Source of the DNA: a bacterium 210820-DFI.6.37
Lineage (GTDB): Bacteria > Bacillota > Clostridia > Peptostreptococcales > Anaerovoracaceae
NCBI GenBank assembly: GCA_020558355.1
Contig: JAJCKG010000014.1
Span: forward strand, 12,696-76,695
Reading direction: 5' to 3'
Length of the DNA stretch: 64,000 bases
Shown here: one piece after another, positions 1-64,000 of the stretch
How positions within the stretch are numbered: position 1 is the stretch's first letter
Layout: each line of letters opens with the position of its first letter
Notes under the pieces: model-generated
The model's database searches: none
Seen by the model: only the letters and a program-made list of their open reading frames with translations
What the model was told of the DNA's origin: nothing
Made by a program: the position numbers and the translations under genes

Positions 1-1494
1 CAGTTCTCTTCGGATGAAAAAAGAGTACCCCGTCAGTTTTTCCGCAGGCAGAGTCACTTCCAGCGGAGACTGAGGATCTGTGTTAAAAAGAAGGAAGACC
101 AGAAGCTGTCCGCTTTTTAAAATCCCGTAGCCTTCCGAAACCGCGATCCGGGGTTTTTCATACTGGGCGATGGACTGGTAAAAGCGGTACGCGGGCGTTT
201 TCAGCCCTTCCGGTGTGAAAAAAGCGTTTTCCGGTCCGGACAGGAATACCTGACGGCGTCCTTTTATCAGAATATCTTCCATGACCCTGGAACTGTCATC
301 CGTTTGAATCAGCTGGGAAAGGTCAGGCTCCCGCATACAAAGGGGAATCTTTTTTTCCAGCTCATCTCTGTGGCGGGAAAGGCGTTTGTCCAGCGCGAAG
401 GTGGCTGAAAAAAGCCCATTTTGAAAGGCGCCCAGACGGAAAACGGATTCCAGGGAGTCCAGTATGACGCAAGGCGCGCAGCACGCGTAAAAGTCCTTAA
501 AATCAGCGGAATCAAAGTCTGGATCCATATGAAGCTGACGGATCTGGGAACTGGTTTTTCCGGAAACATTCAGATAAGAGGACAGCAGGTCCAGCGCTTC
601 TTTTTGGGAAAAATCCGCTCGATAAGAGCGTTCGCGCGGAACATAGGCTTTTCGGTACTGAGCAGGCGTCTTTCCATACCAGGCGGAGAAGCATTTATTA
701 AAGTAATTAGGCGATGAAAAGCCGCATTCCTGACTGACCTGCATCAGGGTCATGCTGCTGGAGACCAGCAGCTTTTCCGCGAATTCCAGACGGATAGCGT
801 TGACAAAGTTCTGAAAGTTAAAGCCCAGGTTTTCCTTGATCAGATGGGAAAGATAATAGGTGCTCAGATGCTCCTGCTCTGAAACATCATCAAGCGAAAT
901 TTTTTCCTTGTAATTGAGCATGATATAACGGGTGATCCGGCAGAGACGCTGCAGGTCTTCCCGGCTCATGTCCGCCTGACTGGTTTTGTACTGGTAATCT
1001 TCCATATAAAAGCCCTGAAAATGATTTACAAGAATCGACACAACCTGATTGACCTCTTCTGTAAGCAGTGTAATATCCCGCTTTTCCTTCATATAGTCGA
1101 AAGCGAGACAGGCGATATGGCGCTTTAAAAGGGACAGCTTGTTCCGCAGCAGCTGCTTGCTTCCAGAAGGATTTTCCATGCATTCCTCGCATACAAAGAA
1201 CATGTAACGGATATTGGGGTACAGCCGCTCGAATCTTCTGGTATCAATATGAACCGACAGCATCAGAATGTCATCCGAGGAATCGTGGATCTGGTGAAGG
1301 TCCTCTACATCCGCGATGATCAGATCACCCGGATTCAGCTCATAGTCGGTATGGTAGATTTGATAGTGGGTGATGCCGCGCAGCACCAAAAGAATTTCGA
1401 TTTCCCGGTGGCAGTGCTTGCTTTCCTCACCTACATTGAGAAACGACAGCTCAAAGGGCAGATTTCCGGAATAAGAAACAGTTTCAAATATCAT
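1..1494 (-). CDS. AraC-family transcriptional regulator (3' end outside window)
   Basis: An open frame runs without a stop from the ATG at 1494 to the window edge (498 codons), so the C-terminus is missing. The N-terminal part has a cupin-like sensor segment (HCHREIEILLVLRG). The middle carries a typical AraC DNA-binding domain with two helix-turn-helix units: SLDDVSEQEHLSTYYLSHLIKE followed by MTLMQVSQECGFSSPNYFNKCF and the family end motif GKTPAQYR. A further region of more than 220 residues follows the DNA-binding domain, which is longer than in ordinary AraC proteins; this tail is of unknown role and resembles the extended AraC regulators of sugar metabolism in Clostridia only loosely. 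The start is supported by GAGAGG seven bases upstream. It diverges from the dehydrogenase gene at 1734, and three direct repeats between them are candidate operators. The family call is firm; the ligand is unknown. Confidence 0.85.
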   Translation of the reverse strand, partial: MIFETVSYSGNLPFELSFLNVGEESKHCHREIEILLVLRGITHYQIYHTDYELNPGDLIIADVEDLHQIHDSSDDILMLSVHIDTRRFERLYPNIRYMFFVCEECMENPSGSKQLLRNKLSLLKRHIACLAFDYMKEKRDITLLTEEVNQVVSILVNHFQGFYMEDYQYKTSQADMSREDLQRLCRITRYIMLNYKEKISLDDVSEQEHLSTYYLSHLIKENLGFNFQNFVNAIRLEFAEKLLVSSSMTLMQVSQECGFSSPNYFNKCFSAWYGKTPAQYRKAYVPRERSYRADFSQKEALDLLSSYLNVSGKTSSQIRQLHMDPDFDSADFKDFYACCAPCVILDSLESVFRLGAFQNGLFSATFALDKRLSRHRDELEKKIPLCMREPDLSQLIQTDDSSRVMEDILIKGRRQVFLSGPENAFFTPEGLKTPAYRFYQSIAQYEKPRIAVSEGYGILKSGQLLVFLLFNTDPQSPLEVTLPAEKLTGYSFFIRREL

Positions 1495-1547
1495 GATGGG
1501 CCTCTCTTTCTGATACGATTATATCATGGCTCACAAAAATTAAAACG

Positions 1548-1667
1548 GATTTTGCGCTCAAAATGACAGATTTTGCGGTCTGCGTCAAATTAACCGAATT
1601 GTCAGAAAATGAGAACCGAAATGTCAGCACTTCTTCTCACAAAAGATGGCAATAAATTGATTTTGCG
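1548..1667. promoter_or_regulatory. Three GATTTTGCG direct repeats, candidate AraC operators
   Basis: The 9-mer GATTTTGCG occurs at 1548-1556, 1569-1577 and 1659-1667. The first two are exactly 21 bases apart, two helical turns, which is the classic spacing of AraC half-sites. The last six bases of the third copy fall where the -35 box of the 1734 gene should be. The AraC gene next door is the obvious candidate regulator; that link is inference. Confidence 0.5.
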
Positions 1668-1681
1668 GCCGTAGGTTTTCC

Positions 1682-1690
1682 TGCTATAAT
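1682..1690 (+). promoter_or_regulatory. Extended -10 promoter of the saccharopine-dehydrogenase-like gene
   Basis: TATAAT sits at 1685-1690. No good -35 box is present 17 bases upstream; the position is held by TTTGCG from the third GATTTTGCG repeat. A weak -35 covered by an activator repeat fits an activator-dependent promoter. Confidence 0.55.
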
Positions 1691-1733
1691 AAATCCATAA
1701 TAAAAGAAGACACAGAAAGGTAAGGTAAAACAA

Positions 1734-2960
1734 ATGACGTTGAAGAAGATTTTAGTATTAGGCGTTGGCGCGCAGGGCTCTGCGGCAGCTCAAAGACTGG
1801 ATGAGGATCCGGGAGTAGCAGAGATCATTTGCGCTGATTATGATAAAACCGCGGTAGATAATCTGGTAAAGCTTCTCAAAAAGGCAAAAGGCGTTCAGGT
1901 GGACGCTCACAGCAAGGACAGCATTGTGGAGGCTGCCCGGGGCGTAGACCTGATTCTCAACGCGCTGCCGCTGGAATGTACAAAGAACGTATTGGACGCG
2001 GCGCTGGAAGTAAAGGCCAATTACCAGGATTACGCGGCCACCACATCCCTTCATGAGGACTGGGTGGAAAGTATCCGCATCCAGTACGATGAATACGGCC
2101 CTAAATTTAAAGCCATTGGAAGGACTGCTATTGTAGGAACCGGCTCCGCTCCCGGACTGATCTGCGCTGCCACAAGAGACGCGATGCGGTATCTGGATAC
2201 CTGCGATACCATTTACAATATTGTGTGGGAAGGCGTTGAGGCAAAGCGGTTCCAGCCTTTCTGGTGGTCACCGGTAACAGCGCTCCACGATATGAGTGAA
2301 GAAGCGTACGCTTTTATCGACGGCAAGCTGGTTCGCACTCCGGCCTTTGAGCTTCCGATCAAACGGCAGTATGATTATATGGACGAAGAGATCACCTTTG
2401 TGGAGCATTGCCACGATGAACCGATTCACTACAGCTTTAACGCGGAAAAGTTCTTTAAAGGCGCGAAAAACGCTTATTTTAAATACGCGGGCGCGGGCGT
2501 GGATTTTTCAAAGCCTTTGTACCGGGCGGGACTTCTTTCCCACAAAAAAGAGGTTATCGACGGCAAGGAAATTTCTCCGTTCGATGTAGTTCTGGCCCAT
2601 GTGCCTCCGGCGCCGAAATTCAAGGAAGAAATTAAGGAAATCATCGAGGAGGGGCTCGTTTCCGATTCCGGGTGTATGGTCATTGAGGCCTACGGGAAAA
2701 AGGATGGAAAAGATGTGCTTGTGGAAACCCATGTAAACGCGCCGGGCCTTGTGGAGTCCTACGAAAAGTCCGGTATTACGGCGGAAATGTATCTGACCGG
2801 ACAGGGCGGATATCTCTTTACGAAGTTGTTTGTAAACGACAAGTTCGACCAGACAGGACTGATTTCCTCCGATATGCTGACTATGGAACAGGTGGACTGC
2901 TATTTCCAGTACGCGGCAGAGCTGGATATCACTTTGAGCACCACGGTAAAAGAGCTGTAG
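1734..2960 (+). CDS. Saccharopine dehydrogenase-like NAD(P)-binding oxidoreductase
   Basis: The 408-residue protein begins with a Rossmann fold (ILVLGVGAQGSAAAQRL, glycines at residues 10-15) followed by an acidic residue at the end of the second strand, and then the saccharopine dehydrogenase catalytic-domain pattern (GTGSAPGL near residue 138). Family members oxidise or reduce imine-linked amino acids such as saccharopine or carboxynorspermidine; the substrate here cannot be told from sequence. It stands alone, with an RBS-like AAGGTAAGG before the ATG and a terminator directly after it. The divergent AraC regulator suggests induction by the substrate. Confidence 0.75.
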   Translation: MTLKKILVLGVGAQGSAAAQRLDEDPGVAEIICADYDKTAVDNLVKLLKKAKGVQVDAHSKDSIVEAARGVDLILNALPLECTKNVLDAALEVKANYQDYAATTSLHEDWVESIRIQYDEYGPKFKAIGRTAIVGTGSAPGLICAATRDAMRYLDTCDTIYNIVWEGVEAKRFQPFWWSPVTALHDMSEEAYAFIDGKLVRTPAFELPIKRQYDYMDEEITFVEHCHDEPIHYSFNAEKFFKGAKNAYFKYAGAGVDFSKPLYRAGLLSHKKEVIDGKEISPFDVVLAHVPPAPKFKEEIKEIIEEGLVSDSGCMVIEAYGKKDGKDVLVETHVNAPGLVESYEKSGITAEMYLTGQGGYLFTKLFVNDKFDQTGLISSDMLTMEQVDCYFQYAAELDITLSTTVKEL

Positions 2961-2999
2961 CCTTCAGGCGTTGTAAGGGACTGTCTATTTGATATAATG

Positions 3000-3050
3000 C
3001 CTCTAAAGTAGACAAGGCAAATAACCAAAATCTACTTTAGAGGTATTTTT
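3000..3050 (+). terminator. Rho-independent terminator
   Basis: A perfect 13-bp inverted repeat, CCTCTAAAGTAGA at 3000-3012 and its complement at 3031-3043, is followed by TATTTTT. It ends the 1734 gene. The 18-base loop is long for a terminator, so a remnant of a mobile element end is an alternative. Confidence 0.65.
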
Positions 3051-3108
3051 ATGGGGAGAAGGCGCGGGCGGCTGTATGGTGGGAATTCCCATTTGTCTTA
3101 AAATAAGT

Positions 3109-3137
3109 TTGACATGTGTAAATAAAAATGCAATAAT
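3109..3137 (+). promoter_or_regulatory. Putative promoter in the remnant region
   Basis: TTGACA at 3109-3114 and AATAAT at 3132-3137 are separated by 17 bases. The small frame at 3138 starts directly after the -10 box, so its true start, if any, must be further in, or the promoter served a gene now lost. Confidence 0.4.
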
Positions 3138-3398
3138 ATGTTTAATATGGATATTATTGGATGCCAGGAGGGCAGTACAAGAAGCCGCAGGATTACAAAT
3201 GTATTGAAGTATGCCTTAGTAATCCAAGGGCTGTTATTTGTATGGACTTATATTTATGATGTTGAACGGAGTATCTGTGATATGCGACGTTTGAATCCTC
3301 AGATTACATTAGAATTTATAGATTGTGTGAAAAATAATGAGCAGCAATATAAACGGTTGTTGGAATATGCGGAGTTACTTAGAATTAAGCAGTTTTAA
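3138..3398 (+). CDS. Hypothetical protein, 86 residues, probably a remnant
   Basis: I do not recognise this frame. Residues 20-36 are hydrophobic (KYALVIQGLLFVWTYIY), and the rest is charged and helical. It has no clear RBS at the ATG and begins immediately after a -10-like box, which argues against the annotated start. It lies just before a broken dinD in an AT-rich patch of gene debris, so it is more likely a fragment or chance frame than a functional gene. Confidence 0.25.
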   Translation: MFNMDIIGCQEGSTRSRRITNVLKYALVIQGLLFVWTYIYDVERSICDMRRLNPQITLEFIDCVKNNEQQYKRLLEYAELLRIKQF

Positions 3399-3424
3399 AA
3401 AAGACTATTTTTGGAGGACGAACT

Positions 3425-3941
3425 ATGGATGAGAAAATGGTCGCAAGGCTGAAAAAACTTTTTGATGATATTATTCATATTTTGAGTTAGTTATAAAGAA
3501 AGCAATCATAGCTTGTGAAAATGCTGGTGGTAATGAGCATAACCATTTTCGTGAAGTCACGAAAATGGTTAGTATAGGAAGTGGTGCGGCCAGAACTGTA
3601 AAAGATTATGTTTTGACGCGTTATGCCTGCTATTTAATCGCCCAAAATGGGGATTCAAGGAAGAATGAGATTGCTTTTGCGCAGAGTTATTTTGCTGTCC
3701 AGACGAGAAGGCAGGAAATCATTGAAGACAGAATCCGGCTGATCGAGAGGTTGAACGCAAGAGAAAAGCTAAAGGAATCTGAGAAAAGATTATCACAGAG
3801 GAACATGTGCAGAACAATTCAAGTGTCCGGGAAATGCTGGGGCAAAGGGGGATAAAACCGGAAACTTTGCCTCCGGCAGAGGATTTGAAAAGGCTGAAGA
3901 GAAGAGTTAAGAAGGATGAGAAGAAGTTAATGGGAAAATAG
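3425..3941 (+). pseudogene. dinD-like (DNA-damage-inducible protein D) pseudogene
   Basis: The pieces of a DinD protein can be read in three frames. The ATG at 3425 has a good RBS (GGAGG) and gives 21 residues ending LKKLFDDIIHILS at a stop at 3488-3490. A second frame from about 3478 continues FELVIKKAIIACENAGG and then the conserved core with YACYLIAQNGDSRKNEIAFA. A third frame from about 3785 gives the C-terminus ITEEHVQNNSSVREMLGQRG and KPETLPPAEDLKRLKRRV to a stop at 3941. Known DinD proteins carry roughly 70-100 further residues between the core and this tail, so there is an internal deletion as well as at least two frame breaks. Intact DinD is an SOS-linked protein of poorly known function. 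No LexA box was seen upstream. Confidence 0.8.
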
Positions 3942-4014
3942 GAGCAGCGTGAAATACCGATATGGCTACACCGTTCAACGAAATCCATTATTTGTTTTTA
4001 ATACAAAAACCACC

Positions 4015-4046
4015 TTGGGGCGCCTTCCTTACGGAGGGTGCCCCAA
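4015..4046 (-). terminator. Stem-loop, probable terminator of the broken ATPase gene
   Basis: TTGGGGCGCC at 4015-4024 pairs with GGGTGCCCCAA at 4036-4046. Read on the minus strand the stem is followed by GGTGGTTTTTG, so it could end the DUF4143 remnant. Confidence 0.4.
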
Positions 4047-4099
4047 CTGAGTACTTTTATCTTACCTCAGTTTGAAGGCTTGCGCAAACTTTGGGATAG

Positions 4100-4599
4100 T
4101 CCCACAACGCGCGCTTGGCTTTTGGCTTAGAACAATTCAACACGCGCAAGCAGCAGATCGATCAGATTGCAGATGATGTTTTCCATAATGTGTCCCGGAT
4201 CATATTGGCGATAATTCAGTCTCGCGTTGCGGAGCCCAATATCCGTGTAGTAGTATTTGTTCGGATACTTGAAATATGTCTTTCCCTTCACATCATAGCG
4301 TTTTGCCATAGAAACAAGGAACGAATCGATGATGTGCTGTACATAGTTCGAAACCAATGTGGAATGAATCTTTTTATTCTTAATGCTGGTCAAGGCGTTG
4401 GCAATCCTTGTAGATTGGTCAGTGAACTGATTTGTGAAGCGAGGAAATCCAGAATGTCATTCAAAATATCCTCGCGTTCAATACCGCCTCGTTCAACAAT
4501 ATCCTTTACATACAATTCGCTGTACAGAGAAATCAGATAATCTTTTTTATCTTTTTCATTATCCAACGCCAGAAGGCGCGGCATACCACCATAAAGCAT
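4100..4599 (-). pseudogene. AAA-type ATPase (DUF4143 family), C-terminal remnant
   Basis: Two minus-strand frames join into the C-terminal half of a DUF4143 ATPase. The first (4599-4390) reads GGMPRLL and LYSELYVKDIVERGGI, then runs off frame at about 4397. The second resumes as IANALTSIKNKKIHSTLV and continues with AKRYDVKGKTYF, YYYTDIGLRNARLN and HIMENIICN before ending at 4127 after another break. The N-terminal AAA domain with Walker motifs is missing altogether; the sequence stops where the two-component promoter begins. The gene is therefore truncated and frameshifted. It supports reading 3050-4620 as decayed accessory DNA. Confidence 0.75.
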
Positions 4600-4624
4600 A
4601 TTTCAATCTAAAATCAATCTTTCG

Positions 4625-4633
4625 TGCTATAAT
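4625..4633 (+). promoter_or_regulatory. Extended -10 promoter of the two-component operon
   Basis: TGCTATAAT lies at 4625-4633, 33 bases before the response regulator ATG. No convincing -35 box was found. Confidence 0.45.
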
Positions 4634-4665
4634 AACGAAGAACCAGAGAAGAGAGAGGTGGTAAT

Positions 4666-5346
4666 ATGAAACTGCTCCTTGTGGAGGATGAACAGAGAAT
4701 GGCCCAGGCCCTGACAGAGCTGCTGCGTTTAGAGCGTTATGAGGTGGATCTGTGTACAGATGGAATCAGCGGGCTGGAAGCGGCGGAAAGCGATTTGTAC
4801 GACGTAATCATCCTCGATGTAATGCTTCCCGGAAGGTCCGGGTTTGAAATTGTAAGAAAGCTCCGCGGGGAAGGGATGAAGACTCCTGTACTGATGCTGA
4901 CGGCCAGAGGGGAGCTGGAGGATAAGGTAGAGGGTCTTGACAGCGGCGCCGACGATTACCTGACAAAGCCGTTTATGACACAGGAGCTGCTGGCAAGGAT
5001 CCGGGCCCTGAGCCGGCGGGGGACTTACGGCAGAAAGGAAACCTTATCCTATGGGGACATTCTCCTGGATACAAAGACCTGCCGTCTGCGCCGCGCGGGT
5101 CATGAGCAGACGGTGCTTCTGAAGGAGAAGGAATACCGCCTTATGGAATATCTGCTGCTGAATCAGGGCCGGATCCTGAGCCGGGAACAGCTGGCGCTGA
5201 AGATCTGGGGATATGAAAATGAAGCGGAATACAACAAAGTAGAGGTGTATCTGTCTTTTACAAGAAAGAAGCTGAAGTTTATCGGGTCCAGGGTGGAAAT
5301 AAAAGCGGTGCGGGGCCTGGGATATGAACTGCGGTATGAGAATTGA
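4666..5346 (+). CDS. OmpR/PhoB-family response regulator
   Basis: The 226-residue protein has a receiver domain (residues 1-120) with the acidic pocket EDE at 7-9, the phosphoacceptor Asp51 in ILDVMLPGRSGF and Lys101 in YLTKPF. A winged-helix DNA-binding domain follows (about 125-225) with SREQLALKIWGYE and the terminal VRGLGYELR. It is the partner of the histidine kinase that starts nine bases after its stop. The RBS is GAGAGGTGG. The adjacent esterase-like lipoprotein gene, with an 11-base-period direct repeat in its promoter, is a likely target, but this is inference. Confidence 0.93.
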   Translation: MKLLLVEDEQRMAQALTELLRLERYEVDLCTDGISGLEAAESDLYDVIILDVMLPGRSGFEIVRKLRGEGMKTPVLMLTARGELEDKVEGLDSGADDYLTKPFMTQELLARIRALSRRGTYGRKETLSYGDILLDTKTCRLRRAGHEQTVLLKEKEYRLMEYLLLNQGRILSREQLALKIWGYENEAEYNKVEVYLSFTRKKLKFIGSRVEIKAVRGLGYELRYEN

Positions 5347-5355
5347 GGTGAGCCC

Positions 5356-6624
5356 ATGTTTCGAAGATCAAGAATCAAAATTATTGCTTCCATCATGACG
5401 ATTCTTGTCTTGCTGTTCGCGGGCACGCTGGGTCTCATCTATTTTACCAGCTATATGGAGGTATATGACCGGGACCAGCAGATGCTGCGGCGGTACTGCG
5501 GCGCTTATTCCCTCAGCGGAGACCCTCAGCCGCGGATAAAAGCGCCAAAGGTTCCGGACGATGACCGCCTGCCCGGAGAAAACGGGATGAAGGAAAAAGA
5601 GATCGAGGATGATCCGCTTTTCCAGCTGTCGATCTTTTATTCGGTTGCTTTTTCCCAGGATGGAGATGTCATCAGCGTGGATGATAACAACAGCAATGTC
5701 TATTCGGCTCAAAAGCTGACCCAGCTCGCAGAGCGGATTGCGCAAAAGGGAGATTCTCAGGGAAAGACGGAGGATCTGATTTACCGCAGAGAGGAAGGCG
5801 ACGGCTATATACTGGTTGCCTTTATGGATAATACGATTATGAGCGAAAGCGTTACGACCCTTTTCCAGTACACACTCATCTTTGGAAGCGGGGCCGCGGT
5901 GGTGATTTTCTTCCTTTCCCTGGTTCTGGCGAGAAAAATCGTAAAGCCTCTTGAGGAAAGCCATGGGAGACAGAAGCAGTTCCTTTCCGACGCGGGACAT
6001 GAGCTGAAGACCCCTGTAGCGGTTATCCGAGCCAATGCGGATCTGCTGTCCAGGGAGCTGGGAAGCAGTCAGTGGCTGGACAACATACAGTTGGAGAACA
6101 ACCGGATGGCGGCCCTGATCCGGCAGCTGATGGAGCTGGCCAGAACGGAGAGCGCGGAGCCCGATATGAAAAAAACGGATTTCAGTCATATTGCCGTGGG
6201 AGAGATCCTTCCTTTTGAGAGTGTTGCCTTTGAAAAAGGAATCCAGCTGTCCTATGACGCCATTAAGGAAGGCGTTCTGGTCTTTGGAAACCCGGGGCAG
6301 CTGCAGCAGCTTGTGGCTATTCTGCTGGACAACGCGGTAGAGCACTCCCCAAGAAATGGAAGGGTTACGGCATCGTTATCCGCGGTTCGTAATAAAGCGA
6401 GATTTTCCGTCAGCAATGAAGGACAGCCTCTGTCAAAGGAAGAGCGGCAGCTGATCTTCGAGCGATTTTACCGGGGAGATCCTGCCAGAAGCGGGAAAGG
6501 GGACCACTATGGACTGGGGCTTGCAATCGCGAAAGCAATTGTGACGGCCCATCATGGAGAGATCCATGTGGACTGTGGAGACGGCCTTGTAACCTTTACA
6601 GTATCTCTCCCTGCCGGAGCCTGA
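5356..6624 (+). CDS. Membrane sensor histidine kinase
   Basis: The 422-residue kinase has two transmembrane helices (about residues 9-30 and 172-192) that flank an extracytoplasmic sensor domain of about 140 residues rich in Asp and Glu. The H-box is FLSDAGHELKTPVAVI with His215. The ATP-binding part carries the N-box ILLDNAVEHSP, FERFYRGDP and the glycine-rich GLGLAIAKAIV. It phosphorylates the response regulator encoded just upstream. The acidic sensor loop (DDDRLPGEN, EIEDDP) could bind cations or cationic compounds; this is a guess. Together the pair forms a two-gene operon before the lipoprotein gene. Confidence 0.93.
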   Translation: MFRRSRIKIIASIMTILVLLFAGTLGLIYFTSYMEVYDRDQQMLRRYCGAYSLSGDPQPRIKAPKVPDDDRLPGENGMKEKEIEDDPLFQLSIFYSVAFSQDGDVISVDDNNSNVYSAQKLTQLAERIAQKGDSQGKTEDLIYRREEGDGYILVAFMDNTIMSESVTTLFQYTLIFGSGAAVVIFFLSLVLARKIVKPLEESHGRQKQFLSDAGHELKTPVAVIRANADLLSRELGSSQWLDNIQLENNRMAALIRQLMELARTESAEPDMKKTDFSHIAVGEILPFESVAFEKGIQLSYDAIKEGVLVFGNPGQLQQLVAILLDNAVEHSPRNGRVTASLSAVRNKARFSVSNEGQPLSKEERQLIFERFYRGDPARSGKGDHYGLGLAIAKAIVTAHHGEIHVDCGDGLVTFTVSLPAGA

Positions 6625-6649
6625 TAAAAATCTGGAAAAAGAGAAAACC

Positions 6650-6682
6650 TTCAATAAAATTTCAAGCTTCCGCAGTTACAAT
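6650..6682 (+). promoter_or_regulatory. Direct repeat and -10 box before the esterase-like lipoprotein gene
   Basis: TTCAA occurs at 6650-6654 and again at 6661-6665, an 11-base period typical of OmpR/PhoB-family binding sites. A TACAAT -10 box follows at 6677-6682. The repeats cover the place of the -35 box, as at response-regulator-activated promoters. Confidence 0.4.
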
Positions 6683-6707
6683 GGGAAACTGAAAAAGGAG
6701 GTTTTTT

Positions 6708-8933
6708 ATGAAATACAGAAGGAAGATCGGAAGGGCGCTGCTTGCCATTGCCCTTTTTGGCGCACTGTTCGCGCTCTGCGCCTGCTCTCAGTCAGAATCA
6801 GTCAGCGACGCGCGGGCCAAAGAATCCATTGAGACTACATTGAATCTCGCGAATAATGAGGACCAGGAATGGACCTATGAGAAGACAGCTGACGCCTGGA
6901 TTTTGTCTCCGGTTTCGGCAGTTGCCAACCCGGAGCTGCCGGATCAGCAAGGGGTGTCCGTCTGTGTTCCGGGGGCTTACATTACCGGAATTGATACGGA
7001 CAAGGACGGCCAGGCGGATGTGACCGCCAAAACGTATCAGGAGGCGGTAAAAGGCGCTCTGGTGATGGATTATGACGCAAAGATTACCAGTACCAACGGA
7101 CAGGTCTATACGGCAGCTTCCGCTCCGGCCATTCTCAATACCGGGGCGGCCGGTTATGGTTCCTCCGAGAACGCCGCCGCGTCCACTGTTTACGCGTCGG
7201 AGGGATATATTAATATTGCCTGCGGAAACCGGGGCAAACAGGATACGGCGGAGGATGATGACGGAAATACCTACTATACAGGCGACGCGCCTTCCTGCCT
7301 GGTAGATCAGAAGGCGGCGGCCCGCTATGTAAAATACAACATGCTGCTTGGCAACCTTCCGGGTAATGTGGATTATTTTGTTTCCACAGGCGGCTCCGGC
7401 GGAGGCGCTCACGCGGCTATGTTCGCGGCTACATCCAACAACTCGGATTTTTACGATTATCAGATCGAAGCCGGCGCTGTAGGGGTATACAATACAACAG
7501 ACGGAGGGTATTCCACAACCGTTACAATCGACGGAACGGATTATGAGCTTTCCGACGGAGCGTGGGGCTGCGTGGCGTACAGCGCGATTACATTCCTATA
7601 TGAAGCGGATATGGCGCAGGCCTTTGAATATTATATGGACACCTCCTATGACTTCAATACGTCTTTTCAGGAGCAGCTGGCTGAATATCTTTCGGCCGCG
7701 TATATGGAATATATCAACGACCAGAAGCTGTCTGTAAAGGAAGCGGATGCGGGCTTTGATCTGAATGGAGACGGAGATAAAAAGGATACCGTTTCTCTGA
7801 CGATTCAGTATGATCCGGATTCTCACCCGGAAACAAACGGCTATTACGGCACATACCTGGATCTGTATCTGGCTGAATTTACGGAGAATCTTCAGTGGTA
7901 TCTGGACCATCTGGACTACGCGGAAAGCTGGACCTGGTTCGATGAAGATGGAAAGGCCCTCTCAGATAAGAAAGTCGCCTCTATGACTTCTGAAGATAAA
8001 GCGGAGGCCTTCCTTGAGGGCCGGTACGCGAAGGGAAGCTCCGGAGGAAAGGCGGAAAATCCCACTAGCGGTATGGGAGGCGCCGATGATTTTGACGGTC
8101 TGAAAGGCGGCGCAAAGGACGGTAAAGCGATTAAAGGAGCGCTGCCGGATAAAGGAAAAAAAGACGGAACGCTTCCTGATAAAGGGGCTCTGCCGGACAT
8201 GGGAAATAAAGACGCGGCCGGAACACCGGACAGCGGAACAACGCAGTCGGCAACAGGAAAGAGCGATTCTGAGAATTACAGCAGCTATGAGGAAATGGTC
8301 GCGGCCTACAAAGCGGATGTGGAAGCCATCTACGAGGGGGATCAATACGGGAAGAATATTGTTTCCCTGTACAACCCGTTAAACTATATTGGAGCGGAAG
8401 AAACGGAAGATCCGGTATGGACCAGAATCGTTATGGGCGCTTCCGAGGGAGATATGTCCATGTTTTCTTCTCTGAATCTGCAGATCGCCTGGCTTAACGC
8501 GGGAGTCAACGCGGTAATCGAGTGGCAGTGGGACGGCGGCCATGTGCCGTCTGAGATTTTCGGCAATTCGTTTTCTTTCTATGTGGATCAGATGTACGGA
8601 TCCTATGTGGACGGAGCTGAGACCATCACCGCCGCAAAGGCGGAACCGCAGACGAAAAACGGAACCGCCTCAGAGCCGGAAGGAACGGATTTGAGCGGCT
8701 GGGTCAACGGGGATGATCTTACCAGCGTATCCTTTTCTCTGGCAGACGCCGCGGCGTACAGAACCTCGGGCGCAAGCAAAGCGATTCCGGGCTTTGATGT
8801 CATCGACTACAGTCAGGAGGACTATGTGTTTGGCGATACGCGGGAAGACGCGCGCCACTGGAACAAATTCCTTCTGGATATTTTTGAAGAATATGCGGAT
8901 GAACTTGAGCCGCTGTTTAATCGTGAAACCTGA
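6708..8933 (+). CDS. Secreted tannase/feruloyl-esterase-like alpha/beta hydrolase lipoprotein
   Basis: The 741-residue protein starts with a lipoprotein signal (FALCAC, lipidated Cys26). The nucleophile elbow is STGGSGGGAHAAM with Ser230, as in bacterial subtype-B tannases. A late histidine in WDGGHVPSE is the likely catalytic His. Known relatives hydrolyse ester bonds of gallic or hydroxycinnamic acids from plants, but the true substrate is unknown. Residues 444-522 form a low-complexity Gly/Lys/Asp/Pro linker with repeated ALPDKG and TLPDKG units that splits the hydrolase, an unusual insertion. A motif like LDGNGD calcium loops appears twice (TDKDGQAD, LNGDGDKKD). It follows the two-component pair and has its own promoter and RBS (AAAGGAGG), and ends at a strong terminator. 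Confidence 0.65.
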   Translation: MKYRRKIGRALLAIALFGALFALCACSQSESVSDARAKESIETTLNLANNEDQEWTYEKTADAWILSPVSAVANPELPDQQGVSVCVPGAYITGIDTDKDGQADVTAKTYQEAVKGALVMDYDAKITSTNGQVYTAASAPAILNTGAAGYGSSENAAASTVYASEGYINIACGNRGKQDTAEDDDGNTYYTGDAPSCLVDQKAAARYVKYNMLLGNLPGNVDYFVSTGGSGGGAHAAMFAATSNNSDFYDYQIEAGAVGVYNTTDGGYSTTVTIDGTDYELSDGAWGCVAYSAITFLYEADMAQAFEYYMDTSYDFNTSFQEQLAEYLSAAYMEYINDQKLSVKEADAGFDLNGDGDKKDTVSLTIQYDPDSHPETNGYYGTYLDLYLAEFTENLQWYLDHLDYAESWTWFDEDGKALSDKKVASMTSEDKAEAFLEGRYAKGSSGGKAENPTSGMGGADDFDGLKGGAKDGKAIKGALPDKGKKDGTLPDKGALPDMGNKDAAGTPDSGTTQSATGKSDSENYSSYEEMVAAYKADVEAIYEGDQYGKNIVSLYNPLNYIGAEETEDPVWTRIVMGASEGDMSMFSSLNLQIAWLNAGVNAVIEWQWDGGHVPSEIFGNSFSFYVDQMYGSYVDGAETITAAKAEPQTKNGTASEPEGTDLSGWVNGDDLTSVSFSLADAAAYRTSGASKAIPGFDVIDYSQEDYVFGDTREDARHWNKFLLDIFEEYADELEPLFNRET

Positions 8934-8944
8934 CTTTACAAAAC

Positions 8945-8976
8945 AAAAAGCCGCTGGCAACGCAGCGGCTTTTTGT
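8945..8976 (+). terminator. Rho-independent terminator
   Basis: AAAAAGCCGCTG at 8945-8956 pairs with CAGCGGCTTTTT at 8963-8974 around a six-base loop. Confidence 0.9.
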
Positions 8977-9098
8977 AAATTTAACACAATTCATATCTTA
9001 TTTTCTATCTTCCCCTTTTCATTTACCAAAAAATAGGCTATACTAAAGTATTAGTATTTTTAAAGCTATTTCATGGTCTGGGAGGGAACATTTAAGAC

Positions 9099-10379
9099 AT
9101 GGACAGTCACATAATTGTAGACATCGCCGCAATCGTAATCCTTGTTATACTATCCGGGTATTTTTCAGCAACAGAAACCGCGTTTACCTCATTGAACCGG
9201 ATCCGGGTCAAGAACATGGCCGGAGAAGGGAACAAACGGGCCGAGCTGGTTCTGAAGCTGGAGGAAAATTATGACAAGCTGCTGACTACGATTCTGATTG
9301 GAAATAATATTGTCAATATTACCATGACGGCTATTTCTACTGTATTGTTCGTAGAACTCTTCGGCGCGTACGGTCCGACCTTATCCACGGTAGTCATAAC
9401 CATTGTTGTTCTCATCTTTGGAGAAATCTCTCCTAAGAGCGTCGCGAAAGAATCACCGGAGAGCTTTTCCATGTTTTCCGCCCCGCTCATTCGAATTCTG
9501 GCCGCGATCCTTACCCCTGTAAATTTCCTGTTTTCAAAATGGAAGGGGCTGCTGGCCCGCGTCTTCAAACTGGGAGAGGACCGGACGATTACAGAAGACG
9601 AACTGCTGACCATGGTAGAGGAAGCCGAGACCATCGGCGGTATTGATAATGAGCAGAGTGAGCTGATCCAAAACGCCATCGAGTTCAAGGAGCTGGAGGC
9701 CTGGGACGTGCTGACGCCCCGGGTGGATATGAAAGCCATTGATGTGGAGGATACAAAGGAAGAGGTTGCGAAGCTCTTTAAAAAGACCGGATTTTCCCGT
9801 CTTCCTGTTTACGAAGATGATATCGATAAAATTATGGGGGTTCTGAATCAGAAGGATTTTCATAATTATATAGCAGGCACCAATAAAACCATTTCCGATT
9901 ATGTGAAGCCGGTAGTGTTCGTTGCGGGCGCGATTAAAATTTCCGCGCTTTTGAAAAAAATGCAGCAGATGAAGACACATCTGGCCATCGTTATCGATGA
10001 GTACGGCGGAACGGAGGGACTGGTGACGATGGAAGATATTATAGAAGAACTGGTAGGAGAAATCTACGATGAACACGACGCTGTCATATCGCAGGAGATC
10101 ATCCCTCTGCAGAACGGAAGCTATCGGGTAAAGTGCAACGCCAGTATTGCCAAGGTTTTTGATTTCTTTGATATTGAAGAGGAAATGAATGTTCAAACGG
10201 TCAATGGCTGGGTAGTCGTTCAGCTGGACAAGCTGCCGGTGAAAAATGATACGTTTTCACAGCAGATCGGAGACAAGCTGCTGAAGGTCCGGGTGACCAA
10301 GGCGGATGACCGGAGAGCATTGGAAATAAATCTGGTGGTAGAAGAAACAGAACCAGAAGAAGAAAAGAAAGGGGAATAA
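9099..10379 (+). CDS. HlyC/CorC-family transporter (CNNM/DUF21, CBS and CorC domains)
   Basis: The 426-residue membrane protein has an N-terminal DUF21/CNNM domain (about 1-190) with SGYFSATETAFTSLN and three or four helices, a CBS pair (about 205-325; LTPRVDMKAIDV, FSRLPVYEDD, HLAIVIDEYGGTEGLVTMEDIIEELVG split across the second CBS) and a C-terminal CorC/HlyC transporter-associated domain (about 340-415). Such proteins are linked to magnesium or cobalt export. It ends three bases before secA, whose RBS lies inside its last codons, so the two genes are probably transcribed together. A TATACT -10-like box lies at 9040. Confidence 0.88.
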   Translation: MDSHIIVDIAAIVILVILSGYFSATETAFTSLNRIRVKNMAGEGNKRAELVLKLEENYDKLLTTILIGNNIVNITMTAISTVLFVELFGAYGPTLSTVVITIVVLIFGEISPKSVAKESPESFSMFSAPLIRILAAILTPVNFLFSKWKGLLARVFKLGEDRTITEDELLTMVEEAETIGGIDNEQSELIQNAIEFKELEAWDVLTPRVDMKAIDVEDTKEEVAKLFKKTGFSRLPVYEDDIDKIMGVLNQKDFHNYIAGTNKTISDYVKPVVFVAGAIKISALLKKMQQMKTHLAIVIDEYGGTEGLVTMEDIIEELVGEIYDEHDAVISQEIIPLQNGSYRVKCNASIAKVFDFFDIEEEMNVQTVNGWVVVQLDKLPVKNDTFSQQIGDKLLKVRVTKADDRRALEINLVVEETEPEEEKKGE

Positions 10380-10382
10380 AAA

Positions 10383-13136
10383 ATGAGCCTAATGGAAAAA
10401 ATCTTTGGCGACCTCAACGCGAAGGAAGTAAAGAAGGTCGCTAAAATCGCGGATAAGGTGGAAGCCTATGATGAACAGATGCAGGGACTTTCCGATGAAG
10501 AGCTGCGGGGAAAGACGTCTGAATTCAGGCAGCGTCTGCAAAAAGGAGAGACACTGGATGACCTTTTGCCGGAAGCCTTTGCCGTATGCCGGGAAGGCGC
10601 AGTGCGAAGTCTGGGAATGAAGCACTTCCGGGTACAGATTATCGGTGGTATCGTGCTTCACCAGGGGCGGATCGCTGAAATGAAAACTGGTGAAGGTAAG
10701 ACTTTGGTAGCGACCCTTCCTGTATATCTGAACGCGCTTGAGGGAAAAGGCGTCCATGTTGTGACGGTCAACGATTACCTGGCAAAGCGAGATATGGAAT
10801 GGATGGGAAAGCTGTACAATTTCCTGGGTATGACGGTAGGCTGCGTAATCCACGGAATCAGTGAGGAAGAGCGGAAGGCCGCCTATGACGCGGATATTAC
10901 TTATGGAACCAACAACGAGTACGGTTTTGATTATCTGAGAGATAACATGGTTCTCTACAAAGAGGACATGATGCAGAGAGATCTGAACTTCGCCATTGTG
11001 GACGAAGTGGACTCCATCCTCATCGATGAAGCCAGAACGCCGCTGATCATTTCAGGGCAGGGCGGAAAATCCACAGATATGTACAAAAAAGCGGATCGCT
11101 TTGTAAAGGATCTGACCATTGAGACGGACTTTACGGTAGAAGAAAAGGATAAGCAGGTTTCTCTTACCGAAGAAGGCGTCAGCAAGTGTGAAGCTTACTT
11201 TGAAGTGGAAAACTTTTCGGATCCGGAAAACATGGAAATCAACCATCATGTGCTGCAGGCGCTGAAAGCGAGAAACATGATGAAGAGGGATGTTGACTAT
11301 ATTATTAAAGACGGCGAGATCGTCATTGTCGATGAATTTACAGGACGTCTCATGTTCGGCCGCCGCTACAGTGACGGCCTGCACCAGGCCATCGAGGCAA
11401 AGGAAGGCGTTCTGGTAAGATCCGAGTCTAAGACCCTGGCTACCATCACCTTGCAGAACTACTTCCGTATGTATCAGAAGCTGGCCGGTATGACTGGTAC
11501 GGCCAAGACAGAGGAAGATGAATTCCGGGATATTTATAATATGGACGTTGTTGTGGTGCCGACCAATATGCCTGTTGTCCGAGACGACCAGCAGGACGCG
11601 GTATACGCTACAGAAAAGGGCAAGTACAAATCCATTGTGGATAAGGTGGCGGCGGCTCATGAAACGGGACAGCCGGTACTGGTGGGTACCGTTTCCATTG
11701 AAAAATCGGAAATCATCGCGAACAGCCTGAAAAAACGGGGTATTAAAAAGTTCAACGTACTCAACGCGAAGCACCACGAGCAGGAAGCGGAAATCATTGC
11801 TCAGGCAGGCCGTCAGGGCGCCATTACCATTGCCACCAATATGGCCGGCCGTGGTACGGATATTATCCTGGGAGGCAACCCGGAATTTGAGGCGAAGCGT
11901 GAAATGAGAAAGCTGGGCTACGACGCGGAGGCTATTGCCTTTGCTACTGGCTTTGTCCAGACGGATGACCCGGAACTGATGAAAGCGAGAGAAGAATTCA
12001 ATCAGCTTCATGAAAAATATAAGGAGGAGCGAAAGGAAGAGCAGGAAAAGGTGCGGGAACTGGGCGGCCTGTGCATCATCGGTACAGAGCGGCATGAGTC
12101 TAGACGTATTGACAACCAGCTGCGAGGCCGTTCCGGAAGGCAGGGAGACCCGGGCCGGACTCAGTTCTGTATTTCTCTGGAAGACGAGCTGATGCGTCTC
12201 TTCGGCGGCGAGCGGATGCAGAATGTAGTGAAGCGTCTGGGCGTAGAAGAAGACGAGCCGATTGAGGCGGGAATGATTACCAGGTCCATCGAAGGAGCGC
12301 AGAAGAAGGTGGAAGGCCGCAACTTCTCCATTCGTAAATACGTGCTCCAGTACGATAACGTAATGAACAAGCAGCGTGAGATCATCTACGGCGAACGTAA
12401 AAAGGTTCTCTTTGGAGAAGATCTGCGTGAAGATATTACCAGTATGACCCGAGAGCTGATCGATGAAGTTGTGGAGCCTATCACCATCGCTTCCCGTTTC
12501 CCGGAAGAGTGGGATATGGACACTCTCAATGAGGGGCTGAAAAAGCTTTCGCCTGCCTTTACGCCTGTAGAGCTGACGGAAGATGAGATGAACCAGCTGA
12601 ATCCGGAAGGATTGAAAGAGAAGATCTATGATATCTTTGAGCGGCTGTATCAGGACAAGGAAGCGGAGATCGGCATCGATAAGATGCGGGAGATCGAGCG
12701 AATGATTCTGATCCGGGTTGTAGACAACAAATGGATGGATCACATCGACGCTATGGATCAGCTGAAGAGCGGGATCGGCCTGCGGGCTCTGGGACAGCAG
12801 GACCCTGCGGCGGCTTACGCGCAGGAAGGCTTTGACATGTTTGAGCTGATGATCCAGTCTATCAAGGAAGATACGGTGAAATTCTGCTACAGCGTAACGG
12901 TTCAGACCGGCACAGAACGTCGGGATATTATGGGAACCGGACAGGAAAGAAAGGACGAATTTGTAGATGAAGGCCCTCTTATGGAGGGACAGGAGCTTCC
13001 GGAGGAAGAACAGCTTCCGCAGCGTGAAAAGAAGCAGGAGCCATACAGAAGGGAGCAGCCGAAAATCGGCAGAAACGATCCTTGCCCGTGCGGCTCCGGA
13101 AAGAAATATAAGAACTGCTGCGGCAAAAATGCGTAG
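10383..13136 (+). CDS. secA: Preprotein translocase ATPase SecA
   Basis: The 917-residue protein is the motor of Sec-dependent export, working at the membrane with SecYEG. It shows the Walker A motif [11 protein letters not shown] (GEGKT at 103-107), the DEAD-type [17 protein letters not shown], the helicase motifs [11 protein letters not shown] and [13 protein letters not shown], and a C-terminal SEC-C zinc motif [13 protein letters not shown] used for SecB or phospholipid contact. Full length for the family. It sits directly behind the CorC-like gene. In many Clostridia prfB follows secA; here a catabolic cluster of three genes lies between. Confidence 0.98.
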
Positions 13137-13207
13137 CGGAAAGCGGCAAAACAAATAACTGCAAGAATTTTCAAGATTCCCAATAATATAATTTCTTTTC
13201 CGGAATA

Positions 13208-13236
13208 TTGACAAATCAAAACAGTGTTGCTAAAAT
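13208..13236 (+). promoter_or_regulatory. Sigma-A promoter of the acetamidase/formamidase gene
   Basis: TTGACA at 13208-13213 and TAAAAT at 13231-13236 are separated by exactly 17 bases. It shows that translation starts later, at the ATG at 13313. Confidence 0.8.
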
Positions 13237-13312
13237 CTCATATGAACAGAAGAGCGGAAATGATCCTTTATTTCTGCTCTTATTTTTGGCAAAGAACGAA
13301 GAGGAGGATATT

Positions 13313-14209
13313 ATGAAAACTATCGATAAGTCCGTGTATAATTTTTCCAAAAATAATGAACCTTTTACTGACGCGGATCCTGGAGAACTGCTGTTGTTTA
13401 AAACAATGGACTGCTTCTCAAACCGTCTGAAGACAGAAGAAGATCTGATTACCGATCTTGCGTACAGCTATGATGTCGCGAATCCGGCAGCAGGACCTGT
13501 TTATATCAACGGGGCAGAGCCGGGAGATGTTCTGGCAGTAGATATTCTGGATATTCAGGTGGCGGATCAGGGTGTGATTTCTACCTGTGAAGGCTGCGGA
13601 CCTCTCTGCGATGATATGGATATTCGTACCAGAGTTGTAAAAATTAAAGATGGTATCGCGGAGTTTAACGGCGTAAAATTTCCCATTGATCCGATGATCG
13701 GCGTAATCGGGACCGCGCCTGACGGAGATGATGTGATCGACGGATATCCGGGAAATCACGGCGGAAATATGGACAGCAAAATCATCAAAAAGGGAGCCAG
13801 AGTCTATTTTCCTGTAAGAGTGAAAGGGGCGCTGCTCCAGCTGGGAGACGTTCACGCGACCATGGGTGACGCGGAGCTTTGCGGAACAGGAATCGAGATT
13901 GCAGCGGAAGTGCTGGTAAAGGTTTCTCTCATTAAAGACTTTGAGCTGAACTGGCCTGTAACAGAAACAGCGACTCACTGGTATGTCAATGCCTGCGCGC
14001 ATGACTTCGGAGAAGCGCTGCGGAACGCGTCCAGAGAGCTGCAGAGGCTGCTGATGAATGTGACAGGATGGGACAAGACCGATACATATATGTATATGTC
14101 TGTACAAAGTGATGTAGCAATTAATCAGGCTTGCGTGCCGTGTGAGGTGGCTATGATTCTCAGATTCGGAACCCCGAAGCTTCCTCAGTTTAAACCATTG
14201 ATCGGCTAA
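13313..14209 (+). CDS. Acetamidase/formamidase family protein
   Basis: The 298-residue protein belongs to the FmdA/AmdA family of metal-dependent amidases that release ammonia from formamide or acetamide. Visible family features are the GDVLAVDILDI strand, GCGPLCDD, GNHGGNMD and the core GDVHATMGDAELCGTGIE. The start at 13313 is chosen because of the RBS GAGGAGG eight bases upstream; the longer frame would begin inside the promoter. The APC permease 54 bases downstream is a likely supplier of the amide or amino acid substrate. True substrates of these clostridial members are unproven. Confidence 0.85.
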   Translation: MKTIDKSVYNFSKNNEPFTDADPGELLLFKTMDCFSNRLKTEEDLITDLAYSYDVANPAAGPVYINGAEPGDVLAVDILDIQVADQGVISTCEGCGPLCDDMDIRTRVVKIKDGIAEFNGVKFPIDPMIGVIGTAPDGDDVIDGYPGNHGGNMDSKIIKKGARVYFPVRVKGALLQLGDVHATMGDAELCGTGIEIAAEVLVKVSLIKDFELNWPVTETATHWYVNACAHDFGEALRNASRELQRLLMNVTGWDKTDTYMYMSVQSDVAINQACVPCEVAMILRFGTPKLPQFKPLIG

Positions 14210-14263
14210 TATAGGCTGAAACGTGTTTAAAAGATATTATATTATGTATGTAAGGAGAACAAA

Positions 14264-15643
14264 ATGAAAGACCAAAAGCAAAATGCGGGTAACATTGAGC
14301 AGTTTGGGTATAAACAGGAATTGAAAAGATCCTTATCTCTGCGAGATGTTGTTCTGTACGGTGTATTATTCATGGTAATTATTGCGCCACAGTCTATTTT
14401 TGGTGAAATCCAGGTTGCCAGCGGCGGTATGACTCCTCTGGTATACATAGTTGGATTCGTTGCTATTAGTTTTACGGCGCTGAGCTATATGCGCATGAGT
14501 AACCGCTTCCCTATTGCGGGCTCTGTATACGCGTATGTGCAGAGAGGGATCAATCCTCATGTCGGTTTCATTGGCGGATGGCTGATCCTGCTGGATTATC
14601 TGTTTGTGCCGTCTCTGCTCTACACAATGGTCGCCAACTGGGGTGTTGAGCTGATTCCAGGAAGCCCGTGGTGGCTGTGGATCCTGGTATTCGTTATTTT
14701 CAATACTGTTGTAAATATCCGCGGTATGGAAATGACAAAGGGTGTAGACTGGGTAATGTTCGCGATGGAAATTATCATCCTGATTATATTTATTTATCTG
14801 GGATTCAAATATGTTCTGGGCGGCGGAGGATATGGCTATATCGCGCCGGATCCTATCTATCAGCCGGGAAAAGTCGACGCGCACTTTATCGCTTCCGCGT
14901 GCTCCATCGCGTGTCTGTCCTTCCTGGGATTTGACGGAATGTCTACTCTGGCGGAAGAAACGATCCAGCCGGAAAAGAACATCGGTAAAGGTATCCTCAT
15001 TGCGTTGTGCGCGATTGTCGTAGTATTTGTGCTGCAGACTTATGTCGCGGCTCTGATTCTGCCTGACTGGGAAAATACAGATATGGCGACAGGGTTCTTT
15101 GACGCGGCGGAAGCAGCGGGCGGTGAGATTTTCAGAAAGATTCTGCTGGTTGTAAATATCATCGCGATTGGTGTGGCCAACATCATGAACGCGCAGACAG
15201 CCACCGCGAGAATGCTGTATGGTATGGGACGTGACGGAGTTATTCCGAAAATTTTCGGCAAGGTTCATCCAAAATATCAGACTCCATATGTGGCAGCTAT
15301 CATCGTAGGCGGCGCGTCTTTGTTTATCCCGCTGATCCTTTCTATGTCTCAGCTGGTAAGACTGGTTAACTTCGGAGCGCTGGCTTCCTTTGTACTGCTG
15401 AACTTCGCGGTATTCCTCTTCTTCTTTATAAGAGAAAAGAAGAGAAATTCAGTGGGCGATATTGTTAAATATCTGATCTGCCCATGGCTGGGTATCCTGA
15501 TTCTGGTATATGTATTTACCGGATTTGATAAGATGACTTATCTTGTAGGTATCGTATGGCTTATTATCGGCCTGATCATTGGAGCCATCAAATCCAAAGG
15601 CTACAAAGAGGTTCCGGAAGCGTTTAAGAATCTGCAGGTTTAA
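14264..15643 (+). CDS. APC-superfamily amino acid permease
   Basis: The 459-residue protein has about twelve hydrophobic helices and the APC motif pattern near the N-terminus (GEIQVASGGMTPLVYIVGFVA split over helix 1-2; LSYMRMSNRFPIAGSVYAYV in helix 2-3). It moves amino acids or related compounds across the membrane by cation symport or exchange. The N-terminus is polar for the first 25 residues. The RBS is AAGGAG. It follows the amidase and is closed by a terminator, so the two form a small catabolic unit. Substrate unknown. Confidence 0.88.
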   Translation: MKDQKQNAGNIEQFGYKQELKRSLSLRDVVLYGVLFMVIIAPQSIFGEIQVASGGMTPLVYIVGFVAISFTALSYMRMSNRFPIAGSVYAYVQRGINPHVGFIGGWLILLDYLFVPSLLYTMVANWGVELIPGSPWWLWILVFVIFNTVVNIRGMEMTKGVDWVMFAMEIIILIIFIYLGFKYVLGGGGYGYIAPDPIYQPGKVDAHFIASACSIACLSFLGFDGMSTLAEETIQPEKNIGKGILIALCAIVVVFVLQTYVAALILPDWENTDMATGFFDAAEAAGGEIFRKILLVVNIIAIGVANIMNAQTATARMLYGMGRDGVIPKIFGKVHPKYQTPYVAAIIVGGASLFIPLILSMSQLVRLVNFGALASFVLLNFAVFLFFFIREKKRNSVGDIVKYLICPWLGILILVYVFTGFDKMTYLVGIVWLIIGLIIGAIKSKGYKEVPEAFKNLQV

Positions 15644-15685
15644 TATTGCTTAACCTGGGAATCCATAAATTTGATACTACTTTTG

Positions 15686-15724
15686 CAAAGAGGCTTTTTC
15701 CTTTTGAGAAGGCTTCTTTGTTTT
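15686..15724 (+). terminator. Rho-independent terminator
   Basis: CAAAGAGGCT starting at 15686 pairs with GGCTTCTTTG ending at 15720 (two wobble pairs), followed by TTTT. Confidence 0.75.
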
Positions 15725-15778
15725 ATAAGGCAAGGCCGAAGGCTACGGCAAAAAATGACGAAAACGAAGGAGGTATCC

Positions 15779-16534
15779 ATGAATCGATCAATCATCCAAA
15801 GCGGAGCGGGGTATGAGATCTGCTGCGGGCATACCCTTACAGGAACCGAGGACAAGGTGGTTCTCATTATGCATGGTTTTGGAAGCAGCAAGGAAAGCTT
15901 TACAGCGGAGATGCTGGCTGAGCGGCTTCCGGCGGCCGGAATTGGCACCTTTGCCTTTGACTTTCCGGCCCATGGTGAAAGTCCCGCGGCAGGAGAGCAG
16001 CTGACTCTGGCAAACTGTCTCGCGGATATGGAGGCGGCAGAGGAGGAAATAAAACGCCTTGCGCCCGGCGCTGAGATCGGCTATTTCGGTTCCAGCTTTG
16101 GGGCCTATATGACGCTTTTGTATTTGGCGTCAGCGGCAGAGAGAAACCGGAAAACCGGGAAAAAGGCCTTTCTGCGCAGCGCGGCAGTGGAGATGCCAAA
16201 GCTTCTTCCCAATAAAACGCCTGAAGGAGCCGCAAGCCTCGCGGAGCGGGGATACCTTATAGCGGACGAGGATTATCAGAGGCCCCTGAAGCTGACGCGG
16301 CGGTTTTTCGATGAACTGGACGCAAATGACGTATTTCAGAAGTATAAGGCGGGGACCGCGCGCCTTGCCATGGTCCACGGAGGCGCGGATGAAGTGGCCT
16401 CGCCGGAAGCGGCCGCGCGGTTTGCGGAATTTGCGGGCGCGGAACTGACCATGATTCCGGGCGGGGACCATTCCCTTTCTCTTCCGGGAATGCCAGAGCG
16501 GGTGCTTGCGCTGGCTCTGTCGTTTTTCAGGTAG
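15779..16534 (+). CDS. Alpha/beta hydrolase (serine hydrolase, lysophospholipase-like)
   Basis: The 251-residue protein has the oxyanion segment MHGFGSSKESF, a nucleophile elbow YFGSSFGAYM (GxSxG), an acid in VHGGADEVASP and a catalytic His in GGDHSLSLPG, a full serine hydrolase triad. Family members cleave esters or short acyl groups; the substrate is unknown. The start at 15779 is chosen for the strong RBS GGAGG seven bases upstream; an in-frame upstream ATG would start within the preceding terminator. It has no signal peptide. Confidence 0.82.
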   Translation: MNRSIIQSGAGYEICCGHTLTGTEDKVVLIMHGFGSSKESFTAEMLAERLPAAGIGTFAFDFPAHGESPAAGEQLTLANCLADMEAAEEEIKRLAPGAEIGYFGSSFGAYMTLLYLASAAERNRKTGKKAFLRSAAVEMPKLLPNKTPEGAASLAERGYLIADEDYQRPLKLTRRFFDELDANDVFQKYKAGTARLAMVHGGADEVASPEAAARFAEFAGAELTMIPGGDHSLSLPGMPERVLALALSFFR

Positions 16535-16601
16535 AGGATATTTCCTCAGGGCCCCGGGAAAGCGGGGAGAATGAAAACTTTGCGGGAAATCCTAAATTTT
16601 A

Positions 16602-16631
16602 TTGAAAAAGCTTACTGCCATGCGGTATACT
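16602..16631 (+). promoter_or_regulatory. Putative promoter of prfB-tex
   Basis: TTGAAA at 16602-16607 and TATACT at 16626-16631 have an 18-base spacer. A 120-base leader follows before the prfB start. Confidence 0.55.
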
Positions 16632-16750
16632 AAACTATCGGCCCAGAAGCTGGAAAAGCAAAGAACGGCTGCCCATGCGAAAAAGCGGAAGAGGGCTGCC
16701 GGCAGGGCGTTTTTTAGGGGCCGCAGTACAAAAAAGAAAGAAGGTAAAGC

Positions 16751-17855
16751 ATGATCGAATTAGAACAGATCAAATCCGATCTGCCAGGCTTGCGGGGCAA
16801 GCTCAAAGAGGCAGGTGAGTCCCTTTGACCTGGCGGGTCTTAAGGGAACATTAAAAGGCCTGGATGAAAAAACACAGGCGGCAGGCTTTTGGGACGACCA
16901 TGAACGGGCCCAGAAGGTAATGAAAGAAAAAAAATCCATTGAAAACAAAATAGACGAGTTTGAAGCGCTGGCCACTGAGATCGAGGACGTGGAAGTGCTG
17001 ATTTCCCTTGCGGAGGAAGCGGAAGACGCTTCCATGGTGAAGGAGATCCGGGACGCCTATGAAGAGGCGGCGGAAAAGCTGGAGGAACTGCGGCTGGCCA
17101 CCCTTCTCACAGGGGAATATGATAAAAATAACGCCATTATTTCCCTTCATGGAGGTTCCGGCGGCACTGACGCCAAAGACTGGGCGGAAATGCTGTTCCG
17201 CATGTATATCCGCTGGGCAGAGCGCAAGGGCTATAAAGTAAAGATCCTGGATTACCAGGAAGAAAAAGAAGGCGGGATTAACAGCGCTACGGCCATGATT
17301 GAAGGAGAAAACGCCTACGGCTATCTGAAAAATGAAAAAGGCGTCCACCGGCTGGTGCGCATATCCCCTTACGACTCATCCGGCAGGCGGCATACTTCTT
17401 TTGCTTCTATGGATGTGATCCCGGAAATCGATGATGATATGAGTATCGAGATCGATCCCGATGATCTGCGGATCGATACCTTCCGTTCCAGCGGAGCGGG
17501 AGGGCAGCACGTCAACAAGACCGACTCTGCCATTCGGATTACACACATTCCCACCAACATCGTAGTTTCCTGTCAGAATGAGCGCTCCCAGCACCAGAAT
17601 CGGGATACGGCCATGAAGCTGCTCATGTCCAAGCTGGTAGAATTGAAGGAACAGGAGCACAAGGAAAACCTGAAAGAGCTGCAGGGCGATTACAGCCAGA
17701 TTACCTGGGGAAGCCAGATCCGCTCTTATGTATTTCACCCATACACCATGGTAAAGGATCACCGCACAGGAGCGGAAGTGGGAAATGTTGCCGCGGTCAT
17801 GGACGGGGATATCGACTATTTTATCAATGAAAAGCTGAAACAGAAAGAAAGGTAA
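16751..17855 (+). CDS. prfB: Peptide chain release factor 2, with programmed +1 frameshift
   Basis: RF2 reads UAA and UGA stop codons and triggers peptide release. Translation starts at 16751 and meets an in-frame TGA at 16826-16828 after 25 codons; a +1 shift at CTT-TGA-C resumes at 16827 with DLAGLKG and runs to 17855, giving about 367 residues. The catalytic GGQ is in SSGAGGQHVNKTDSAIRI. The stop-codon recognition tripeptide, usually SPF in RF2, reads SPY here (RISPYDSSGRRHTSF). Annotation that starts at the GTG at 16815 would lose the N-terminus. It lies ten bases before tex. Confidence 0.95.
16815..16829 (+). promoter_or_regulatory. prfB programmed +1 frameshift site
   Basis: The slippery codon CTT (16823-16825) is followed by TGA and C. 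AGGTGA upstream (16813-16818) is a Shine-Dalgarno-like stimulator. Low RF2 slows decoding of the TGA and favours the shift, giving autoregulation; this mechanism is established for prfB in most bacteria. Confidence 0.9.
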
Positions 17856-17865
17856 TACAGTTTCT

Positions 17866-20124
17866 ATGAACATAATTGAAACACTGGCAGGCGAATTTAA
17901 TCTGAAACTGTCACAGGTGGAAAATACCGTTGCCCTCATTGATGAGGGCAATACCATCCCGTTTATCGCAAGGTACAGAAAGGAAATGACCGGAGGACTT
18001 TCCGATGTGACCCTTCGGGATCTGGATGAGCGGCTTACTTATCTGCGGAATCTGGACGCGCGAAAGGAAGAGGTTATCCGGCTTATTGAAGAGCAGGGAA
18101 AGCTGACGGAAGAGCTGAAAGAAAAGATTCTGGAAGCTCAGGTGCTGCAGAGGGTGGAAGACCTGTACAAGCCATACAAGCAGAAAAAAGCGACCCGGGC
18201 GTCAAAAGCGAGAGCCAGAGGGCTGGAGCCTCTGGCCGAGATCTTCTGGGCCCAGGAGCTGGAAACCGGCGACATAGAGGATCTCGCGAGACCTTATGTA
18301 GATGAGGAAAAGGAGGTTCCCGACCCGCGGGCGGCGATTTCGGGAGCGATGGATATTCTTGCGGAAAGAATTTCCGACGATCCGGAGCTGACAGCAAAGG
18401 TAAGAGAAAAGACGCGGGATACAGGGCTTATCGTAACAGAAGCGGTGGACCCAGAAGAAACAACGGTCTACGAAATGTACTATGACCATCAGGAAGCCAT
18501 TAAAAAAATTCCGAATCACAGAGTTTTGGCCATTAACCGGGGAGAAAAGGAAAAGAAGCTGAAGGTCAAGGTCAGTGTATCGACGGAGGATATGGAGCGG
18601 CTTCTTGAAAAAGCGGTGATTACAAGTGAAACCTCCATTTTCGCGGAGCTTCTCAGAGAAACCGCCGCTGACGCGTACAAGCGGCTGATGGCTCCGTCCA
18701 TCGAGCGGGAAACGCGGAATCTGCTGACGGAGCGGGCCGAACTGGAGGCGGTGAAGGTCTTTGCGAAAAATACGGAAAAACTGCTGATGGTGCCGCCAGT
18801 AAAAGGCGCCCGGATTATCAGCATAGATCCGGGATACCGAACCGGCTGCAAGGTGGCGGTTCTTAATGAAACAGGAAAGCTGCTGGCTTATACGACCGTG
18901 TATCCAACTCAGCCCAAGCATGATGTGGCGGGAACCGAGGCTACGCTGAAAAAGCTGGCGGACAAGTACCGCGTTAATGTGATTGTCATCGGAAACGGCA
19001 CTGCTTCCAGAGAAACGGAGGAAGTAGTAGCGAATTTTATAAAGAAATATAAGCTGGATATCAGCTATACGATTGTAAATGAAGCCGGAGCGTCTGTTTA
19101 CTCCGCTTCCAAGCTGGCTACCGAGGAATATCCGGATCTGGATGTGACTACAAGAGGCGCCATGTCTCTTGGGCGCAGGCTTCAGGATCCGCTGGCTGAG
19201 CTGGTAAAGATCCCGACAAAGAGCATCGGCGTAGGCCAGTACCAGCATGATATCAACCAGGGGCTTTTGGAATCCGCGCTGGATCATGTGGTAGAAGACT
19301 GTGTGAACCGGGTCGGTGTCGATCTGAACACGGCTTCGCCGTCCCTTTTGGCGCATGTCGCGGGAATCAATATGGGAATTGCTAAAAATATTGTAGCCTA
19401 TAGAGAAGAGCAGGGCGCTTTTACAGACCGGAAGGAACTGAAAAAAGTATCCAAGCTGGGAGAAAAGACCTTTAAGCAGTGCGCTGGTTTTATGCGTATC
19501 TCTGGCGGCAATAACCCGCTGGACGCTACTTCCGTTCATCCGGAATCCTACAAAGCGGCGGAAGCCATGCTGGAAAAGCTGGATATCGACAAGGCCAGGA
19601 TCGCCGGAGGCGGCGCTTCTGATATTGAAGAAAGGATCAGCCAGCTTTACGCTCCAAAGGAAAAGCCAAAGCGGCTGGATACCAGAAAAAAAGGACTTGC
19701 GGCTCTTGCGGAGCTTACTGAGAAAAAAGAAAATCCCAAGAAAAATCTTGGAAAAGCCATTGAAAAGCTGTCTGATGAACTGGACATCGGAGCAATGACT
19801 CTGAAGGACATTATTGAGGAGATCAAAAAGCCGGGAAGAGATCCACGGGAAGACGCTCCCGCGGTAGTCTTCAGAAATGATGTTCGCAGCTTTGAGGATC
19901 TTAAGGTGGATATGGAAATGATGGGAACGGTCCGCAACGTTGTGGATTTCGGCGCCTTTGTGGATATCGGCGTGAAAAATGACGGTCTGGTACACATTTC
20001 TGAGATGAGCAAAAAGTATATCCGGCATCCGATGGACGCGGTGTCTGTAGGCGATACAGTAAAAGTAAAAATCATCAATATCGACTATGAAAAACAGAAG
20101 ATCGGGCTTACTATGAAGCTTTAG
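17866..20124 (+). CDS. tex: Tex-family RNA-binding transcriptional accessory protein
   Basis: The 752-residue protein matches the Tex family over its whole length: an N-terminal helical part (IPFIARYRKEMTGGLSD), a YqgF/RNase H-like domain (IISIDPGYRTGCKVAVL; about 320-450), a helix-hairpin-helix segment (VAGINMGIAKNIVAYREE) and a C-terminal S1 RNA-binding domain (about 650-720; VDFGAFVDIGVKNDGLVHISEM). Tex affects transcription and RNA processes and in some bacteria toxin expression. It follows prfB by ten bases and probably shares its transcript. Confidence 0.95.
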   Translation: MNIIETLAGEFNLKLSQVENTVALIDEGNTIPFIARYRKEMTGGLSDVTLRDLDERLTYLRNLDARKEEVIRLIEEQGKLTEELKEKILEAQVLQRVEDLYKPYKQKKATRASKARARGLEPLAEIFWAQELETGDIEDLARPYVDEEKEVPDPRAAISGAMDILAERISDDPELTAKVREKTRDTGLIVTEAVDPEETTVYEMYYDHQEAIKKIPNHRVLAINRGEKEKKLKVKVSVSTEDMERLLEKAVITSETSIFAELLRETAADAYKRLMAPSIERETRNLLTERAELEAVKVFAKNTEKLLMVPPVKGARIISIDPGYRTGCKVAVLNETGKLLAYTTVYPTQPKHDVAGTEATLKKLADKYRVNVIVIGNGTASRETEEVVANFIKKYKLDISYTIVNEAGASVYSASKLATEEYPDLDVTTRGAMSLGRRLQDPLAELVKIPTKSIGVGQYQHDINQGLLESALDHVVEDCVNRVGVDLNTASPSLLAHVAGINMGIAKNIVAYREEQGAFTDRKELKKVSKLGEKTFKQCAGFMRISGGNNPLDATSVHPESYKAAEAMLEKLDIDKARIAGGGASDIEERISQLYAPKEKPKRLDTRKKGLAALAELTEKKENPKKNLGKAIEKLSDELDIGAMTLKDIIEEIKKPGRDPREDAPAVVFRNDVRSFEDLKVDMEMMGTVRNVVDFGAFVDIGVKNDGLVHISEMSKKYIRHPMDAVSVGDTVKVKIINIDYEKQKIGLTMKL

Positions 20125-20153
20125 TTGTATACAGTATTTATCCGTGTACAATC

Positions 20154-20182
20154 TTGTAATAAATCGTCAGATATGTTAGTAT
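20154..20182 (+). promoter_or_regulatory. Putative promoter of the decarboxylase beta subunit gene
   Basis: TTGTAA at 20154-20159 and TAGTAT at 20177-20182 are 17 bases apart. Confidence 0.4.
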
Positions 20183-20240
20183 TTTAACGATTGGTGCAGG
20201 GTCTGCACATTTACGTCATTAAGAAAAGGAGACGAGAGAA

Positions 20241-21392
20241 ATGCTAATTGAGACACTCAGTAATTTCTGGCAGGATACCGGCCTGGCAAACGTGGCATAT
20301 CAAAATGTCATTATGATCGTGGTATCATTTATTTTTCTTTATTTGGCAATCAGGCATGGTTTTGAACCGCTGCTGCTGATTCCAATTGCCATGGGTATGT
20401 TGCTTTCCAACCTGCCAATAAGCGGCATGTTTATCGAACATGCGGAGATCACCTCGTCGGACCAGTTGTCAGACATCGGCTTGCTGACCGTATTTTACGC
20501 GTTGAAACCGGTGTTCCCTTCGCTGATATTCCTCGGTGTAGGGGCAATGACGGACTTTGGCCCGCTGATCGCAAATCCAAAATCTCTGATTATGGGCGCT
20601 GCCGCGCAGTTCGGAATTTTCTTCGCGTTGTTTGCGGCTATTTTGCTTGGATTTAACGCGCAGGAAGCCGCGTCCATCGGTATCATTGGAGGAGCGGACG
20701 GCCCGACTGCCATTTATCTGACCGGAAAGCTGGCGCCACACTTATTAGGAGCGATCGCTGTCGCCGCGTATTCCTATATGGCCCTTGTTCCAATCATTCA
20801 GCCGCCGATCATGAAGGCTCTGACAACAAAGAAAGAGCGTGTGATCAAGATGGATCAGCTGAGGGTTGTAAGCCAGAGAGAAAAGATCCTGTTCCCAATC
20901 GCGGTTACTGTAATCGTTGTACTGCTGCTGCCGTCAGCCGCGCCGCTGGTTGGTATGCTGATGCTGGGAAATCTGTTTAAAGAAAGCGGAAGAGCGGACA
21001 GACTTTCCGATACCGCGCAGAACGCGATGATGAATATCGTTACCATCCTGCTGGGTCTTGCGGTAGGAGCTTCCGCGACAGGAACCACCTTTATTCAGGC
21101 AGAAACCCTGAAGATCGTAGTTTTAGGTATCTGCGCGTTCGGCGTAGGAACTGCGGGAGGCGTGCTGATCGCAAAACTGATGAATGTTCTTACAGGCGGA
21201 AAGATCAATCCGCTGATCGGTTCCGCGGGCGTATCCGCCGTACCGATGGCCGCCCGTGTATCTCAGAAGGTGGGACAGGCGGAGAATCCGGCCAACTTCC
21301 TGCTGATGCACGCCATGGGACCAAACGTAGCGGGTGTAATCGGATCTGCGGTATCCGCTTCCGTAATGCTGTCCATGTTTGGCGGATATTGA
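20241..21392 (+). CDS. Sodium-ion-translocating decarboxylase, beta subunit (OadB/GcdB/MmdB family)
   Basis: The 383-residue, strongly hydrophobic protein is the membrane subunit that couples decarboxylation of a carboxybiotin carrier to sodium export. The conserved [10 protein letters not shown] (aspartate for Na+), the following helix with [20 protein letters not shown] split after PPI, and [14 protein letters not shown] are all present. No alpha, gamma or biotin carrier subunit is next to it, so those must lie elsewhere or the gene is an orphan. Whether the acid is oxaloacetate, glutaconyl-CoA or methylmalonyl-CoA cannot be told from this subunit. The RBS is AAAGGAG and a bidirectional terminator closes it. 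Confidence 0.92.
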
Positions 21393-21435
21393 TTTATAAC
21401 TTACATACGAAAATCTCTAAAATCATTTTTATACA

Positions 21436-21478
21436 AGAAAACAGGTCTTTCGCCCTTGGGCGGGAGGCCTGTTTTCTC
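21436..21478. terminator. Bidirectional terminator
   Basis: AGAAAACAGG starting at 21436 pairs with CCTGTTTTCT, with an inner GCCC/GGGC stem. It separates the converging beta subunit and FAD oxidase genes and has A and T tracts on both sides. Confidence 0.85.
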
Positions 21479-21493
21479 TGTAAAGCGTAATTG

Positions 21494-22987
21494 TTATTTA
21501 AAGATATTCCCTCGATTCAAAATTTCATCGGGATCAAAACGTTTTTTCACTTCCCGCATAGCGGCAACCTGCTCTTCTGAATATAATTTCTTAAGAAGGT
21601 CTGTTTTTAGCTTTCCGATCCCATGCTCGGCAGAGACGCTTCCACCCATACGGACGATCTCTTTGGCCCATCTGGAAAACAGGTCTTTGGTCCGGCGGAA
21701 TTCGTCCATATTTTTTGGAATGACATTGACATGGAGGTGGTTGTTTCCAATATGGCCGAAAACGGCGGAAGAAAGCCCTTCCCTTTTCAGGCCGCGGCGG
21801 TAAAGGGAAAAGACCTCATCCAGGCAAGAATCAGGAACCGACATATCTGTTCCAAGTTTTGTGATGGAAGGGTATTGTTTCTTAATCTCCGCAATTTTTC
21901 TGTTGATGCATTCTGGCGCGGCGTGGCGGAACAGATGGAGCTTTTCCATATGCCGGGGATTGATGCCGGCCCAGGTATGATAGGGGTCAGAACCCAAGGC
22001 TTCAATCCTATTACATACTTGGCCAAACACCTGCGTCAGGTGGTTTTTATCGTCAGAGGCGTATTCAATATAGACCGCGCAGCCGGCGTCTTCCCGAATC
22101 AGTTGCGTGTCTGCGAGGGAGGCTCCGGCAATTTGCTCCTTTCGGAGCAGCTTCAGGGTGTCGCAACCAAAAAATTCCAAAGCCTCCGGTGAAAGAGACG
22201 GAGCCGAGCCCTTCTCGCCCCGAAGAATTTTCACCAGTTCCAAAGCGCTGTCCTCGCTGGGGAGGAAAATGACAGCTCCCCAGATGTGCTTTTTTTGCGT
22301 GAGAAGCCTCAACTGGATAGAGGTAATCACGCCCAGCGTTCCTTCCGCCCCAATAAAAAGATCGATTAGATCCATGCCGGGGCGGACATAGTACCCGGCC
22401 GTATGCTTTTTTACATCCGGCATCTTTAGATCAGGCAGGGTGCCGCTGATGATTCTGCCGCCGCGGGTAGTAAGACAAAAGCCGAGCCCTTCAGCCTGGC
22501 ATTTCCCCCGCTCCAGCCGCAGAGCGTCTCCATCCGGCAGGATCAGCTCCAGAGCCATTACATAATCCCGGATCGAGCCGTAGCGAAAGCTTCTGGCTCC
22601 GGACGAGTTGCAGGAAACCATGCCGCCAAGGGACGCAGTAGTTTCTGTAGGATCAGGAGGAAAAAACAGACCATGGGAAGCGGTATAGCGGCGCAGCTCC
22701 CGCAGACGAAGGCCCGGCTGAACGGTGATGGTTCCTGATTCGGGCTGAAAATCTAAGATCCGGTTCATACGTTCCAGATTGACCGTGATTCCTTCTTCCG
22801 GTACGCAGCCGGCTGTTACGCCGGTTCTGGCGCCCTGGACAGTTACCGGGATACCGGGACGCTCTTTAAAAACCCGGATGATATCCTGCTTTGTTTCCGG
22901 AAAGAAAATCTGCTCCGAAGTCCCGGTCCTGCGGGATTCATCTCGCAAGTATTCCTGTAATGCCGCTATCGAGCTGGATGATTTCAA
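21494..22987 (-). CDS. FAD-linked oxidase (GlcD / D-lactate dehydrogenase family)
   Basis: The 497-residue protein has the PCMH-type FAD-binding domain at residues 40-220 (VTVQGARTGVTAGCVPEEG, FFPPDPTETTASLGGMVSCN over the FAD pyrophosphate) and the FAD-oxidase C-terminal domain ending in SAEHGIGKLKTD and DPDEILNRGNIF. Members oxidise D-2-hydroxy acids such as D-lactate or glycolate. In anaerobes they often work with an electron-transferring flavoprotein, but none is adjacent here. The start is supported by GGGAGG upstream. It is a single-gene unit. Confidence 0.9.
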   Translation of the reverse strand: MKSSSSIAALQEYLRDESRRTGTSEQIFFPETKQDIIRVFKERPGIPVTVQGARTGVTAGCVPEEGITVNLERMNRILDFQPESGTITVQPGLRLRELRRYTASHGLFFPPDPTETTASLGGMVSCNSSGARSFRYGSIRDYVMALELILPDGDALRLERGKCQAEGLGFCLTTRGGRIISGTLPDLKMPDVKKHTAGYYVRPGMDLIDLFIGAEGTLGVITSIQLRLLTQKKHIWGAVIFLPSEDSALELVKILRGEKGSAPSLSPEALEFFGCDTLKLLRKEQIAGASLADTQLIREDAGCAVYIEYASDDKNHLTQVFGQVCNRIEALGSDPYHTWAGINPRHMEKLHLFRHAAPECINRKIAEIKKQYPSITKLGTDMSVPDSCLDEVFSLYRRGLKREGLSSAVFGHIGNNHLHVNVIPKNMDEFRRTKDLFSRWAKEIVRMGGSVSAEHGIGKLKTDLLKKLYSEEQVAAMREVKKRFDPDEILNRGNIFK

Positions 22988-23122
22988 AGTGCTGTACCTC
23001 CCTGATTTTGAATAAAAAAATTATAACAGAAGAAAAGCGGTTGTGGCAAGGAAAGGGAGAAAATCTAAGAATCCAGCCAGCAAAAAGAGGGTGCGGTGAC
23101 CAGGAAAATAAATTTTCAGAAA

Positions 23123-23149
23123 TTAGCACTCACCGCTTGACAGTGCTAA
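23123..23149 (+). promoter_or_regulatory. CIRCE operator (HrcA site)
   Basis: TTAGCACTC, nine bases, then CAGTGCTAA. This matches the CIRCE consensus with one mismatch in the right arm. The element overlaps the -35 box of the hsp20 promoter, so HrcA binding would block transcription at normal temperature. Confidence 0.93.
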
Positions 23150-23165
23150 CAAAACGTGCTATCAT
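23137..23165 (+). promoter_or_regulatory. Sigma-A promoter of the hsp20 gene
   Basis: TTGACA at 23137-23142 and TATCAT at 23160-23165, 17-base spacer. The -35 box lies inside CIRCE. Confidence 0.85.
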
Positions 23166-23262
23166 AAAATCATTCCAAAAGGGGAATATAAAATAGATCA
23201 ATCGTTATCGTATACTTGACCGATACAAAAGGGGTTCGGTCAGAGATTAAGGAGGGGTAAAT

Positions 23263-23691
23263 ATGATGATGACGCCAAGAAGAAATTTCGGTTTTGATTT
23301 GTTCGATGAAATGTTTAAGGATCCGTTCTTCAGCAGGATGGACCGGCAGACTGCCATGATGAAAACCGACATCAAAGAAAAGGATGGAGATTACCTGATG
23401 GAGATCGATCTTCCAGGGTTTGCGAAGGAAGACATCAATGCGGAGCTGCAAAACGGCTACATGACCATTACGGCAAAAAAGGATGAGTCTAAGGATACAA
23501 AGGACGAAGACGGAAACTACATCCACAGAGAACGCTATACAGGTTCCTGCTCCCGAAGCTTTTATGTAGGAGAAGGCATTACAGAGGAAGATATCAAGGC
23601 TTCCTTTAAAGATGGGATCCTGCGTCTGGCAATTCCAAAAGAAGAACCTAAAAGACTGGAAGATCAGAGAAAACTGATTTCCATTGAGTAA
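23263..23691 (+). CDS. Small heat shock protein, Hsp20/alpha-crystallin family
   Basis: The 142-residue protein has an alpha-crystallin domain at about 35-135 with DYLMEIDLPGFAKEDINAEL (strand pair), RSFYVGEGI and FKDGILRLAIPK, and a short variable N-terminus. It holds unfolding proteins until ATP-dependent chaperones refold them. The gene stands alone between CIRCE and a terminator, so heat and HrcA should control it directly. The RBS is GGAGGGG. Confidence 0.95.
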   Translation: MMMTPRRNFGFDLFDEMFKDPFFSRMDRQTAMMKTDIKEKDGDYLMEIDLPGFAKEDINAELQNGYMTITAKKDESKDTKDEDGNYIHRERYTGSCSRSFYVGEGITEEDIKASFKDGILRLAIPKEEPKRLEDQRKLISIE

Positions 23692-23706
23692 ATAAACAGA
23701 ACCGAT

Positions 23707-23748
23707 GAAAATCTCCCGCCGGCACAGCTGCCTGCGGGAGATTTTTCA
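23707..23748 (+). terminator. Rho-independent terminator
   Basis: AAAATCTCCCGC from 23708 pairs with GCGGGAGATTTT ending near 23745, followed by TT; it ends hsp20. Confidence 0.9.
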
Positions 23749-23797
23749 GTTATGCGCCTAGCGGCAGGACATATTAGCTGGCGCGGAGAGAGCGGGG

Positions 23798-23980
23798 GTG
23801 TACACTGAAAAGAGATTTTTTATGATTGTGTATAAGAAAGGTATACACCAAAGATGGTTTTATTAATATTGTGTATAAATAAGCCCTATTTTACGGGAAA
23901 ATGAACGAAAAATTCCCCTGAAACACAGAGTGAGCAATGTTTTTTATACACAATTTATAAAAATATCGACAGCGTGTATA
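23798..23980. repeat. Cluster of six GTGTATA-type motifs
   Basis: The 396 bases between hsp20 and the gene at 24088 hold no gene but contain GTGTACA at 23798, GTGTATA at 23828, 23871 and 23974, and the inverted TATACAC at 23842 and 23945. The 23828/23842 pair forms a 21-base inverted repeat with a seven-base spacer. Three copies extend to ATTGTGTATAA. Such a cluster before a gene suggests operators for a dimeric DNA-binding protein; which one is unknown. Confidence 0.5.
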
Positions 23981-24026
23981 TCGATAGGTGGAAACAGTTA
24001 AAATGTTAAAAAATACAAGTAAAATA

Positions 24027-24055
24027 TTGACATTCGATTTTCTGAAGGGTAAGAT
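24027..24055 (+). promoter_or_regulatory. Sigma-A promoter of the nuclease-fold gene
   Basis: TTGACA at 24027-24032 and TAAGAT at 24050-24055, 17-base spacer. Confidence 0.65.
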
Positions 24056-24087
24056 AAAGAAGATATCGGCAGAAAGGAAAACGAGAT

Positions 24088-24894
24088 ATGTATGATATTT
24101 TGCTCAGAGTAAGCGCGGACCGGGATTTTCAGCAGAAATTGTTAGAGCAGTATGAGGAAAGACTGCGTACCCTGCCGGAGGGAGTCCTTTGCTATAAGGA
24201 AAAAGGCGGGAAACGATATTATTATAAACAGGAATTCAAAGACGGAATCAGGAGGCAGATTTACATCCCAAAAGCGTGCCAGGATCAGATAGAGGATCTA
24301 AAGTTAAAGCGATTTTTGGAAGAAAGTATAAAACGCTTCCGAAAAAATATTCAGGCGGAAGACAAGCTGCTAAAAGCCTACCGGGAATACGATCCCAATC
24401 TGATTCAGGACGCACTTCCAAAGGCTTATATTCCTCTGCCGAAAGGCTGTTTTTTTGATACGGATAAAACGGATCGGTATCGGTGGGAGCAAAGCCGCCC
24501 GGAGTCTAATCAAAGATATGAATTAGAAAAGATTCATATAACACCAAAAGGCCTGCGGGTGCAATCAAAAGGGGAACTGATTATCGCGTCCGCATTGGAA
24601 GCAAAAAACATTCCTTTTCGATACAATGAAAAACTGACACTTGGAAATCATACGATCCACCCGGACTTTAAGGTAATCGATAAAAGGCGCAATATGCTTA
24701 TGTGCTGGGAACATTTTGGGATGATGGAGGATAAGGGCTATTTCGAAATGGTTCCATGGAAATTGAAACTATATCAGGAGCACGGGTATTTTATTTTTGA
24801 CAGACTGATTGTTACTGCGGACGCTCCCAATGGAGCGTTTGACGCGCGAATTGTAGATAACATCATTCGCCTTTTCTTTGAGACAGAGGCTTAA
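24088..24894 (+). CDS. Hypothetical protein with a PD-(D/E)XK nuclease-like C-terminal half
   Basis: The 268-residue protein has a charged helical N-terminal half (residues 1-150) with a small Tyr/Lys-rich hairpin (YKEKGGKRYYYKQ). The second half reads SKGELIIASALEAKNIPF, then HTIHPDFKVID, then MLMCWEHFGMMED; the spaced Glu, Asp and Glu-x-His are what one sees in restriction-endonuclease-like folds. I do not know a function. No methylase is adjacent, so a classical restriction system is unlikely. Its promoter lies behind the GTGTATA cluster, which hints at tight regulation. The RBS is AGAAAGGAAAACG, weak to moderate. Confidence 0.6.
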   Translation: MYDILLRVSADRDFQQKLLEQYEERLRTLPEGVLCYKEKGGKRYYYKQEFKDGIRRQIYIPKACQDQIEDLKLKRFLEESIKRFRKNIQAEDKLLKAYREYDPNLIQDALPKAYIPLPKGCFFDTDKTDRYRWEQSRPESNQRYELEKIHITPKGLRVQSKGELIIASALEAKNIPFRYNEKLTLGNHTIHPDFKVIDKRRNMLMCWEHFGMMEDKGYFEMVPWKLKLYQEHGYFIFDRLIVTADAPNGAFDARIVDNIIRLFFETEA

Positions 24895-25028
24895 AGAGGT
24901 GAGCCTGCGACAAACACGGAGGCCTTAGTATACGCCAAAGCGCATCTAAAATATAATGCGTATACCCAATATGCACACAAAAAAATTATCTTACGCGGCA
25001 ATCATACAAGCCGCCGCAATTTATTGTT

Positions 25029-25073
25029 CCGCGGGCGAAGGGCCGCCGCCGGAAGGCGGCCCTTCGCCCGCGG
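25029..25073. other. Perfect 19-bp GC-rich stem-loop
   Basis: Bases 25029-25047 are exactly complementary to 25055-25073 around a seven-base loop. It lies in the 260-base gap between the nuclease-fold gene and the HAD gene, with no T-run on either side of standard length. It may be a strong transcription barrier or a small repeat element. Confidence 0.7.
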
Positions 25074-25155
25074 GGTCTTGACAGCCGCGATAAGGCTTTT
25101 CTTTTAGATGGAAATTTTGTATAATCAAATCAATTATGATATGAGGAGACAAAGC

Positions 25156-25800
25156 ATGAGTAAAATAGATACCGTATTATTCGATTTTGACGGGACTGTA
25201 ATGGATACCAACAATGTGATCATCCAGTCCTGGCAGCATACCTTCCGCACGCTGGAAAACAGGGAAGAGGACCTGGACAAGATTATCAAGACCTTTGGGG
25301 AGCCGCTGGAGCTGACTATGCGAAAGCTGTTCCCGCGGGTGCCGGTAGAGGAATCCATAGCGATATACAGGAGCTACCATTATGATAATTTTGGCGAACT
25401 GATCTGTGTTTTCCCCGGCATGAAGGAGCTGATTCGGGAACTGAAAAGCAGAGGCTATAAATTGGGGCTGGTTACTTCCCGCCTGAAAAAGACTACCATG
25501 CAGGGCCTTGAAAAATATGGGCTCGCGGAGTATTTTGATACTGTGGTGACAGCGGATGATACAGCAAAACACAAGCCGGATCCGGAACCTGTAAATATTG
25601 CGCTGAAAAATATGGGAAGCGTCCCGGAAAACAGCATTATGGCGGGGGACACCATGTTTGATATCCTCTGCGCGAAAAACGCGGGAGTGAAATCCGTACT
25701 GGTCAGCTGGGCCCTGGCAGTGACAGAAGAAGAAAAAAATGGCCCTGACGGGCCGGATTATGTGATAGAAAAAGCAGAAGAACTGCTTTCGCTTCTTTAA
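25156..25800 (+). CDS. HAD-family hydrolase (PpaX/Gph-type phosphatase)
   Basis: The 214-residue protein has the HAD motif I FDFDGTVMDTN (nucleophile Asp), motif II in LGLVTSRLKK, the lysine in KHKPDPEPV and motif IV in MAGDTMFDI, with a helical cap domain between residues 15 and 80. These enzymes remove phosphate from small phosphoesters or pyrophosphate (phosphoglycolate phosphatase, PpaX). The start at 25156 is chosen for GAGGAG nine bases upstream. It converges with the ABC-F gene with 47 bases between the stops and no visible terminator. Confidence 0.85.
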   Translation: MSKIDTVLFDFDGTVMDTNNVIIQSWQHTFRTLENREEDLDKIIKTFGEPLELTMRKLFPRVPVEESIAIYRSYHYDNFGELICVFPGMKELIRELKSRGYKLGLVTSRLKKTTMQGLEKYGLAEYFDTVVTADDTAKHKPDPEPVNIALKNMGSVPENSIMAGDTMFDILCAKNAGVKSVLVSWALAVTEEEKNGPDGPDYVIEKAEELLSLL

Positions 25801-25847
25801 TTGCCGGAAAAGCGGGAGATAAACCGCGAATTCAAAGGAAAGCGCCA

Positions 25848-27404
25848 TTACAGCACTTTCGTCGTCCACTGACTGCAGTCCCAGATATCTGTCACAATAT
25901 CCTGATAAAACTCTGGTTCATGGCAGATCAGAAGGATGCTCCCTTTATATTCGCTTAAGGCCCGCTTCAGCTCAGCCTTTGCGTCCGTATCCAGGTGGTT
26001 GGTCGGCTCATCCAGAAGCAGCAGATTGCTGTCCCGGTTAATCAGCTTGCAGAGACGGACTTTTGCCTGCTCGCCGCCGGAAAGCACGCGGACCTGGCTT
26101 TCGATGTGCTTTGTCGTTAGACCGCATTTCGCGAGAGCCGCCCGCACCTCGAACTGATTCAGACCAGGAAACTCCTGCCACAGCTCTTCGATGCATGTGT
26201 TGGTGTTTCCTGGAGGCATTTCCTGCTCAAAGTATCCGATCTGGAGATAATCTCCCAGCTGGCAGGTGCCGGAAAGGGGAGGGATCAGGCCCAGAACGCT
26301 CTTGAGCAGAGTTGTCTTTCCGATTCCGTTAGCGCCGATCAGTGCGATTTTTTGTCCGCGTTCCATAGATAACGTTAAGGGTTTTGATAAAGGCTCATCA
26401 TAGCCGATGACCAGATCTTTTGTTTCAAAGAGAAGCTTGCCGGAAGTGCGGCCTTTCTGAAAATGAAATTCGGGCTTTGGCTTTTCCGCCGCCAGCTCGA
26501 TTAGTTCCATGCTGTCCAGCTTTTTCTGACGGGACATGGCCATGTTTCGCGTAGCTACTCTGGCTTTGTTGCGGGCTACGAAATCCTTCAGCTGGCTGAT
26601 TTCCTGCTGCTGCCTTTTGTAAGCGGCTTCCAGCTGAGCCTTCTTCACTTGGTAGACCTCCTGGAATTTGTCATAATCACCAGGGTAGCGATCCAGAGCC
26701 TGATTTTCCATATGATATACCAGATTGATTACGCTGTTGAGAAATGGAATATCGTGGGAAATCAGAATGAACGCGTTTTCGTACTCTGTAAGGTACCGCC
26801 GCAGCCAGTCGATATGCTCCTTATCCAGATAGTTTGTAGGCTCATCCAGAAGCAGGATATCCGGCTTTTCCAGCAGCAGCTTTGCCAGGAGCGCTTTTGT
26901 TCTCTGCCCGCCGGAAAGATCCGAAACATCCCGTTCAAGGCCAATATCCATAAGCCCCAGCGCGCGGGCAACCTCTTCTACTTTTGCGTCGATCACATAA
27001 AAATCATGCATAGTCAGCATATCCTGAATCTCCCCCAGCTCATCCATAAGGGTTTCCATCTCGTCTTCCCCGGCGCTGCCAAGAAGATCGCAGATCTGGT
27101 TCATCCTGGCTTCCATATCAAAGAGCCAGGCAAAGGCGGATTTAAGCACATCCCGCAGCGTCATACCCTTTTCCAGGGCCGTATGCTGATCCAGATAGCC
27201 GATCCGGCAGTTTTTCGCCCACTGGATCTTCCCCTCATCCGGCATCAGCTTTCCTGTAATAATATTAAAAAAAGTAGATTTTCCTTCCCCATTGGCGCCG
27301 ACAAGGCCGATATGCTCCCCTTTTAAAAGGCGGAAGGACACATCGTCGAAAATGGCCCGGTCGCCGAAACCATGGGATAAATGCTCAACTGTTAAAATGC
27401 TCAT
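25848..27404 (-). CDS. ABC-F family ATP-binding protein
   Basis: The 518-residue protein has two ATP-binding cassettes without membrane helices: Walker A GANGEGKSTFF and GANGIGKTTLL, signatures LSGGQRTKALL and LSGGEQAKVRL, and Walker B LLLDEPTNYLD and LLLDEPTNHLD. A charged linker (about 240-310) separates them. ABC-F proteins act on the ribosome, some as translation factors and some as antibiotic-protection proteins; the subgroup cannot be fixed here. The start at 27404 fits AGGAG upstream; the longer frame includes untranslated leader. Confidence 0.92.
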   Translation of the reverse strand: MSILTVEHLSHGFGDRAIFDDVSFRLLKGEHIGLVGANGEGKSTFFNIITGKLMPDEGKIQWAKNCRIGYLDQHTALEKGMTLRDVLKSAFAWLFDMEARMNQICDLLGSAGEDEMETLMDELGEIQDMLTMHDFYVIDAKVEEVARALGLMDIGLERDVSDLSGGQRTKALLAKLLLEKPDILLLDEPTNYLDKEHIDWLRRYLTEYENAFILISHDIPFLNSVINLVYHMENQALDRYPGDYDKFQEVYQVKKAQLEAAYKRQQQEISQLKDFVARNKARVATRNMAMSRQKKLDSMELIELAAEKPKPEFHFQKGRTSGKLLFETKDLVIGYDEPLSKPLTLSMERGQKIALIGANGIGKTTLLKSVLGLIPPLSGTCQLGDYLQIGYFEQEMPPGNTNTCIEELWQEFPGLNQFEVRAALAKCGLTTKHIESQVRVLSGGEQAKVRLCKLINRDSNLLLLDEPTNHLDTDAKAELKRALSEYKGSILLICHEPEFYQDIVTDIWDCSQWTTKVL

Positions 27405-27593
27405 AAGAACTCCTTTCGGTCTCTCGCGGCCGTAAATGCCGCAGAAGTGATTATATCGAAAAGTGAAGAAAGTTGCAAGGACACAATGCGTAAGAAGGAC
27501 CATATTCAATGCCGCGGGAATCCTGGCCGCGTACAAACGGGCCGTCTGCCCTGGATTTCCGCGGCCCACCTTTCGCGGGATCAGGAAAAAGGA

Positions 27594-27622
27594 TTGACCT
27601 TTATATGATAATAAATTATAAT
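27594..27622 (+). promoter_or_regulatory. Sigma-A promoter of the fatty acid operon
   Basis: TTGACC at 27594-27599 and a perfect TATAAT at 27617-27622, 17-base spacer. The rest of the 27405-27678 gap holds only this promoter, the palindrome downstream of it and the ABC-F leader. Confidence 0.88.
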
Positions 27623-27629
27623 ATAATAA

Positions 27630-27652
27630 AATAGTTTGATTATCAAACTATT
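27630..27652. promoter_or_regulatory. FabT-like palindromic operator
   Basis: A perfect inverted repeat with 11-base arms around one central T (core TTTGATTATCAAA). This matches the known FabT box of lactic acid bacteria. It lies seven bases downstream of the -10 box, across the transcription start, an ideal repressor position. The MarR-type fusion protein encoded at the end of the operon is the likely binder. Confidence 0.8.
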
Positions 27653-27660
27653 AATTGATT

Positions 27661-27822
27661 ACAGATCCGCTTAAAGGGATGAGGGCCAATGTTTCATTAG
27701 TCAGTATTCCAATGGCATTGTATGATCTTGCGAAAACTGGTAAAATAAGAAAAGGTGATAAAATAGCTGTTATGGGATTTGGCGGCGGGCCGCACGCGGC
27801 GGCCGCAATTATACAGTGGTAA
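27661..27822 (+). pseudogene. fabH C-terminal remnant
   Basis: The frame reads ANVSLVSIPMALYDLAKTG, then KKGDK-like RKGDKIAVMGFGGGPH and ends AAAAIIQW. This is the last part of beta-ketoacyl-ACP synthase III (family pattern NTSAAS..IPxAL and KGDxxLxxGFGxGLTW). The remaining 270 or so residues, including the catalytic Cys and His, are missing, and no good RBS precedes the ATG at 27679. It sits where fabH stands in FabT-type operons. A working fabH must be elsewhere. Confidence 0.7.
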
Positions 27823-27840
27823 AACCAGGAGGAAGAAAAA

Positions 27841-28806
27841 ATGGTAAATGTATGCGAAATTTTAGGGACCAGGTACCCGATCATCCAGGGAGCAATGGCA
27901 AGAATCGCGGAATGCAACCTTGCCGCGGCTGTCAGCAACGGAGGCGGACTGGGGATCATCGCGGCAGGCGGAGAATCCGCGGACTGGCTGAGAGATCAGA
28001 TTAAAAAGACGAGAGAAATGACAGATAAGCCTTTCGGTGTCAACATTATGCTGCTGGCGCCAAACGTAGATGAGCTTATTGAGGTGGTTTGCCAGGAAAA
28101 GGTTCCGGTAGTAACCACCGGAGCCGGAAACCCGGGAAAATATATCGCGAAAATGAAAGAATGCGGCATCAAGGTGGTACCGGTTATTGCCAATGTAGCG
28201 CTGGCTATCCGCGTTGAGCGGGCCGGAGCGGACGCCGTTATAGCGGAGGGAACCGAGGCGGGAGGACATATCGGAGAAACGACAACCATGGCTCTGGTTC
28301 CTCAGATCGCGGACGCGGTAAAGATTCCGGTTATCGCGGCAGGCGGGATCGCGGACGGAAGAGGCGTCGCGGCGGCTTTTATGCTGGGAGCTAAAGGCGT
28401 GCAGGTAGGGACCAGGTTCCTGGTAGCCAATGAATGCATCGTAGCCCAAGGCTATAAGGACGCGATTATAAAGGCGAAGGATTCTTCCACAGTAGCTACG
28501 GGCCGGAGCACAGGCCATCCGGTAAGAGTTATTAAAAACAAGCTGGCCAGAGAAATCCTCGCGCTGGAAAAGAAAAACGAAGATGTTGAAAAAATCAACG
28601 AGCTGTGTACCGGCACCTTGGCGGCGGCAGTCCGGGACGGAGACGCCGAGCATGGAAATATCATGTCCGGACAGATCGCGGGCATGGTTAAGAAAGAACA
28701 GCCGGCAGCGGAAATCATAGAAGAAATGTTTAAGGAGGCAGGAGAGATTTATGAAGATCGGAATCACATTTGCGGGACAGGGCGCTCAGTATCCAGGAAT
28801 GGGTAA
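27841..28806 (+). CDS. fabK: Enoyl-ACP reductase II, FMN-dependent FabK
   Basis: FabK reduces the double bond of enoyl-ACP in the last step of each fatty acid elongation cycle. The 321-residue TIM-barrel protein shows the N-terminal PIIQGAMARIAECNLAAAVS, the catalytic EGTEAGGHIGE with its histidine, and the FMN phosphate loop AAGGIADGRG plus GAKGVQVGTRF. The RBS is AGGAGG. The 3' end overlaps fabD by 56 bases, an unusually long overlap that implies coupled translation; the last 18 or so residues are off the usual family end. It confers the triclosan-insensitive type of reductase. Confidence 0.95.
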   Translation: MVNVCEILGTRYPIIQGAMARIAECNLAAAVSNGGGLGIIAAGGESADWLRDQIKKTREMTDKPFGVNIMLLAPNVDELIEVVCQEKVPVVTTGAGNPGKYIAKMKECGIKVVPVIANVALAIRVERAGADAVIAEGTEAGGHIGETTTMALVPQIADAVKIPVIAAGGIADGRGVAAAFMLGAKGVQVGTRFLVANECIVAQGYKDAIIKAKDSSTVATGRSTGHPVRVIKNKLAREILALEKKNEDVEKINELCTGTLAAAVRDGDAEHGNIMSGQIAGMVKKEQPAAEIIEEMFKEAGEIYEDRNHICGTGRSVSRNG

Positions 28807-29740
28807 GGACCTGTACGACCATTACGAATCAGCAAAAGAAATTTTTGACATGGCAGGGGACCAGGTGAAGGAATGGTGCTTTGAAGGAGACGAAGAGATC
28901 CTCAAGCAGACCCATGTGACACAGCCGTGTATTTATACAGTAACCATGGCGGCTTACAAAGCCTTTCTGGAAGCCCTGGAAAAGGAAGGTCTGAAGGACC
29001 AGGTGGAAATTATCGGCTACGCCGGCTTCAGCCTGGGGGAATACGCCGCGTTAACCGCGACAGGCGCCATTGACGCGATCAAAACCGGGATGGACATTGT
29101 CACAAAGAGAGGACAGCTGATGAACCAGGCGGGTCTTGGACCGGACGGACAGCCTATGGGAAAAATGGCCGCCGCTATGGGAAAGAGAGAGCCGATCCTG
29201 GAAGTCGTAGAAGAAGCCAGAGAAGACGGTATTCTGGAAGGCGTCAACTTTAACTCGCCGGCGCAGACAGTCGTTGCCGGTGACAAAGACGCGATTGCCC
29301 GTTTTGTAGACGCGGCAAAGGCAAAGAAAATCAGAGCGAAAGTCCTTCCTGTGGGAACTGCTTTTCACAGCCCGATGATGGTGCCGGCAGCAAAGGAACT
29401 GAAAAACGTCATCAAAGACGCGGGACTGAAAACACCTCAGGCGAAGATCTACGCCAACGTGACAGCGGAAGACATGATGAAAGACTTTGATGGAGGCGAT
29501 ATTACAGAATACCTGTCCGATATCATGTCAAGACAGGCTATGAGCCCGGTTTACTGGGAAGAAACGATTCGCCATTTTAAGAGAGATGGCGCGGATACGC
29601 TGATTGAGATCGGACCAGGCAAGACCCTGTCCGGCCTTGCCAAGAAAACAGATCCGGAATTGAACCGTTTTAATATCGAAAGCGCGGAGAGCCTGCGGGA
29701 AACCATCGAAGGCCTGAAAGCTCTGAAAAAAGGAGAATAA
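28751..29740 (+). CDS. fabD: Malonyl-CoA:ACP transacylase
   Basis: FabD loads malonyl groups onto acyl carrier protein. The 329-residue protein has the N-terminal FAGQGAQYPGMG, the nucleophile motif GFSLGEYAAL (the usual GHSxG His is Phe here, as it often varies in Clostridia) and the catalytic His in GTAFHSPMM. It is about 15-20 residues longer than E. coli FabD. The RBS GGAG lies within fabK. FabG begins one base after its stop. Confidence 0.95.
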   Translation: MKIGITFAGQGAQYPGMGKDLYDHYESAKEIFDMAGDQVKEWCFEGDEEILKQTHVTQPCIYTVTMAAYKAFLEALEKEGLKDQVEIIGYAGFSLGEYAALTATGAIDAIKTGMDIVTKRGQLMNQAGLGPDGQPMGKMAAAMGKREPILEVVEEAREDGILEGVNFNSPAQTVVAGDKDAIARFVDAAKAKKIRAKVLPVGTAFHSPMMVPAAKELKNVIKDAGLKTPQAKIYANVTAEDMMKDFDGGDITEYLSDIMSRQAMSPVYWEETIRHFKRDGADTLIEIGPGKTLSGLAKKTDPELNRFNIESAESLRETIEGLKALKKGE

Positions 29741-29741
29741 C

Positions 29742-30482
29742 ATGCTAAAGGGAAAATCAGCCATTATTACCGGAGGTGTCCGGGGGATCGGAAAAGCCAT
29801 TGCGAAGGAGTTCTGTGAAAACGGAGCGGATGTGCTGCTGTGCTACAGAAGTAATGATGAACAGGCTAAGAAGACGGCCGAGGAACTGGGACAGTACGGA
29901 ACAAAGGTAGAACTGCTGAAGGGAGATGTCGCTGACCCCGAGACAGCAAAAACTGCGGTGGCCAGGGCAAAAGAGCTGTTTGGAAAAGTAGATATCCTGG
30001 TGAATAACGCCGGTATCACAAGGGATAAACTGATTATGCGCATGTCCGATACGGACTTTACCGATGTAATCAATGCCAACCTGAACGGATCCTTCTATTT
30101 CCTCAGCGCGGCGGCAAAGGTTATGATCAAACAGAAGTCGGGACGCATTATCAACCTGTCTTCTGTAGCGGGAGTAAAAGGAAATCCGGGACAGGTTAAT
30201 TACAGCGCTTCCAAGGCGGGCGTCATGGGGATGACCATGTCAGCGGCAAAAGAGCTGGGAAGAAGAGGTATTACAGTTAACGCCATTGCTCCTGGATTCA
30301 TTGATACGGATATGACCGCGGTCATGACGGATGATCAGAAAGCGAAGATCGCGGAGGCCATTAGCGTGGGGAGGGTCGGAAAACCGGAGGATATTGCCAA
30401 GACAGCTTTATTTCTGGCTTCTGACAGCGCCTCCTACATTACAGGGCAGATCATCTGCGTAGATGGTGGATTGAATATGTAA
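29742..30482 (+). CDS. fabG: 3-oxoacyl-ACP reductase FabG
   Basis: This NADPH-dependent reductase makes the 3-hydroxyacyl-ACP. The 246-residue short-chain dehydrogenase has the cofactor motif TGGVRGIGKAIA, NNAG in VNNAGITRD, the catalytic Ser in INLSSVAG and the YSASK Tyr-Lys pair. The length is standard. Confidence 0.95.
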   Translation: MLKGKSAIITGGVRGIGKAIAKEFCENGADVLLCYRSNDEQAKKTAEELGQYGTKVELLKGDVADPETAKTAVARAKELFGKVDILVNNAGITRDKLIMRMSDTDFTDVINANLNGSFYFLSAAAKVMIKQKSGRIINLSSVAGVKGNPGQVNYSASKAGVMGMTMSAAKELGRRGITVNAIAPGFIDTDMTAVMTDDQKAKIAEAISVGRVGKPEDIAKTALFLASDSASYITGQIICVDGGLNM

Positions 30483-30501
30483 GGGAATAAAGAAAGGAAG
30501 T

Positions 30502-31743
30502 ATGCAAAAGATGGAAAAGAGAGTCGTTATTACAGGACGGGGAGCAGTGACCCCTGTAGGAAATACAGTTGCCGACGCGTGGGCAAGCATCAAAGCCGGA
30601 AAACACGGCATTGCGGAAATCACCCACTTTGACGTTGAGCCTCATAAAGTTAAAATGGGAGCGGAAGTAAAAAACTTTGATTTTGGTGATAAAAGGGCGG
30701 CAAAGAGACTGGACCTTTCATCCCAGTACGCCCTGGTGGCGGCTGAAGAGGCGATGAAGGACTCCGGCATTGTCAGCGGCGAAAATGTAGAACCGGAGCG
30801 CTTTGGCGTTTTCGGCGGAACCGGAATCGGCGGCATTACAACACTGGAAAATGAGGTTACAAAGTGCCTGAAGAGAAACAGCCCCACAAGAGCGTCCGCT
30901 CTGCTGGTACCTATGGTAATGCCTAACGCGGTAGGCGGGAACCTGGCCATTAAATTCAACGCGAAAGGAACCTGCTTTGGTATCGTTTCCGCGTGCGCGT
31001 CCGGTACCCACAGCATCGGCGAAGCCTTCCGCAACATCAAGCACGGTTATTCCGATGTGCTGCTGGCAGGCTCCGCGGAGTGCGTCTTTACTTCCGTCTG
31101 CTTCTCAGGCTTTGCCAACATGACGGCCATGTCCACCAGAACAGACCCGTCCAGATGCTCCACTCCTTTTGACGTGGAACGGGATGGCTTTATTCTGGGT
31201 GAAGGCGCTGGCTTCCTCATTCTGGAAGAACTGGAGCACGCCCTTGAAAGAGGCGCGAAGATCTATGGGGAAATCGTAGGCTACGGCGCGACCTGTGACG
31301 CTTACCACATCACATCTCCTTCGCCGGACGGAGAAGGCGCGGCCAACGCCATGGCCCTTGCTATTGAAGAGGCAGGCATTGCGCCGGATCAGATCGATTA
31401 TATCAATGCCCATGGAACAGGAACTCCATACAATGACCTGTTTGAGACTAACGCAATCAAAGCTGTATTCGGAGACGACACAAAGGTTCCAGTAAGCTCC
31501 ACTAAGAGCATGACCGGCCACCTGCTGGGAGCGGCCGGCGGCATCGAAAGCGTGTTCTGCGTGGAAGCCATTAACGACAGCTTCATTCCTGCTACCATCG
31601 GACTTGAAAAGCCGGATCCGGAGCTGACACTGGACTATGTTCCAAATCAGGGAAGAGACGCGGAGCTGACCTATGTCCTCAGTAACTCTCTGGGATTTGG
31701 CGGACATAACGGAAGTCTGGTCATTAAGAAGTATGAAAAATAG
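30502..31743 (+). CDS. fabF: 3-oxoacyl-ACP synthase II FabF
   Basis: FabF elongates acyl-ACP by condensation with malonyl-ACP. The 413-residue protein has the Cys-His-His triad in VSACASGTHSIG, NAHGTGTPYND and KSMTGHLLGAAGG. Two starts are possible: 30502, close behind AAGGAAG, or the ATG at 30511, which gives MEKRVVITG as in most homologues and a longer RBS distance. Confidence 0.95.
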   Translation: MQKMEKRVVITGRGAVTPVGNTVADAWASIKAGKHGIAEITHFDVEPHKVKMGAEVKNFDFGDKRAAKRLDLSSQYALVAAEEAMKDSGIVSGENVEPERFGVFGGTGIGGITTLENEVTKCLKRNSPTRASALLVPMVMPNAVGGNLAIKFNAKGTCFGIVSACASGTHSIGEAFRNIKHGYSDVLLAGSAECVFTSVCFSGFANMTAMSTRTDPSRCSTPFDVERDGFILGEGAGFLILEELEHALERGAKIYGEIVGYGATCDAYHITSPSPDGEGAANAMALAIEEAGIAPDQIDYINAHGTGTPYNDLFETNAIKAVFGDDTKVPVSSTKSMTGHLLGAAGGIESVFCVEAINDSFIPATIGLEKPDPELTLDYVPNQGRDAELTYVLSNSLGFGGHNGSLVIKKYEK

Positions 31744-31751
31744 GTGAACAC

Positions 31752-32177
31752 ATGTTATTGAATCAGGAACAGATCAAAGAAATTATCCCTCACAGAGAGC
31801 CCTTCCTCCTGGTAGACGAGGTTCTGGAAATGGAAGAGGGAAAATCCATTACCGCAATAAAATATGTAAAAGAAGAGGAATATTACTTTCAGGGACATTT
31901 CCCTGAGCGGAAAGTCATGCCGGGCGTCCTTCAGGTGGAAGCGCTGGCTCAGGCCGGCGCTATCGCGGTGCTGTCTATGCCGGAAAACAGAGGAAAGCTG
32001 GCCTTCTTCGGCTCGATTAAAGAAGCGAAATTCAAACAGCAGGTGGTTCCGGGAGATACCCTGACGCTGAAGGTGAAATTTGAAAAGCTTAGGAGCCGGG
32101 CCGGCACCGGAAAGGCTGAGGCTTATGTAGGAGACAAGCTGGCCTGCCGCTGCGAGATCATGTTTATGTTCGAATAA
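31752..32177 (+). CDS. fabZ: 3-hydroxyacyl-ACP dehydratase FabZ
   Basis: FabZ removes water from 3-hydroxyacyl-ACP to give the substrate of FabK. The 141-residue hot-dog-fold protein has IPHREPFLLVDEVLE, the catalytic His in GHFPERKVMPGVLQVEALAQ (Glu in VEALAQ) and a typical length. It starts eight bases after fabF. No acpP, accB, accC, accD or accA gene is in the operon. Confidence 0.96.
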   Translation: MLLNQEQIKEIIPHREPFLLVDEVLEMEEGKSITAIKYVKEEEYYFQGHFPERKVMPGVLQVEALAQAGAIAVLSMPENRGKLAFFGSIKEAKFKQQVVPGDTLTLKVKFEKLRSRAGTGKAEAYVGDKLACRCEIMFMFE

Positions 32178-32190
32178 GGAGCGTAAAACG

Positions 32191-33639
32191 GTGGATAATG
32201 TTCGAAAAATCAATGATATTCTGGTGAATCTTTTCAACGTGGTCCTGAAGCTGGAAGAAAAGGCGATAAAGGAATCCACCAACAGAGATCTGTCCATCAC
32301 AGAATTGCATACCCTGGCAGCCATCGGACAGGGACGACCAAAGACCATGAGTCAGGTGGCTGCCTCCCTGAAAATCAGCGTCAGCACCTTGACCGCGGCA
32401 GTTAACAAGCTGGTCAAAAAAGGTTATGTGGACCGTTTTCGTATTCCGGAGGACAGAAGGATCGTCAAAATAAGACTGACCGATACAGGGGCCGCGGCTG
32501 TGCGGGAGCATGAGGCTTTTCATATGGCTATGATTTCAGACGCTATTTCTCAGGTCCCGGAGGATCAGATCGGAAAATTTATCGAATCCATTGACAACAT
32601 AAATGAGTACCTTCTGATGCGAAAGCACCCTCCGGCAAAAGACCCGGGGCCTTTTTCCATGAAACCTCTGGAGCTGGGAAAGGTTCATGTTCCAGTGCCT
32701 CTTTTCCAGGGGGCCCTCAGTATTGGCCTGTCCATGAGCAGGCTGGCGGCAGCTGTAGCAAGAGAAGGCGGCGTAGGGGTAATTGCCGCTTCCAAGATCG
32801 GGTTCAGAGAGGCGGATTTTTCCGAAAACCCTCTGGAAGCCAACAAGCGGGCCCTTCGAAGGGAGATCAGAAAAGCGCTGGAGCTGGCAGGCGATGGAAA
32901 AAGGGGACCGATAGGAGTCAATATTATGTGGTCGGCGAAGCACTGCAGCCAGTATGTAGAGACTGCTGTGGAAGCGGGAGCCGAAGTGATCGTGTGCGGA
33001 GGCGGGATACCGACCAATCTTCCGAAATACTGCCGAGACAAAAAAGTTGCTCTGCTGCCCATTGTTTCCTCAAAACGGGCGGCAAATATCATCATCCGCA
33101 ACTGGACGAAAAAATTTAACAGAACGCCGGACGGATTTATTTTTCAGGGACCTCTCGCGGGAGGGTATCTGGGAGTGAAGGAATCCAAAATGGAAACTGC
33201 CGCGGAAGAATTTTATAAAAATATCGCGGATATCAAGGGCGAGCTGGAGGATCTGGAAAACTGCCCGCTGATTGTATGCGGAGGAATCTATACCAGAGAG
33301 GACGCGGAAAAAGCCTTTGCTTACGGGGCGGATGGCTTTCAGCTGGGAACCCGCTTTGTGACCACCGAGGAGTGCGACGCCTGCGACGCCTATAAGAACG
33401 CGTATTTGAACTCAAAGGAAAAGGATGTTACAATTATTACAAGTCCGGAAGGCTTCCCGGGCCGGGTCATAAAGAATTCGTATGTTTCCCGGATCGGCGA
33501 GGATCCCAGGTGCATCACACAGGGCTTGATCAACGCGGCTTTGGGTGATCTGGATAACGGCCTGATTTTTTGCGGAAGTAAGGTGCAGAAGGCAAATAAA
33601 ATCGAGAAGGTGGCTGATATCTTCCGAGAATTTACTTAA
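32191..33639 (+). CDS. MarR/FabT-like repressor fused to an FMN nitronate-monooxygenase/FabK-like domain
   Basis: This 482-residue protein joins two domains in one frame. Residues 1-146 are a MarR winged helix (SITELHTLAAIG, the recognition helix MSQVAASLKISVSTLTAAVNK, the wing DRRIVKIRLTDTG). Residues 157-482 are a TIM barrel of the nitronate monooxygenase/FabK family, starting at what looks like an ancestral start, MKPLELGKV, with no RBS before it. FMN-binding features remain: CGGGIPTNLP, CGGIYTREDA and GADGFQLGTRFV. The motif AGGHxG, whose His is catalytic in FabK and nitronate monooxygenases, reads AGGYLG, so catalysis is probably lost or changed. The GTG start has AGGAG nine bases upstream. 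As the last gene of an operon that starts with a FabT-like operator, it probably senses a flavin, NAD(P)H or acyl signal and represses the operon. The domain calls are firm; the role is inference. Confidence 0.85.
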   Translation: MDNVRKINDILVNLFNVVLKLEEKAIKESTNRDLSITELHTLAAIGQGRPKTMSQVAASLKISVSTLTAAVNKLVKKGYVDRFRIPEDRRIVKIRLTDTGAAAVREHEAFHMAMISDAISQVPEDQIGKFIESIDNINEYLLMRKHPPAKDPGPFSMKPLELGKVHVPVPLFQGALSIGLSMSRLAAAVAREGGVGVIAASKIGFREADFSENPLEANKRALRREIRKALELAGDGKRGPIGVNIMWSAKHCSQYVETAVEAGAEVIVCGGGIPTNLPKYCRDKKVALLPIVSSKRAANIIIRNWTKKFNRTPDGFIFQGPLAGGYLGVKESKMETAAEEFYKNIADIKGELEDLENCPLIVCGGIYTREDAEKAFAYGADGFQLGTRFVTTEECDACDAYKNAYLNSKEKDVTIITSPEGFPGRVIKNSYVSRIGEDPRCITQGLINAALGDLDNGLIFCGSKVQKANKIEKVADIFREFT

Positions 33640-33665
33640 GTAAAATCCAAAAGGAGATCTGATTT

Positions 33666-36600
33666 ATGCTGCGGATTTTTTACGGCCGTGAAAATATAAA
33701 TAAAGACAAATTTCTATTCGACAATATAAAAGGCAGAACCCTGCTGCTGGTGCCGGACCAGTTCACACTGCAAGCAGAGAGGGACGCCTTTTTTTATCTT
33801 GGGGCAAAGGGTCTGATGGATCTGGAGGTTGTCAGCATATCCCGCCTGGGCTCTAAGGTGCTGGCGGAAGTGGGCGGCGGCAGAACGGCCATGATCGACA
33901 AATACGGACGCCATATGCTCCTGACTAAGATACTCAGTGAAAAAAAAGACGAGCTGGGGATCTACCGGGGGCTGGAAAAAAAGCAGTCCTTTATCGAAAT
34001 GGTCAATAATTTTATCTCCGAGCTGAAGCAGTACGGCGCCGGACCGGAGGAGCTTTCGGAAATCGCAGGGGAGCTTTCGGAAAGCTCCTATCTGAAAAAA
34101 AAGCTGACCGATATGACGGTGATCTTTCAGAGCTATGAAGAGCAGATAAAGGGAAAGTATCTCGACACAGAGGACTATGTAAGCCTGTACGCGGAAAAGA
34201 TTATCCAGTCGGAGCTGGTGCGGCGGTCTCGGGTATGGATCTATGGATTTGATTCTTTTACACCTAAGAATATCCAGGTCATCGGAAATCTGATCAAAGC
34301 CGCGAAAGAGGTGAATCTGATTCTTACCTGCAGCGAAGAGGGCCGGGACAGAGATCTGTTTTCCCTTCCAAGAAGTCTTATGGACCGGTTTTTAAAGCTA
34401 GCGGAGGAACAGGGAAAGGCGTGGGAGATCCAGGCCATCCCTGAAGTTTTTTTGGATGAAGAAAAAGCGGAAGCCATCAAGACGATAGAGCGGGAGCTTT
34501 ATTCTGTTCCGGTCCGGCCTTCCGGCAAGCACCAGGGCGTTACCCTGGCGCGGGCGGCAAACTTTTATAGTGAGGCCGAGGCGGCGGCCGCGGAAGTGCT
34601 CTCCCTTGTAAGGGACCAGGGAATGGAATACAGAGACATCATTCTGATCTGCAATGATCTGGAAACCCGAGGGGCCGTCGCCCGCCGCGTATTTTCGCAA
34701 TACGGCATGGACCTGTTTCTGGATAAAAAGCAGACCATCGTTCACAATCCGGCCTGTGTATTTCTTTTGTCGCTGCTGGATATCTGCGGCAAAGGATACC
34801 GGACAGAAACGATTTTCCGCCTTTTGAAAACAGGTCTTACCGACCTTGAATGGGATCAGATCGAAGCGCTGGAAAATTACGCGAGAAAATACCGGATCCA
34901 GGGGAACCGATGGAAAGAGCCCTTCCACAGGGGAACTTCCCAATACAGCGAAGCGGCGCTGGAGGAGCTGGACCGCTCCCGGCAGCGGATTACAGACCTG
35001 ATCGAGCCCTTCCGCCAGCGGTTCCGGCAGGAAAGCCAGGTGAAAGAAAGGGTGCGGGATCTGTATCAGTATCTGGCGGAAACCTGTATGCTCCCACGGA
35101 GCCTGGAACGAATGATGCGGCAGCAGGAAGAGCGGGGATTCCTGGACGCGGCCGGAGAGACTGCCCAGGTATGGGGGCTTATTATGGATGTGCTGGATCA
35201 GTTTGTGGAAATCGTAGGCGAAGAAGCTGTACCGGCTGAAAGCTTTGGCGAGATTCTGCGGGCAGGGCTGGAATCCATTGAAGTCGGTCTGCTTCCTCCT
35301 TCCGCGGATGGACTGATTATGGGTACTATGCAGCGGACCCGGAGCAGCCATGTAAAGGCGATGCTGGTTCTGGGCGCGAATGAGGGGCTGCTGCCAGCGT
35401 CCGCTGAAAGCGACAGCCTGCTCAGCGAGGATGAAAAGCAGTTCCTGCTGCGGAGGCAGATTGAAATCTGCAAGGTAGATGAAATCCGCCTGCAGGAAGA
35501 AAAGCTGGCGATTTATAAAAATCTGGCAAGGCCTTCTCAGGCGCTTTGGGTCAGTTATTCCGTCTCAGATGGAGAGGGAAAGGAAATCAAACCATCCCAG
35601 ATTTTCACAAAACTTCGGGATATTTATCCTGAGCTTGCGGTAAGCCAGGACCCGGTAAGCCTTGGCGACCCAGAAAAGCTGCTGCAGGCGGAAAACGCGG
35701 GCATGGAGCATATGACCGGAGCGCTGCGGGGCATGATGGATGGAGAAGCTCTGGACGATGTGTGGCGGGAAGCGTTGGTATGGTATAAAGAAAAAGGCGA
35801 TTTGTCCAAGCTACGGAAAGGGCTGTTTTTTACCGGAAGGCAGGAAGCCATAGGCCGTGAACTGGTGGAAAAGCTGTACAAGCGGGTTCCGGTGGAAGAT
35901 ATGACTGTGAGCCCGTCCAGGCTGGAGCAGTACAGCCGGTGTCCTTTTGCTCATTTCATCAGCTACGGGCTGCGGCCGGAAGAGCAGCGGGTCTTTGAGG
36001 TAGGAGGCCGGGAGCTGGGAGATCTGTACCACACCTGTCTCATGGAGCTTTCCAAATGGCTGACTGAGGACGGTATTCCGGTCAATGATCCCCGGTCCCG
36101 GTGGATGACCATATCCAAGGAGGAGTGCCGGGGCAGAATCGCGCGGATTCTGGAAGAGCAGGCTGGCGGATATAAGGAAGGTATCCTGAAGGCAGGCAAA
36201 GAAGAGCAGTACCGGAGCGGGCGGCTGGCTGAAATCTGCGGCGAGATCAGCTGGATCCTCATTGACCATGTAAGGCGGGGAAGAATCCGCTGGATGGCCT
36301 TTGAGCAAAGCTTTGGGCGGGGGCAGAAGCTTTCGCCGGTGACTGTAAAAACCGGGCAGGGGGATGTGCTGATTGAAGGAAAGATCGACCGGGTGGATAT
36401 TCTGCAGGACGGACGAGTAAAAATTGTGGATTATAAGACCGGAGCGGAACGGTTCGATCTCAATGAAGTGAAAAAAGGCTTTCGCCTGCAGCTGATGCTG
36501 TATTTGCGCGCGGCCAGGGAAAAGGATCGGGAGCCGGCAGGCGTTTTTTATTTCCTCATCGAAGAGCCATCTGTCAGCGCCGAAATGATCCGGCCCCAGG

Positions 36601-36971
36601 AGCTGGAAGAAAAAGTGGAGCAGGCCGCCAAAAAGGCCTGCCGGATGGATGGGATCCTGGTAGATGATCCCCAGGTTATTGAGGGAATTGCGGGAGATTT
36701 TTCCGGATTTTCTGATATTATTCCGGTCAGGAAAACCCAAAAGGGGTATTCCGGCACCGGGCCGGGCCGCCTGCTGGAGGATGAGGCCTTCCGGAACCTG
36801 CAGCGGGAAGTTGACGCGCGGGTGGAGGAACTGTGCGACGGCCTGGTTTCAGGCAGTATCCGGGTCAGACCAAAAAAATCCGGCAGCCAGAGCGCCTGTA
36901 CCTATTGCCAGTACAGAGGAATCTGTCAGTTCGATCTGGCGTTTGAAAACTGCGGATATGAAATAATTTAG
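33666..36971 (+). CDS. addB: ATP-dependent helicase/nuclease subunit B
   Basis: AddB is the partner of AddA in recombinational repair of double-strand breaks in Bacillota. The 1101-residue protein contains the C-terminal RecB-type nuclease domain (GKIDRVDILQDGRVKIVDYK split over the motif, then LQLMLYL) and the four-cysteine Fe-S site made of SRCPFAHF and CTYCQYRGIC. The N-terminal Walker A, normally GRAGSGKS, reads GRENINKD: the lysine remains but the glycine and Ser/Thr do not. No addA follows; a nitroreductase gene comes 15 bases later instead. The start has AAGGAG upstream. Confidence 0.9.
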   Translation: MLRIFYGRENINKDKFLFDNIKGRTLLLVPDQFTLQAERDAFFYLGAKGLMDLEVVSISRLGSKVLAEVGGGRTAMIDKYGRHMLLTKILSEKKDELGIYRGLEKKQSFIEMVNNFISELKQYGAGPEELSEIAGELSESSYLKKKLTDMTVIFQSYEEQIKGKYLDTEDYVSLYAEKIIQSELVRRSRVWIYGFDSFTPKNIQVIGNLIKAAKEVNLILTCSEEGRDRDLFSLPRSLMDRFLKLAEEQGKAWEIQAIPEVFLDEEKAEAIKTIERELYSVPVRPSGKHQGVTLARAANFYSEAEAAAAEVLSLVRDQGMEYRDIILICNDLETRGAVARRVFSQYGMDLFLDKKQTIVHNPACVFLLSLLDICGKGYRTETIFRLLKTGLTDLEWDQIEALENYARKYRIQGNRWKEPFHRGTSQYSEAALEELDRSRQRITDLIEPFRQRFRQESQVKERVRDLYQYLAETCMLPRSLERMMRQQEERGFLDAAGETAQVWGLIMDVLDQFVEIVGEEAVPAESFGEILRAGLESIEVGLLPPSADGLIMGTMQRTRSSHVKAMLVLGANEGLLPASAESDSLLSEDEKQFLLRRQIEICKVDEIRLQEEKLAIYKNLARPSQALWVSYSVSDGEGKEIKPSQIFTKLRDIYPELAVSQDPVSLGDPEKLLQAENAGMEHMTGALRGMMDGEALDDVWREALVWYKEKGDLSKLRKGLFFTGRQEAIGRELVEKLYKRVPVEDMTVSPSRLEQYSRCPFAHFISYGLRPEEQRVFEVGGRELGDLYHTCLMELSKWLTEDGIPVNDPRSRWMTISKEECRGRIARILEEQAGGYKEGILKAGKEEQYRSGRLAEICGEISWILIDHVRRGRIRWMAFEQSFGRGQKLSPVTVKTGQGDVLIEGKIDRVDILQDGRVKIVDYKTGAERFDLNEVKKGFRLQLMLYLRAAREKDREPAGVFYFLIEEPSVSAEMIRPQELEEKVEQAAKKACRMDGILVDDPQVIEGIAGDFSGFSDIIPVRKTQKGYSGTGPGRLLEDEAFRNLQREVDARVEELCDGLVSGSIRVRPKKSGSQSACTYCQYRGICQFDLAFENCGYEII

Positions 36972-36986
36972 GTTAGGAGTGAGATT

Positions 36987-37775
36987 ATGATTCAAGTCAG
37001 GAAAGAAAAATGTATCGGGTGTTTGGCCTGTATCAGGGTTTGCCCTTTCACTGTGTTGACAGAGGAAGAAGGAAGGCCGCGGCTTCGGGAAGGAAAAGTG
37101 TGCCTTAAATGTATGCACTGCGCCGCGGCCTGTCCGGAAAGAGCCATTACCTTTGATGGAAAGGAGGCGGTTCTCCATGAGCCTCTTCCGGTTTTGCCGG
37201 AGGGATTTCCGGAGGCGCTGGAAAGCCATATCATGACCAGGCGTTCCTACCGCCATTTCAAAAAGGAAGCGCCGGACCGGGAAGTGGTGCGCCGCGCCCT
37301 GGATGTGGCCTCCTGGGCACCCAGCGCGAAAAACCAGCATCCGGCAAAATGGATCGTCATCGATTCTGAGGACGTGATCGAAAGGATCATGGAATATATC
37401 GTAGAAAACGTGAAAGAAACCGGAACGTCGCCGGAGATTGTCAGTGAGCTAAAAGAGGAACATAATAATGTAGTAATGGGAAACGCGCCTATGCTGATTT
37501 TGTGTTACGGACGCAATAACGCCATCAATTCGCCTGCGGATACGGCCATTGCCATGACCACAGCGGAGCTGGCGCTTCAGGCCAGGGGAATCGGCACTTG
37601 CTGGGCCGGATATCTGACCAGATTCTGCAACAGCATAGAGCGGATCCGGAGCCTTCTTCCTGAGCTTCCGGAAAATAACAGCTTTTACGGCGCCTTTATG
37701 GTGGGATATCCCCAGGGAGAAACCTATCACCATATTCCGGAGCGCCTGAAACGGGCGGATATTCAATGGGTATAG
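36987..37775 (+). CDS. Nitroreductase-family protein with N-terminal ferredoxin domain
   Basis: The 262-residue protein starts with a bacterial 2[4Fe-4S] ferredoxin domain, CIGCLACIRVCP and CLKCMHCAAACP (residues 11-52), then has an FMN nitroreductase fold (about 75-262; RRSYRHFKKE, WAPSAKNQHP, GTCWAGYL). Ferredoxin-nitroreductases probably take electrons from the Fe-S clusters to FMN; substrates are unknown in most cases. It follows addB by 15 bases and may be cotranscribed, though no functional tie is obvious. Confidence 0.9.
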   Translation: MIQVRKEKCIGCLACIRVCPFTVLTEEEGRPRLREGKVCLKCMHCAAACPERAITFDGKEAVLHEPLPVLPEGFPEALESHIMTRRSYRHFKKEAPDREVVRRALDVASWAPSAKNQHPAKWIVIDSEDVIERIMEYIVENVKETGTSPEIVSELKEEHNNVVMGNAPMLILCYGRNNAINSPADTAIAMTTAELALQARGIGTCWAGYLTRFCNSIERIRSLLPELPENNSFYGAFMVGYPQGETYHHIPERLKRADIQWV

Positions 37776-37893
37776 AGCTGTCTCAAAATATGTTTTTGAC
37801 ACTCAAATGTGAGACGGATTCTCAAAAAACACAAAATAAACAAAATAATCGAACAAAAATGGCAAATTGATTTTAAAAACTGTCTATATCTTG

Positions 37894-37923
37894 TTGACAT
37901 TTTTCATAGCTTACTGATAAAAT
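37894..37923 (+). promoter_or_regulatory. Promoter of the aldehyde oxidoreductase leader
   Basis: TTGACA at 37894-37899 and TAAAAT at 37918-37923, 18-base spacer. The bases 37776-37890 before it are AT-rich and hold nothing I recognise. Confidence 0.7.
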
Positions 37924-37943
37924 ATTAACACCGTAACAAATGA

Positions 37944-38145
37944 ATAAAGATCCGAGTCCGAATCTCCTTCGCTTTTGGCAGAGCATGGGGAGAGGACCGA
38001 TAGGGTTTGCCTGGAAACGGACAAGCCTCCCGCGTTTGGAAAGGATGAAGTGCCTGCTCTTTACAAGAGCGCCCCGGACATATACCTGTGTCCGGCGGAA
38101 TCTCTTTATGTGAAGAGTTTATCTATGACAATACCTTGCACATTG
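37944..38145 (+). ncRNA. Structured leader, candidate Moco-type riboswitch
   Basis: The 300-base leader of the molybdenum oxidoreductase gene folds into several hairpins: GCTCTT/AAGAGC at 38056-38070 and CCGGACA/TGTCCGG at 38074-38095 are perfect. Segments such as AAGCCTCCCG, TTTGGAAAGGA and GAAGTGCC resemble, from memory, the conserved parts of the Moco RNA motif that binds molybdenum or tungsten cofactor. The gene it precedes needs this cofactor, and an intrinsic terminator lies just before the start codon, a standard expression platform. The class assignment needs a covariance-model search. Confidence 0.5.
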
Positions 38146-38147
38146 CC

Positions 38148-38187
38148 AAAGACCCTTTCCGTTATACGCGAAAGGGTCTTTGTTTTT
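38148..38187 (+). terminator. Intrinsic terminator in the leader (attenuator)
   Basis: A perfect 12-bp stem, AAAGACCCTTTC at 38148-38159 with its complement at 38170-38181, is followed by GTTTTT. It ends 50 bases before the ATG at 38237, so readthrough must be controlled. Confidence 0.9.
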
Positions 38188-38236
38188 CAGATTGTTACAC
38201 AGTTATAATAATGTTGTGAAATCGGAGGCAATTGTT

Positions 38237-41185
38237 ATGAATTTGAAGAAAATGACGTTGAACATCAACGGCGCGGACCGTATGTTCATCTGCGATCCGG
38301 AAAAAGACACACTGGCGTCTGTACTGCGCCGTCTGGGACTGACCGGTACAAAAGTTGGATGCGGCACTGGTGTGTGCGGAGCCTGCTCCGTTATTCTGGA
38401 TGGAAAAGTAATCCGTTCCTGCACAAGAAAAATCAAGAATGTAAAGGAATACAGCTCCGTTCTGACCATTGAAGGTATCGGTACTGTTCTCAACCCGCAT
38501 CCGCTCCAGTACGCGTGGGTACATCTGGGCGCTGTACAGTGCGGTTTCTGCGTTCCTGGTTTTATCGTTTCCGCTTACGGACTGCTGCAGGAAAATGATA
38601 ATCCGACAAGAGAAGAAGTCCGCGACTGGCTGCAGAAGCACAGAAATGTCTGCAGATGTACTGGTTACAAGCAGATTGTAGACGCTATTATGGAAGCTGC
38701 CGCTATCATGCGCGGAGAAAAGACTTTTGAAGATATTACATATGACTGGTCAAAGGATATCGGTAATTTCTACGGAAAACCGCTGATCCGGCCGAACGCT
38801 ATGCCGAAAGCGTGCGGTGTATGCGACTACGGCGATGATATCGAGTTGCATATGCCGGCGGAAACACTCAAGGTTGAGCTGGTTCAGCCGAGAAAGTACA
38901 GCCATGCCAAGATCGTTAATATCGATTACAGCGAAGCTGAAAAGATGCCTGGCGTAGTAAAGGTTGTCACATATGAAGACGTTAAGGACGCCAACAAGCT
39001 GATGACTTACGCGTTCTCCGAAAGAACGGTTGAGCTGCAGCAGGCGCATCATATTCTGGCGGATGACAAGATCCTTTACTATGGTGATGTAGTAGCGCTG
39101 GTATGCGCCGACACCAGAGAACACGCGAAGGCTGCCGCCGCTGCCGTAAAGGTAGAGCTGGAGCCGCTGCCTGAATATATGAATTATCTGGAAGCGGTTA
39201 CTCCTGACGCTGAAAAGATCCACGACTGGCTGCCTGATACTTATGGCGCCAATATCTATTCCGAGCTTCCTGTTCTCAAGGGAGACCATGAGAATGTTCC
39301 GGAACTGATCGAGGACGCGGCGTACTCTGTAGAGGGTTCCTTCTATTCATCCAGAGAACCGCATATGTCCATCGAAGGCGATGTTATGCAGGCGTACTAT
39401 GATGAAGACGATAACCTCTGCGTACACTGCAAGACAATGACTTTATACTTCGACAGAGACGATATGGCGGAAGCCATCGGTATCCCTGTTGAAAAACTGA
39501 GAGTAATCGAAAACCCTACAGGAGGATCCTTCGGATGGGCAATGAGCGCTCACACTTATTCCATGGTTGGTATCGCTACCAAGGTTACAGGCATGCCTTG
39601 TTCCCTGTCCATGGATTACGCGCAGTTTATGGCCGTGTCCGGTAAGCGTTCCCCGACTTACTTCAACGCGAAGCTTGCCTGTGATGAAAACGGTATGTTT
39701 GTAGCGGGTGAATTTGACGCGGGTCTTGACCATGGTCCGTTCTTTGAACTGGGTGATGACAAGCTGACCAAGATCTCCAGATTCATGTTCTACCCTTATT
39801 ACATGCCAAACGCGGTAGGCCTTTCAAGAGTAGCGGTTACAAACCACTCCTTCGGTACCGCGTACAGAGGCTACGGCGCTCCACAGGCGTTTACGGCGTC
39901 CGAAGCGCTGGTAGATATGCTGGCGGAAAAAGCTGGAATCGACCCATTCGAAATCAGATATAAGAATATTGCGAGACCGGGACAGGATAACCTGAACCAG
40001 TATCCATTCCTTCACTATCCAATGGAAGAAATGATGGATAAATTAAAGCCGCATTACGATGAAGCTGTTAAAGCGGCGGATGAATACAACGCTTCTTCCG
40101 ACGGCTCCATTAAGAAGGGCGTAGGTATCGCTTGGGGCGGATACAACGTAGGTCTGGGCGCAGTTGACGAAGCGCACGTTGCCATCGAACTGATGCCTGG
40201 TGACAGACCGAAGTTCAGAAAATACGACACATGGCAGGATCAGGGCCAGGGCGGCGACCAGGGTTCCCTCATCTGTACTCTGGAAGCGTTAAAGCCTTAC
40301 TTCCCAGAGGTTACACCGGATGATATCAAGCTGATCCAGACAGACAGCAAATACTGCCCGAACACTGGTGAATCAGCAGGTTCCAGATCCCACTACGCAA
40401 ACGGTAAAGCAAGTATCGTAGCGGCTAAGAATATCGCGGACGCTATGAGAAAGCCTGACGGAACTTACAGAACCTATGATGAAATGGTTGCGGAAGGAAT
40501 CCCGACTAGATATGACGGAGACTGGGCAACTGTTGACGAATACGATTACTTCTACGATCTTGACCCGAACGATGGAAGCGGCAACCCGACTTACACTTAC
40601 ACATACGCTCTCTTCCTGGCAGAGGTTGATGTAGAAGTGGCGACAGGTAAGACAACATGTACAGGAATGACCTGCGTATACTGGATCGGTAAACCTGGTA
40701 ACATTCAGGCGGTAGAAGGCCAGATCAACGGCGGTATTTCACACGCGATCGGATTTGCGTTAAGTGAAGATTATGATGATCTGAAGAAGCATTCCAATAT
40801 GTTCGGCGCGGGCGTGCCTTACATTAAGGATGTTCCTGATAAGCTCGTTTCTATCGATGTTGGCGGACATGACCCAAGAGGTCCATTCGGTTCCTCCGGA
40901 GCGTCCGAAGCGTTCCAGTCCTCCGACCATATGGCGGTAATCAACGCGATCAACAACGCGGTAGGCGTAAGAATTTACGAGATCCCGGCAACTCCTGCCA
41001 AGGTTAAAGCAGGTATCGACGCTCTCGCTAAGGGTGAACCGAACCCGAACAAGCCTGAGCCTTACTTCCTGGGATCCGACCTGTACGACGCGATTGAAGA
41101 TATTAAGAACAACCCGCTTACTCCTTCCAAGCCTGAGAATCTGGAAATGGGTTCCCTTGGTAAAGAAGGCATCCAGTGGAAATAA
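38237..41185 (+). CDS. Molybdopterin-dependent aldehyde oxidoreductase (Mop / xanthine oxidase family)
   Basis: The 982-residue protein aligns by eye with Desulfovibrio gigas Mop over its whole length. It has the plant-type [2Fe-2S] domain (VGCGTGVCGACSVILDG), the helical [2Fe-2S] domain (QCGFCVPGFIVSA, RNVCRCTGYK) and the large cofactor domain (NPTGGSFGWAMS, AYRGYGAPQAF, catalytic Glu in SSGASEAF). Such enzymes oxidise aldehydes to acids with water and pass electrons through the clusters, with no FAD domain. The start at 38237 has GGAGG; the longer frame begins inside the leader terminator. It is followed by a large dicluster flavoprotein, which could take the electrons. The substrate is not clear; purines or other N-heterocycles are possible too. 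Confidence 0.93.
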   Translation: MNLKKMTLNINGADRMFICDPEKDTLASVLRRLGLTGTKVGCGTGVCGACSVILDGKVIRSCTRKIKNVKEYSSVLTIEGIGTVLNPHPLQYAWVHLGAVQCGFCVPGFIVSAYGLLQENDNPTREEVRDWLQKHRNVCRCTGYKQIVDAIMEAAAIMRGEKTFEDITYDWSKDIGNFYGKPLIRPNAMPKACGVCDYGDDIELHMPAETLKVELVQPRKYSHAKIVNIDYSEAEKMPGVVKVVTYEDVKDANKLMTYAFSERTVELQQAHHILADDKILYYGDVVALVCADTREHAKAAAAAVKVELEPLPEYMNYLEAVTPDAEKIHDWLPDTYGANIYSELPVLKGDHENVPELIEDAAYSVEGSFYSSREPHMSIEGDVMQAYYDEDDNLCVHCKTMTLYFDRDDMAEAIGIPVEKLRVIENPTGGSFGWAMSAHTYSMVGIATKVTGMPCSLSMDYAQFMAVSGKRSPTYFNAKLACDENGMFVAGEFDAGLDHGPFFELGDDKLTKISRFMFYPYYMPNAVGLSRVAVTNHSFGTAYRGYGAPQAFTASEALVDMLAEKAGIDPFEIRYKNIARPGQDNLNQYPFLHYPMEEMMDKLKPHYDEAVKAADEYNASSDGSIKKGVGIAWGGYNVGLGAVDEAHVAIELMPGDRPKFRKYDTWQDQGQGGDQGSLICTLEALKPYFPEVTPDDIKLIQTDSKYCPNTGESAGSRSHYANGKASIVAAKNIADAMRKPDGTYRTYDEMVAEGIPTRYDGDWATVDEYDYFYDLDPNDGSGNPTYTYTYALFLAEVDVEVATGKTTCTGMTCVYWIGKPGNIQAVEGQINGGISHAIGFALSEDYDDLKKHSNMFGAGVPYIKDVPDKLVSIDVGGHDPRGPFGSSGASEAFQSSDHMAVINAINNAVGVRIYEIPATPAKVKAGIDALAKGEPNPNKPEPYFLGSDLYDAIEDIKNNPLTPSKPENLEMGSLGKEGIQWK

Positions 41186-41220
41186 CCTTGCAGTACAGCA
41201 AAAAAAGGAACTATTAAACT

Positions 41221-41257
41221 GCGGAGCGTGCTATTATTTGCGCGCTCTGCTTTGTTT
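41221..41257 (+). terminator. Rho-independent terminator
   Basis: GCGGAGCGTGC at 41221-41231 pairs with GCGCGCTCTGC at 41240-41250 (two wobble pairs), then TTTGTTT. It separates the oxidoreductase gene from the flavoprotein gene. Confidence 0.75.
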
Positions 41258-41372
41258 CATATAATTTACATGAGCTATATCGGCGTATAAATGATATAAT
41301 AGACGAAAAGGTACGCTTCTGTTTTCCTGACCGGAACGCGGAGCGTCAAGAATAGGATGTTAAGGAGAAAAC

Positions 41373-43721
41373 ATGCAAAGGTATTATAAGCAATTTGAAA
41401 CATGCAGAGAGCGGGATATTCCGGCCTGCGCTGATGTTTGTCCGTTTAAAATGGATATTCTTACGATACAGGACAGGATCGTGAAGGGGCGTTTTAACGC
41501 CGCTTACAAAACTATCCGGGACTCTGTGGTTTTTCCAGGCATTGTAGCGGAGCTGTGTCCCGCGTACTGTGAGGATATCTGCATACGAAAAATCGTGGAC
41601 GCGCCGGTGCAGGTCCGATTGATGGAACAGTCTGTAATCGCAAACGCGACGAGAAAGACGCCCAATAAATATAATCTTCCCGCGAGAAAAAAACGCGTAG
41701 CCGTAATCGGCGCCGGACTTTCCGGCATGGGCTTTGCTTTCCGCATGGCCTCCAAAAAATATCAGGTGACGGTCTTTGAAAAAACGGGAAAAATCGGCGG
41801 AAGTCTGTCGGAGCGGATGGATGAAGAAGCGTACATGGCTGAATTTGATCTGCAGTTTAAAAATGAAACGTATGAACTCAGACTTAATTGCGAGATTGAG
41901 GATATTCAGGAACTGTGCAAAGACGGGGAAGACCCGGAATCGGATTCCTGCGAGGATACCTTTGACATCATTTATATTGCTACAGGAAAAGGCGGAAACA
42001 CCTTCGGAGTGCCCCTGCCGGATCAGAGCGGCCAGGGGGAAGCTTCCCAGGAGCAGGGCGGCTGCGCGCGGATCGGAGATACCGCGGTATTTATCGGCGG
42101 ACAGGTCTGCGGCAGAGATCTGATGCATGCCCTTGCGGACGGGATTAACATAGCGGCGTCAGCGGAAGCGTTCTTAAAGGCGAAGAAGATTGAATATCCA
42201 AAGCAGACAGAACCTACAGGCTGTGTCGCGGACGAGGATAAGCTTGTAAATACGCCTCCGGTAGCGCCGGAGGGAGCGGTTTTATCCCAGGATGAGTGCG
42301 TCGCGGAGGCGGAACGCTGTATACGCTGTCAGTGCGACGCTTGCGCCACCCGGTGCGATCTGGTTGATTATTTTGAGAAAATGCCGGTCAAAATGCGGGA
42401 TGAGATCTTCCTTTCCTGTAAACCGGCAGGGTCCCTTGTTCATAAATCCCCGGCGAGGAAATATGTGGCGGCCTGCACCATGTGCGGCCTGATGACCGAA
42501 GCGTGTCCGGAGCATATCGATCTTTGCGGAATGGTAAAATACGCGCGCCATAAAATGCATGAGGCGGATAAGGTTCCGGCAGCGTACAGACAGTATTTTA
42601 TGCGGGATATGGCTTTTGCCAATGGAGAACAGGCCGCGTTGAAAAAAACGGCGGAGGGAAAAGGCGAATACGCGTTTTTCCCTGGGTGTAATCTGGGCGC
42701 CCTTGATCCGGAGTATGTTTTAAAGCCGTACAAATGGCTGCTGGAAAAAAGACCGGACACTTCGATCCTGCTGAGATGCTGCAGTGTGCCAGTAGACTGG
42801 GACGGAAACAGCCAGCTGCACAGCCAGGAGCTGGAAACCCTCAGGCAGGATTGGGCTGATCTTGGAAAACCGATTCTGATTATGGCCTGTATGTCCTGTC
42901 AGAAGCATATCCGGGAATATCTTCCGGAGATCGAGACGGTGTCCCTGTATGAAATTCTTGAGAAGTGGGGATATGAAGCCGGAGAAAACGGACCGGCGGA
43001 TACGGGAGAGACTTACGCTGTCTTTGATCCGTGCTCTGCCCGAAATGAGCGGGACGCGCAGTCGTCTGTGAGAAATCTGCTTTCGGTTTCGGGAATCCAG
43101 GCCGAAGAGCTGCCCAAGGGCGACCAGCATGGATGCTGCGGTTTTGGCGGCATGGGAAGCGTCGCTTCTCCTGGCTTTATGGAATACGTCGCGAAGCGAA
43201 GGATTGAACTCAGTGAAGCCCCTTATATTGTATACTGCTCCAACTGCAGAGACATTTTCTGTGACAGAGGGAAAAAGGCGGTGCATATACTGGATCTTCT
43301 CTTTGACATCGACCCGGAGGGAACAAGGCCGCAGCCTGACGTGACGCGCCGAAGAGTCAACCGGACCGTCTTAAAACAGCGATTGCTCAAAGAAATATGG
43401 AAAGAAGAAGCTGAAATGAAGCCATATGAAACGAAACACACCCTGATCATGAAGGATGAGGTCCGGGAAAAGGTAAACAAACAAAAAATTCTCGAGGAGG
43501 ATCTCTCGGCGGTGATCGATTACGCCGAAGCCACAGGCAGAAGAACGCTGGATCCGAAAACAGGACATTACAAAGCGTATAAAGAGATCGGCTACATTAC
43601 ATGCTGGGTCGAATACGGTCCTTTGGAGGAAGGCTATGAAATATACAATGTCTATACCCACAGAATGAAGATAGAATTGGAGGCTGTCTGGAATGGAAGA
43701 AAAACAGATACTGATTTGTGA
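41373..43721 (+). CDS. Pyridine nucleotide-disulfide oxidoreductase / Fe-S dicluster-binding protein
   Basis: This 782-residue protein is a chain of redox domains. Residues 1-90 hold a GltD-type Fe-S domain (CRERDIPACADVCP, ELCPAYCEDIC). Residues 107-300 hold a Rossmann FAD/NAD domain (VAVIGAGLSGMGFAFRM). Residues 310-420 carry two cysteine clusters (CIRCQCDACATRCD, CTMCGLMTEACP). Residues 440-660 carry HdrD/GlpC-type CCG-like elements (FFPGCNLG, LRCCSVP, CMSCQKH, HGCCGFGG, CSNCRDIFC). Residues 682-782 form an extra domain of unknown type. It probably moves electrons between NAD(P)H and the aldehyde oxidoreductase next door. The same pairing is known from the Desulfovibrio vulgaris aldehyde oxidoreductase locus, to my memory. 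The RBS is AAGGAG. Confidence 0.85.
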   Translation: MQRYYKQFETCRERDIPACADVCPFKMDILTIQDRIVKGRFNAAYKTIRDSVVFPGIVAELCPAYCEDICIRKIVDAPVQVRLMEQSVIANATRKTPNKYNLPARKKRVAVIGAGLSGMGFAFRMASKKYQVTVFEKTGKIGGSLSERMDEEAYMAEFDLQFKNETYELRLNCEIEDIQELCKDGEDPESDSCEDTFDIIYIATGKGGNTFGVPLPDQSGQGEASQEQGGCARIGDTAVFIGGQVCGRDLMHALADGINIAASAEAFLKAKKIEYPKQTEPTGCVADEDKLVNTPPVAPEGAVLSQDECVAEAERCIRCQCDACATRCDLVDYFEKMPVKMRDEIFLSCKPAGSLVHKSPARKYVAACTMCGLMTEACPEHIDLCGMVKYARHKMHEADKVPAAYRQYFMRDMAFANGEQAALKKTAEGKGEYAFFPGCNLGALDPEYVLKPYKWLLEKRPDTSILLRCCSVPVDWDGNSQLHSQELETLRQDWADLGKPILIMACMSCQKHIREYLPEIETVSLYEILEKWGYEAGENGPADTGETYAVFDPCSARNERDAQSSVRNLLSVSGIQAEELPKGDQHGCCGFGGMGSVASPGFMEYVAKRRIELSEAPYIVYCSNCRDIFCDRGKKAVHILDLLFDIDPEGTRPQPDVTRRRVNRTVLKQRLLKEIWKEEAEMKPYETKHTLIMKDEVREKVNKQKILEEDLSAVIDYAEATGRRTLDPKTGHYKAYKEIGYITCWVEYGPLEEGYEIYNVYTHRMKIELEAVWNGRKTDTDL

Positions 43722-43887
43722 TAAATGTAAGGTAGAGCTGCAAGAAATGGACGCGCAGTTTTCATACCTTGGAAAGAGCTTTCGCCATAAGGTCAGCCGC
43801 TGTCCCCAGTGCGGACAGGTGTGTCTTTCGGAAGAGCTGGTGACCGGAAGAATGAGTGAGGTCGAATCCATGATGGAGGATAAGTGA
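43693..43887 (+). CDS. Small zinc-ribbon/rubredoxin-like protein (DVU_1557-type redox protein)
   Basis: The 64-residue protein has two CxxC pairs, CDKC and CPQC, 29 residues apart, which would bind zinc or iron. Its start overlaps the flavoprotein gene by 29 bases and has GGAGG in front, so translation is coupled. The sequence pattern (FSYLGKSFRHKVSRCPQCG, EELVTGRMSEVE) resembles the small redox-type protein that accompanies aldehyde oxidoreductase genes in Desulfovibrio. The function is unknown. Confidence 0.75.
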   Translation: MEEKQILICDKCKVELQEMDAQFSYLGKSFRHKVSRCPQCGQVCLSEELVTGRMSEVESMMEDK

Positions 43888-44144
43888 TGAGCAACTTTTA
43901 CGCGAGAATATGTGAAAATGGCCATGTACACATCACCTATAGAAGAGTTGGGAAAGAGGAGCGCTGCCCGGAATGCGGCGCGCCGCTCTTAGATTCCTGC
44001 CCGAAGTGCGGACAGCTCATAAAGCAGTGGCATTACTACGGAATGGTCTATTTAACTCCGAAAAATCTCAAGTTTGAGCGGCCGGACCAGTGCCCTCAGT
44101 GCGGGGCGCGGTTTCCCTGGGGAGAAGAAAAGGAAAGCTTTTGA
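43887..44144 (+). CDS. Zinc-ribbon protein, DUF2321-like
   Basis: The 85-residue protein contains three CxxC pairs (CPEC, CPKC, CPQC) that can form one or two zinc ribbons, and a start motif NFYARICENGHVHI. The ATG at 43887 overlaps the stop of the preceding gene (TGATG), which shows tight coupling; a GTG one codon earlier is also possible. It completes the four-gene redox module. No specific function is known to me. Confidence 0.7.
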   Translation: MSNFYARICENGHVHITYRRVGKEERCPECGAPLLDSCPKCGQLIKQWHYYGMVYLTPKNLKFERPDQCPQCGARFPWGEEKESF

Positions 44145-44213
44145 GCTTGCCGCCCCGCGTGTCCGTAAGGAAATGATTAAATCCTGATTTTTTGAAATTC
44201 CCCGCTTTTTTAA

Positions 44214-44242
44214 TTGACTTCCCGGCTTCCTCGTAGTAAAAT
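44214..44242 (+). promoter_or_regulatory. Sigma-A promoter of the tRNA-Ala gene
   Basis: TTGACT at 44214-44219 and TAAAAT at 44237-44242, 17-base spacer, 22 bases before the mature tRNA. Confidence 0.8.
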
Positions 44243-44263
44243 AAGTCTTGTAATCGTTGCTGT

Positions 44264-44339
44264 GGGGGATTAGCGCAGCTGGGAGCGCGTTTGACTGGCA
44301 GTCAAGAGGTCACGGGTTCGAGCCCCGTATTCTCCACCA
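44264..44339 (+). tRNA. tRNA-Ala (anticodon GGC)
   Basis: The cloverleaf is complete: acceptor GGGGGAT/ATTCTCC with the alanine identity pair G3:U70, D stem GCGC/GCGC, anticodon stem TTTGA/TCAAG around loop CTGGCAG, T arm ACGGG/CCCGT and an encoded CCA end. A terminator follows three bases later, so it is a single-gene unit. Confidence 0.96.
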
Positions 44340-44341
44340 AG

Positions 44342-44373
44342 GGAACGTTGAAGTTTCAACGTTCCTATTTTTT
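44342..44373 (+). terminator. Rho-independent terminator of the tRNA gene
   Basis: GGAACGTTGAA at 44342-44352 pairs perfectly with 44355-44365, then TATTTTTTT. The loop of two bases means the inner pairs open in practice. Confidence 0.92.
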
Positions 44374-44515
44374 TGCCGCTTCTTGAAAACTTGAATACCA
44401 GAGAATCGGCGATAGCGGATTGAAATGGCGCAATGTTAACAAGAGTCAATAACAGAAAATATTTTAACAAATCCATGAGAGAAAAAAATTATTTAGAGAC
44501 AAATTCTGTATATGA

Positions 44516-44524
44516 TGCTATAAT
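44516..44524 (+). promoter_or_regulatory. Extended -10 promoter of the coiled-coil operon
   Basis: TGCTATAAT ends at 44524, with GAGACA 17 bases upstream of the hexamer. An untranslated leader of about 85 bases follows. Confidence 0.5.
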
Positions 44525-44614
44525 AAATACAACTGAATTATTTTCAGGGACAAGCAGGTTCTCTGAAAACGAAAGAAACAATCTATAACTGAAAATCAGA
44601 AAGAGGCTAGGTAT

Positions 44615-46213
44615 ATGGATAGAAACGAAATCGCAAAAAAGAGAAAAGAAGAAGTTGTAAAATTGCTTCAGAGCATGAACATAAAAAAGGACGCAGCCGG
44701 CGGATTCGCGAAAGAAGATGTGTACGCTTCCATGCAGGATCTGTGTAACTTATATGAGGCTAATATCGCGCAGATGGAGCAGGATTATGAAAGCCAGCAG
44801 CAGGAGACGCTGCAGCAGCTCGCGGCAGAAAAACAGGCTATGGAGCAGCGGATCGCTGAGGCCAAAAACGAAGCGGAGCAGCACGCCGCGGCTAAAAACC
44901 GGGAAATCCAGCAGCGTCTGCAAAAATATGAAGCCAACAATGACGTTTACATCAATATGATGATGGAAGCCAAAAAAAACAGCAATGAAATCGTCTCCCG
45001 GGCGCGGGCGGAAGTGAACCAGATGTTGGAAGAAGGAAAAGCCCAGCTGGCCGAGGAAGAGAAAAAGCAGGAAGAAGAACGGATGCAGCTGCAGGCTGAA
45101 AAGGTCAGAACGCAGACTGAGATCCAGCAGGCAAAGGAAGAGTTCGAGCAGGAAACCCAGACAGCCAGGAACCGTTTTGAAATGGAAATGAAGGCGATTC
45201 AGGATAAGGTGACGGCAGATAAAACCGAGGCGGAGATCCTGATCAAAGCGCAGAGAGAGCAGGCGGAAGAAGAGATCCAGCTGGAAAAGGCCAAGTCTCA
45301 GATGCAGATTGAAGCCGCCTGGAGCGAAGCTGAAAAGCAGATCAATGAAAAGAAGGCGCAGGTCAACGCGGAGCTGGAAGCGGAACAAAAGCGCATCCGG
45401 CTTCAGCTGGAAACAGAGCAGCAGAAAATAGCGGAACAGCTGGAGGCCAAGCAGACGAAAGTGCACGCGGAGCTGGAAGCCAGAGAAAAGAAGATAAATG
45501 AAGAGCTGGAAGCCAAGAAGCAGCAGATCAATCAGGAGCTGCAGGACGAACAGCAGAGAGTGCGCCAGCTTCTGGACGCGCAGCAGAAAGCCTTCAACGA
45601 AGAAATGGCGGAAGAGAAAAAGAAGGTTCGGGAAGAGCTGGCCTCAGAGCAGAACAGGGTCAACGCGGAACTGAAAGCCAAGGAGGAACGGGTCAACCAT
45701 GAGCTGGAGCGGAAGCAGAGCCGCGTCAATACCCAGCTGGAGGAAGAGCAGAAAAAAGTACGTCAGGAAGTCGCGGACGCCAGAACAAAGAGCCGCGCCG
45801 AGGTAAAGGCTGTGCAGGAAAATCTGGCGGCCAGCGTACAAAAGGCAAGAGAAAGCTTTAACTCGGAAGTTCAGACCCTTCGGGCCAACCTGGAAATTGA
45901 GATGCAGAATGAAAAATCCATGGCCCGCGCGGAAATCAACCGGATGAAGGCAGAGATGGAAGAGCAGAAAAAGGCTCTGGAAGAACGTCTGGAACAGGAA
46001 CGCAAAAATCTGGAAGAAGAAGAAAAGAAACTGCAGCAGCAGAAGTATAAATACAGTACATATATCGAGACAATCGAAAGCGATTTTGGAAAAGTCAATA
46101 ACAAGATGGGAGATATTATAGACGATCTGGAGAAGATCCGGAGCAAGCTGTATTTCCAGGGGAATGAAGACTTGGAGGATACAGGATTTTCGGTAGTATC
46201 TGATGAAGAATAA
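44615..46213 (+). CDS. Long coiled-coil protein built of 11-residue repeats
   Basis: The 532-residue, very charged protein has an N-terminal module (1-60; FAKEDVYASMQDLCNLYEANI) of unknown type, a helical region with NSNEIVSRARAEVNQMLEEG that recalls DivIVA-like proteins (about 120-141), and from residue 248 to 423 sixteen units of 11 residues, such as KKINEELEAKK, KKVREELASEQ and SRVNTQLEEEQ, with a hydrophobic residue at positions 3 and 7. Hendecad repeats form straight or right-handed coiled coils or membrane-lying amphipathic helices. There is no signal peptide. The C-terminus (480-532) is acidic. The gene overlaps the signal peptidase gene by 11 bases. A role as a cytoskeletal or envelope scaffold is a guess. 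Confidence 0.85.
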   Translation: MDRNEIAKKRKEEVVKLLQSMNIKKDAAGGFAKEDVYASMQDLCNLYEANIAQMEQDYESQQQETLQQLAAEKQAMEQRIAEAKNEAEQHAAAKNREIQQRLQKYEANNDVYINMMMEAKKNSNEIVSRARAEVNQMLEEGKAQLAEEEKKQEEERMQLQAEKVRTQTEIQQAKEEFEQETQTARNRFEMEMKAIQDKVTADKTEAEILIKAQREQAEEEIQLEKAKSQMQIEAAWSEAEKQINEKKAQVNAELEAEQKRIRLQLETEQQKIAEQLEAKQTKVHAELEAREKKINEELEAKKQQINQELQDEQQRVRQLLDAQQKAFNEEMAEEKKKVREELASEQNRVNAELKAKEERVNHELERKQSRVNTQLEEEQKKVRQEVADARTKSRAEVKAVQENLAASVQKARESFNSEVQTLRANLEIEMQNEKSMARAEINRMKAEMEEQKKALEERLEQERKNLEEEEKKLQQQKYKYSTYIETIESDFGKVNNKMGDIIDDLEKIRSKLYFQGNEDLEDTGFSVVSDEE

Positions 46214-46892
46214 TGATCTGAACGTATTCGAAATCATGGAAGACAGCGAAGCGAAACCAGGCCAGGAGCAGTCTGCTCCTGACCCGGTTTTTCGTGAGAA
46301 AATAAAGCAAGCTGTTCTTGGACAGGATGAACGACGGGTTGGATCAGGCGCTTTGGAAACGGAGCCGCCGAAAAAAGAAAAAAGCGTAATAAGAGAAAGT
46401 CTGAAGCGGGGCTGGAAGAGTCTTGCCATTGAAGCCGGCATTGCGATTCTTGCAGTGCTGCTTATTTTTAATTTTGTCATTCAGGTTTCAAGAGTATCAG
46501 GCGATTCCATGAAGCCTAATTTTTACGATGGTGACAGAATCGTCATATTCAGGCTGGACCGCGACTTTGAACCGGGCGATGTAATCGTATTTCGGACAGC
46601 CGGGGGAGAAAAGCTGATCAAACGGATCATCGCGGCAGAGGGAGATACGGTGAATATCAGCGCGGCAGGCGGTCTTTCTATCAATGGCAGCGCGGCGGAA
46701 GAGACCAATATCTATGCTGAGACGGCCATTACGGACCAGTCGGTGCAGTATCCGGTTACGGTAGAGGAGGACAGCTATTTTGTATTGGGCGACAACCGGT
46801 CCAATTCGAAGGACTCCAGAACAGCGGAGATCGGACTTGTAAAAAAAGAAGATATTATCGGCAGAGTCATTTTGGACATAAGAGGCGTTTAG
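46203..46892 (+). CDS. lepB: Signal peptidase I
   Basis: The enzyme removes signal peptides from exported proteins. The 229-residue protein has one transmembrane helix (about 73-95), the catalytic Ser in RVSGDSMKPNF, the catalytic Lys in GEKLIKRIIAAEGD and the box GDNRSNSKDSR. The cytoplasmic N-terminus of about 70 residues is longer than usual in Gram-positive SipS-type enzymes. Its start overlaps the coiled-coil gene, and xpt follows nine bases after the stop. Confidence 0.95.
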   Translation: MKNNDLNVFEIMEDSEAKPGQEQSAPDPVFREKIKQAVLGQDERRVGSGALETEPPKKEKSVIRESLKRGWKSLAIEAGIAILAVLLIFNFVIQVSRVSGDSMKPNFYDGDRIVIFRLDRDFEPGDVIVFRTAGGEKLIKRIIAAEGDTVNISAAGGLSINGSAAEETNIYAETAITDQSVQYPVTVEEDSYFVLGDNRSNSKDSRTAEIGLVKKEDIIGRVILDIRGV

Positions 46893-46901
46893 GAGAGTGG
46901 A

Positions 46902-47474
46902 ATGAAAGCACTGAAAGAGAAAATTTTAACAGAAGGACAGGCCATCGGAACAGGAATTGTAAAAGTGGACGGCTTTCTGAACCATCAGATCGACGTGAGC
47001 TTTATGGATGAACTGGGGAAGGAATTCGGGCGCAGATTTCAGGACGAGCGGATCGATAAGATTCTTACCGTAGAAGCCAGCGGGATCGCCATCGCGTGTA
47101 TGACGGCTCCGTATTTTGGCTATCCGCCGGTGGTTTTCGCGAAGAAAACCGCACCCAATACCATGACAGAGGAATTCTACGGAGCGGAGGCAAGATCCTT
47201 TACAAAAGGAACCGTTTCTATTATCCGGGTTTCCAAAAAATATCTCAAAGAAAGCGACCGGGTGCTGATTCTGGATGATTTCCTGGCGCACGGCGAAGCG
47301 TCCATGGCTTTGACTCAGCTGGTAAAGCAGGCAGGCGGTACGGTGGTAGGGATCGGAGCCGTGATTGAAAAGGGCTTTCAGGGAGGCGGCCAAAAGTTAA
47401 GAGAAGCCGGCTATCGTTTGGAGTCCCTGGCCATCATCGAGCGGATCGAAAACGGTATCATACAATTTGCGTAA
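46902..47474 (+). CDS. xpt: Xanthine phosphoribosyltransferase
   Basis: Xpt makes XMP from xanthine and PRPP in purine salvage. The 190-residue protein matches the family in length and carries VEASGIAIA, KKTAPNTM and the PRPP loop VLILDDFLAHGEA. No purine riboswitch precedes it because it is the third gene of an operon. The nucleoside-type ABC transporter downstream fits a purine uptake and salvage region. Confidence 0.95.
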   Translation: MKALKEKILTEGQAIGTGIVKVDGFLNHQIDVSFMDELGKEFGRRFQDERIDKILTVEASGIAIACMTAPYFGYPPVVFAKKTAPNTMTEEFYGAEARSFTKGTVSIIRVSKKYLKESDRVLILDDFLAHGEASMALTQLVKQAGGTVVGIGAVIEKGFQGGGQKLREAGYRLESLAIIERIENGIIQFA

Positions 47475-47501
47475 AATTTTGAGGAATTCTGACAAAATAA
47501 C

Positions 47502-47531
47502 TTTACAAAAGATTCATCTAATAGATATAAT
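47502..47531 (+). promoter_or_regulatory. Promoter of the BMP transporter operon
   Basis: TTTACA at 47502-47507 and TATAAT at 47526-47531, 18-base spacer. Confidence 0.7.
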
Positions 47532-47578
47532 GGAGTGTATCTTATTTTAACCGACTTATGAAAAAAGGAGAAAAGAAC

Positions 47579-48694
47579 ATGAAAAAAGTACTAGCGGTAT
47601 TACTGGCACTTGTGATGGTCTTCAGCTTTGCGGCCTGTGGAGGCGGCGAAGAAGAAACAGCGGATGAAAACGCGGTAAAAGCGGGCTGCATCTTTATCGG
47701 CTCCATCAATGACGGCGGATTCAGTGAGTGTATGAATGTAGGTCTGGAAAAGGCGGCAAAAGAAAATGGCATCACCCTGATCAAAAAAGAAAATGTAAGC
47801 GATCAGGACAAGCAGGCCATCCAGGACGCGGCAACGAATCTGATCGGCCAGGGATGCACGATTATCGTAGGCTGTTCCTTCGGTTATGGTGAACTGTTGA
47901 GCGAACTGGCGGAAAAGGAAGAGTACAAGGATATTACATTCCTTCACTTCTCCGGAAACCTGCAGAATGAAACAAATATGGAAAACTTCTTCGGATCTAT
48001 GGAAGAAGCAAGATACCTGTCCGGAATGGCAGCGGCAGCTGTAAGCGAAAAGAACGTTTTAGGTTATGTAGCCGCTTATCCGTACACAGAAGTTCAGATC
48101 GGCATCAATGCCTTTACACTGGGCGCGCAGGCCATTAATCCGGATGTGGAAGTAAAAGTTGTTTACATCAATACATGGGGCGACGCTGAAATCGAAAAAG
48201 CGGCGGCGGAGCAGCTGATCAGCGCCGGATGCGATGTGCTGACTTATCACGCGGATTCTACGGCAACACAGCTGGCGGCTAAGGAAGCCGGCGTATATAC
48301 GACAGGCTGGAACTACAATAACAATGTAGTGGGCGACAACTACATTACAGCCCCTTACTGGGATATGTCCGCTTACTTTACCCCGACCTTCAAGGCGATT
48401 CTGGACGGAACCTTCAAACCGACAGGAACAGAACCGTTCAGCAGCTATGGCAGCATGGCAAGCGGCCTGATTTGTCTGGATGAACTGGGAAGCGCGGTTC
48501 CGGAAGACGCAAAGACAAAGATCGCGGATATACAGGAAAAGATGAAGAACGGCGAATTTAAAGTGTTCTCCGGTGAAATCAAATACAACAATGGAAAGAC
48601 TCTGTGCAAGGACGGACAGACTCTGACCGACAAGGAAGTATGGAGCATCAACGGCGAAGTTGAAGGCGTAAAAGCAACTTCCAATGATAAATAA
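47579..48694 (+). CDS. BMP-family ABC transporter substrate-binding lipoprotein
   Basis: The 371-residue protein has a lipoprotein signal with the lipobox FAAC (Cys about 20) and the BMP/Med fold (FIGSINDGGFSECMNVGL, GCSFGYGE, YLSGMAAAAVSEKN). Most characterised members bind purine nucleosides. The start at 47579 has AAAGGAG eight bases upstream; an in-frame ATG at 47558 lies before that RBS. It is the first gene of the transporter operon and is followed by a stem-loop that may keep its mRNA more abundant. Confidence 0.92.
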   Translation: MKKVLAVLLALVMVFSFAACGGGEEETADENAVKAGCIFIGSINDGGFSECMNVGLEKAAKENGITLIKKENVSDQDKQAIQDAATNLIGQGCTIIVGCSFGYGELLSELAEKEEYKDITFLHFSGNLQNETNMENFFGSMEEARYLSGMAAAAVSEKNVLGYVAAYPYTEVQIGINAFTLGAQAINPDVEVKVVYINTWGDAEIEKAAAEQLISAGCDVLTYHADSTATQLAAKEAGVYTTGWNYNNNVVGDNYITAPYWDMSAYFTPTFKAILDGTFKPTGTEPFSSYGSMASGLICLDELGSAVPEDAKTKIADIQEKMKNGEFKVFSGEIKYNNGKTLCKDGQTLTDKEVWSINGEVEGVKATSNDK

Positions 48695-48725
48695 ACAAAA
48701 GTAAAAAACGGGAATAAAGGGTATC

Positions 48726-48749
48726 AAGGGGAACCGTCAGGTCCCCCTT
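48726..48749 (+). other. Intercistronic stem-loop
   Basis: AAGGGGAACC at 48726-48735 pairs with GGTCCCCCTT at 48740-48749 (one mismatch). It lacks a long T-run, so it is more likely an mRNA stabiliser or leaky terminator that raises binding-protein levels over the ATPase and permeases. Confidence 0.6.
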
Positions 48750-48782
48750 ATACTATTTATACCGCTGTTTTGGAGGAGTATC

Positions 48783-50303
48783 GTGCAGCAAGAACTGGCA
48801 ATCGAAATGAAGAATATCAGCAAATCCTTTGGTACACTCCGGGCCAATGACAATATTAATTTATCTGTCCGCCCCGGGGAGGTTCACGCTTTGCTGGGAG
48901 AAAACGGAGCGGGGAAATCTACTCTCATGAATATGCTGTCCGGCATTTACACCCCGGATTCAGGAACGATCCGGGTTGACGGTGAGGAAGCGCGTTTTTC
49001 GTCACCGAAGGATTCCATCAGAAAAGGAATCGGCATGATCCATCAGCATTTCAAGCTGGTAGATGTTATGACCGCGAAAGAAAACATCATAATCGGACAG
49101 CCTACCAATTTATTTATAAAGGGGAAAGAGCTGTCCAGGAAAGTAAAAGAGCTTTCCGATCAGTACGGACTGGATATCGATCCGGACAAAAAAGTTTATG
49201 ACATGTCTGTAGGGGAGAAACAGACGCTGGAGATCATAAAGGTTTTGTACAGGGGAGCCAGAATCCTGATTATGGATGAGCCTACTGCGGTTTTGACGCC
49301 GCAGGAAATTAAAAAGCTGTTTCGGGTCATCCGCAACATGAAAGAGCAGGGCTGCTCCATCGTAATCATTACCCACAAGCTGAATGAGGTAATGGAAATT
49401 TCCGACCGGGTTACAGTCCTCAGAAAAGGCCAGTCTATTAAAACGGTCGTAACAAAGGAAGTTCAGGTATCCAATCTGATTGAGATGATGGTGGGAAAGA
49501 AGGTAGACTTATCCATTGAGAAAAAGACCTTTGAAGAAAAGCAGCCGCTGCTTTCTTTAGACGAGGTATCTGTTCTGGATGGAGAAGGAAAAGAAGCGCT
49601 TTCCAATGTAAGCTTTACGCTTAACTCCCATGAAATCATCGGTGTGGCCGGAGTTGCCAACAGCGGCCAGAAAGAGCTGTGTGAAGTAATTGCGGGACTT
49701 GCCCGGGCGGACAAGGGCCGGATTTATTTTGAAGGCGAGAATTTAGTTGGAAAGTCCCCAAGGGATATTATTAAAAGAGGCGTGCGAATGGGCTTTATTC
49801 CGGAGGACCGGCTGGGTATGGGCCTTGTAGGCTCCATGGATATCGTCCATAACCTCATATTGAAGGACTATCAGAATCAGCCCGGCATCATGCTGCAGAG
49901 AGGCCCCTGTATCAAGAAGGCGAAAAAAATCGTAGAGGATCTGGATATTCAGACTCCTAATATTTATACGCCGGTCAAAAAGCTTTCCGGAGGGAATGTG
50001 CAGAAAGTCCTGCTGGGAAGGGAGATCGATGCGTGTCCAAAAGTGCTTATTACAGCCTACGCGGTAAGAGGGCTGGATATCGGCGCGTCCTATAAGATCT
50101 ACGACCTGCTCAATGAGCAGAAGGAACGGGGCGTAGGAATTCTCTTTGTAGGCGAGGATCTGGATGTGCTGATGGATCTTTGCGACCGAGTGATTGTTTT
50201 ATGTCACGGAGAAATCACCGGCATCGTAGAACCGGCAAAAGTTACCAAGGAAGATATCGGCCTGCTGATGACAGGAAAACAGGAAGGGGAGGTTTCTGCG
50301 TAA
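48783..50303 (+). CDS. Nucleoside-type ABC transporter, ATP-binding protein (two cassettes)
   Basis: The 506-residue protein has two cassettes, as in sugar and nucleoside importers. The first is complete: Walker A GENGAGKSTL, signature MSVGEKQTLEI and Walker B ILIMDEPTAVL. The second is degenerate, with GVANSGQKEL for Walker A, LSGGNVQKVLLGRE and LITAYAVRGLDIGA, which is normal for this family. The start codon is GTG behind GGAGG. Its stop overlaps the permease start by one base. Confidence 0.93.
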   Translation: MQQELAIEMKNISKSFGTLRANDNINLSVRPGEVHALLGENGAGKSTLMNMLSGIYTPDSGTIRVDGEEARFSSPKDSIRKGIGMIHQHFKLVDVMTAKENIIIGQPTNLFIKGKELSRKVKELSDQYGLDIDPDKKVYDMSVGEKQTLEIIKVLYRGARILIMDEPTAVLTPQEIKKLFRVIRNMKEQGCSIVIITHKLNEVMEISDRVTVLRKGQSIKTVVTKEVQVSNLIEMMVGKKVDLSIEKKTFEEKQPLLSLDEVSVLDGEGKEALSNVSFTLNSHEIIGVAGVANSGQKELCEVIAGLARADKGRIYFEGENLVGKSPRDIIKRGVRMGFIPEDRLGMGLVGSMDIVHNLILKDYQNQPGIMLQRGPCIKKAKKIVEDLDIQTPNIYTPVKKLSGGNVQKVLLGREIDACPKVLITAYAVRGLDIGASYKIYDLLNEQKERGVGILFVGEDLDVLMDLCDRVIVLCHGEITGIVEPAKVTKEDIGLLMTGKQEGEVSA

Positions 50304-51379
50304 TGGACTTTATAAGAATAACAAAACGGGATGACCTGCCCCGAAATAGGGAGATCATCATAACGATTCTGGCAGTGGTACTGTCCATCGTTCTGGCGGG
50401 GATTATTCTGATTATCTTCGGCCTGAATCCGTTTAATATTTTCAAAGAAATTATCGCGGGATCGGTGGGAACCTCTTTAAGAATCAGGCAGACCCTGGTC
50501 AAGGCGATTCCACTGGTAATCGCTTCCATGGGAATTATCGTGGCCTTTAAAATGAAGTTCTGGAACATCGGAGCCGAAGGGCAGATCACCATGGGCGCTC
50601 TCGGCGCCAGCTGGGTAGCCCTCAATTTAAGCGACAGCCTGCCGCAGCCAGTCATGCTGCTTTTGATGATCATAGCCGCGGCTGTATGCGGAGGCATATG
50701 GGCCTTCATTCCGGCCATTTTCAAAGCGAAAATGGGTACCAATGAAACGATTTTTACATTGATGATGAACTATGTGGCCATCAAGTTTGTAACTTATCTT
50801 CAATACGGCCCATGGATGGATCCGGCAGCCAACGGCTTCCCCCGCATTGCCAAGTTCTCGGAAAACGCGATCCTTCCATCTTTGGGAGGCGTACACATCG
50901 GATGGATTCTGGCCATTATTCTGACCGCCTTTGTATATGTCTTCATTCGCCATACAAAAACAGGATATGAAGTGGCGGTAGTAGGCGAAAGCCTTGAAAC
51001 CGCGAGATACGCGGGGATGAATATCAGCAAGGTCATTATTATTTCCATGTTGATTTCCGGCGGTCTGTGCGGGATCGTAGGTATGGTTCAGGCGTCGGCT
51101 ATCGAAAAAACGCTGGTGGCGGGGATTGCCAATAATTATGGCTTTACAGCAATCATTACCGCCTGGCTCGCGAAGCTCAATCCGATTTCCACTCTGGTGG
51201 TTTGTGTTGTATTCGCGATGCTGATTCAGGGCGGTGAATATATCCAGATCGCGCTGGGCGTTCCCAGCTCTGTGTCGGATATCGTTCAGGGACTGGTCCT
51301 CTTCTTTGTTCTGGGGAGCGAGTTCTTTATGCGGTACCGGGTACATCTGGGAAAGCCGTCTGAAAAGGAGGTGGCATAA
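50303..51379 (+). CDS. Nucleoside-type ABC transporter permease 1
   Basis: The 358-residue protein has about nine hydrophobic helices and the BPD_transp_2 pattern (GIIVAFKMKFWNIGAEGQ, TNETIFTLMMNYVA, NPISTLVV). It forms the import channel with the second permease. The ATG shares its A with the stop of the ATPase gene and has GGGGAGG upstream; the in-frame upstream ATG is inside the ATPase gene and is rejected. Confidence 0.93.
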   Translation: MDFIRITKRDDLPRNREIIITILAVVLSIVLAGIILIIFGLNPFNIFKEIIAGSVGTSLRIRQTLVKAIPLVIASMGIIVAFKMKFWNIGAEGQITMGALGASWVALNLSDSLPQPVMLLLMIIAAAVCGGIWAFIPAIFKAKMGTNETIFTLMMNYVAIKFVTYLQYGPWMDPAANGFPRIAKFSENAILPSLGGVHIGWILAIILTAFVYVFIRHTKTGYEVAVVGESLETARYAGMNISKVIIISMLISGGLCGIVGMVQASAIEKTLVAGIANNYGFTAIITAWLAKLNPISTLVVCVVFAMLIQGGEYIQIALGVPSSVSDIVQGLVLFFVLGSEFFMRYRVHLGKPSEKEVA

Positions 51380-51381
51380 TC

Positions 51382-52308
51382 ATGATCGAATTTTTAGCAG
51401 CCTGCGTTGTGGCGGGAACGCCCCTTGTATTTGCCACTGTCGGTGAACTGATTACGGAAAAATGCGGAAACACGAATCTGGGTGTAGAAGGCATGATGCT
51501 GATGGGAGCTGTAATGGGATTTTACACAGGACTTAATACAGCAAGCCCCGGACTCGCGCTTCTTTCAGCGGCCCTCGCGGGAGCGGGAGGCGCTCTGATC
51601 TACGGGTTTGTAACGGTAAGCCTGAAAGCCAATCAGGTCGTTACAGGGCTGACCCTTACTATTTTTGGAACAGGCTTTGCTCAGTTTGTAGGAGAACCGC
51701 TGCTGGGGTCCATGGCTCCATCAGAAATCACTTCCTTTTTCGCGAAAATGACAATCCCGGTACTGGGGCAGATTCCCATTATCGGACCGATTTTCTTCCA
51801 GCAGGATGTGTTTGTGTATCTCAGCTATCTGGTATGTGCCGTGGCAGCGGTCTATATGTATAAGACCCGCATGGGGATGAACCTGAAAGCGCTGGGGGAA
51901 AATACGGCGGCGGCGGACGCTTCCGGCATCAATATCAACCTGTACAAATACGCGCATATCCTGATGGGCGGGGCGCTCTGCGGTTTGGGCGGCGCGTACC
52001 TGTCTCTGGTCCGGATTCCTATCTGGCAGGAGAATGTAGTCAACGGAAGAGGCTGGATCGCTGTAGCGCTGGTTATTTTCGTAGCGTGGAACCCGATCAA
52101 GGGGTTCTTCGGAGGCGTTCTTTTCGGCGGCCTCAGCATTATCGGCCTGAAATTCCAAGCCATGGGTCTGGGGATTTCCCAGTACCTGGTGGATATGATC
52201 CCTTATATAGCGACCATATTGATTGTAATCATCAGTACTCACAAAAAAAAGAAAGAAAGCCAGCCTCCCGGCGATCTGGGAAACAATTATTTCCGGGAAG
52301 AACGGTAA
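51382..52308 (+). CDS. Nucleoside-type ABC transporter permease 2
   Basis: The 308-residue membrane protein has the matching half-channel features: TPLVFATVGELITEKCGNTN, GVEGMMLMGA, ANQVVTGLTLTIFGTG and GGALCGLGGAYLSL. It begins two bases after the first permease, and its RBS AAGGAGG lies at the end of that gene. A terminator follows directly. Confidence 0.94.
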   Translation: MIEFLAACVVAGTPLVFATVGELITEKCGNTNLGVEGMMLMGAVMGFYTGLNTASPGLALLSAALAGAGGALIYGFVTVSLKANQVVTGLTLTIFGTGFAQFVGEPLLGSMAPSEITSFFAKMTIPVLGQIPIIGPIFFQQDVFVYLSYLVCAVAAVYMYKTRMGMNLKALGENTAAADASGININLYKYAHILMGGALCGLGGAYLSLVRIPIWQENVVNGRGWIAVALVIFVAWNPIKGFFGGVLFGGLSIIGLKFQAMGLGISQYLVDMIPYIATILIVIISTHKKKKESQPPGDLGNNYFREER

Positions 52309-52359
52309 AAAAAGCTTGCTTTGGGCGTCCCGCGGGACGCCTTTTGCGGGCTTTTTTTC
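52307..52359 (+). terminator. Rho-independent terminator
   Basis: GGCGTCC/GGACGCC at 52324-52341 forms the inner stem; an outer AAAAAAGC/GCTTTTTT stem and a T-run at 52352-52358 follow. It overlaps the last codons of permease 2. Confidence 0.85.
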
Positions 52360-52417
52360 TTTGCGGGAAGCCCTCAAAAATTTCTATAGCGGCCCCAATA
52401 AAACTGACATAATATTG

Positions 52418-52457
52418 TTGACAAATGTCTTGACACCTGTCGATAAATGTGTAATAG
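52418..52457 (+). promoter_or_regulatory. Promoter and possible NiaR operator of the nad operon
   Basis: The sequence ATGTCTTGACACCTGTC at 52425-52441 resembles the NiaR (niacin-responsive repressor) box known upstream of nad genes in Bacillota. The TTGACA at 52430-52435 inside it is a -35 box with TAATAG at 52452-52457 (16-base spacer). A second TTGACA lies at 52418-52423. The NiaR call rests on my memory of the motif and on the downstream genes. Confidence 0.5.
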
Positions 52458-52499
52458 TAGAATTAGTATGTTTTACTGATTGATTGAGGGAGAAAGACA

Positions 52500-53408
52500 A
52501 TGAATGAGACTGTGAAGCAAATACAGCAATTAAAAAAAGAAAAGGATGTGCTGATTCTGGCGCATTATTATGTAGATGAGGAAGTGCAGAAAATTGCCGA
52601 CTGTGTGGGAGACTCCTATTTTCTCAGCGAAAAGGCCGTAGAAGCTGAGGAAAAGGTGATCCTGTTCTGCGGCGTGTCCTTTATGGGCGAAAGCGCTAAG
52701 ATCCTCAATCCGGGCAAGCTGGTTCTGATGCCGGATATGGAGGCTGACTGCCCTATGGCGCATATGGCGGCGGCGGAAAAAATTGAGAAAGCCAGAGCCG
52801 AATATGAAGATCTGGCGGTAGTATGCTATATCAATTCCACCGCGGAATTAAAACGACATTCGGATGTGTGCGTAACATCTTCCAATGCGATGAAGATTGT
52901 AAGCTCCCTTCCGAATAAGAATATTCTCTTTGTGCCGGACGAAAATCTGGGAAGATATATTGCTTCCAAGCTCCCGGAAAAGAACTTTATTTTCAACGAT
53001 GGATACTGCTATGTGCATAAAGAGATTCAAAAAGAAGATGTTCTGGCAGCAAAGAAAAGATGGCCGAGGGCCGAGGTTCTGGCTCATCCGGAATGTACCA
53101 TGGCAGTGCTGGAGGAAGCCGATTATATCGGAAGCACGTCAGGCATTATCGCGAGAGCGTCCGAGAGCGCCGCGGAGGAATTTATTGTCTGCACAGAAAC
53201 CGGAGTTTTTTATGAATTGCAAAAAAACAACCCGGAAAAGATCTTCCATCCGGCAAAGGAAGATCAGATCTGTGAAGGAATGAAAAAAATCACTTTGGAA
53301 AAAGTGCTGCGGGCGCTGCAGTCCATGGATCAGACTGTGGAAATGGAAGAAACAGCCCGGAGCGAGGCGCGGCGCCCTTTGACCAGGATGCTGGAGCTGG
53401 CGAAATAG
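52500..53408 (+). CDS. nadA: Quinolinate synthase A
   Basis: NadA joins iminoaspartate and dihydroxyacetone phosphate to quinolinate using an oxygen-sensitive [4Fe-4S] cluster. The 302-residue protein has ILAHYYVDEEVQ and GDSYFLS at the start and the three cluster cysteines in VVCYINSTAE, AHPECTMAVL and DQICEGMKK. The length fits the short NadA type. First gene of nadA-nadB-nadC. Confidence 0.96.
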   Translation: MNETVKQIQQLKKEKDVLILAHYYVDEEVQKIADCVGDSYFLSEKAVEAEEKVILFCGVSFMGESAKILNPGKLVLMPDMEADCPMAHMAAAEKIEKARAEYEDLAVVCYINSTAELKRHSDVCVTSSNAMKIVSSLPNKNILFVPDENLGRYIASKLPEKNFIFNDGYCYVHKEIQKEDVLAAKKRWPRAEVLAHPECTMAVLEEADYIGSTSGIIARASESAAEEFIVCTETGVFYELQKNNPEKIFHPAKEDQICEGMKKITLEKVLRALQSMDQTVEMEETARSEARRPLTRMLELAK

Positions 53409-53435
53409 CCGATAGTTAATAAACAATGGGAGAGT

Positions 53436-54752
53436 ATGATGGACAGGAAATATGATGTGATCATTGTAGGCACCGGCGCTTCCGGTATGTTTGCGGCACT
53501 CAGCCTTCCGCGGGATCTGAGCGTATTGATGATCACAAAGGATAAAACGGAAAACAGCAATTCTTACCTGGCGCAGGGAGGAATCTGCACGCTGAAAGAG
53601 GAACGGGATTTTGAATCCTTCTTTGAAGATACTATGAGGGCAGGAAAATACGAAAATAACGAAGAATCTGTCCGCTGTATGATTCAGGGATCAACGGAGG
53701 TTAACCGGGAGCTTCTCGACTACGGCGTGGAATTTGACCGGACGGAAGACGGCGGCTTCGATTATACCCGGGAAGGGGCTCACAGCAACTATCGAATCCT
53801 GCATTATAAGGATGTTACGGGGAAAGAAATTACCAGCAAGTTGATCGCGGCCGCGGAAAAGCGGGATAACATTGAAATCTGTCAGTATACCCTGATGATG
53901 GATCTGGTGATGGATGGAAACTGCTGTACAGGCATTGTTGTAAAGCGGCAGGATGGAACGGTCTGTCAGATTTCGGCCAAGGCGGTGGTCCTGGCGACAG
54001 GCGGTATAGGCGGTCTCTTTGAGCATTCCACCAACTTCCGCCATATAACCGGAGACAGCTTCGCGCTGGCGGCAAAGCATGGAATCAGGCTGAAAAACCT
54101 CAATTACATACAGATTCATCCGACGGTGCTGTATTCATCCAAGCCGGGAAGAGGCTTTCTGATTTCTGAATCTGTCAGGGGCGAAGGCGCGGTGCTGCTT
54201 AACAGCAAAGGCCAGCGCTTTGTAGACGAGCTGCTTCCGCGGGATGTGGTTTCGGCCGCGATTCAGGAAGAAATGAAAAAGAACCGGAGCCAGTGCGTAT
54301 ACCTTTCCCTGGAAGGCAAACCGGAAAAATGGATCAAGGAACGCTTTCCAAATATATATGAAAAATGTCTGGAAGAAGGCTACGATCTGTGCAAAGAGCC
54401 GATTCCAATTACTCCGGCCCAGCATTATCTGATGGGCGGTATTGAGACCAATACCTACGGAGAAACATCGGCCCGGAACCTGTACGCTGTGGGAGAGACC
54501 GGATGTAACGGCGTCCACGGCGCTAACCGGCTGGCCAGCAATTCTTTGCTGGAGGGTCTTGTTTTCGCCAAACGGGCAGCGGGAAAGATCGCGAAGTCCG
54601 CTCCGCTTATTTCTTACGGAACAAAGCAGGTTGACCTAGCGCCTTACGCGGACGAAGAAGCCTGGAAAGAAGCCAACACAAAGATGATTATGAATGAGAT
54701 AAAAAGAAGGGACGAAAAATTCTATGATCAATGGTGTCACCATAAAGGTTAA
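53436..54752 (+). CDS. nadB: L-aspartate oxidase
   Basis: NadB oxidises aspartate to iminoaspartate for NadA; in anaerobes fumarate is the likely electron acceptor. The 438-residue flavoprotein has the FAD motif VIIVGTGASGMFAAL, SYLAQGGI, the catalytic region HPTVLYSSKPGRGFLISE around Arg and TPAQHYLMGGI. It is about 100 residues shorter than the E. coli enzyme because the C-terminal helical domain is reduced, a common clostridial form. It overlaps nadC by 29 bases. Confidence 0.95.
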   Translation: MMDRKYDVIIVGTGASGMFAALSLPRDLSVLMITKDKTENSNSYLAQGGICTLKEERDFESFFEDTMRAGKYENNEESVRCMIQGSTEVNRELLDYGVEFDRTEDGGFDYTREGAHSNYRILHYKDVTGKEITSKLIAAAEKRDNIEICQYTLMMDLVMDGNCCTGIVVKRQDGTVCQISAKAVVLATGGIGGLFEHSTNFRHITGDSFALAAKHGIRLKNLNYIQIHPTVLYSSKPGRGFLISESVRGEGAVLLNSKGQRFVDELLPRDVVSAAIQEEMKKNRSQCVYLSLEGKPEKWIKERFPNIYEKCLEEGYDLCKEPIPITPAQHYLMGGIETNTYGETSARNLYAVGETGCNGVHGANRLASNSLLEGLVFAKRAAGKIAKSAPLISYGTKQVDLAPYADEEAWKEANTKMIMNEIKRRDEKFYDQWCHHKG

Positions 54753-55581
54753 TATCGATGACTGTCTTCGCCGCGCGCTGCAGGAGGATATTACAGGTGA
54801 AGATGTTTCTACAAACGCGGTAATGCGGGAGAAGAAAAACGGAATCGCGGAGCTGATTTGCAAGCAGGACGGCGTCATCTGCGGACTGGAGATCTTTGAA
54901 CGGGTTTTTCAGCTTCTGGATGAGAATACGATTTTTAAAACGGAATTCAAGGATGGAGATTTTGTTCATAAGGGAGAACTGATCGGTATTGTCGCAGGCG
55001 ATATCCGGGTGATTCTTTCCGGAGAACGGACCGCCCTCAACTATCTGCAGCGAATGAGCGGTATCGCTACCTTTACAAGAGAAATGGCGGCGGAGCTTGC
55101 CGGAAGCGGGACGAAGCTGCTGGATACAAGAAAAACGACTCCTAACATGCGGGTCTTTGAAAAATACGCGGTAAAAGTAGGCGGCGGAAATAATCACCGC
55201 TATAATTTGTCTGACGGCTTGATGCTGAAGGATAATCATATTGGCGCTGCCGGAAGCATAACAAGGGCGGTGGAAATGGCAAAGGAATACGCTCCCTTTG
55301 TCCGCAAGATCGAGGTAGAGGTGGAAACTCTGGAGCAGCTGGATGAAGCCCTCGCTGCCGGAGCGGATATCATTATGCTGGACAACATGGACTATGAAGC
55401 CATGCGGGAAGCGGTAAGACGGACCGGGGGCCGCGCGGAGCTGGAATGTTCCGGAAATGTAACAAAGGAACGGCTGAAGGAAATCGCGAAGATCGGCGTG
55501 GATTATGTTTCCGCGGGAGCCCTGACTTATGGGGCGCCGGTCATGGATATCTCTTTGAAAAACTTAACGCCGACAGAATAA
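54724..55581 (+). CDS. nadC: Nicotinate-nucleotide pyrophosphorylase (carboxylating)
   Basis: NadC converts quinolinate and PRPP to nicotinate mononucleotide. The 285-residue protein shows ALQEDITGEDVST, the core SGERTALNYLQRMSGIAT, LDTRKTTPNMRVFEKYAV, GGGNNHRYNLSDGLMLKDNH split across the substrate site, and EVEVETLEQ. It starts inside nadB, so the operon is translationally coupled. Confidence 0.97.
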   Translation: MINGVTIKVNIDDCLRRALQEDITGEDVSTNAVMREKKNGIAELICKQDGVICGLEIFERVFQLLDENTIFKTEFKDGDFVHKGELIGIVAGDIRVILSGERTALNYLQRMSGIATFTREMAAELAGSGTKLLDTRKTTPNMRVFEKYAVKVGGGNNHRYNLSDGLMLKDNHIGAAGSITRAVEMAKEYAPFVRKIEVEVETLEQLDEALAAGADIIMLDNMDYEAMREAVRRTGGRAELECSGNVTKERLKEIAKIGVDYVSAGALTYGAPVMDISLKNLTPTE

Positions 55582-55607
55582 ATCTGGGGAAAGAGAGGTT
55601 TTGTATC

Positions 55608-56156
55608 ATGATTTATGTACATTTGGCAGATGGCTTTGAAGAAATCGAAGCGCTGACTATTATTGATCTTCTGAGAAGGGCGGAGCTGGCGGTTGAAAGC
55701 GTTTCCATAACCGGAAATAAGCGGGTTATGGGAACCCATGGTGTGCCGGTAGAAGCGGATATCCTCTTTGAAGAGGCGGACTATGAAAGCTGTGAAATGA
55801 TTGTGCTGCCGGGCGGGCTTCCGGGAGCGGATCATCTGGGAAACCATGATGGACTGACGAGCAATATCCGGCGTTTCGCGGAGGATGGAAAATACCTTGC
55901 CGCTATTTGCGCCGCCCCAATGGTCTTTGGAGCGCAGGGCGTGCTGAAGGGGAAAAAAGCCACCATCTACCCGGGCATGGAAGAGCGGCTTGTGGGAGCG
56001 CGGCCTCAGGAGGATCAGGTCGTTGTAGATGGAAAAATTATTACCTCCAAAGGACCGGCCACCGCAATGCCTTTCGCGATCCGTCTGGTAGAGCTTTTAA
56101 AAGGAAAGGCGGCCGCTGATCAGCTGGCGGAAGGTCTGCTATGGAGCCAAAAGTAG
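55608..56156 (+). CDS. DJ-1/PfpI family protein
   Basis: The 182-residue protein belongs to the DJ-1/ThiJ group with FEEIEALTIIDLLRRAE, the acidic residue near the start and the nucleophilic Cys in AAICAAPMVFG. Members act as glyoxalases, deglycases or stress proteins; the role here is unknown. The start at 55608 is chosen because homologues begin with MIYVHLADGFEE and GAGAGG precedes it. It overlaps the PHP gene by 16 bases. Confidence 0.88.
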   Translation: MIYVHLADGFEEIEALTIIDLLRRAELAVESVSITGNKRVMGTHGVPVEADILFEEADYESCEMIVLPGGLPGADHLGNHDGLTSNIRRFAEDGKYLAAICAAPMVFGAQGVLKGKKATIYPGMEERLVGARPQEDQVVVDGKIITSKGPATAMPFAIRLVELLKGKAAADQLAEGLLWSQK

Positions 56157-56950
56157 ATTTCCATATCCACACCTGGTTTTCCGATGGAGCGGCTTCTCCC
56201 ACCGCGATTGTAAAGCAGGCAAAGGCCCATGATTATGACGCCATTGCCATTACCGATCACGATGGAATCAATGGCGTAAAGGAAGCGCTTATCGCGGGAG
56301 AGGCCACCGGCCTGCGGGTAGTTCCCGGTATTGAGCTGGCAACAGAGACGGAGGACGGAATCGGCCTTCATATTCTGGGATACTATATCGATATTGAGAA
56401 TGCTCATTTAAATGAGGTGCTGGAAGATCTGCGCCGCAAAAGGGAAAAGCGGAATGAAAAGCTGCTTGCCCTGCTGGGGGAAATGGGATATCCCTTGAAT
56501 CCGGAAGAGCTGACTCTGCGGCCAGGCCAGGATTTTATAGGAAAGCCTATTATTGCCCGGGCCATGGTAAAAAAAGGATATATTCAAAAGGCAAAAGACG
56601 CTTTTGCGCCGGGGCGGCTGCTGGAGTCCCCGGAGGCGAAAAAAATTAAAAAAGAAAAGCTGAAAACAGCGCGGGCGATTTCCCTGATCCGAGAAGCGGG
56701 TGGGACCGCGGTGCTGGCCCATCCGATTCAGATTCGGGAATTCGGAGATCCCGGGCAGGAGTCTTTTTATGAAAAAGTGGACGCTTTGACGCGCGGTCTG
56801 AAGAAAAGCGGACTGGGCGGTCTGGAGTGTTTTCACAGGGATCATAGTCATGAGCAGGCTTTGCGGTTTGTGGCCATTGCGGAGAAGTATCATCTGCATA
56901 TTACCAGAGGATCGGATTTTCATGGGGAGTGTTTCGGTGCGAAAAAATAG
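56141..56950 (+). CDS. PHP-domain metal-dependent phosphoesterase
   Basis: The 269-residue protein has the PHP motifs DFHIHTWFSDG, AITDHDGI, VPGIELAT, AVLAHP and GSDFHGE, a full set of metal ligands. The closest known types are the nucleoside 3',5'-bisphosphate phosphatase/RNase AM group (YciV), which remove phosphate from pAp or short RNA 5' ends. Cotranslation with the DJ-1 gene is likely. Confidence 0.9.
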   Translation: MEPKVDFHIHTWFSDGAASPTAIVKQAKAHDYDAIAITDHDGINGVKEALIAGEATGLRVVPGIELATETEDGIGLHILGYYIDIENAHLNEVLEDLRRKREKRNEKLLALLGEMGYPLNPEELTLRPGQDFIGKPIIARAMVKKGYIQKAKDAFAPGRLLESPEAKKIKKEKLKTARAISLIREAGGTAVLAHPIQIREFGDPGQESFYEKVDALTRGLKKSGLGGLECFHRDHSHEQALRFVAIAEKYHLHITRGSDFHGECFGAKK

Positions 56951-57020
56951 TTCACGCAGGCTGCTTGTCCTCGCCTCCTTCAGGGGGCTGTGGAGGCAGT
57001 CCGCGTGAACTGTTTTTTTT
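56949..57020 (+). terminator. Rho-independent terminator
   Basis: AGTTCACGC at 56949-56957 pairs with GCGTGAACT at 57003-57011, with an inner GCCTCC/GGAGGC stem, then eight T. It closes the nad-DJ-1-PHP unit. Confidence 0.85.
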
Positions 57021-57089
57021 GACGGGGAAGAGGAGCGCTCCAGATGTTTGCTCTTGTTTTTTGGCGGCGGGGGCGATGTGAATAAAAAA

Positions 57090-57200
57090 GTAGTATAATT
57101 GGGACAAACTGGGAACAATAAATATCGTATAACCTGAGAGAAAGCGCGTTTCGCGCTGGAAAGCCGGGTTTGTTTTACTAAAATCCCTGAAAGGGGAGGA
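57090..57200 (+). promoter_or_regulatory. Promoter and structured leader of the M23 hydrolase gene
   Basis: AGTATAATTGG near 57090-57100 is the -10 region; no clear -35 was seen. The leader holds the hairpin AGCGCG/CGCGCT around 57146-57160 and a GGAGGAGG RBS-like tract. I could not match it to a known riboswitch. Confidence 0.4.
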
Positions 57201-57218
57201 GGAAAAGGAAGCGATATT

Positions 57219-58274
57219 ATGAAAGATTTACCCAGTAGGAGCCTCAGGCTTCTGAGAGAAAAGAAAAAGACCGCGGCGGGCATTGCGGGAGGAATCCTGG
57301 CGGTGATATCCATTGCGGCCGGAACTGCCATAGTACCGTCAGACTTTGAAGTACCAGTAATGTTAGCAAATGGAGAAATCATTACGCCACCCTGGTATGT
57401 GACTGTAGACGGAGAGCGGGTCGCTCTTGTAGACAGTGAAGACGACGCCAGAGAAGTTGTAAAAAAAACAGCCGATCATTACAAAAATAAAGAAACTGTA
57501 AAAATCGAAATAGAAGAGCAGACTTCCACCCAGGCTATGAAGCTAGAAAACGGAGATGAAAAGCCGGAGATCCTTACGGTGGAAGAAGCAGCGGAAAAGA
57601 TCATGTCCAAAGACGAATTGACTGTAAAGACTACGGATGTAGTTACAGAGCAGAAAGCGGTTAAGTTCAAGGAGCTTACAGAAAAAACGGACGACCTGTA
57701 TGAAGGACAGATCAAAGTTAAGCAGGAGGGGAAAAAGGGACTTAAAGAAGTAACGAAAAAAATTACAAAAGAAAATGGAAAGGTTGTAAAGGAGGATGTG
57801 ATCGGGGAGACGGTTCTGCGGGAAGCGGAGCCTGAAATTACTCTGACAGGAACAAAAGAAAACCCTTCTGTGTATCAGGTTTCCAGAGGCGGCACCCATC
57901 AGGGCACCGGGCAGCTGGCAAAACCGCTGGATTCACTGAGAATCACATCCGAATTCGGCCCCCGGTGGGGCAGCACCCATTTGGGCGTTGACTTCGGCAT
58001 GACCCTGGGGTCTTCGATTTACGCCGCGGACGGGGGTACTGTCACTTTTGCCGGCTGGTGCGGAAGCTATGGAAACCTTATAAAAGTAGATCACGGAAAC
58101 GGACTTATGACCTATTACGCGCACTGCAGCCAGCTTCTCGTCAGCCAGGGACAGACCGTTCAGAAGGGAGAAACTATCGCGAAAGTAGGGTCTACCGGAC
58201 ACTCTACCGGACCGCACCTGCATTTTGAAGTGCGGGTCAATGGGCAGAACGTAAACCCTCTGGACTATTTGTAA
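57219..58274 (+). CDS. Cell wall hydrolase with G5 domain and peptidase M23 domain
   Basis: The 351-residue protein has an N-terminal membrane anchor (about 20-40; AAGIAGGILAVISIAAGTAI), a helical region, a G5 domain (about 150-215; KTDDLYEGQIKVKQEGKKG split) and a C-terminal LytM/M23 zinc peptidase (about 235-351; SEFGPRWGSTHLGVDFGM, YYAHCSQLL and GPHLHFEVRVNG with the HxH zinc ligands). Such proteins cut cross-bridges in peptidoglycan, often during cell elongation or sporulation. The gene stands alone. Confidence 0.92.
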   Translation: MKDLPSRSLRLLREKKKTAAGIAGGILAVISIAAGTAIVPSDFEVPVMLANGEIITPPWYVTVDGERVALVDSEDDAREVVKKTADHYKNKETVKIEIEEQTSTQAMKLENGDEKPEILTVEEAAEKIMSKDELTVKTTDVVTEQKAVKFKELTEKTDDLYEGQIKVKQEGKKGLKEVTKKITKENGKVVKEDVIGETVLREAEPEITLTGTKENPSVYQVSRGGTHQGTGQLAKPLDSLRITSEFGPRWGSTHLGVDFGMTLGSSIYAADGGTVTFAGWCGSYGNLIKVDHGNGLMTYYAHCSQLLVSQGQTVQKGETIAKVGSTGHSTGPHLHFEVRVNGQNVNPLDYL

Positions 58275-58356
58275 AAAAGCTGTCTTTTTGTAAATTTTGT
58301 CCTGACAGCCGCCATAAATAGGAAAATCATAGGATGACAAATTTAAACGGCCGTTG

Positions 58357-58391
58357 TATAATATAGGGTAAGTATTTTTAACTTACCCTAT
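58357..58391 (+). promoter_or_regulatory. cysE promoter with an 11-bp inverted repeat at the start site
   Basis: TATAAT at 58357-58362 is followed without a gap by ATAGGGTAAGT (58363-58373), a seven-base loop and its exact complement (58381-58391). It covers the transcription start. It can be an operator for a dimeric repressor of cysteine synthesis or an RNA hairpin in the leader. No T-box was found. Confidence 0.6.
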
Positions 58392-58428
58392 TATTATTGT
58401 ATGAAAACATGGATGAAAGAGGAGCTAT

Positions 58429-59088
58429 ATGGCATTTTTTAAAGAAATAAGAGAAGACATACAGACGGTGCTTCAAAAAGACCCGGCCGCGCGTAATAGC
58501 TTTGAGGTTCTTTTGTGTTATCCGGGCGTGTGGTCTCTGATTTTTCACAAACCAGCTCACTGGTGTTATAATCACAATCTGAAGCTGATCGCGCGTATCA
58601 TATCACAGATTACCAGATGGTTCACCGGAATCGAGATTCATCCCGGCGCCAAAATCGGGCGGCGATGTTTTATCGACCATGGCATGGCTGTGGTCATTGG
58701 AGAAACAACAGAAGTAGGAGATGACGTAACAATCTATCAGGGGGCGACCCTTGGAGGAACCGGAAAGGACACCGGAAAGCGCCATCCTACCATCGGAGAT
58801 CGGGTCATTGTCAGCTCCGGAGCGAAGGTTTTAGGGCCTTTCAAAGTGGGCAATGATGTTAAAATCGGAGCGGGATCCGTTGTGCTGAAGGAGGTTCCGG
58901 ACGGATGTACCGTTGTGGGAATTCCAGGCACCATCGTAAAGCGGAGCAAACCGACCAACGAAGATCTGAATCAGGTAGACCTGCCGGATCCGGTCGCGGT
59001 GGAAATGGAATGTTTGAGACGACGCATTGTAATGCTTGAAAATAAACTGAGGGAACAGGAGAAAGGAAAAGAAGATGAAAATTTATAA
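58429..59088 (+). CDS. cysE: Serine O-acetyltransferase
   Basis: CysE makes O-acetylserine, the precursor of cysteine. The 219-residue protein has the helical N-terminus ([17 protein letters not shown]) and a left-handed beta-helix of hexapeptide repeats ([19 protein letters not shown] with the catalytic His, [25 protein letters not shown]). It is of the short clostridial type. The last 14 bases overlap cysS, so cysteine formation and charging are linked. Confidence 0.95.
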
Positions 59089-60475
59089 TACACTGACAAG
59101 AAAGAAAGAAGAGTTTGTGCCTGTTGATAAGGATGAAATCAAAATCTATGTGTGCGGGCCTACCGTATATAATTTTTTCCACATGGGAAACGCGAGACCC
59201 TTTGTTGTCTTTGATACCCTGAGAAAATACCTGGAATATAGAGGAAACAACGTAAAATTTGTTCAGAACTTTACGGATGTGGATGACAAAATCATCAATA
59301 AGGCCAGAGAGGAAGGGGTCAGCGCCGGAGAAGTCAGTGAAAAGTATATTGAAGAATACTATAAAGACGCGGCGGCCCTCAACGTGAAAAAGGCTACCGT
59401 ACACCCGAAAGTTACGGAGAATATGGATTATATCATCGCTTTTGTAAAGGACCTGATCGACTTAGGGTACGCTTATGAGGTGGACGGAGATGTTTACTAT
59501 AGCACAAGAGCTTTTAAGGATTACGGAAAGCTGTCCGGGCAGAATATTGAAGATCTGGAATCAGGAGCCCGTATCGAAGTAGGAGAAAAGAAAAAGGACC
59601 CGCTCGATTTCGCTCTGTGGAAAGCCAGAAAAACAGAGGATGAAATCGCGTGGGAATCTCCGTGGGGAATGGGCCGTCCGGGCTGGCATATCGAATGCTC
59701 TACCATGTCAAAGCGTTACCTGGGAGATACCATCGATATCCACGCGGGGGGACAGGATCTTACTTTCCCGCATCATGAAAATGAAATCGCGCAGTCGGAA
59801 GCCCACAGCGGAAAGCAGTTTGCTAACTACTGGATGCATAACGGCTATATCACCATCGATAATGAGAAAATGTCCAAATCCAAGGGGAATTTCTTTACGG
59901 TACGGGACATTCTGAAAAGCTATGATGGAGAAGCCATCCGCTTCTTCCTGCTGTCGGGGCATTACCGCAATCCGATCAATTTCAGCGATGGCCTTATGGA
60001 GCAGGCGAAAAACGGTCTTGCGAGAATGCGAAACGCGAAGAGCAACCTGCAGCACCTGATCAAAACCTGCGCGGGTTCTATGACGGAAGAGGAAAAGACC
60101 GCGCTGGCAGGCTATGACAAGTACCGGCAGGAATTTATTCAGGCCATGGATGATGATTTGAACACAGCCGACGCTATTTCTGCGGTATTTGAGCTGATTA
60201 CAGCCATCAATACGGCGGTAAAGGACGGCGCCAGCAAAGAATTCGCGGAAAAATCCCTGGAATTTCTTATGGAGCTGACTGCCGTTTTGGGGCTGCTGCA
60301 GCAGGATGGAGATGACGCGGCCATTGACGATGAGATAAAGGCGCTGGTAGACGAACGTCAGGAGGCGAGAAAAGCCAAGAACTTTGCGAGGGCCGACCAG
60401 ATCCGGGATCTTTTGAAAGAAAAAGGCATTACCCTGAAGGATACACCGCAGGGAGTGCAGATCATAAAAGAATGA
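59075..60475 (+). CDS. cysS: Cysteinyl-tRNA synthetase
   Basis: CysS charges tRNA-Cys. The 466-residue class I synthetase has the zinc-binding [17 protein letters not shown] with a HIGH-like HMGN, GWHIECS, and the KMSKS loop in [12 protein letters not shown]. The length is typical. It overlaps cysE upstream and mrnC downstream. Confidence 0.97.
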
Positions 60476-60867
60476 TAGATATAAAGGAAGTAAAAAATAT
60501 TAATACGGCGGCTCTTGCCTACCTGGGGGACTCTGTTTATGAAGTGGCCGTGCGTAAGTATATTATGGAGACCGGTCAGTATCATGTTGACCGGCTCCAT
60601 CAGATCGCAATCCGGTTCGTCCGGGCGGAAGGACAGGCCGCGGCGCTGAAAAAACTTATGAAGGAGCTGACGGAAGAGGAGCAGGCTCTGATACGCAGAG
60701 CGAGAAACCGGAAGATTACCTCCAAACCGAGGCACGCGGACCCGGTCACTTACAAGCTGGCTACCGCCTTTGAAGCGTTTGTCGGATATCTGTATCTTAC
60801 CCGGCAGCAGGAACGGCTGGACTGGTTTGTCCATCAGTCCATCACCATTATTAACAACGGAGCGTAA
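60472..60867 (+). CDS. mrnC: Mini-ribonuclease III
   Basis: Mini-III trims 23S rRNA ends. The 131-residue protein has only an RNase III catalytic domain with AALAYLGDSVYEVAVRKY, which holds the metal-binding acidic residues, and the second acidic cluster ATAFEAFVGYLYL. There is no double-stranded-RNA-binding domain. Its start overlaps the cysS stop by four bases, the normal arrangement in Bacillota. Confidence 0.95.
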   Translation: MIDIKEVKNINTAALAYLGDSVYEVAVRKYIMETGQYHVDRLHQIAIRFVRAEGQAAALKKLMKELTEEEQALIRRARNRKITSKPRHADPVTYKLATAFEAFVGYLYLTRQQERLDWFVHQSITIINNGA

Positions 60868-60869
60868 TT

Positions 60870-61091
60870 ATGGCGAAGAAGAAAAAGCAGGTCCGCAATA
60901 AGGCGAGAGATGTCTTTACGGATTATTACAGAACCAACAAACAGTATTCACAGGAAAACCGGCAGCGGCAGGAAGAAGAGGGCGTTAAATCCAAGGGGCT
61001 GAAAAACCTCAGCTATACGGAGAAAACCTATATTGTGATTATTGTGCTGGGTCTGATCGGAATTTTTGTAAAATACGTGATTTTAAGATAG
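60870..61091 (+). CDS. Small membrane protein, 73 residues
   Basis: I do not recognise this family. It has a very basic N-terminus (MAKKKKQVRNKARD), a charged middle rich in Gln and Glu and one transmembrane helix at the C-terminus (about 53-72; YIVIIVLGLIGIFVKYVIL). It starts two bases after mrnC, sits tightly inside an operon and is likely real. The topology suggests a cytoplasmic basic tail that could bind nucleic acid or the ribosome near the membrane. Confidence 0.75.
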   Translation: MAKKKKQVRNKARDVFTDYYRTNKQYSQENRQRQEEEGVKSKGLKNLSYTEKTYIVIIVLGLIGIFVKYVILR

Positions 61092-61100
61092 GAGACAAGA

Positions 61101-61931
61101 ATGAGCAAAGCGGATAAACTGTTTGTGGACATGTGTCAAAATATATTGGACCATGGATTTTCGTCAGAGGGGCAGACTGTCCGGGCAAAGTGGGAAGACG
61201 GAACTCCGGCCCATACCATTAAGACCTTCGGCGTAGTGAACCGATATGATCTTTCCGAGGAGTTTCCGGCTCTGACGCTGAGACCTACGGCTATTAAATC
61301 CGCGGTTGACGAAATCCTGTGGATCTGGCAGAAGAAATCCAATCAGGTCAGCCAGCTGAGTACCCATATCTGGGATCAATGGGCGGATGAAAACGGAACC
61401 ATCGGAAAAGCCTATGGCTATCAGCTGGGAGTAAAATATAAATTTCCGCATGGAGAGATGGATCAGGTGGACAATGTGCTGTGGCAGCTAAAGAACACCC
61501 CTTATTCCAGACGGATTATGACCAATATTTATAAATTTGATGACCTTACCGAGATGGGGCTGGAGCCCTGCGCCTACAGCATGACCTTCAATGTGACAGG
61601 AAACAGGCTCAACGCTATTTTAAACCAGCGGTCGCAGGATATTCTGACGGCCAACAACTGGAATGTGGTACAGTATTCCGTGCTGGTGCATATGTTCGCG
61701 CAGGTCTGCGGCCTGGTGCCGGGAGAACTGGTCCATGTCATTGCGGACGCGCATATCTACGACCGGCATGTGCCCCTTGTCGCGGAGATGATCCAAAGGC
61801 CCCAGTATCCGGCGCCAAAGTTTACACTGAATCCGGATGTAAAGGATTTTTATGACTTTACGGTAGATGATATAAAGATCGAGAACTATGAGAAAAACCC
61901 TCAGATCAAAAATATACCGGTAGCGATTTAG
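61101..61931 (+). CDS. thyA: Thymidylate synthase
   Basis: ThyA methylates dUMP to dTMP with methylenetetrahydrofolate. The 276-residue protein has the active-site Cys in LEPCAYSMTF, QRSQDILTANNWNVVQY and DAHIYDRHV. The residue after the catalytic Cys is Ala rather than the His of E. coli ThyA, and the sequence is of the divergent clostridial type. FolA, which recycles the dihydrofolate, follows nine bases later. Confidence 0.93.
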   Translation: MSKADKLFVDMCQNILDHGFSSEGQTVRAKWEDGTPAHTIKTFGVVNRYDLSEEFPALTLRPTAIKSAVDEILWIWQKKSNQVSQLSTHIWDQWADENGTIGKAYGYQLGVKYKFPHGEMDQVDNVLWQLKNTPYSRRIMTNIYKFDDLTEMGLEPCAYSMTFNVTGNRLNAILNQRSQDILTANNWNVVQYSVLVHMFAQVCGLVPGELVHVIADAHIYDRHVPLVAEMIQRPQYPAPKFTLNPDVKDFYDFTVDDIKIENYEKNPQIKNIPVAI

Positions 61932-61940
61932 GGAGAAACA

Positions 61941-62426
61941 ATGAATCTGATTGTAGTAGTGGATGAAAACTGGAGCATCGGGCGGGACGGCGGACTGCTG
62001 GTCCATCTTTCCGGTGACTTGAAATACTTTAAAAAGCGGACCTATGGAAAAACGCTGATTATGGGAAGGAAGACGCTGGAGTCCTTTCCCGGAGCAAGAC
62101 CGCTTCCCGGACGCAGAAATCTGGTCCTTACCAGAAGGTCCGATTACGCGCCGGAGGGGTGCGAGGTCTTCCATTCGAAGGAAGAGTTAACGCGGCAGCT
62201 GGGTCCGGATACCTCCAATGTATTTGTTTCCGGCGGGGAGAATGTTTACCGCCAATTTCTGGAGGACTGCGATACCTTTTTTGTAACAAAGATCTACCAG
62301 AGCTTTCCGGCGGACCGATCCTTTCCTGATCTGGATCAGCGGGAAGATCTGGAGATTACATGGAAGAGCGGCGTACAGGAAGAAAAGGGGATAAAATACC
62401 AGTTTTTTGAGTATACGAGGAAATGA
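61941..62426 (+). CDS. folA: Dihydrofolate reductase
   Basis: DHFR reduces dihydrofolate made by ThyA. The 161-residue protein has NLIVVVDENWSIGRDGGLL, the catalytic Asp in HLSGDLKYFKKRT, IMGRKTLESFPG and VSGGENVY. It is the next gene after thyA and lies one base before rlmB. Confidence 0.95.
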   Translation: MNLIVVVDENWSIGRDGGLLVHLSGDLKYFKKRTYGKTLIMGRKTLESFPGARPLPGRRNLVLTRRSDYAPEGCEVFHSKEELTRQLGPDTSNVFVSGGENVYRQFLEDCDTFFVTKIYQSFPADRSFPDLDQREDLEITWKSGVQEEKGIKYQFFEYTRK

Positions 62427-62427
62427 A

Positions 62428-63168
62428 ATGGCAGATACTATTATTGGCAGAAACGCTGTTATGGAAGCGCTGAAAAGCGAAAGGGAAATCGAAAAGCTGA
62501 TTGTGGCGAAAGGAGCGGAAGGCTCCATCCGGAAAATCATCGGAATGGCAAGGGACAAGAAGATCCCGGTACATTACAGTGATAAAACAGGACTGGACCG
62601 GATCGCCGGCGGAAAAAATCATCAGGGCGCTATAGCCCAGGTGTCGGATTATTCCTATTGCCAGGTGGAAGATATTCTCCGCCGGGCCAGTGAGCGGGGA
62701 GAAGATCCTTTTCTCATTATCCTAGATGGCCTGGAGGATCCACATAATCTAGGCGCTGTTATGCGGACGGCCGAATGCTGCGGAGCCCATGGCGTGATTA
62801 TTCCAAAGAGAAGGTCGGCAGGACTTACGGAAACCGTAGCGAAGGCTTCCGCCGGGGCCATTGAATATATGCTCTGCGCCAAGGTGGCCAATATTGGTCA
62901 GACCATAGACAAGCTGAAAAAGCAGGGCGTCTGGGTAGCTGCCTGTGATATGGACGGAGAACTGTATACAAAGCAGGACCTGAAAGGAAGTCTGGCCCTG
63001 GTTATCGGCAGCGAAGGAAGCGGAATCAGCAGGCTGGTACGGGAAAAGTGCGATTTCGCCGTGTCGATCCCGATGCGGGGAAGGATCACATCCCTCAACG
63101 CGTCCAACGCGGCGGCGATCTTAATGTATGAGGTGGTAAGACAGCGAGATGGACAAGCGTTACGGTAA
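62428..63168 (+). CDS. rlmB: 23S rRNA 2'-O-methyltransferase, TrmH family (RlmB)
   Basis: The 246-residue SPOUT methyltransferase has an N-terminal substrate-binding domain (IIGRNAVMEALKS) and the trefoil-knot motifs LDGLEDPHNLGAVMRTAE, VIGSEGSGISRLVRE and SIPMRGRITSLNASNAAAI. It methylates a ribose in 23S rRNA (G2251 in E. coli). The start at 62428 fits homologues; upstream in-frame codons lie in folA. It overlaps sigH by 20 bases. Confidence 0.94.
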   Translation: MADTIIGRNAVMEALKSEREIEKLIVAKGAEGSIRKIIGMARDKKIPVHYSDKTGLDRIAGGKNHQGAIAQVSDYSYCQVEDILRRASERGEDPFLIILDGLEDPHNLGAVMRTAECCGAHGVIIPKRRSAGLTETVAKASAGAIEYMLCAKVANIGQTIDKLKKQGVWVAACDMDGELYTKQDLKGSLALVIGSEGSGISRLVREKCDFAVSIPMRGRITSLNASNAAAILMYEVVRQRDGQALR

Positions 63169-63760
63169 ACTGACAGATGACCAGCTGGTAGAGGCTGCTC
63201 AGAGCGGAAATCTGGATGCGGAGGAATATCTGATCCGAAAATACAAGGATATGGTGCGAACCCGATCGCAGCTGTATTTTATCATGGGAGCGGATGGCGA
63301 AGATGTGGTTCAGGAAGGCATGATCGGCCTTTTTAAAGCGATCCGAAGCTATAACGCGAAAAAGGACGCTTCCTTTCATACTTTTGCGGAGGTATGCGTC
63401 AATCGCCAGATTCTTACGGCTATTAAAATGGCCAGCCGGATGAAGCATTCGCCTCTCAATACTTCTGTATCTCTCAACAAGCCCGTTTCTGAAGAGGACG
63501 CGGAAGCGACTCTGGAAGAAACCCTGCGTTCTGACAGCAACTCAGATCCGGAAGCGCAGCTGATGGTAAAGGATGTAGTGAAATCCATAATCAGTAATGA
63601 AGAAAAGATCTTCAGCCCCTTTGAAATGCGGGTGTGGAGCGAATATCTTCAGGGAAAGGACTACAGAGCGATCGCGGAGGACCTGGGAAAAAGCACAAAA
63701 GCGGTGGATAACGCCATACAGAGGACCAAGAAAAAAATTCTGGCATATTTTTGCCGATAA
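63149..63760 (+). CDS. sigH: RNA polymerase sigma factor SigH (sporulation)
   Basis: The 203-residue sigma-70 family factor has region 2 (LIRKYKDMVRTRSQLYFIMG, EDVVQEGMIGLFKAIRSY) and region 4 (FSPFEMRVWSEYLQGKDYRAIA split, KSTKAVDNAIQRTKKKIL). SigH drives early sporulation and stationary-phase genes. The order rlmB-sigH is kept in many Clostridia. This is the best sign that the organism has, or descends from, a spore former. Confidence 0.95.
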   Translation: MDKRYGKLTDDQLVEAAQSGNLDAEEYLIRKYKDMVRTRSQLYFIMGADGEDVVQEGMIGLFKAIRSYNAKKDASFHTFAEVCVNRQILTAIKMASRMKHSPLNTSVSLNKPVSEEDAEATLEETLRSDSNSDPEAQLMVKDVVKSIISNEEKIFSPFEMRVWSEYLQGKDYRAIAEDLGKSTKAVDNAIQRTKKKILAYFCR

Positions 63761-63787
63761 ATTACCCAATTTCAGACATTTAACTTA

Positions 63788-63816
63788 TTGACACAAAGGA
63801 CAAAATATAGTACCAT
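63788..63816 (+). promoter_or_regulatory. Promoter of tRNA-Thr and tuf
   Basis: TTGACA at 63788-63793 and TACCAT at 63811-63816, 17-base spacer, 16 bases before the tRNA. Confidence 0.75.
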
Positions 63817-63832
63817 ATCAATTGAACGGTGT

Positions 63833-63909
<77 letters not shown>

Positions 63910-63947
63910 ATTTTTTTTGAAAGTTATGTTTTAGGAGGAAATCGAAA

Positions 63948-64000
63948 ATGGCAAAGCAGAAGTTTGAAAGAACCAAACCGCATATCAATATCGGAACCAT
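63948..64000 (+). CDS. tuf: Elongation factor Tu (5' end only)
   Basis: The first 17 codons read MAKQKFERTKPHINIGT, the invariant start of EF-Tu, which brings aminoacyl-tRNA to the ribosome. The RBS is AGGAGG nine bases upstream. The gene runs off the window. The tRNA-Thr gene just before it is a common arrangement. Confidence 0.95.
   Translation, partial: MAKQKFERTKPHINIGT

Follow-up and report, generated by a model that had tools for sequence, protein, structure and literature searches.

A candidate FabT-type repressor of a clostridial fab operon, fused to a probable FabX-derived pseudoenzyme

The last gene of a fatty acid synthesis (fab) operon in the DNA analysed here, a 64,000-nucleotide stretch of contig JAJCKG010000014.1 (the window), encodes a winged-helix repressor domain and a flavoenzyme-type barrel in one protein. 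A preliminary description of the sequence had proposed a MarR/FabT-like repressor of the operon whose nitronate monooxygenase/FabK-like barrel had lost its catalytic His and become a sensor. The gene order is fabK-fabD-fabG-fabF-fabZ, with the fused gene last and an addB-like gene next. Coordinates are given in Table 1.

Table 1. Features of the fab operon and of the fused gene (window positions).
Feature	Coordinates	Strand	Remarks
Promoter-like TTGACC-17-TATAAT of the fab operon	27594..27622	+	11/12 consensus positions
Candidate FabT-type operator, perfect 11+1+11 palindrome AATAGTTTGATTATCAAACTATT	27630..27652	.	
fabH remnant, last 45 codons + stop	27685..27822	+	
fabK, first intact gene of the operon	27841..28806	+	TIGR03151 464.2 bits, over cut-off 453.1
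fabD-like	28751..29740	+	216.5 bits, below cut-off 260.9
fabG	29742..30482	+	
fabF	30502..31743	+	
fabZ	31752..32177	+	separated from the fused gene by 13 bases
Fused FabT-like/FabX-like protein, 482 aa, GTG start	32191..33639	+	one continuous frame
MarR/FabT-like winged-helix domain, aa 1-146	32191..32628	+	
Apparently FabX-derived barrel, aa 156-482, probable pseudoenzyme	32656..33636	+	
Basic helix (model aa 295-309, and R311), counterpart of the FabX ACP-docking helix (R296, R303, K308)	33073..33123	+	
Tyr326 codon, at the place of FabX catalytic His182	33166..33168	+	
Site of the lost [4Fe-4S] loop, aa 438-441	33502..33513	+	

The fusion of a MarR domain with a flavoenzyme barrel, as first described, is real. 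The single 482-residue frame, whose GTG start is preceded by AAGGAG, recurs in other contigs and genomes, so that a frameshift or misassembly was ruled out as its cause. Both halves scored above the Pfam cut-offs, MarR at residues 34-92 and the NMO superfamily (PF03060) at residues 164-443, the latter with 126.8 bits against a gathering score of 28. The best NCBIfam match of the fused protein was FabT (NF050133) at residues 8-141, with 123.1 bits, which is below the equivalog cut-off of 200 bits. The MarR half matched the FabT of Streptococcus pneumoniae (6jbx) with an E value of 3.6e-26, compared with 1.5e-9 for the next chain. The barrel was modelled with a mean pLDDT of 88.5.

Helicobacter pylori FabX was both the top fold match and the best sequence match of the barrel, and its nearest solved relative. 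FabK and nitronate monooxygenase were considered as the nearest family and rejected, FabX being ahead in sequence and in fold; the FabK equivalog model TIGR03151 gave the fused protein 104.3 of the 453.1 bits at its cut-off, and the fold score of FabK was lower than that of FabX. Judged from these comparisons, the ancestor of the barrel is a FabX-type enzyme, and the NMO/FabK-like ancestry given in the preliminary description was not borne out. FabX, which acts on decanoyl-ACP, is a dehydrogenase/isomerase with FMN and a [4Fe-4S] cluster that serves unsaturated fatty acid synthesis. The reported loss of the catalytic His was confirmed, since Tyr326 stands at the place of FabX H182, and of the four Cys ligands of the [4Fe-4S] cluster one is left (Cys441). 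Ser418 is kept at the place of S273, the residue that holds the His in FabX (PMC8626469). The H182F and H182Q substitutions abolish FabX activity, with about 80% and about 28% of the FMN retained, respectively (PMC8626469), and Phe and Gln at this place also occur in natural fused proteins. The window protein is probably inactive as an enzyme. It may still bind FMN as a structural part, because its Tyr resembles the Phe of the inactive mutant that keeps about 80% of its FMN.

Likely control of this operon by the fused protein, a possibility raised in the preliminary description, is supported by the DNA upstream of fabK. The palindrome of Table 1 begins 7 bases past the -10 element of the promoter match and constitutes a FabT-type box at the fab promoter. 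Its 17-base core has 0 mismatches, where shuffled sequences predict 0.19 matches at up to 3 mismatches, and it differs at one position from the FabT consensus ANTTTGATTATCAAATT given in PMC10138225. Of nine fused operons whose upstream DNA could be read, eight (the window, L001, L003, L004, L006, L008, L142, and L143) have a FabT-type box when up to 1 mismatch in 12 core positions is allowed; none was found in the ninth, L005. The box lies before fabH in all six loci that have fabH at that place. In the window, the fabH remnant shares 82% identity with the end of the intact FabH that genome G130 carries at this position, and a search at E 0.01 gave no further FabH match in the window; either the strain has truly lost the rest of the gene or the assembly is at fault. 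The L005 and L008 loci likewise gave no FabH match, and in L008 the box is 45 bases upstream of fabK, so fabH may have left its place near the operator more than once. Elsewhere in the window, positions 38180-41185 encode a single 1001-residue protein in which 2Fe-2S domains are combined with molybdopterin-binding domains of the xanthine dehydrogenase type.

The possibility, raised at the outset, that homologues never occur fused is contradicted, as both domains were present in 119 of the 120 best homologues (of 1866 at E <= 0.001, with the window's own record included); the exception, P0102, is a fragment. A genome scan, which was seeded with patterns from the fused alignment and covered the best 80 of 572 loci, contained eight fused loci (L001-L008), each located after a fabZ. 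A less biased check was provided by a sample of 148 genomes drawn from the larger family, with 24 fused genes and 31 standalone FabX-like hits; a second family draw covered almost the same genomes. In two genomes of the family, fabZ, marR, and fabX are separate neighbours in this order, with marR and fabX 54 bases apart in L141 and 104 in L132; those of L141 share a reading frame, with two stop codons between them. Trees were built from 117 and 57 representatives, the latter from barrels with the His and loop columns removed. In the 57-barrel tree, the fused proteins form one group (100/99, a bootstrap support of 100%) and L132 and L141 are sister to all of them (100/98); the 117-row tree also has one fusion origin, and the placement of L096, L097, and L098, which have long branches, is unsure. 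According to both trees, the fusion arose once. The alternative of two separate genes, which had been named as fatal to the proposal, does not hold for the window lineage and does hold for these two sister genomes. The same neighbours in the opposite order were observed in L025, L033, L035-L037, L047, L050, and L062, mostly Lachnospiraceae-type records, where a separate MarR gene comes immediately after a FabX-like gene that lies some 3 kb downstream of fabZ.

The loss of catalytic parts was followed in 245 distinct rows, which remained of 264 after removal of the window's own row (P0002) and of 19 rows with the last 300 residues identical to those of another; the fragment P0102 and a FabK control are outside the following counts. 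All 102 standalone relatives have the His and at least four Cys. Among the 141 fused rows, both features are present in 84, neither in 52, Cys without His in five (P0024 with Tyr, L096 with Gln, L101 with Ile, L103 with Phe, and L104 with Leu), and His without the loop in none. The His is absent from 57 of the 141 rows, 52 of which also lack the loop. At its place the fused proteins have Tyr, Leu, Met, Gln, Thr, Phe, or Ile, and all 23 rows of the window's clade have Tyr. The His was probably lost before the Fe-S loop, because five fused rows keep the Cys without the His and none shows the reverse. Parsimony gave one loop loss and three (117-row tree) or four (57-barrel tree) changes of the His. 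In the family sample, all 30 standalone proteins examined were intact (30 of the 31 hits, the truncated G115 being left out), and the 24 fused proteins were divided into 12 intact and 12 without His. The confinement of the three or four His losses to fused lineages is suggestive only, because these lineages make up about 20 of 57 tree-length units, with the outgroup branch included. The many fused relatives with the His and four Cys are, from their conserved residues, probably repressor and enzyme in one. The fused protein of Anaerovorax odorimutans (L001) belongs to these.

A replacement for the lost activity was sought in the genomes with a His-less fusion. A second, intact FabX elsewhere was rejected, as no second match of FabX strength was found among the matches listed in 15 such genomes, several of which are metagenome-assembled. 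Twelve of the 15 had a weak second match among those listed (E about 2e-17 to 7e-22), located on the same contig, as expected of the operon's FabK; G134 and G006 had one FabX match only among those listed, and the second match of G014 was absent from the matches listed. A second FabA-like domain was found in two (G130 and G067) of seven His-less genomes searched and also in three of five His-bearing ones. Two close relatives have a second FabA/FabZ-like gene (L144, 7037-7534; L145, 5962-6399). One of these second genes lies within a 2-hydroxyacyl-CoA dehydratase/CoA-transferase cluster and the other next to a DeoC-like aldolase gene, and no FabT box was found near them within the fetched stretches. 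A FabN-like second dehydratase was rejected as a replacement on account of this unrelated neighbourhood, the absence of a box from the fetched stretches, and its presence in His-bearing genomes.

The retention of individual residues was assessed at 62 near-invariant barrel positions, defined by the same residue in at least 95% of standalone and at least 93% of His-bearing fused rows. Of these, 42 are kept by the majority in both loop-less groups and 20 are not. The switched sites comprise 10 of 16 FMN-contact or active-site positions versus 10 of 46 others (Fisher p 0.005), and in the window's clade alone 5 of 16 versus 4 of 46 (p 0.04); changes in this clade include G177S, G175A, M176L, and E319Q. 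The preliminary description had the FMN-binding loops as kept, but FMN contacts are among the most changed positions. Of the FabX FMN side-chain ligands N99, E175, Q240, and T243, three are retained in the window protein (N244, Q384, and T387) and E175 has become Gln319. In the 24 Tyr rows, N244 and G324 are each kept in 24, Q384 in 19, and position 387 is Thr in 18 and Ser in six; 23 rows have Ser in place of G177, and 23 have Gln in place of E319. The 24 loop-less Leu/Met rows have mostly lost three of these four ligands (N244 replaced in 22, E319 in 23, and Q384 in 23), together with G324 (23); T387 remains Thr in 21.

The ACP-docking residues K152, K159, and R164 of FabX correspond to R296, R303, and K308 of the window protein and are kept basic. 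All 24 Tyr rows have Lys or Arg at each of these three positions, as do 28, 27, and 27, respectively, of the 28 other loop-less rows. Basic positions overall served as a control, and 11 of the 20 remain at least 90% basic in the loop-less group; at a level of at least 93%, all three mapped ACP contacts are counted versus 8 of 17 other positions, a difference that is not statistically separate. The retention of the helix is consistent with ACP binding and is no proof of it, because other basic positions are also widely kept. In three genes of the window's clade, pN was 0.10-0.13 against a pS of 0.70-0.74 for the barrel, and 0.06-0.11 against 0.66-0.82 for the MarR half; pS and pN alone were used, many pairs having a saturated dS. 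Purifying selection acts on both halves.

The reading that we consider moderately probable is that the window protein is an autogenous FabT-type repressor of the fab operon with a FabX-derived, acyl-ACP-binding pseudoenzyme half. PMC13046290 and PMC9083066 describe FabT as encoded within the operon that it represses, and acyl-ACP as its ligand, which strengthens operator binding in Lactobacillales. By analogy, the window protein would form a dimer through its MarR half and bind the palindrome at the operon promoter. Acyl-ACP would dock on the retained basic helix of the barrel (R296, R303, and K308), the acyl chain would enter the old tunnel of the former enzyme, and docking would alter the affinity for the operator, most likely upwards, as acyl-ACP does for FabT. 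Plentiful acyl-ACP would then shut off fabKDGFZ and the gene of the regulator itself. The sensor-like fate first suggested for the barrel is supported as a reading of the sequence, with enzyme parts lost and purifying selection persisting. Several observations count against this reading. The barrel need not be where the signal is sensed, given that the FabT of S. pneumoniae, which has none, is acyl-ACP-responsive, and the FabT equivalog cut-off was not reached (123.1 of 200 bits). Two FabX ACP contacts are changed or loose: R160 is Asn304 in the window protein and is also non-basic in most relatives, and position 131 varies. The phosphopantetheine contact Y277 is Phe422 (Met or Leu in standalone relatives), and the place of S149 is Ala in 9 of the 24 Tyr rows. 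The FMN ligands N244 and Q384 persist in the Tyr rows, where flavin sensing is conceivable.

These ligands, with G324 and T387, speak for a barrel that holds FMN without turnover and relays a flavin-redox or NAD(P)H signal to the MarR half; the roughly 80% FMN retained by FabX H182F (PMC8626469) points the same way. We regard this explanation as improbable. G177S, G175A, M176L, and E319Q have altered the site in the window's clade, and the Leu/Met rows have lost most of their ligands, yet fusion and purifying selection persist; NAD(P)H sensing is further disfavoured by the Fe-S domain of FabX, which is said to replace the NAD(P)H-binding motif of FabK (PMC8626469). A flavin-redox sensor is possible in the window's clade and unlikely where most FMN ligands are replaced. 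Of the signals first listed (FMN redox state, NAD(P)H, or acyl-ACP), we favour acyl-ACP, with a pseudoenzyme as its sensor, because the ACP-docking basic positions were kept while the FMN contacts drifted; FMN redox as a general signal is disfavoured.

The barrel could instead be a scaffold that dimerises the repressor or tethers it to ACP or the synthesis enzymes, the MarR half alone sensing the signal. The resemblance of that half to acyl-ACP-responsive FabT suits this explanation, as does the persistence, in the two loop-less groups alike, of 42 of the 62 near-invariant sites of the barrel, but we regard a mere scaffold as improbable: selection on the barrel nearly matches that on the MarR half (pN 0.104-0.130 versus 0.061-0.113), and a plain tether would not seem to require a whole barrel. 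Continued catalysis of an altered kind, such as an isomerase or reductase working through Tyr326 or by substrate assistance, is quite improbable. An intact predicted fold, purifying selection, Ser418, and the constant Tyr of the window's clade would fit it; the seven different residues at the His place across fused proteins, the inactivity of H182F and H182Q (PMC8626469), and the changed Fe-S loop and FMN contacts speak against it. That the gene is decaying or an artefact of assembly, as the neighbouring fabH remnant in this contig could suggest, is very improbable given the same frame in other contigs and genomes and a pN well under pS.

The standalone relatives bear on a separate question. 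As of 2009, Clostridia had no known enzyme dedicated to unsaturated fatty acids, and the existence of a novel one was predicted (PMC2700279). A FabX homologue is reported from Fusobacterium nucleatum (PMC11091888), and a FabX expressed in Bacteroides is described as beneficial under ceftriaxone (PMC11300592). Among Clostridium and Lachnospiraceae records, FabX homologues with intact catalytic residues were found within fab operons, close to them, or directly behind FabT-type boxes. A box was present at 17 of 100 standalone fabX genes (up to 250 nt upstream or up to 30 nt into the gene), compared with about 0.01 per gene predicted from the box density over all loci; in 11 of the 17, eight of them in Clostridium-named records, it is 32-51 nt before the start. 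Ten standalone homologues directly behind a box retain the His and four Cys (L013, L027, L028, L029, L039 of C. folliculivorans, L042, L043, L054, L060, and L078 of C. sardiniense), eight of them in records named Clostridium. From their context, the standalone FabX near fab operons or boxes are candidates for the clostridial unsaturated fatty acid enzyme, a role for which FabX was not named in titles or abstracts of the open-licence literature among the matches listed. Because intact FabX genes adjoin fab operons or FabT-type boxes, expression tests can be aimed at named genes, which are now available as targets. A wider account, which we hold only tentatively, is that the intact fusions are repressor and unsaturated fatty acid enzyme together, switching between catalysis and DNA binding as PutA does; that the window protein is the end of a repeated conversion to an acyl-ACP sensor, in which the His was lost several times and then the loop; and that FabT-controlled standalone FabX makes the double bond in Clostridium. 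Living genomes hold a natural series, from neighbouring genes to intact fusion, to His lost with four Cys kept, to both lost, along which an enzyme of the pathway may have turned into the sensor of the repressor that controls it.

Regulators joined to, or derived from, metabolic enzymes that sense their pathway include PutA, BirA, NagC/ROK, and Gal80. To our knowledge, none of these joins a FabT/MarR repressor to a fatty acid dehydrogenase/isomerase, and a FabT-FabX fusion was not found in titles or abstracts of the open-licence literature among the matches listed. A homologue of FabX also occurs in Neisseria, which we take to be the protein named UfaA. The enoyl-ACP reductase FabK belongs to the same superfamily as the barrel, at a greater distance (TIGR03151, 104 bits versus a cut-off of 453, and a lower fold score). 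With FabX, for which the Neisseria homologue is cited in PMC11300592, the barrel shares the three basic ACP-docking positions and a KPLxxGK stretch at its start; unlike FabX, it has no catalytic His and no Fe-S loop, its FMN contacts are altered, and it is fused to a repressor. With FabT of S. pneumoniae (6jbx), the window protein shares the winged helix, the type of operator, and a gene within its own presumed target operon. FabT consists of the repressor alone (152 residues in the 6jbx chain) and is encoded by the first gene of its operon (PMC13046290), whereas the window protein is encoded by the last gene and has a barrel of 327 residues attached.
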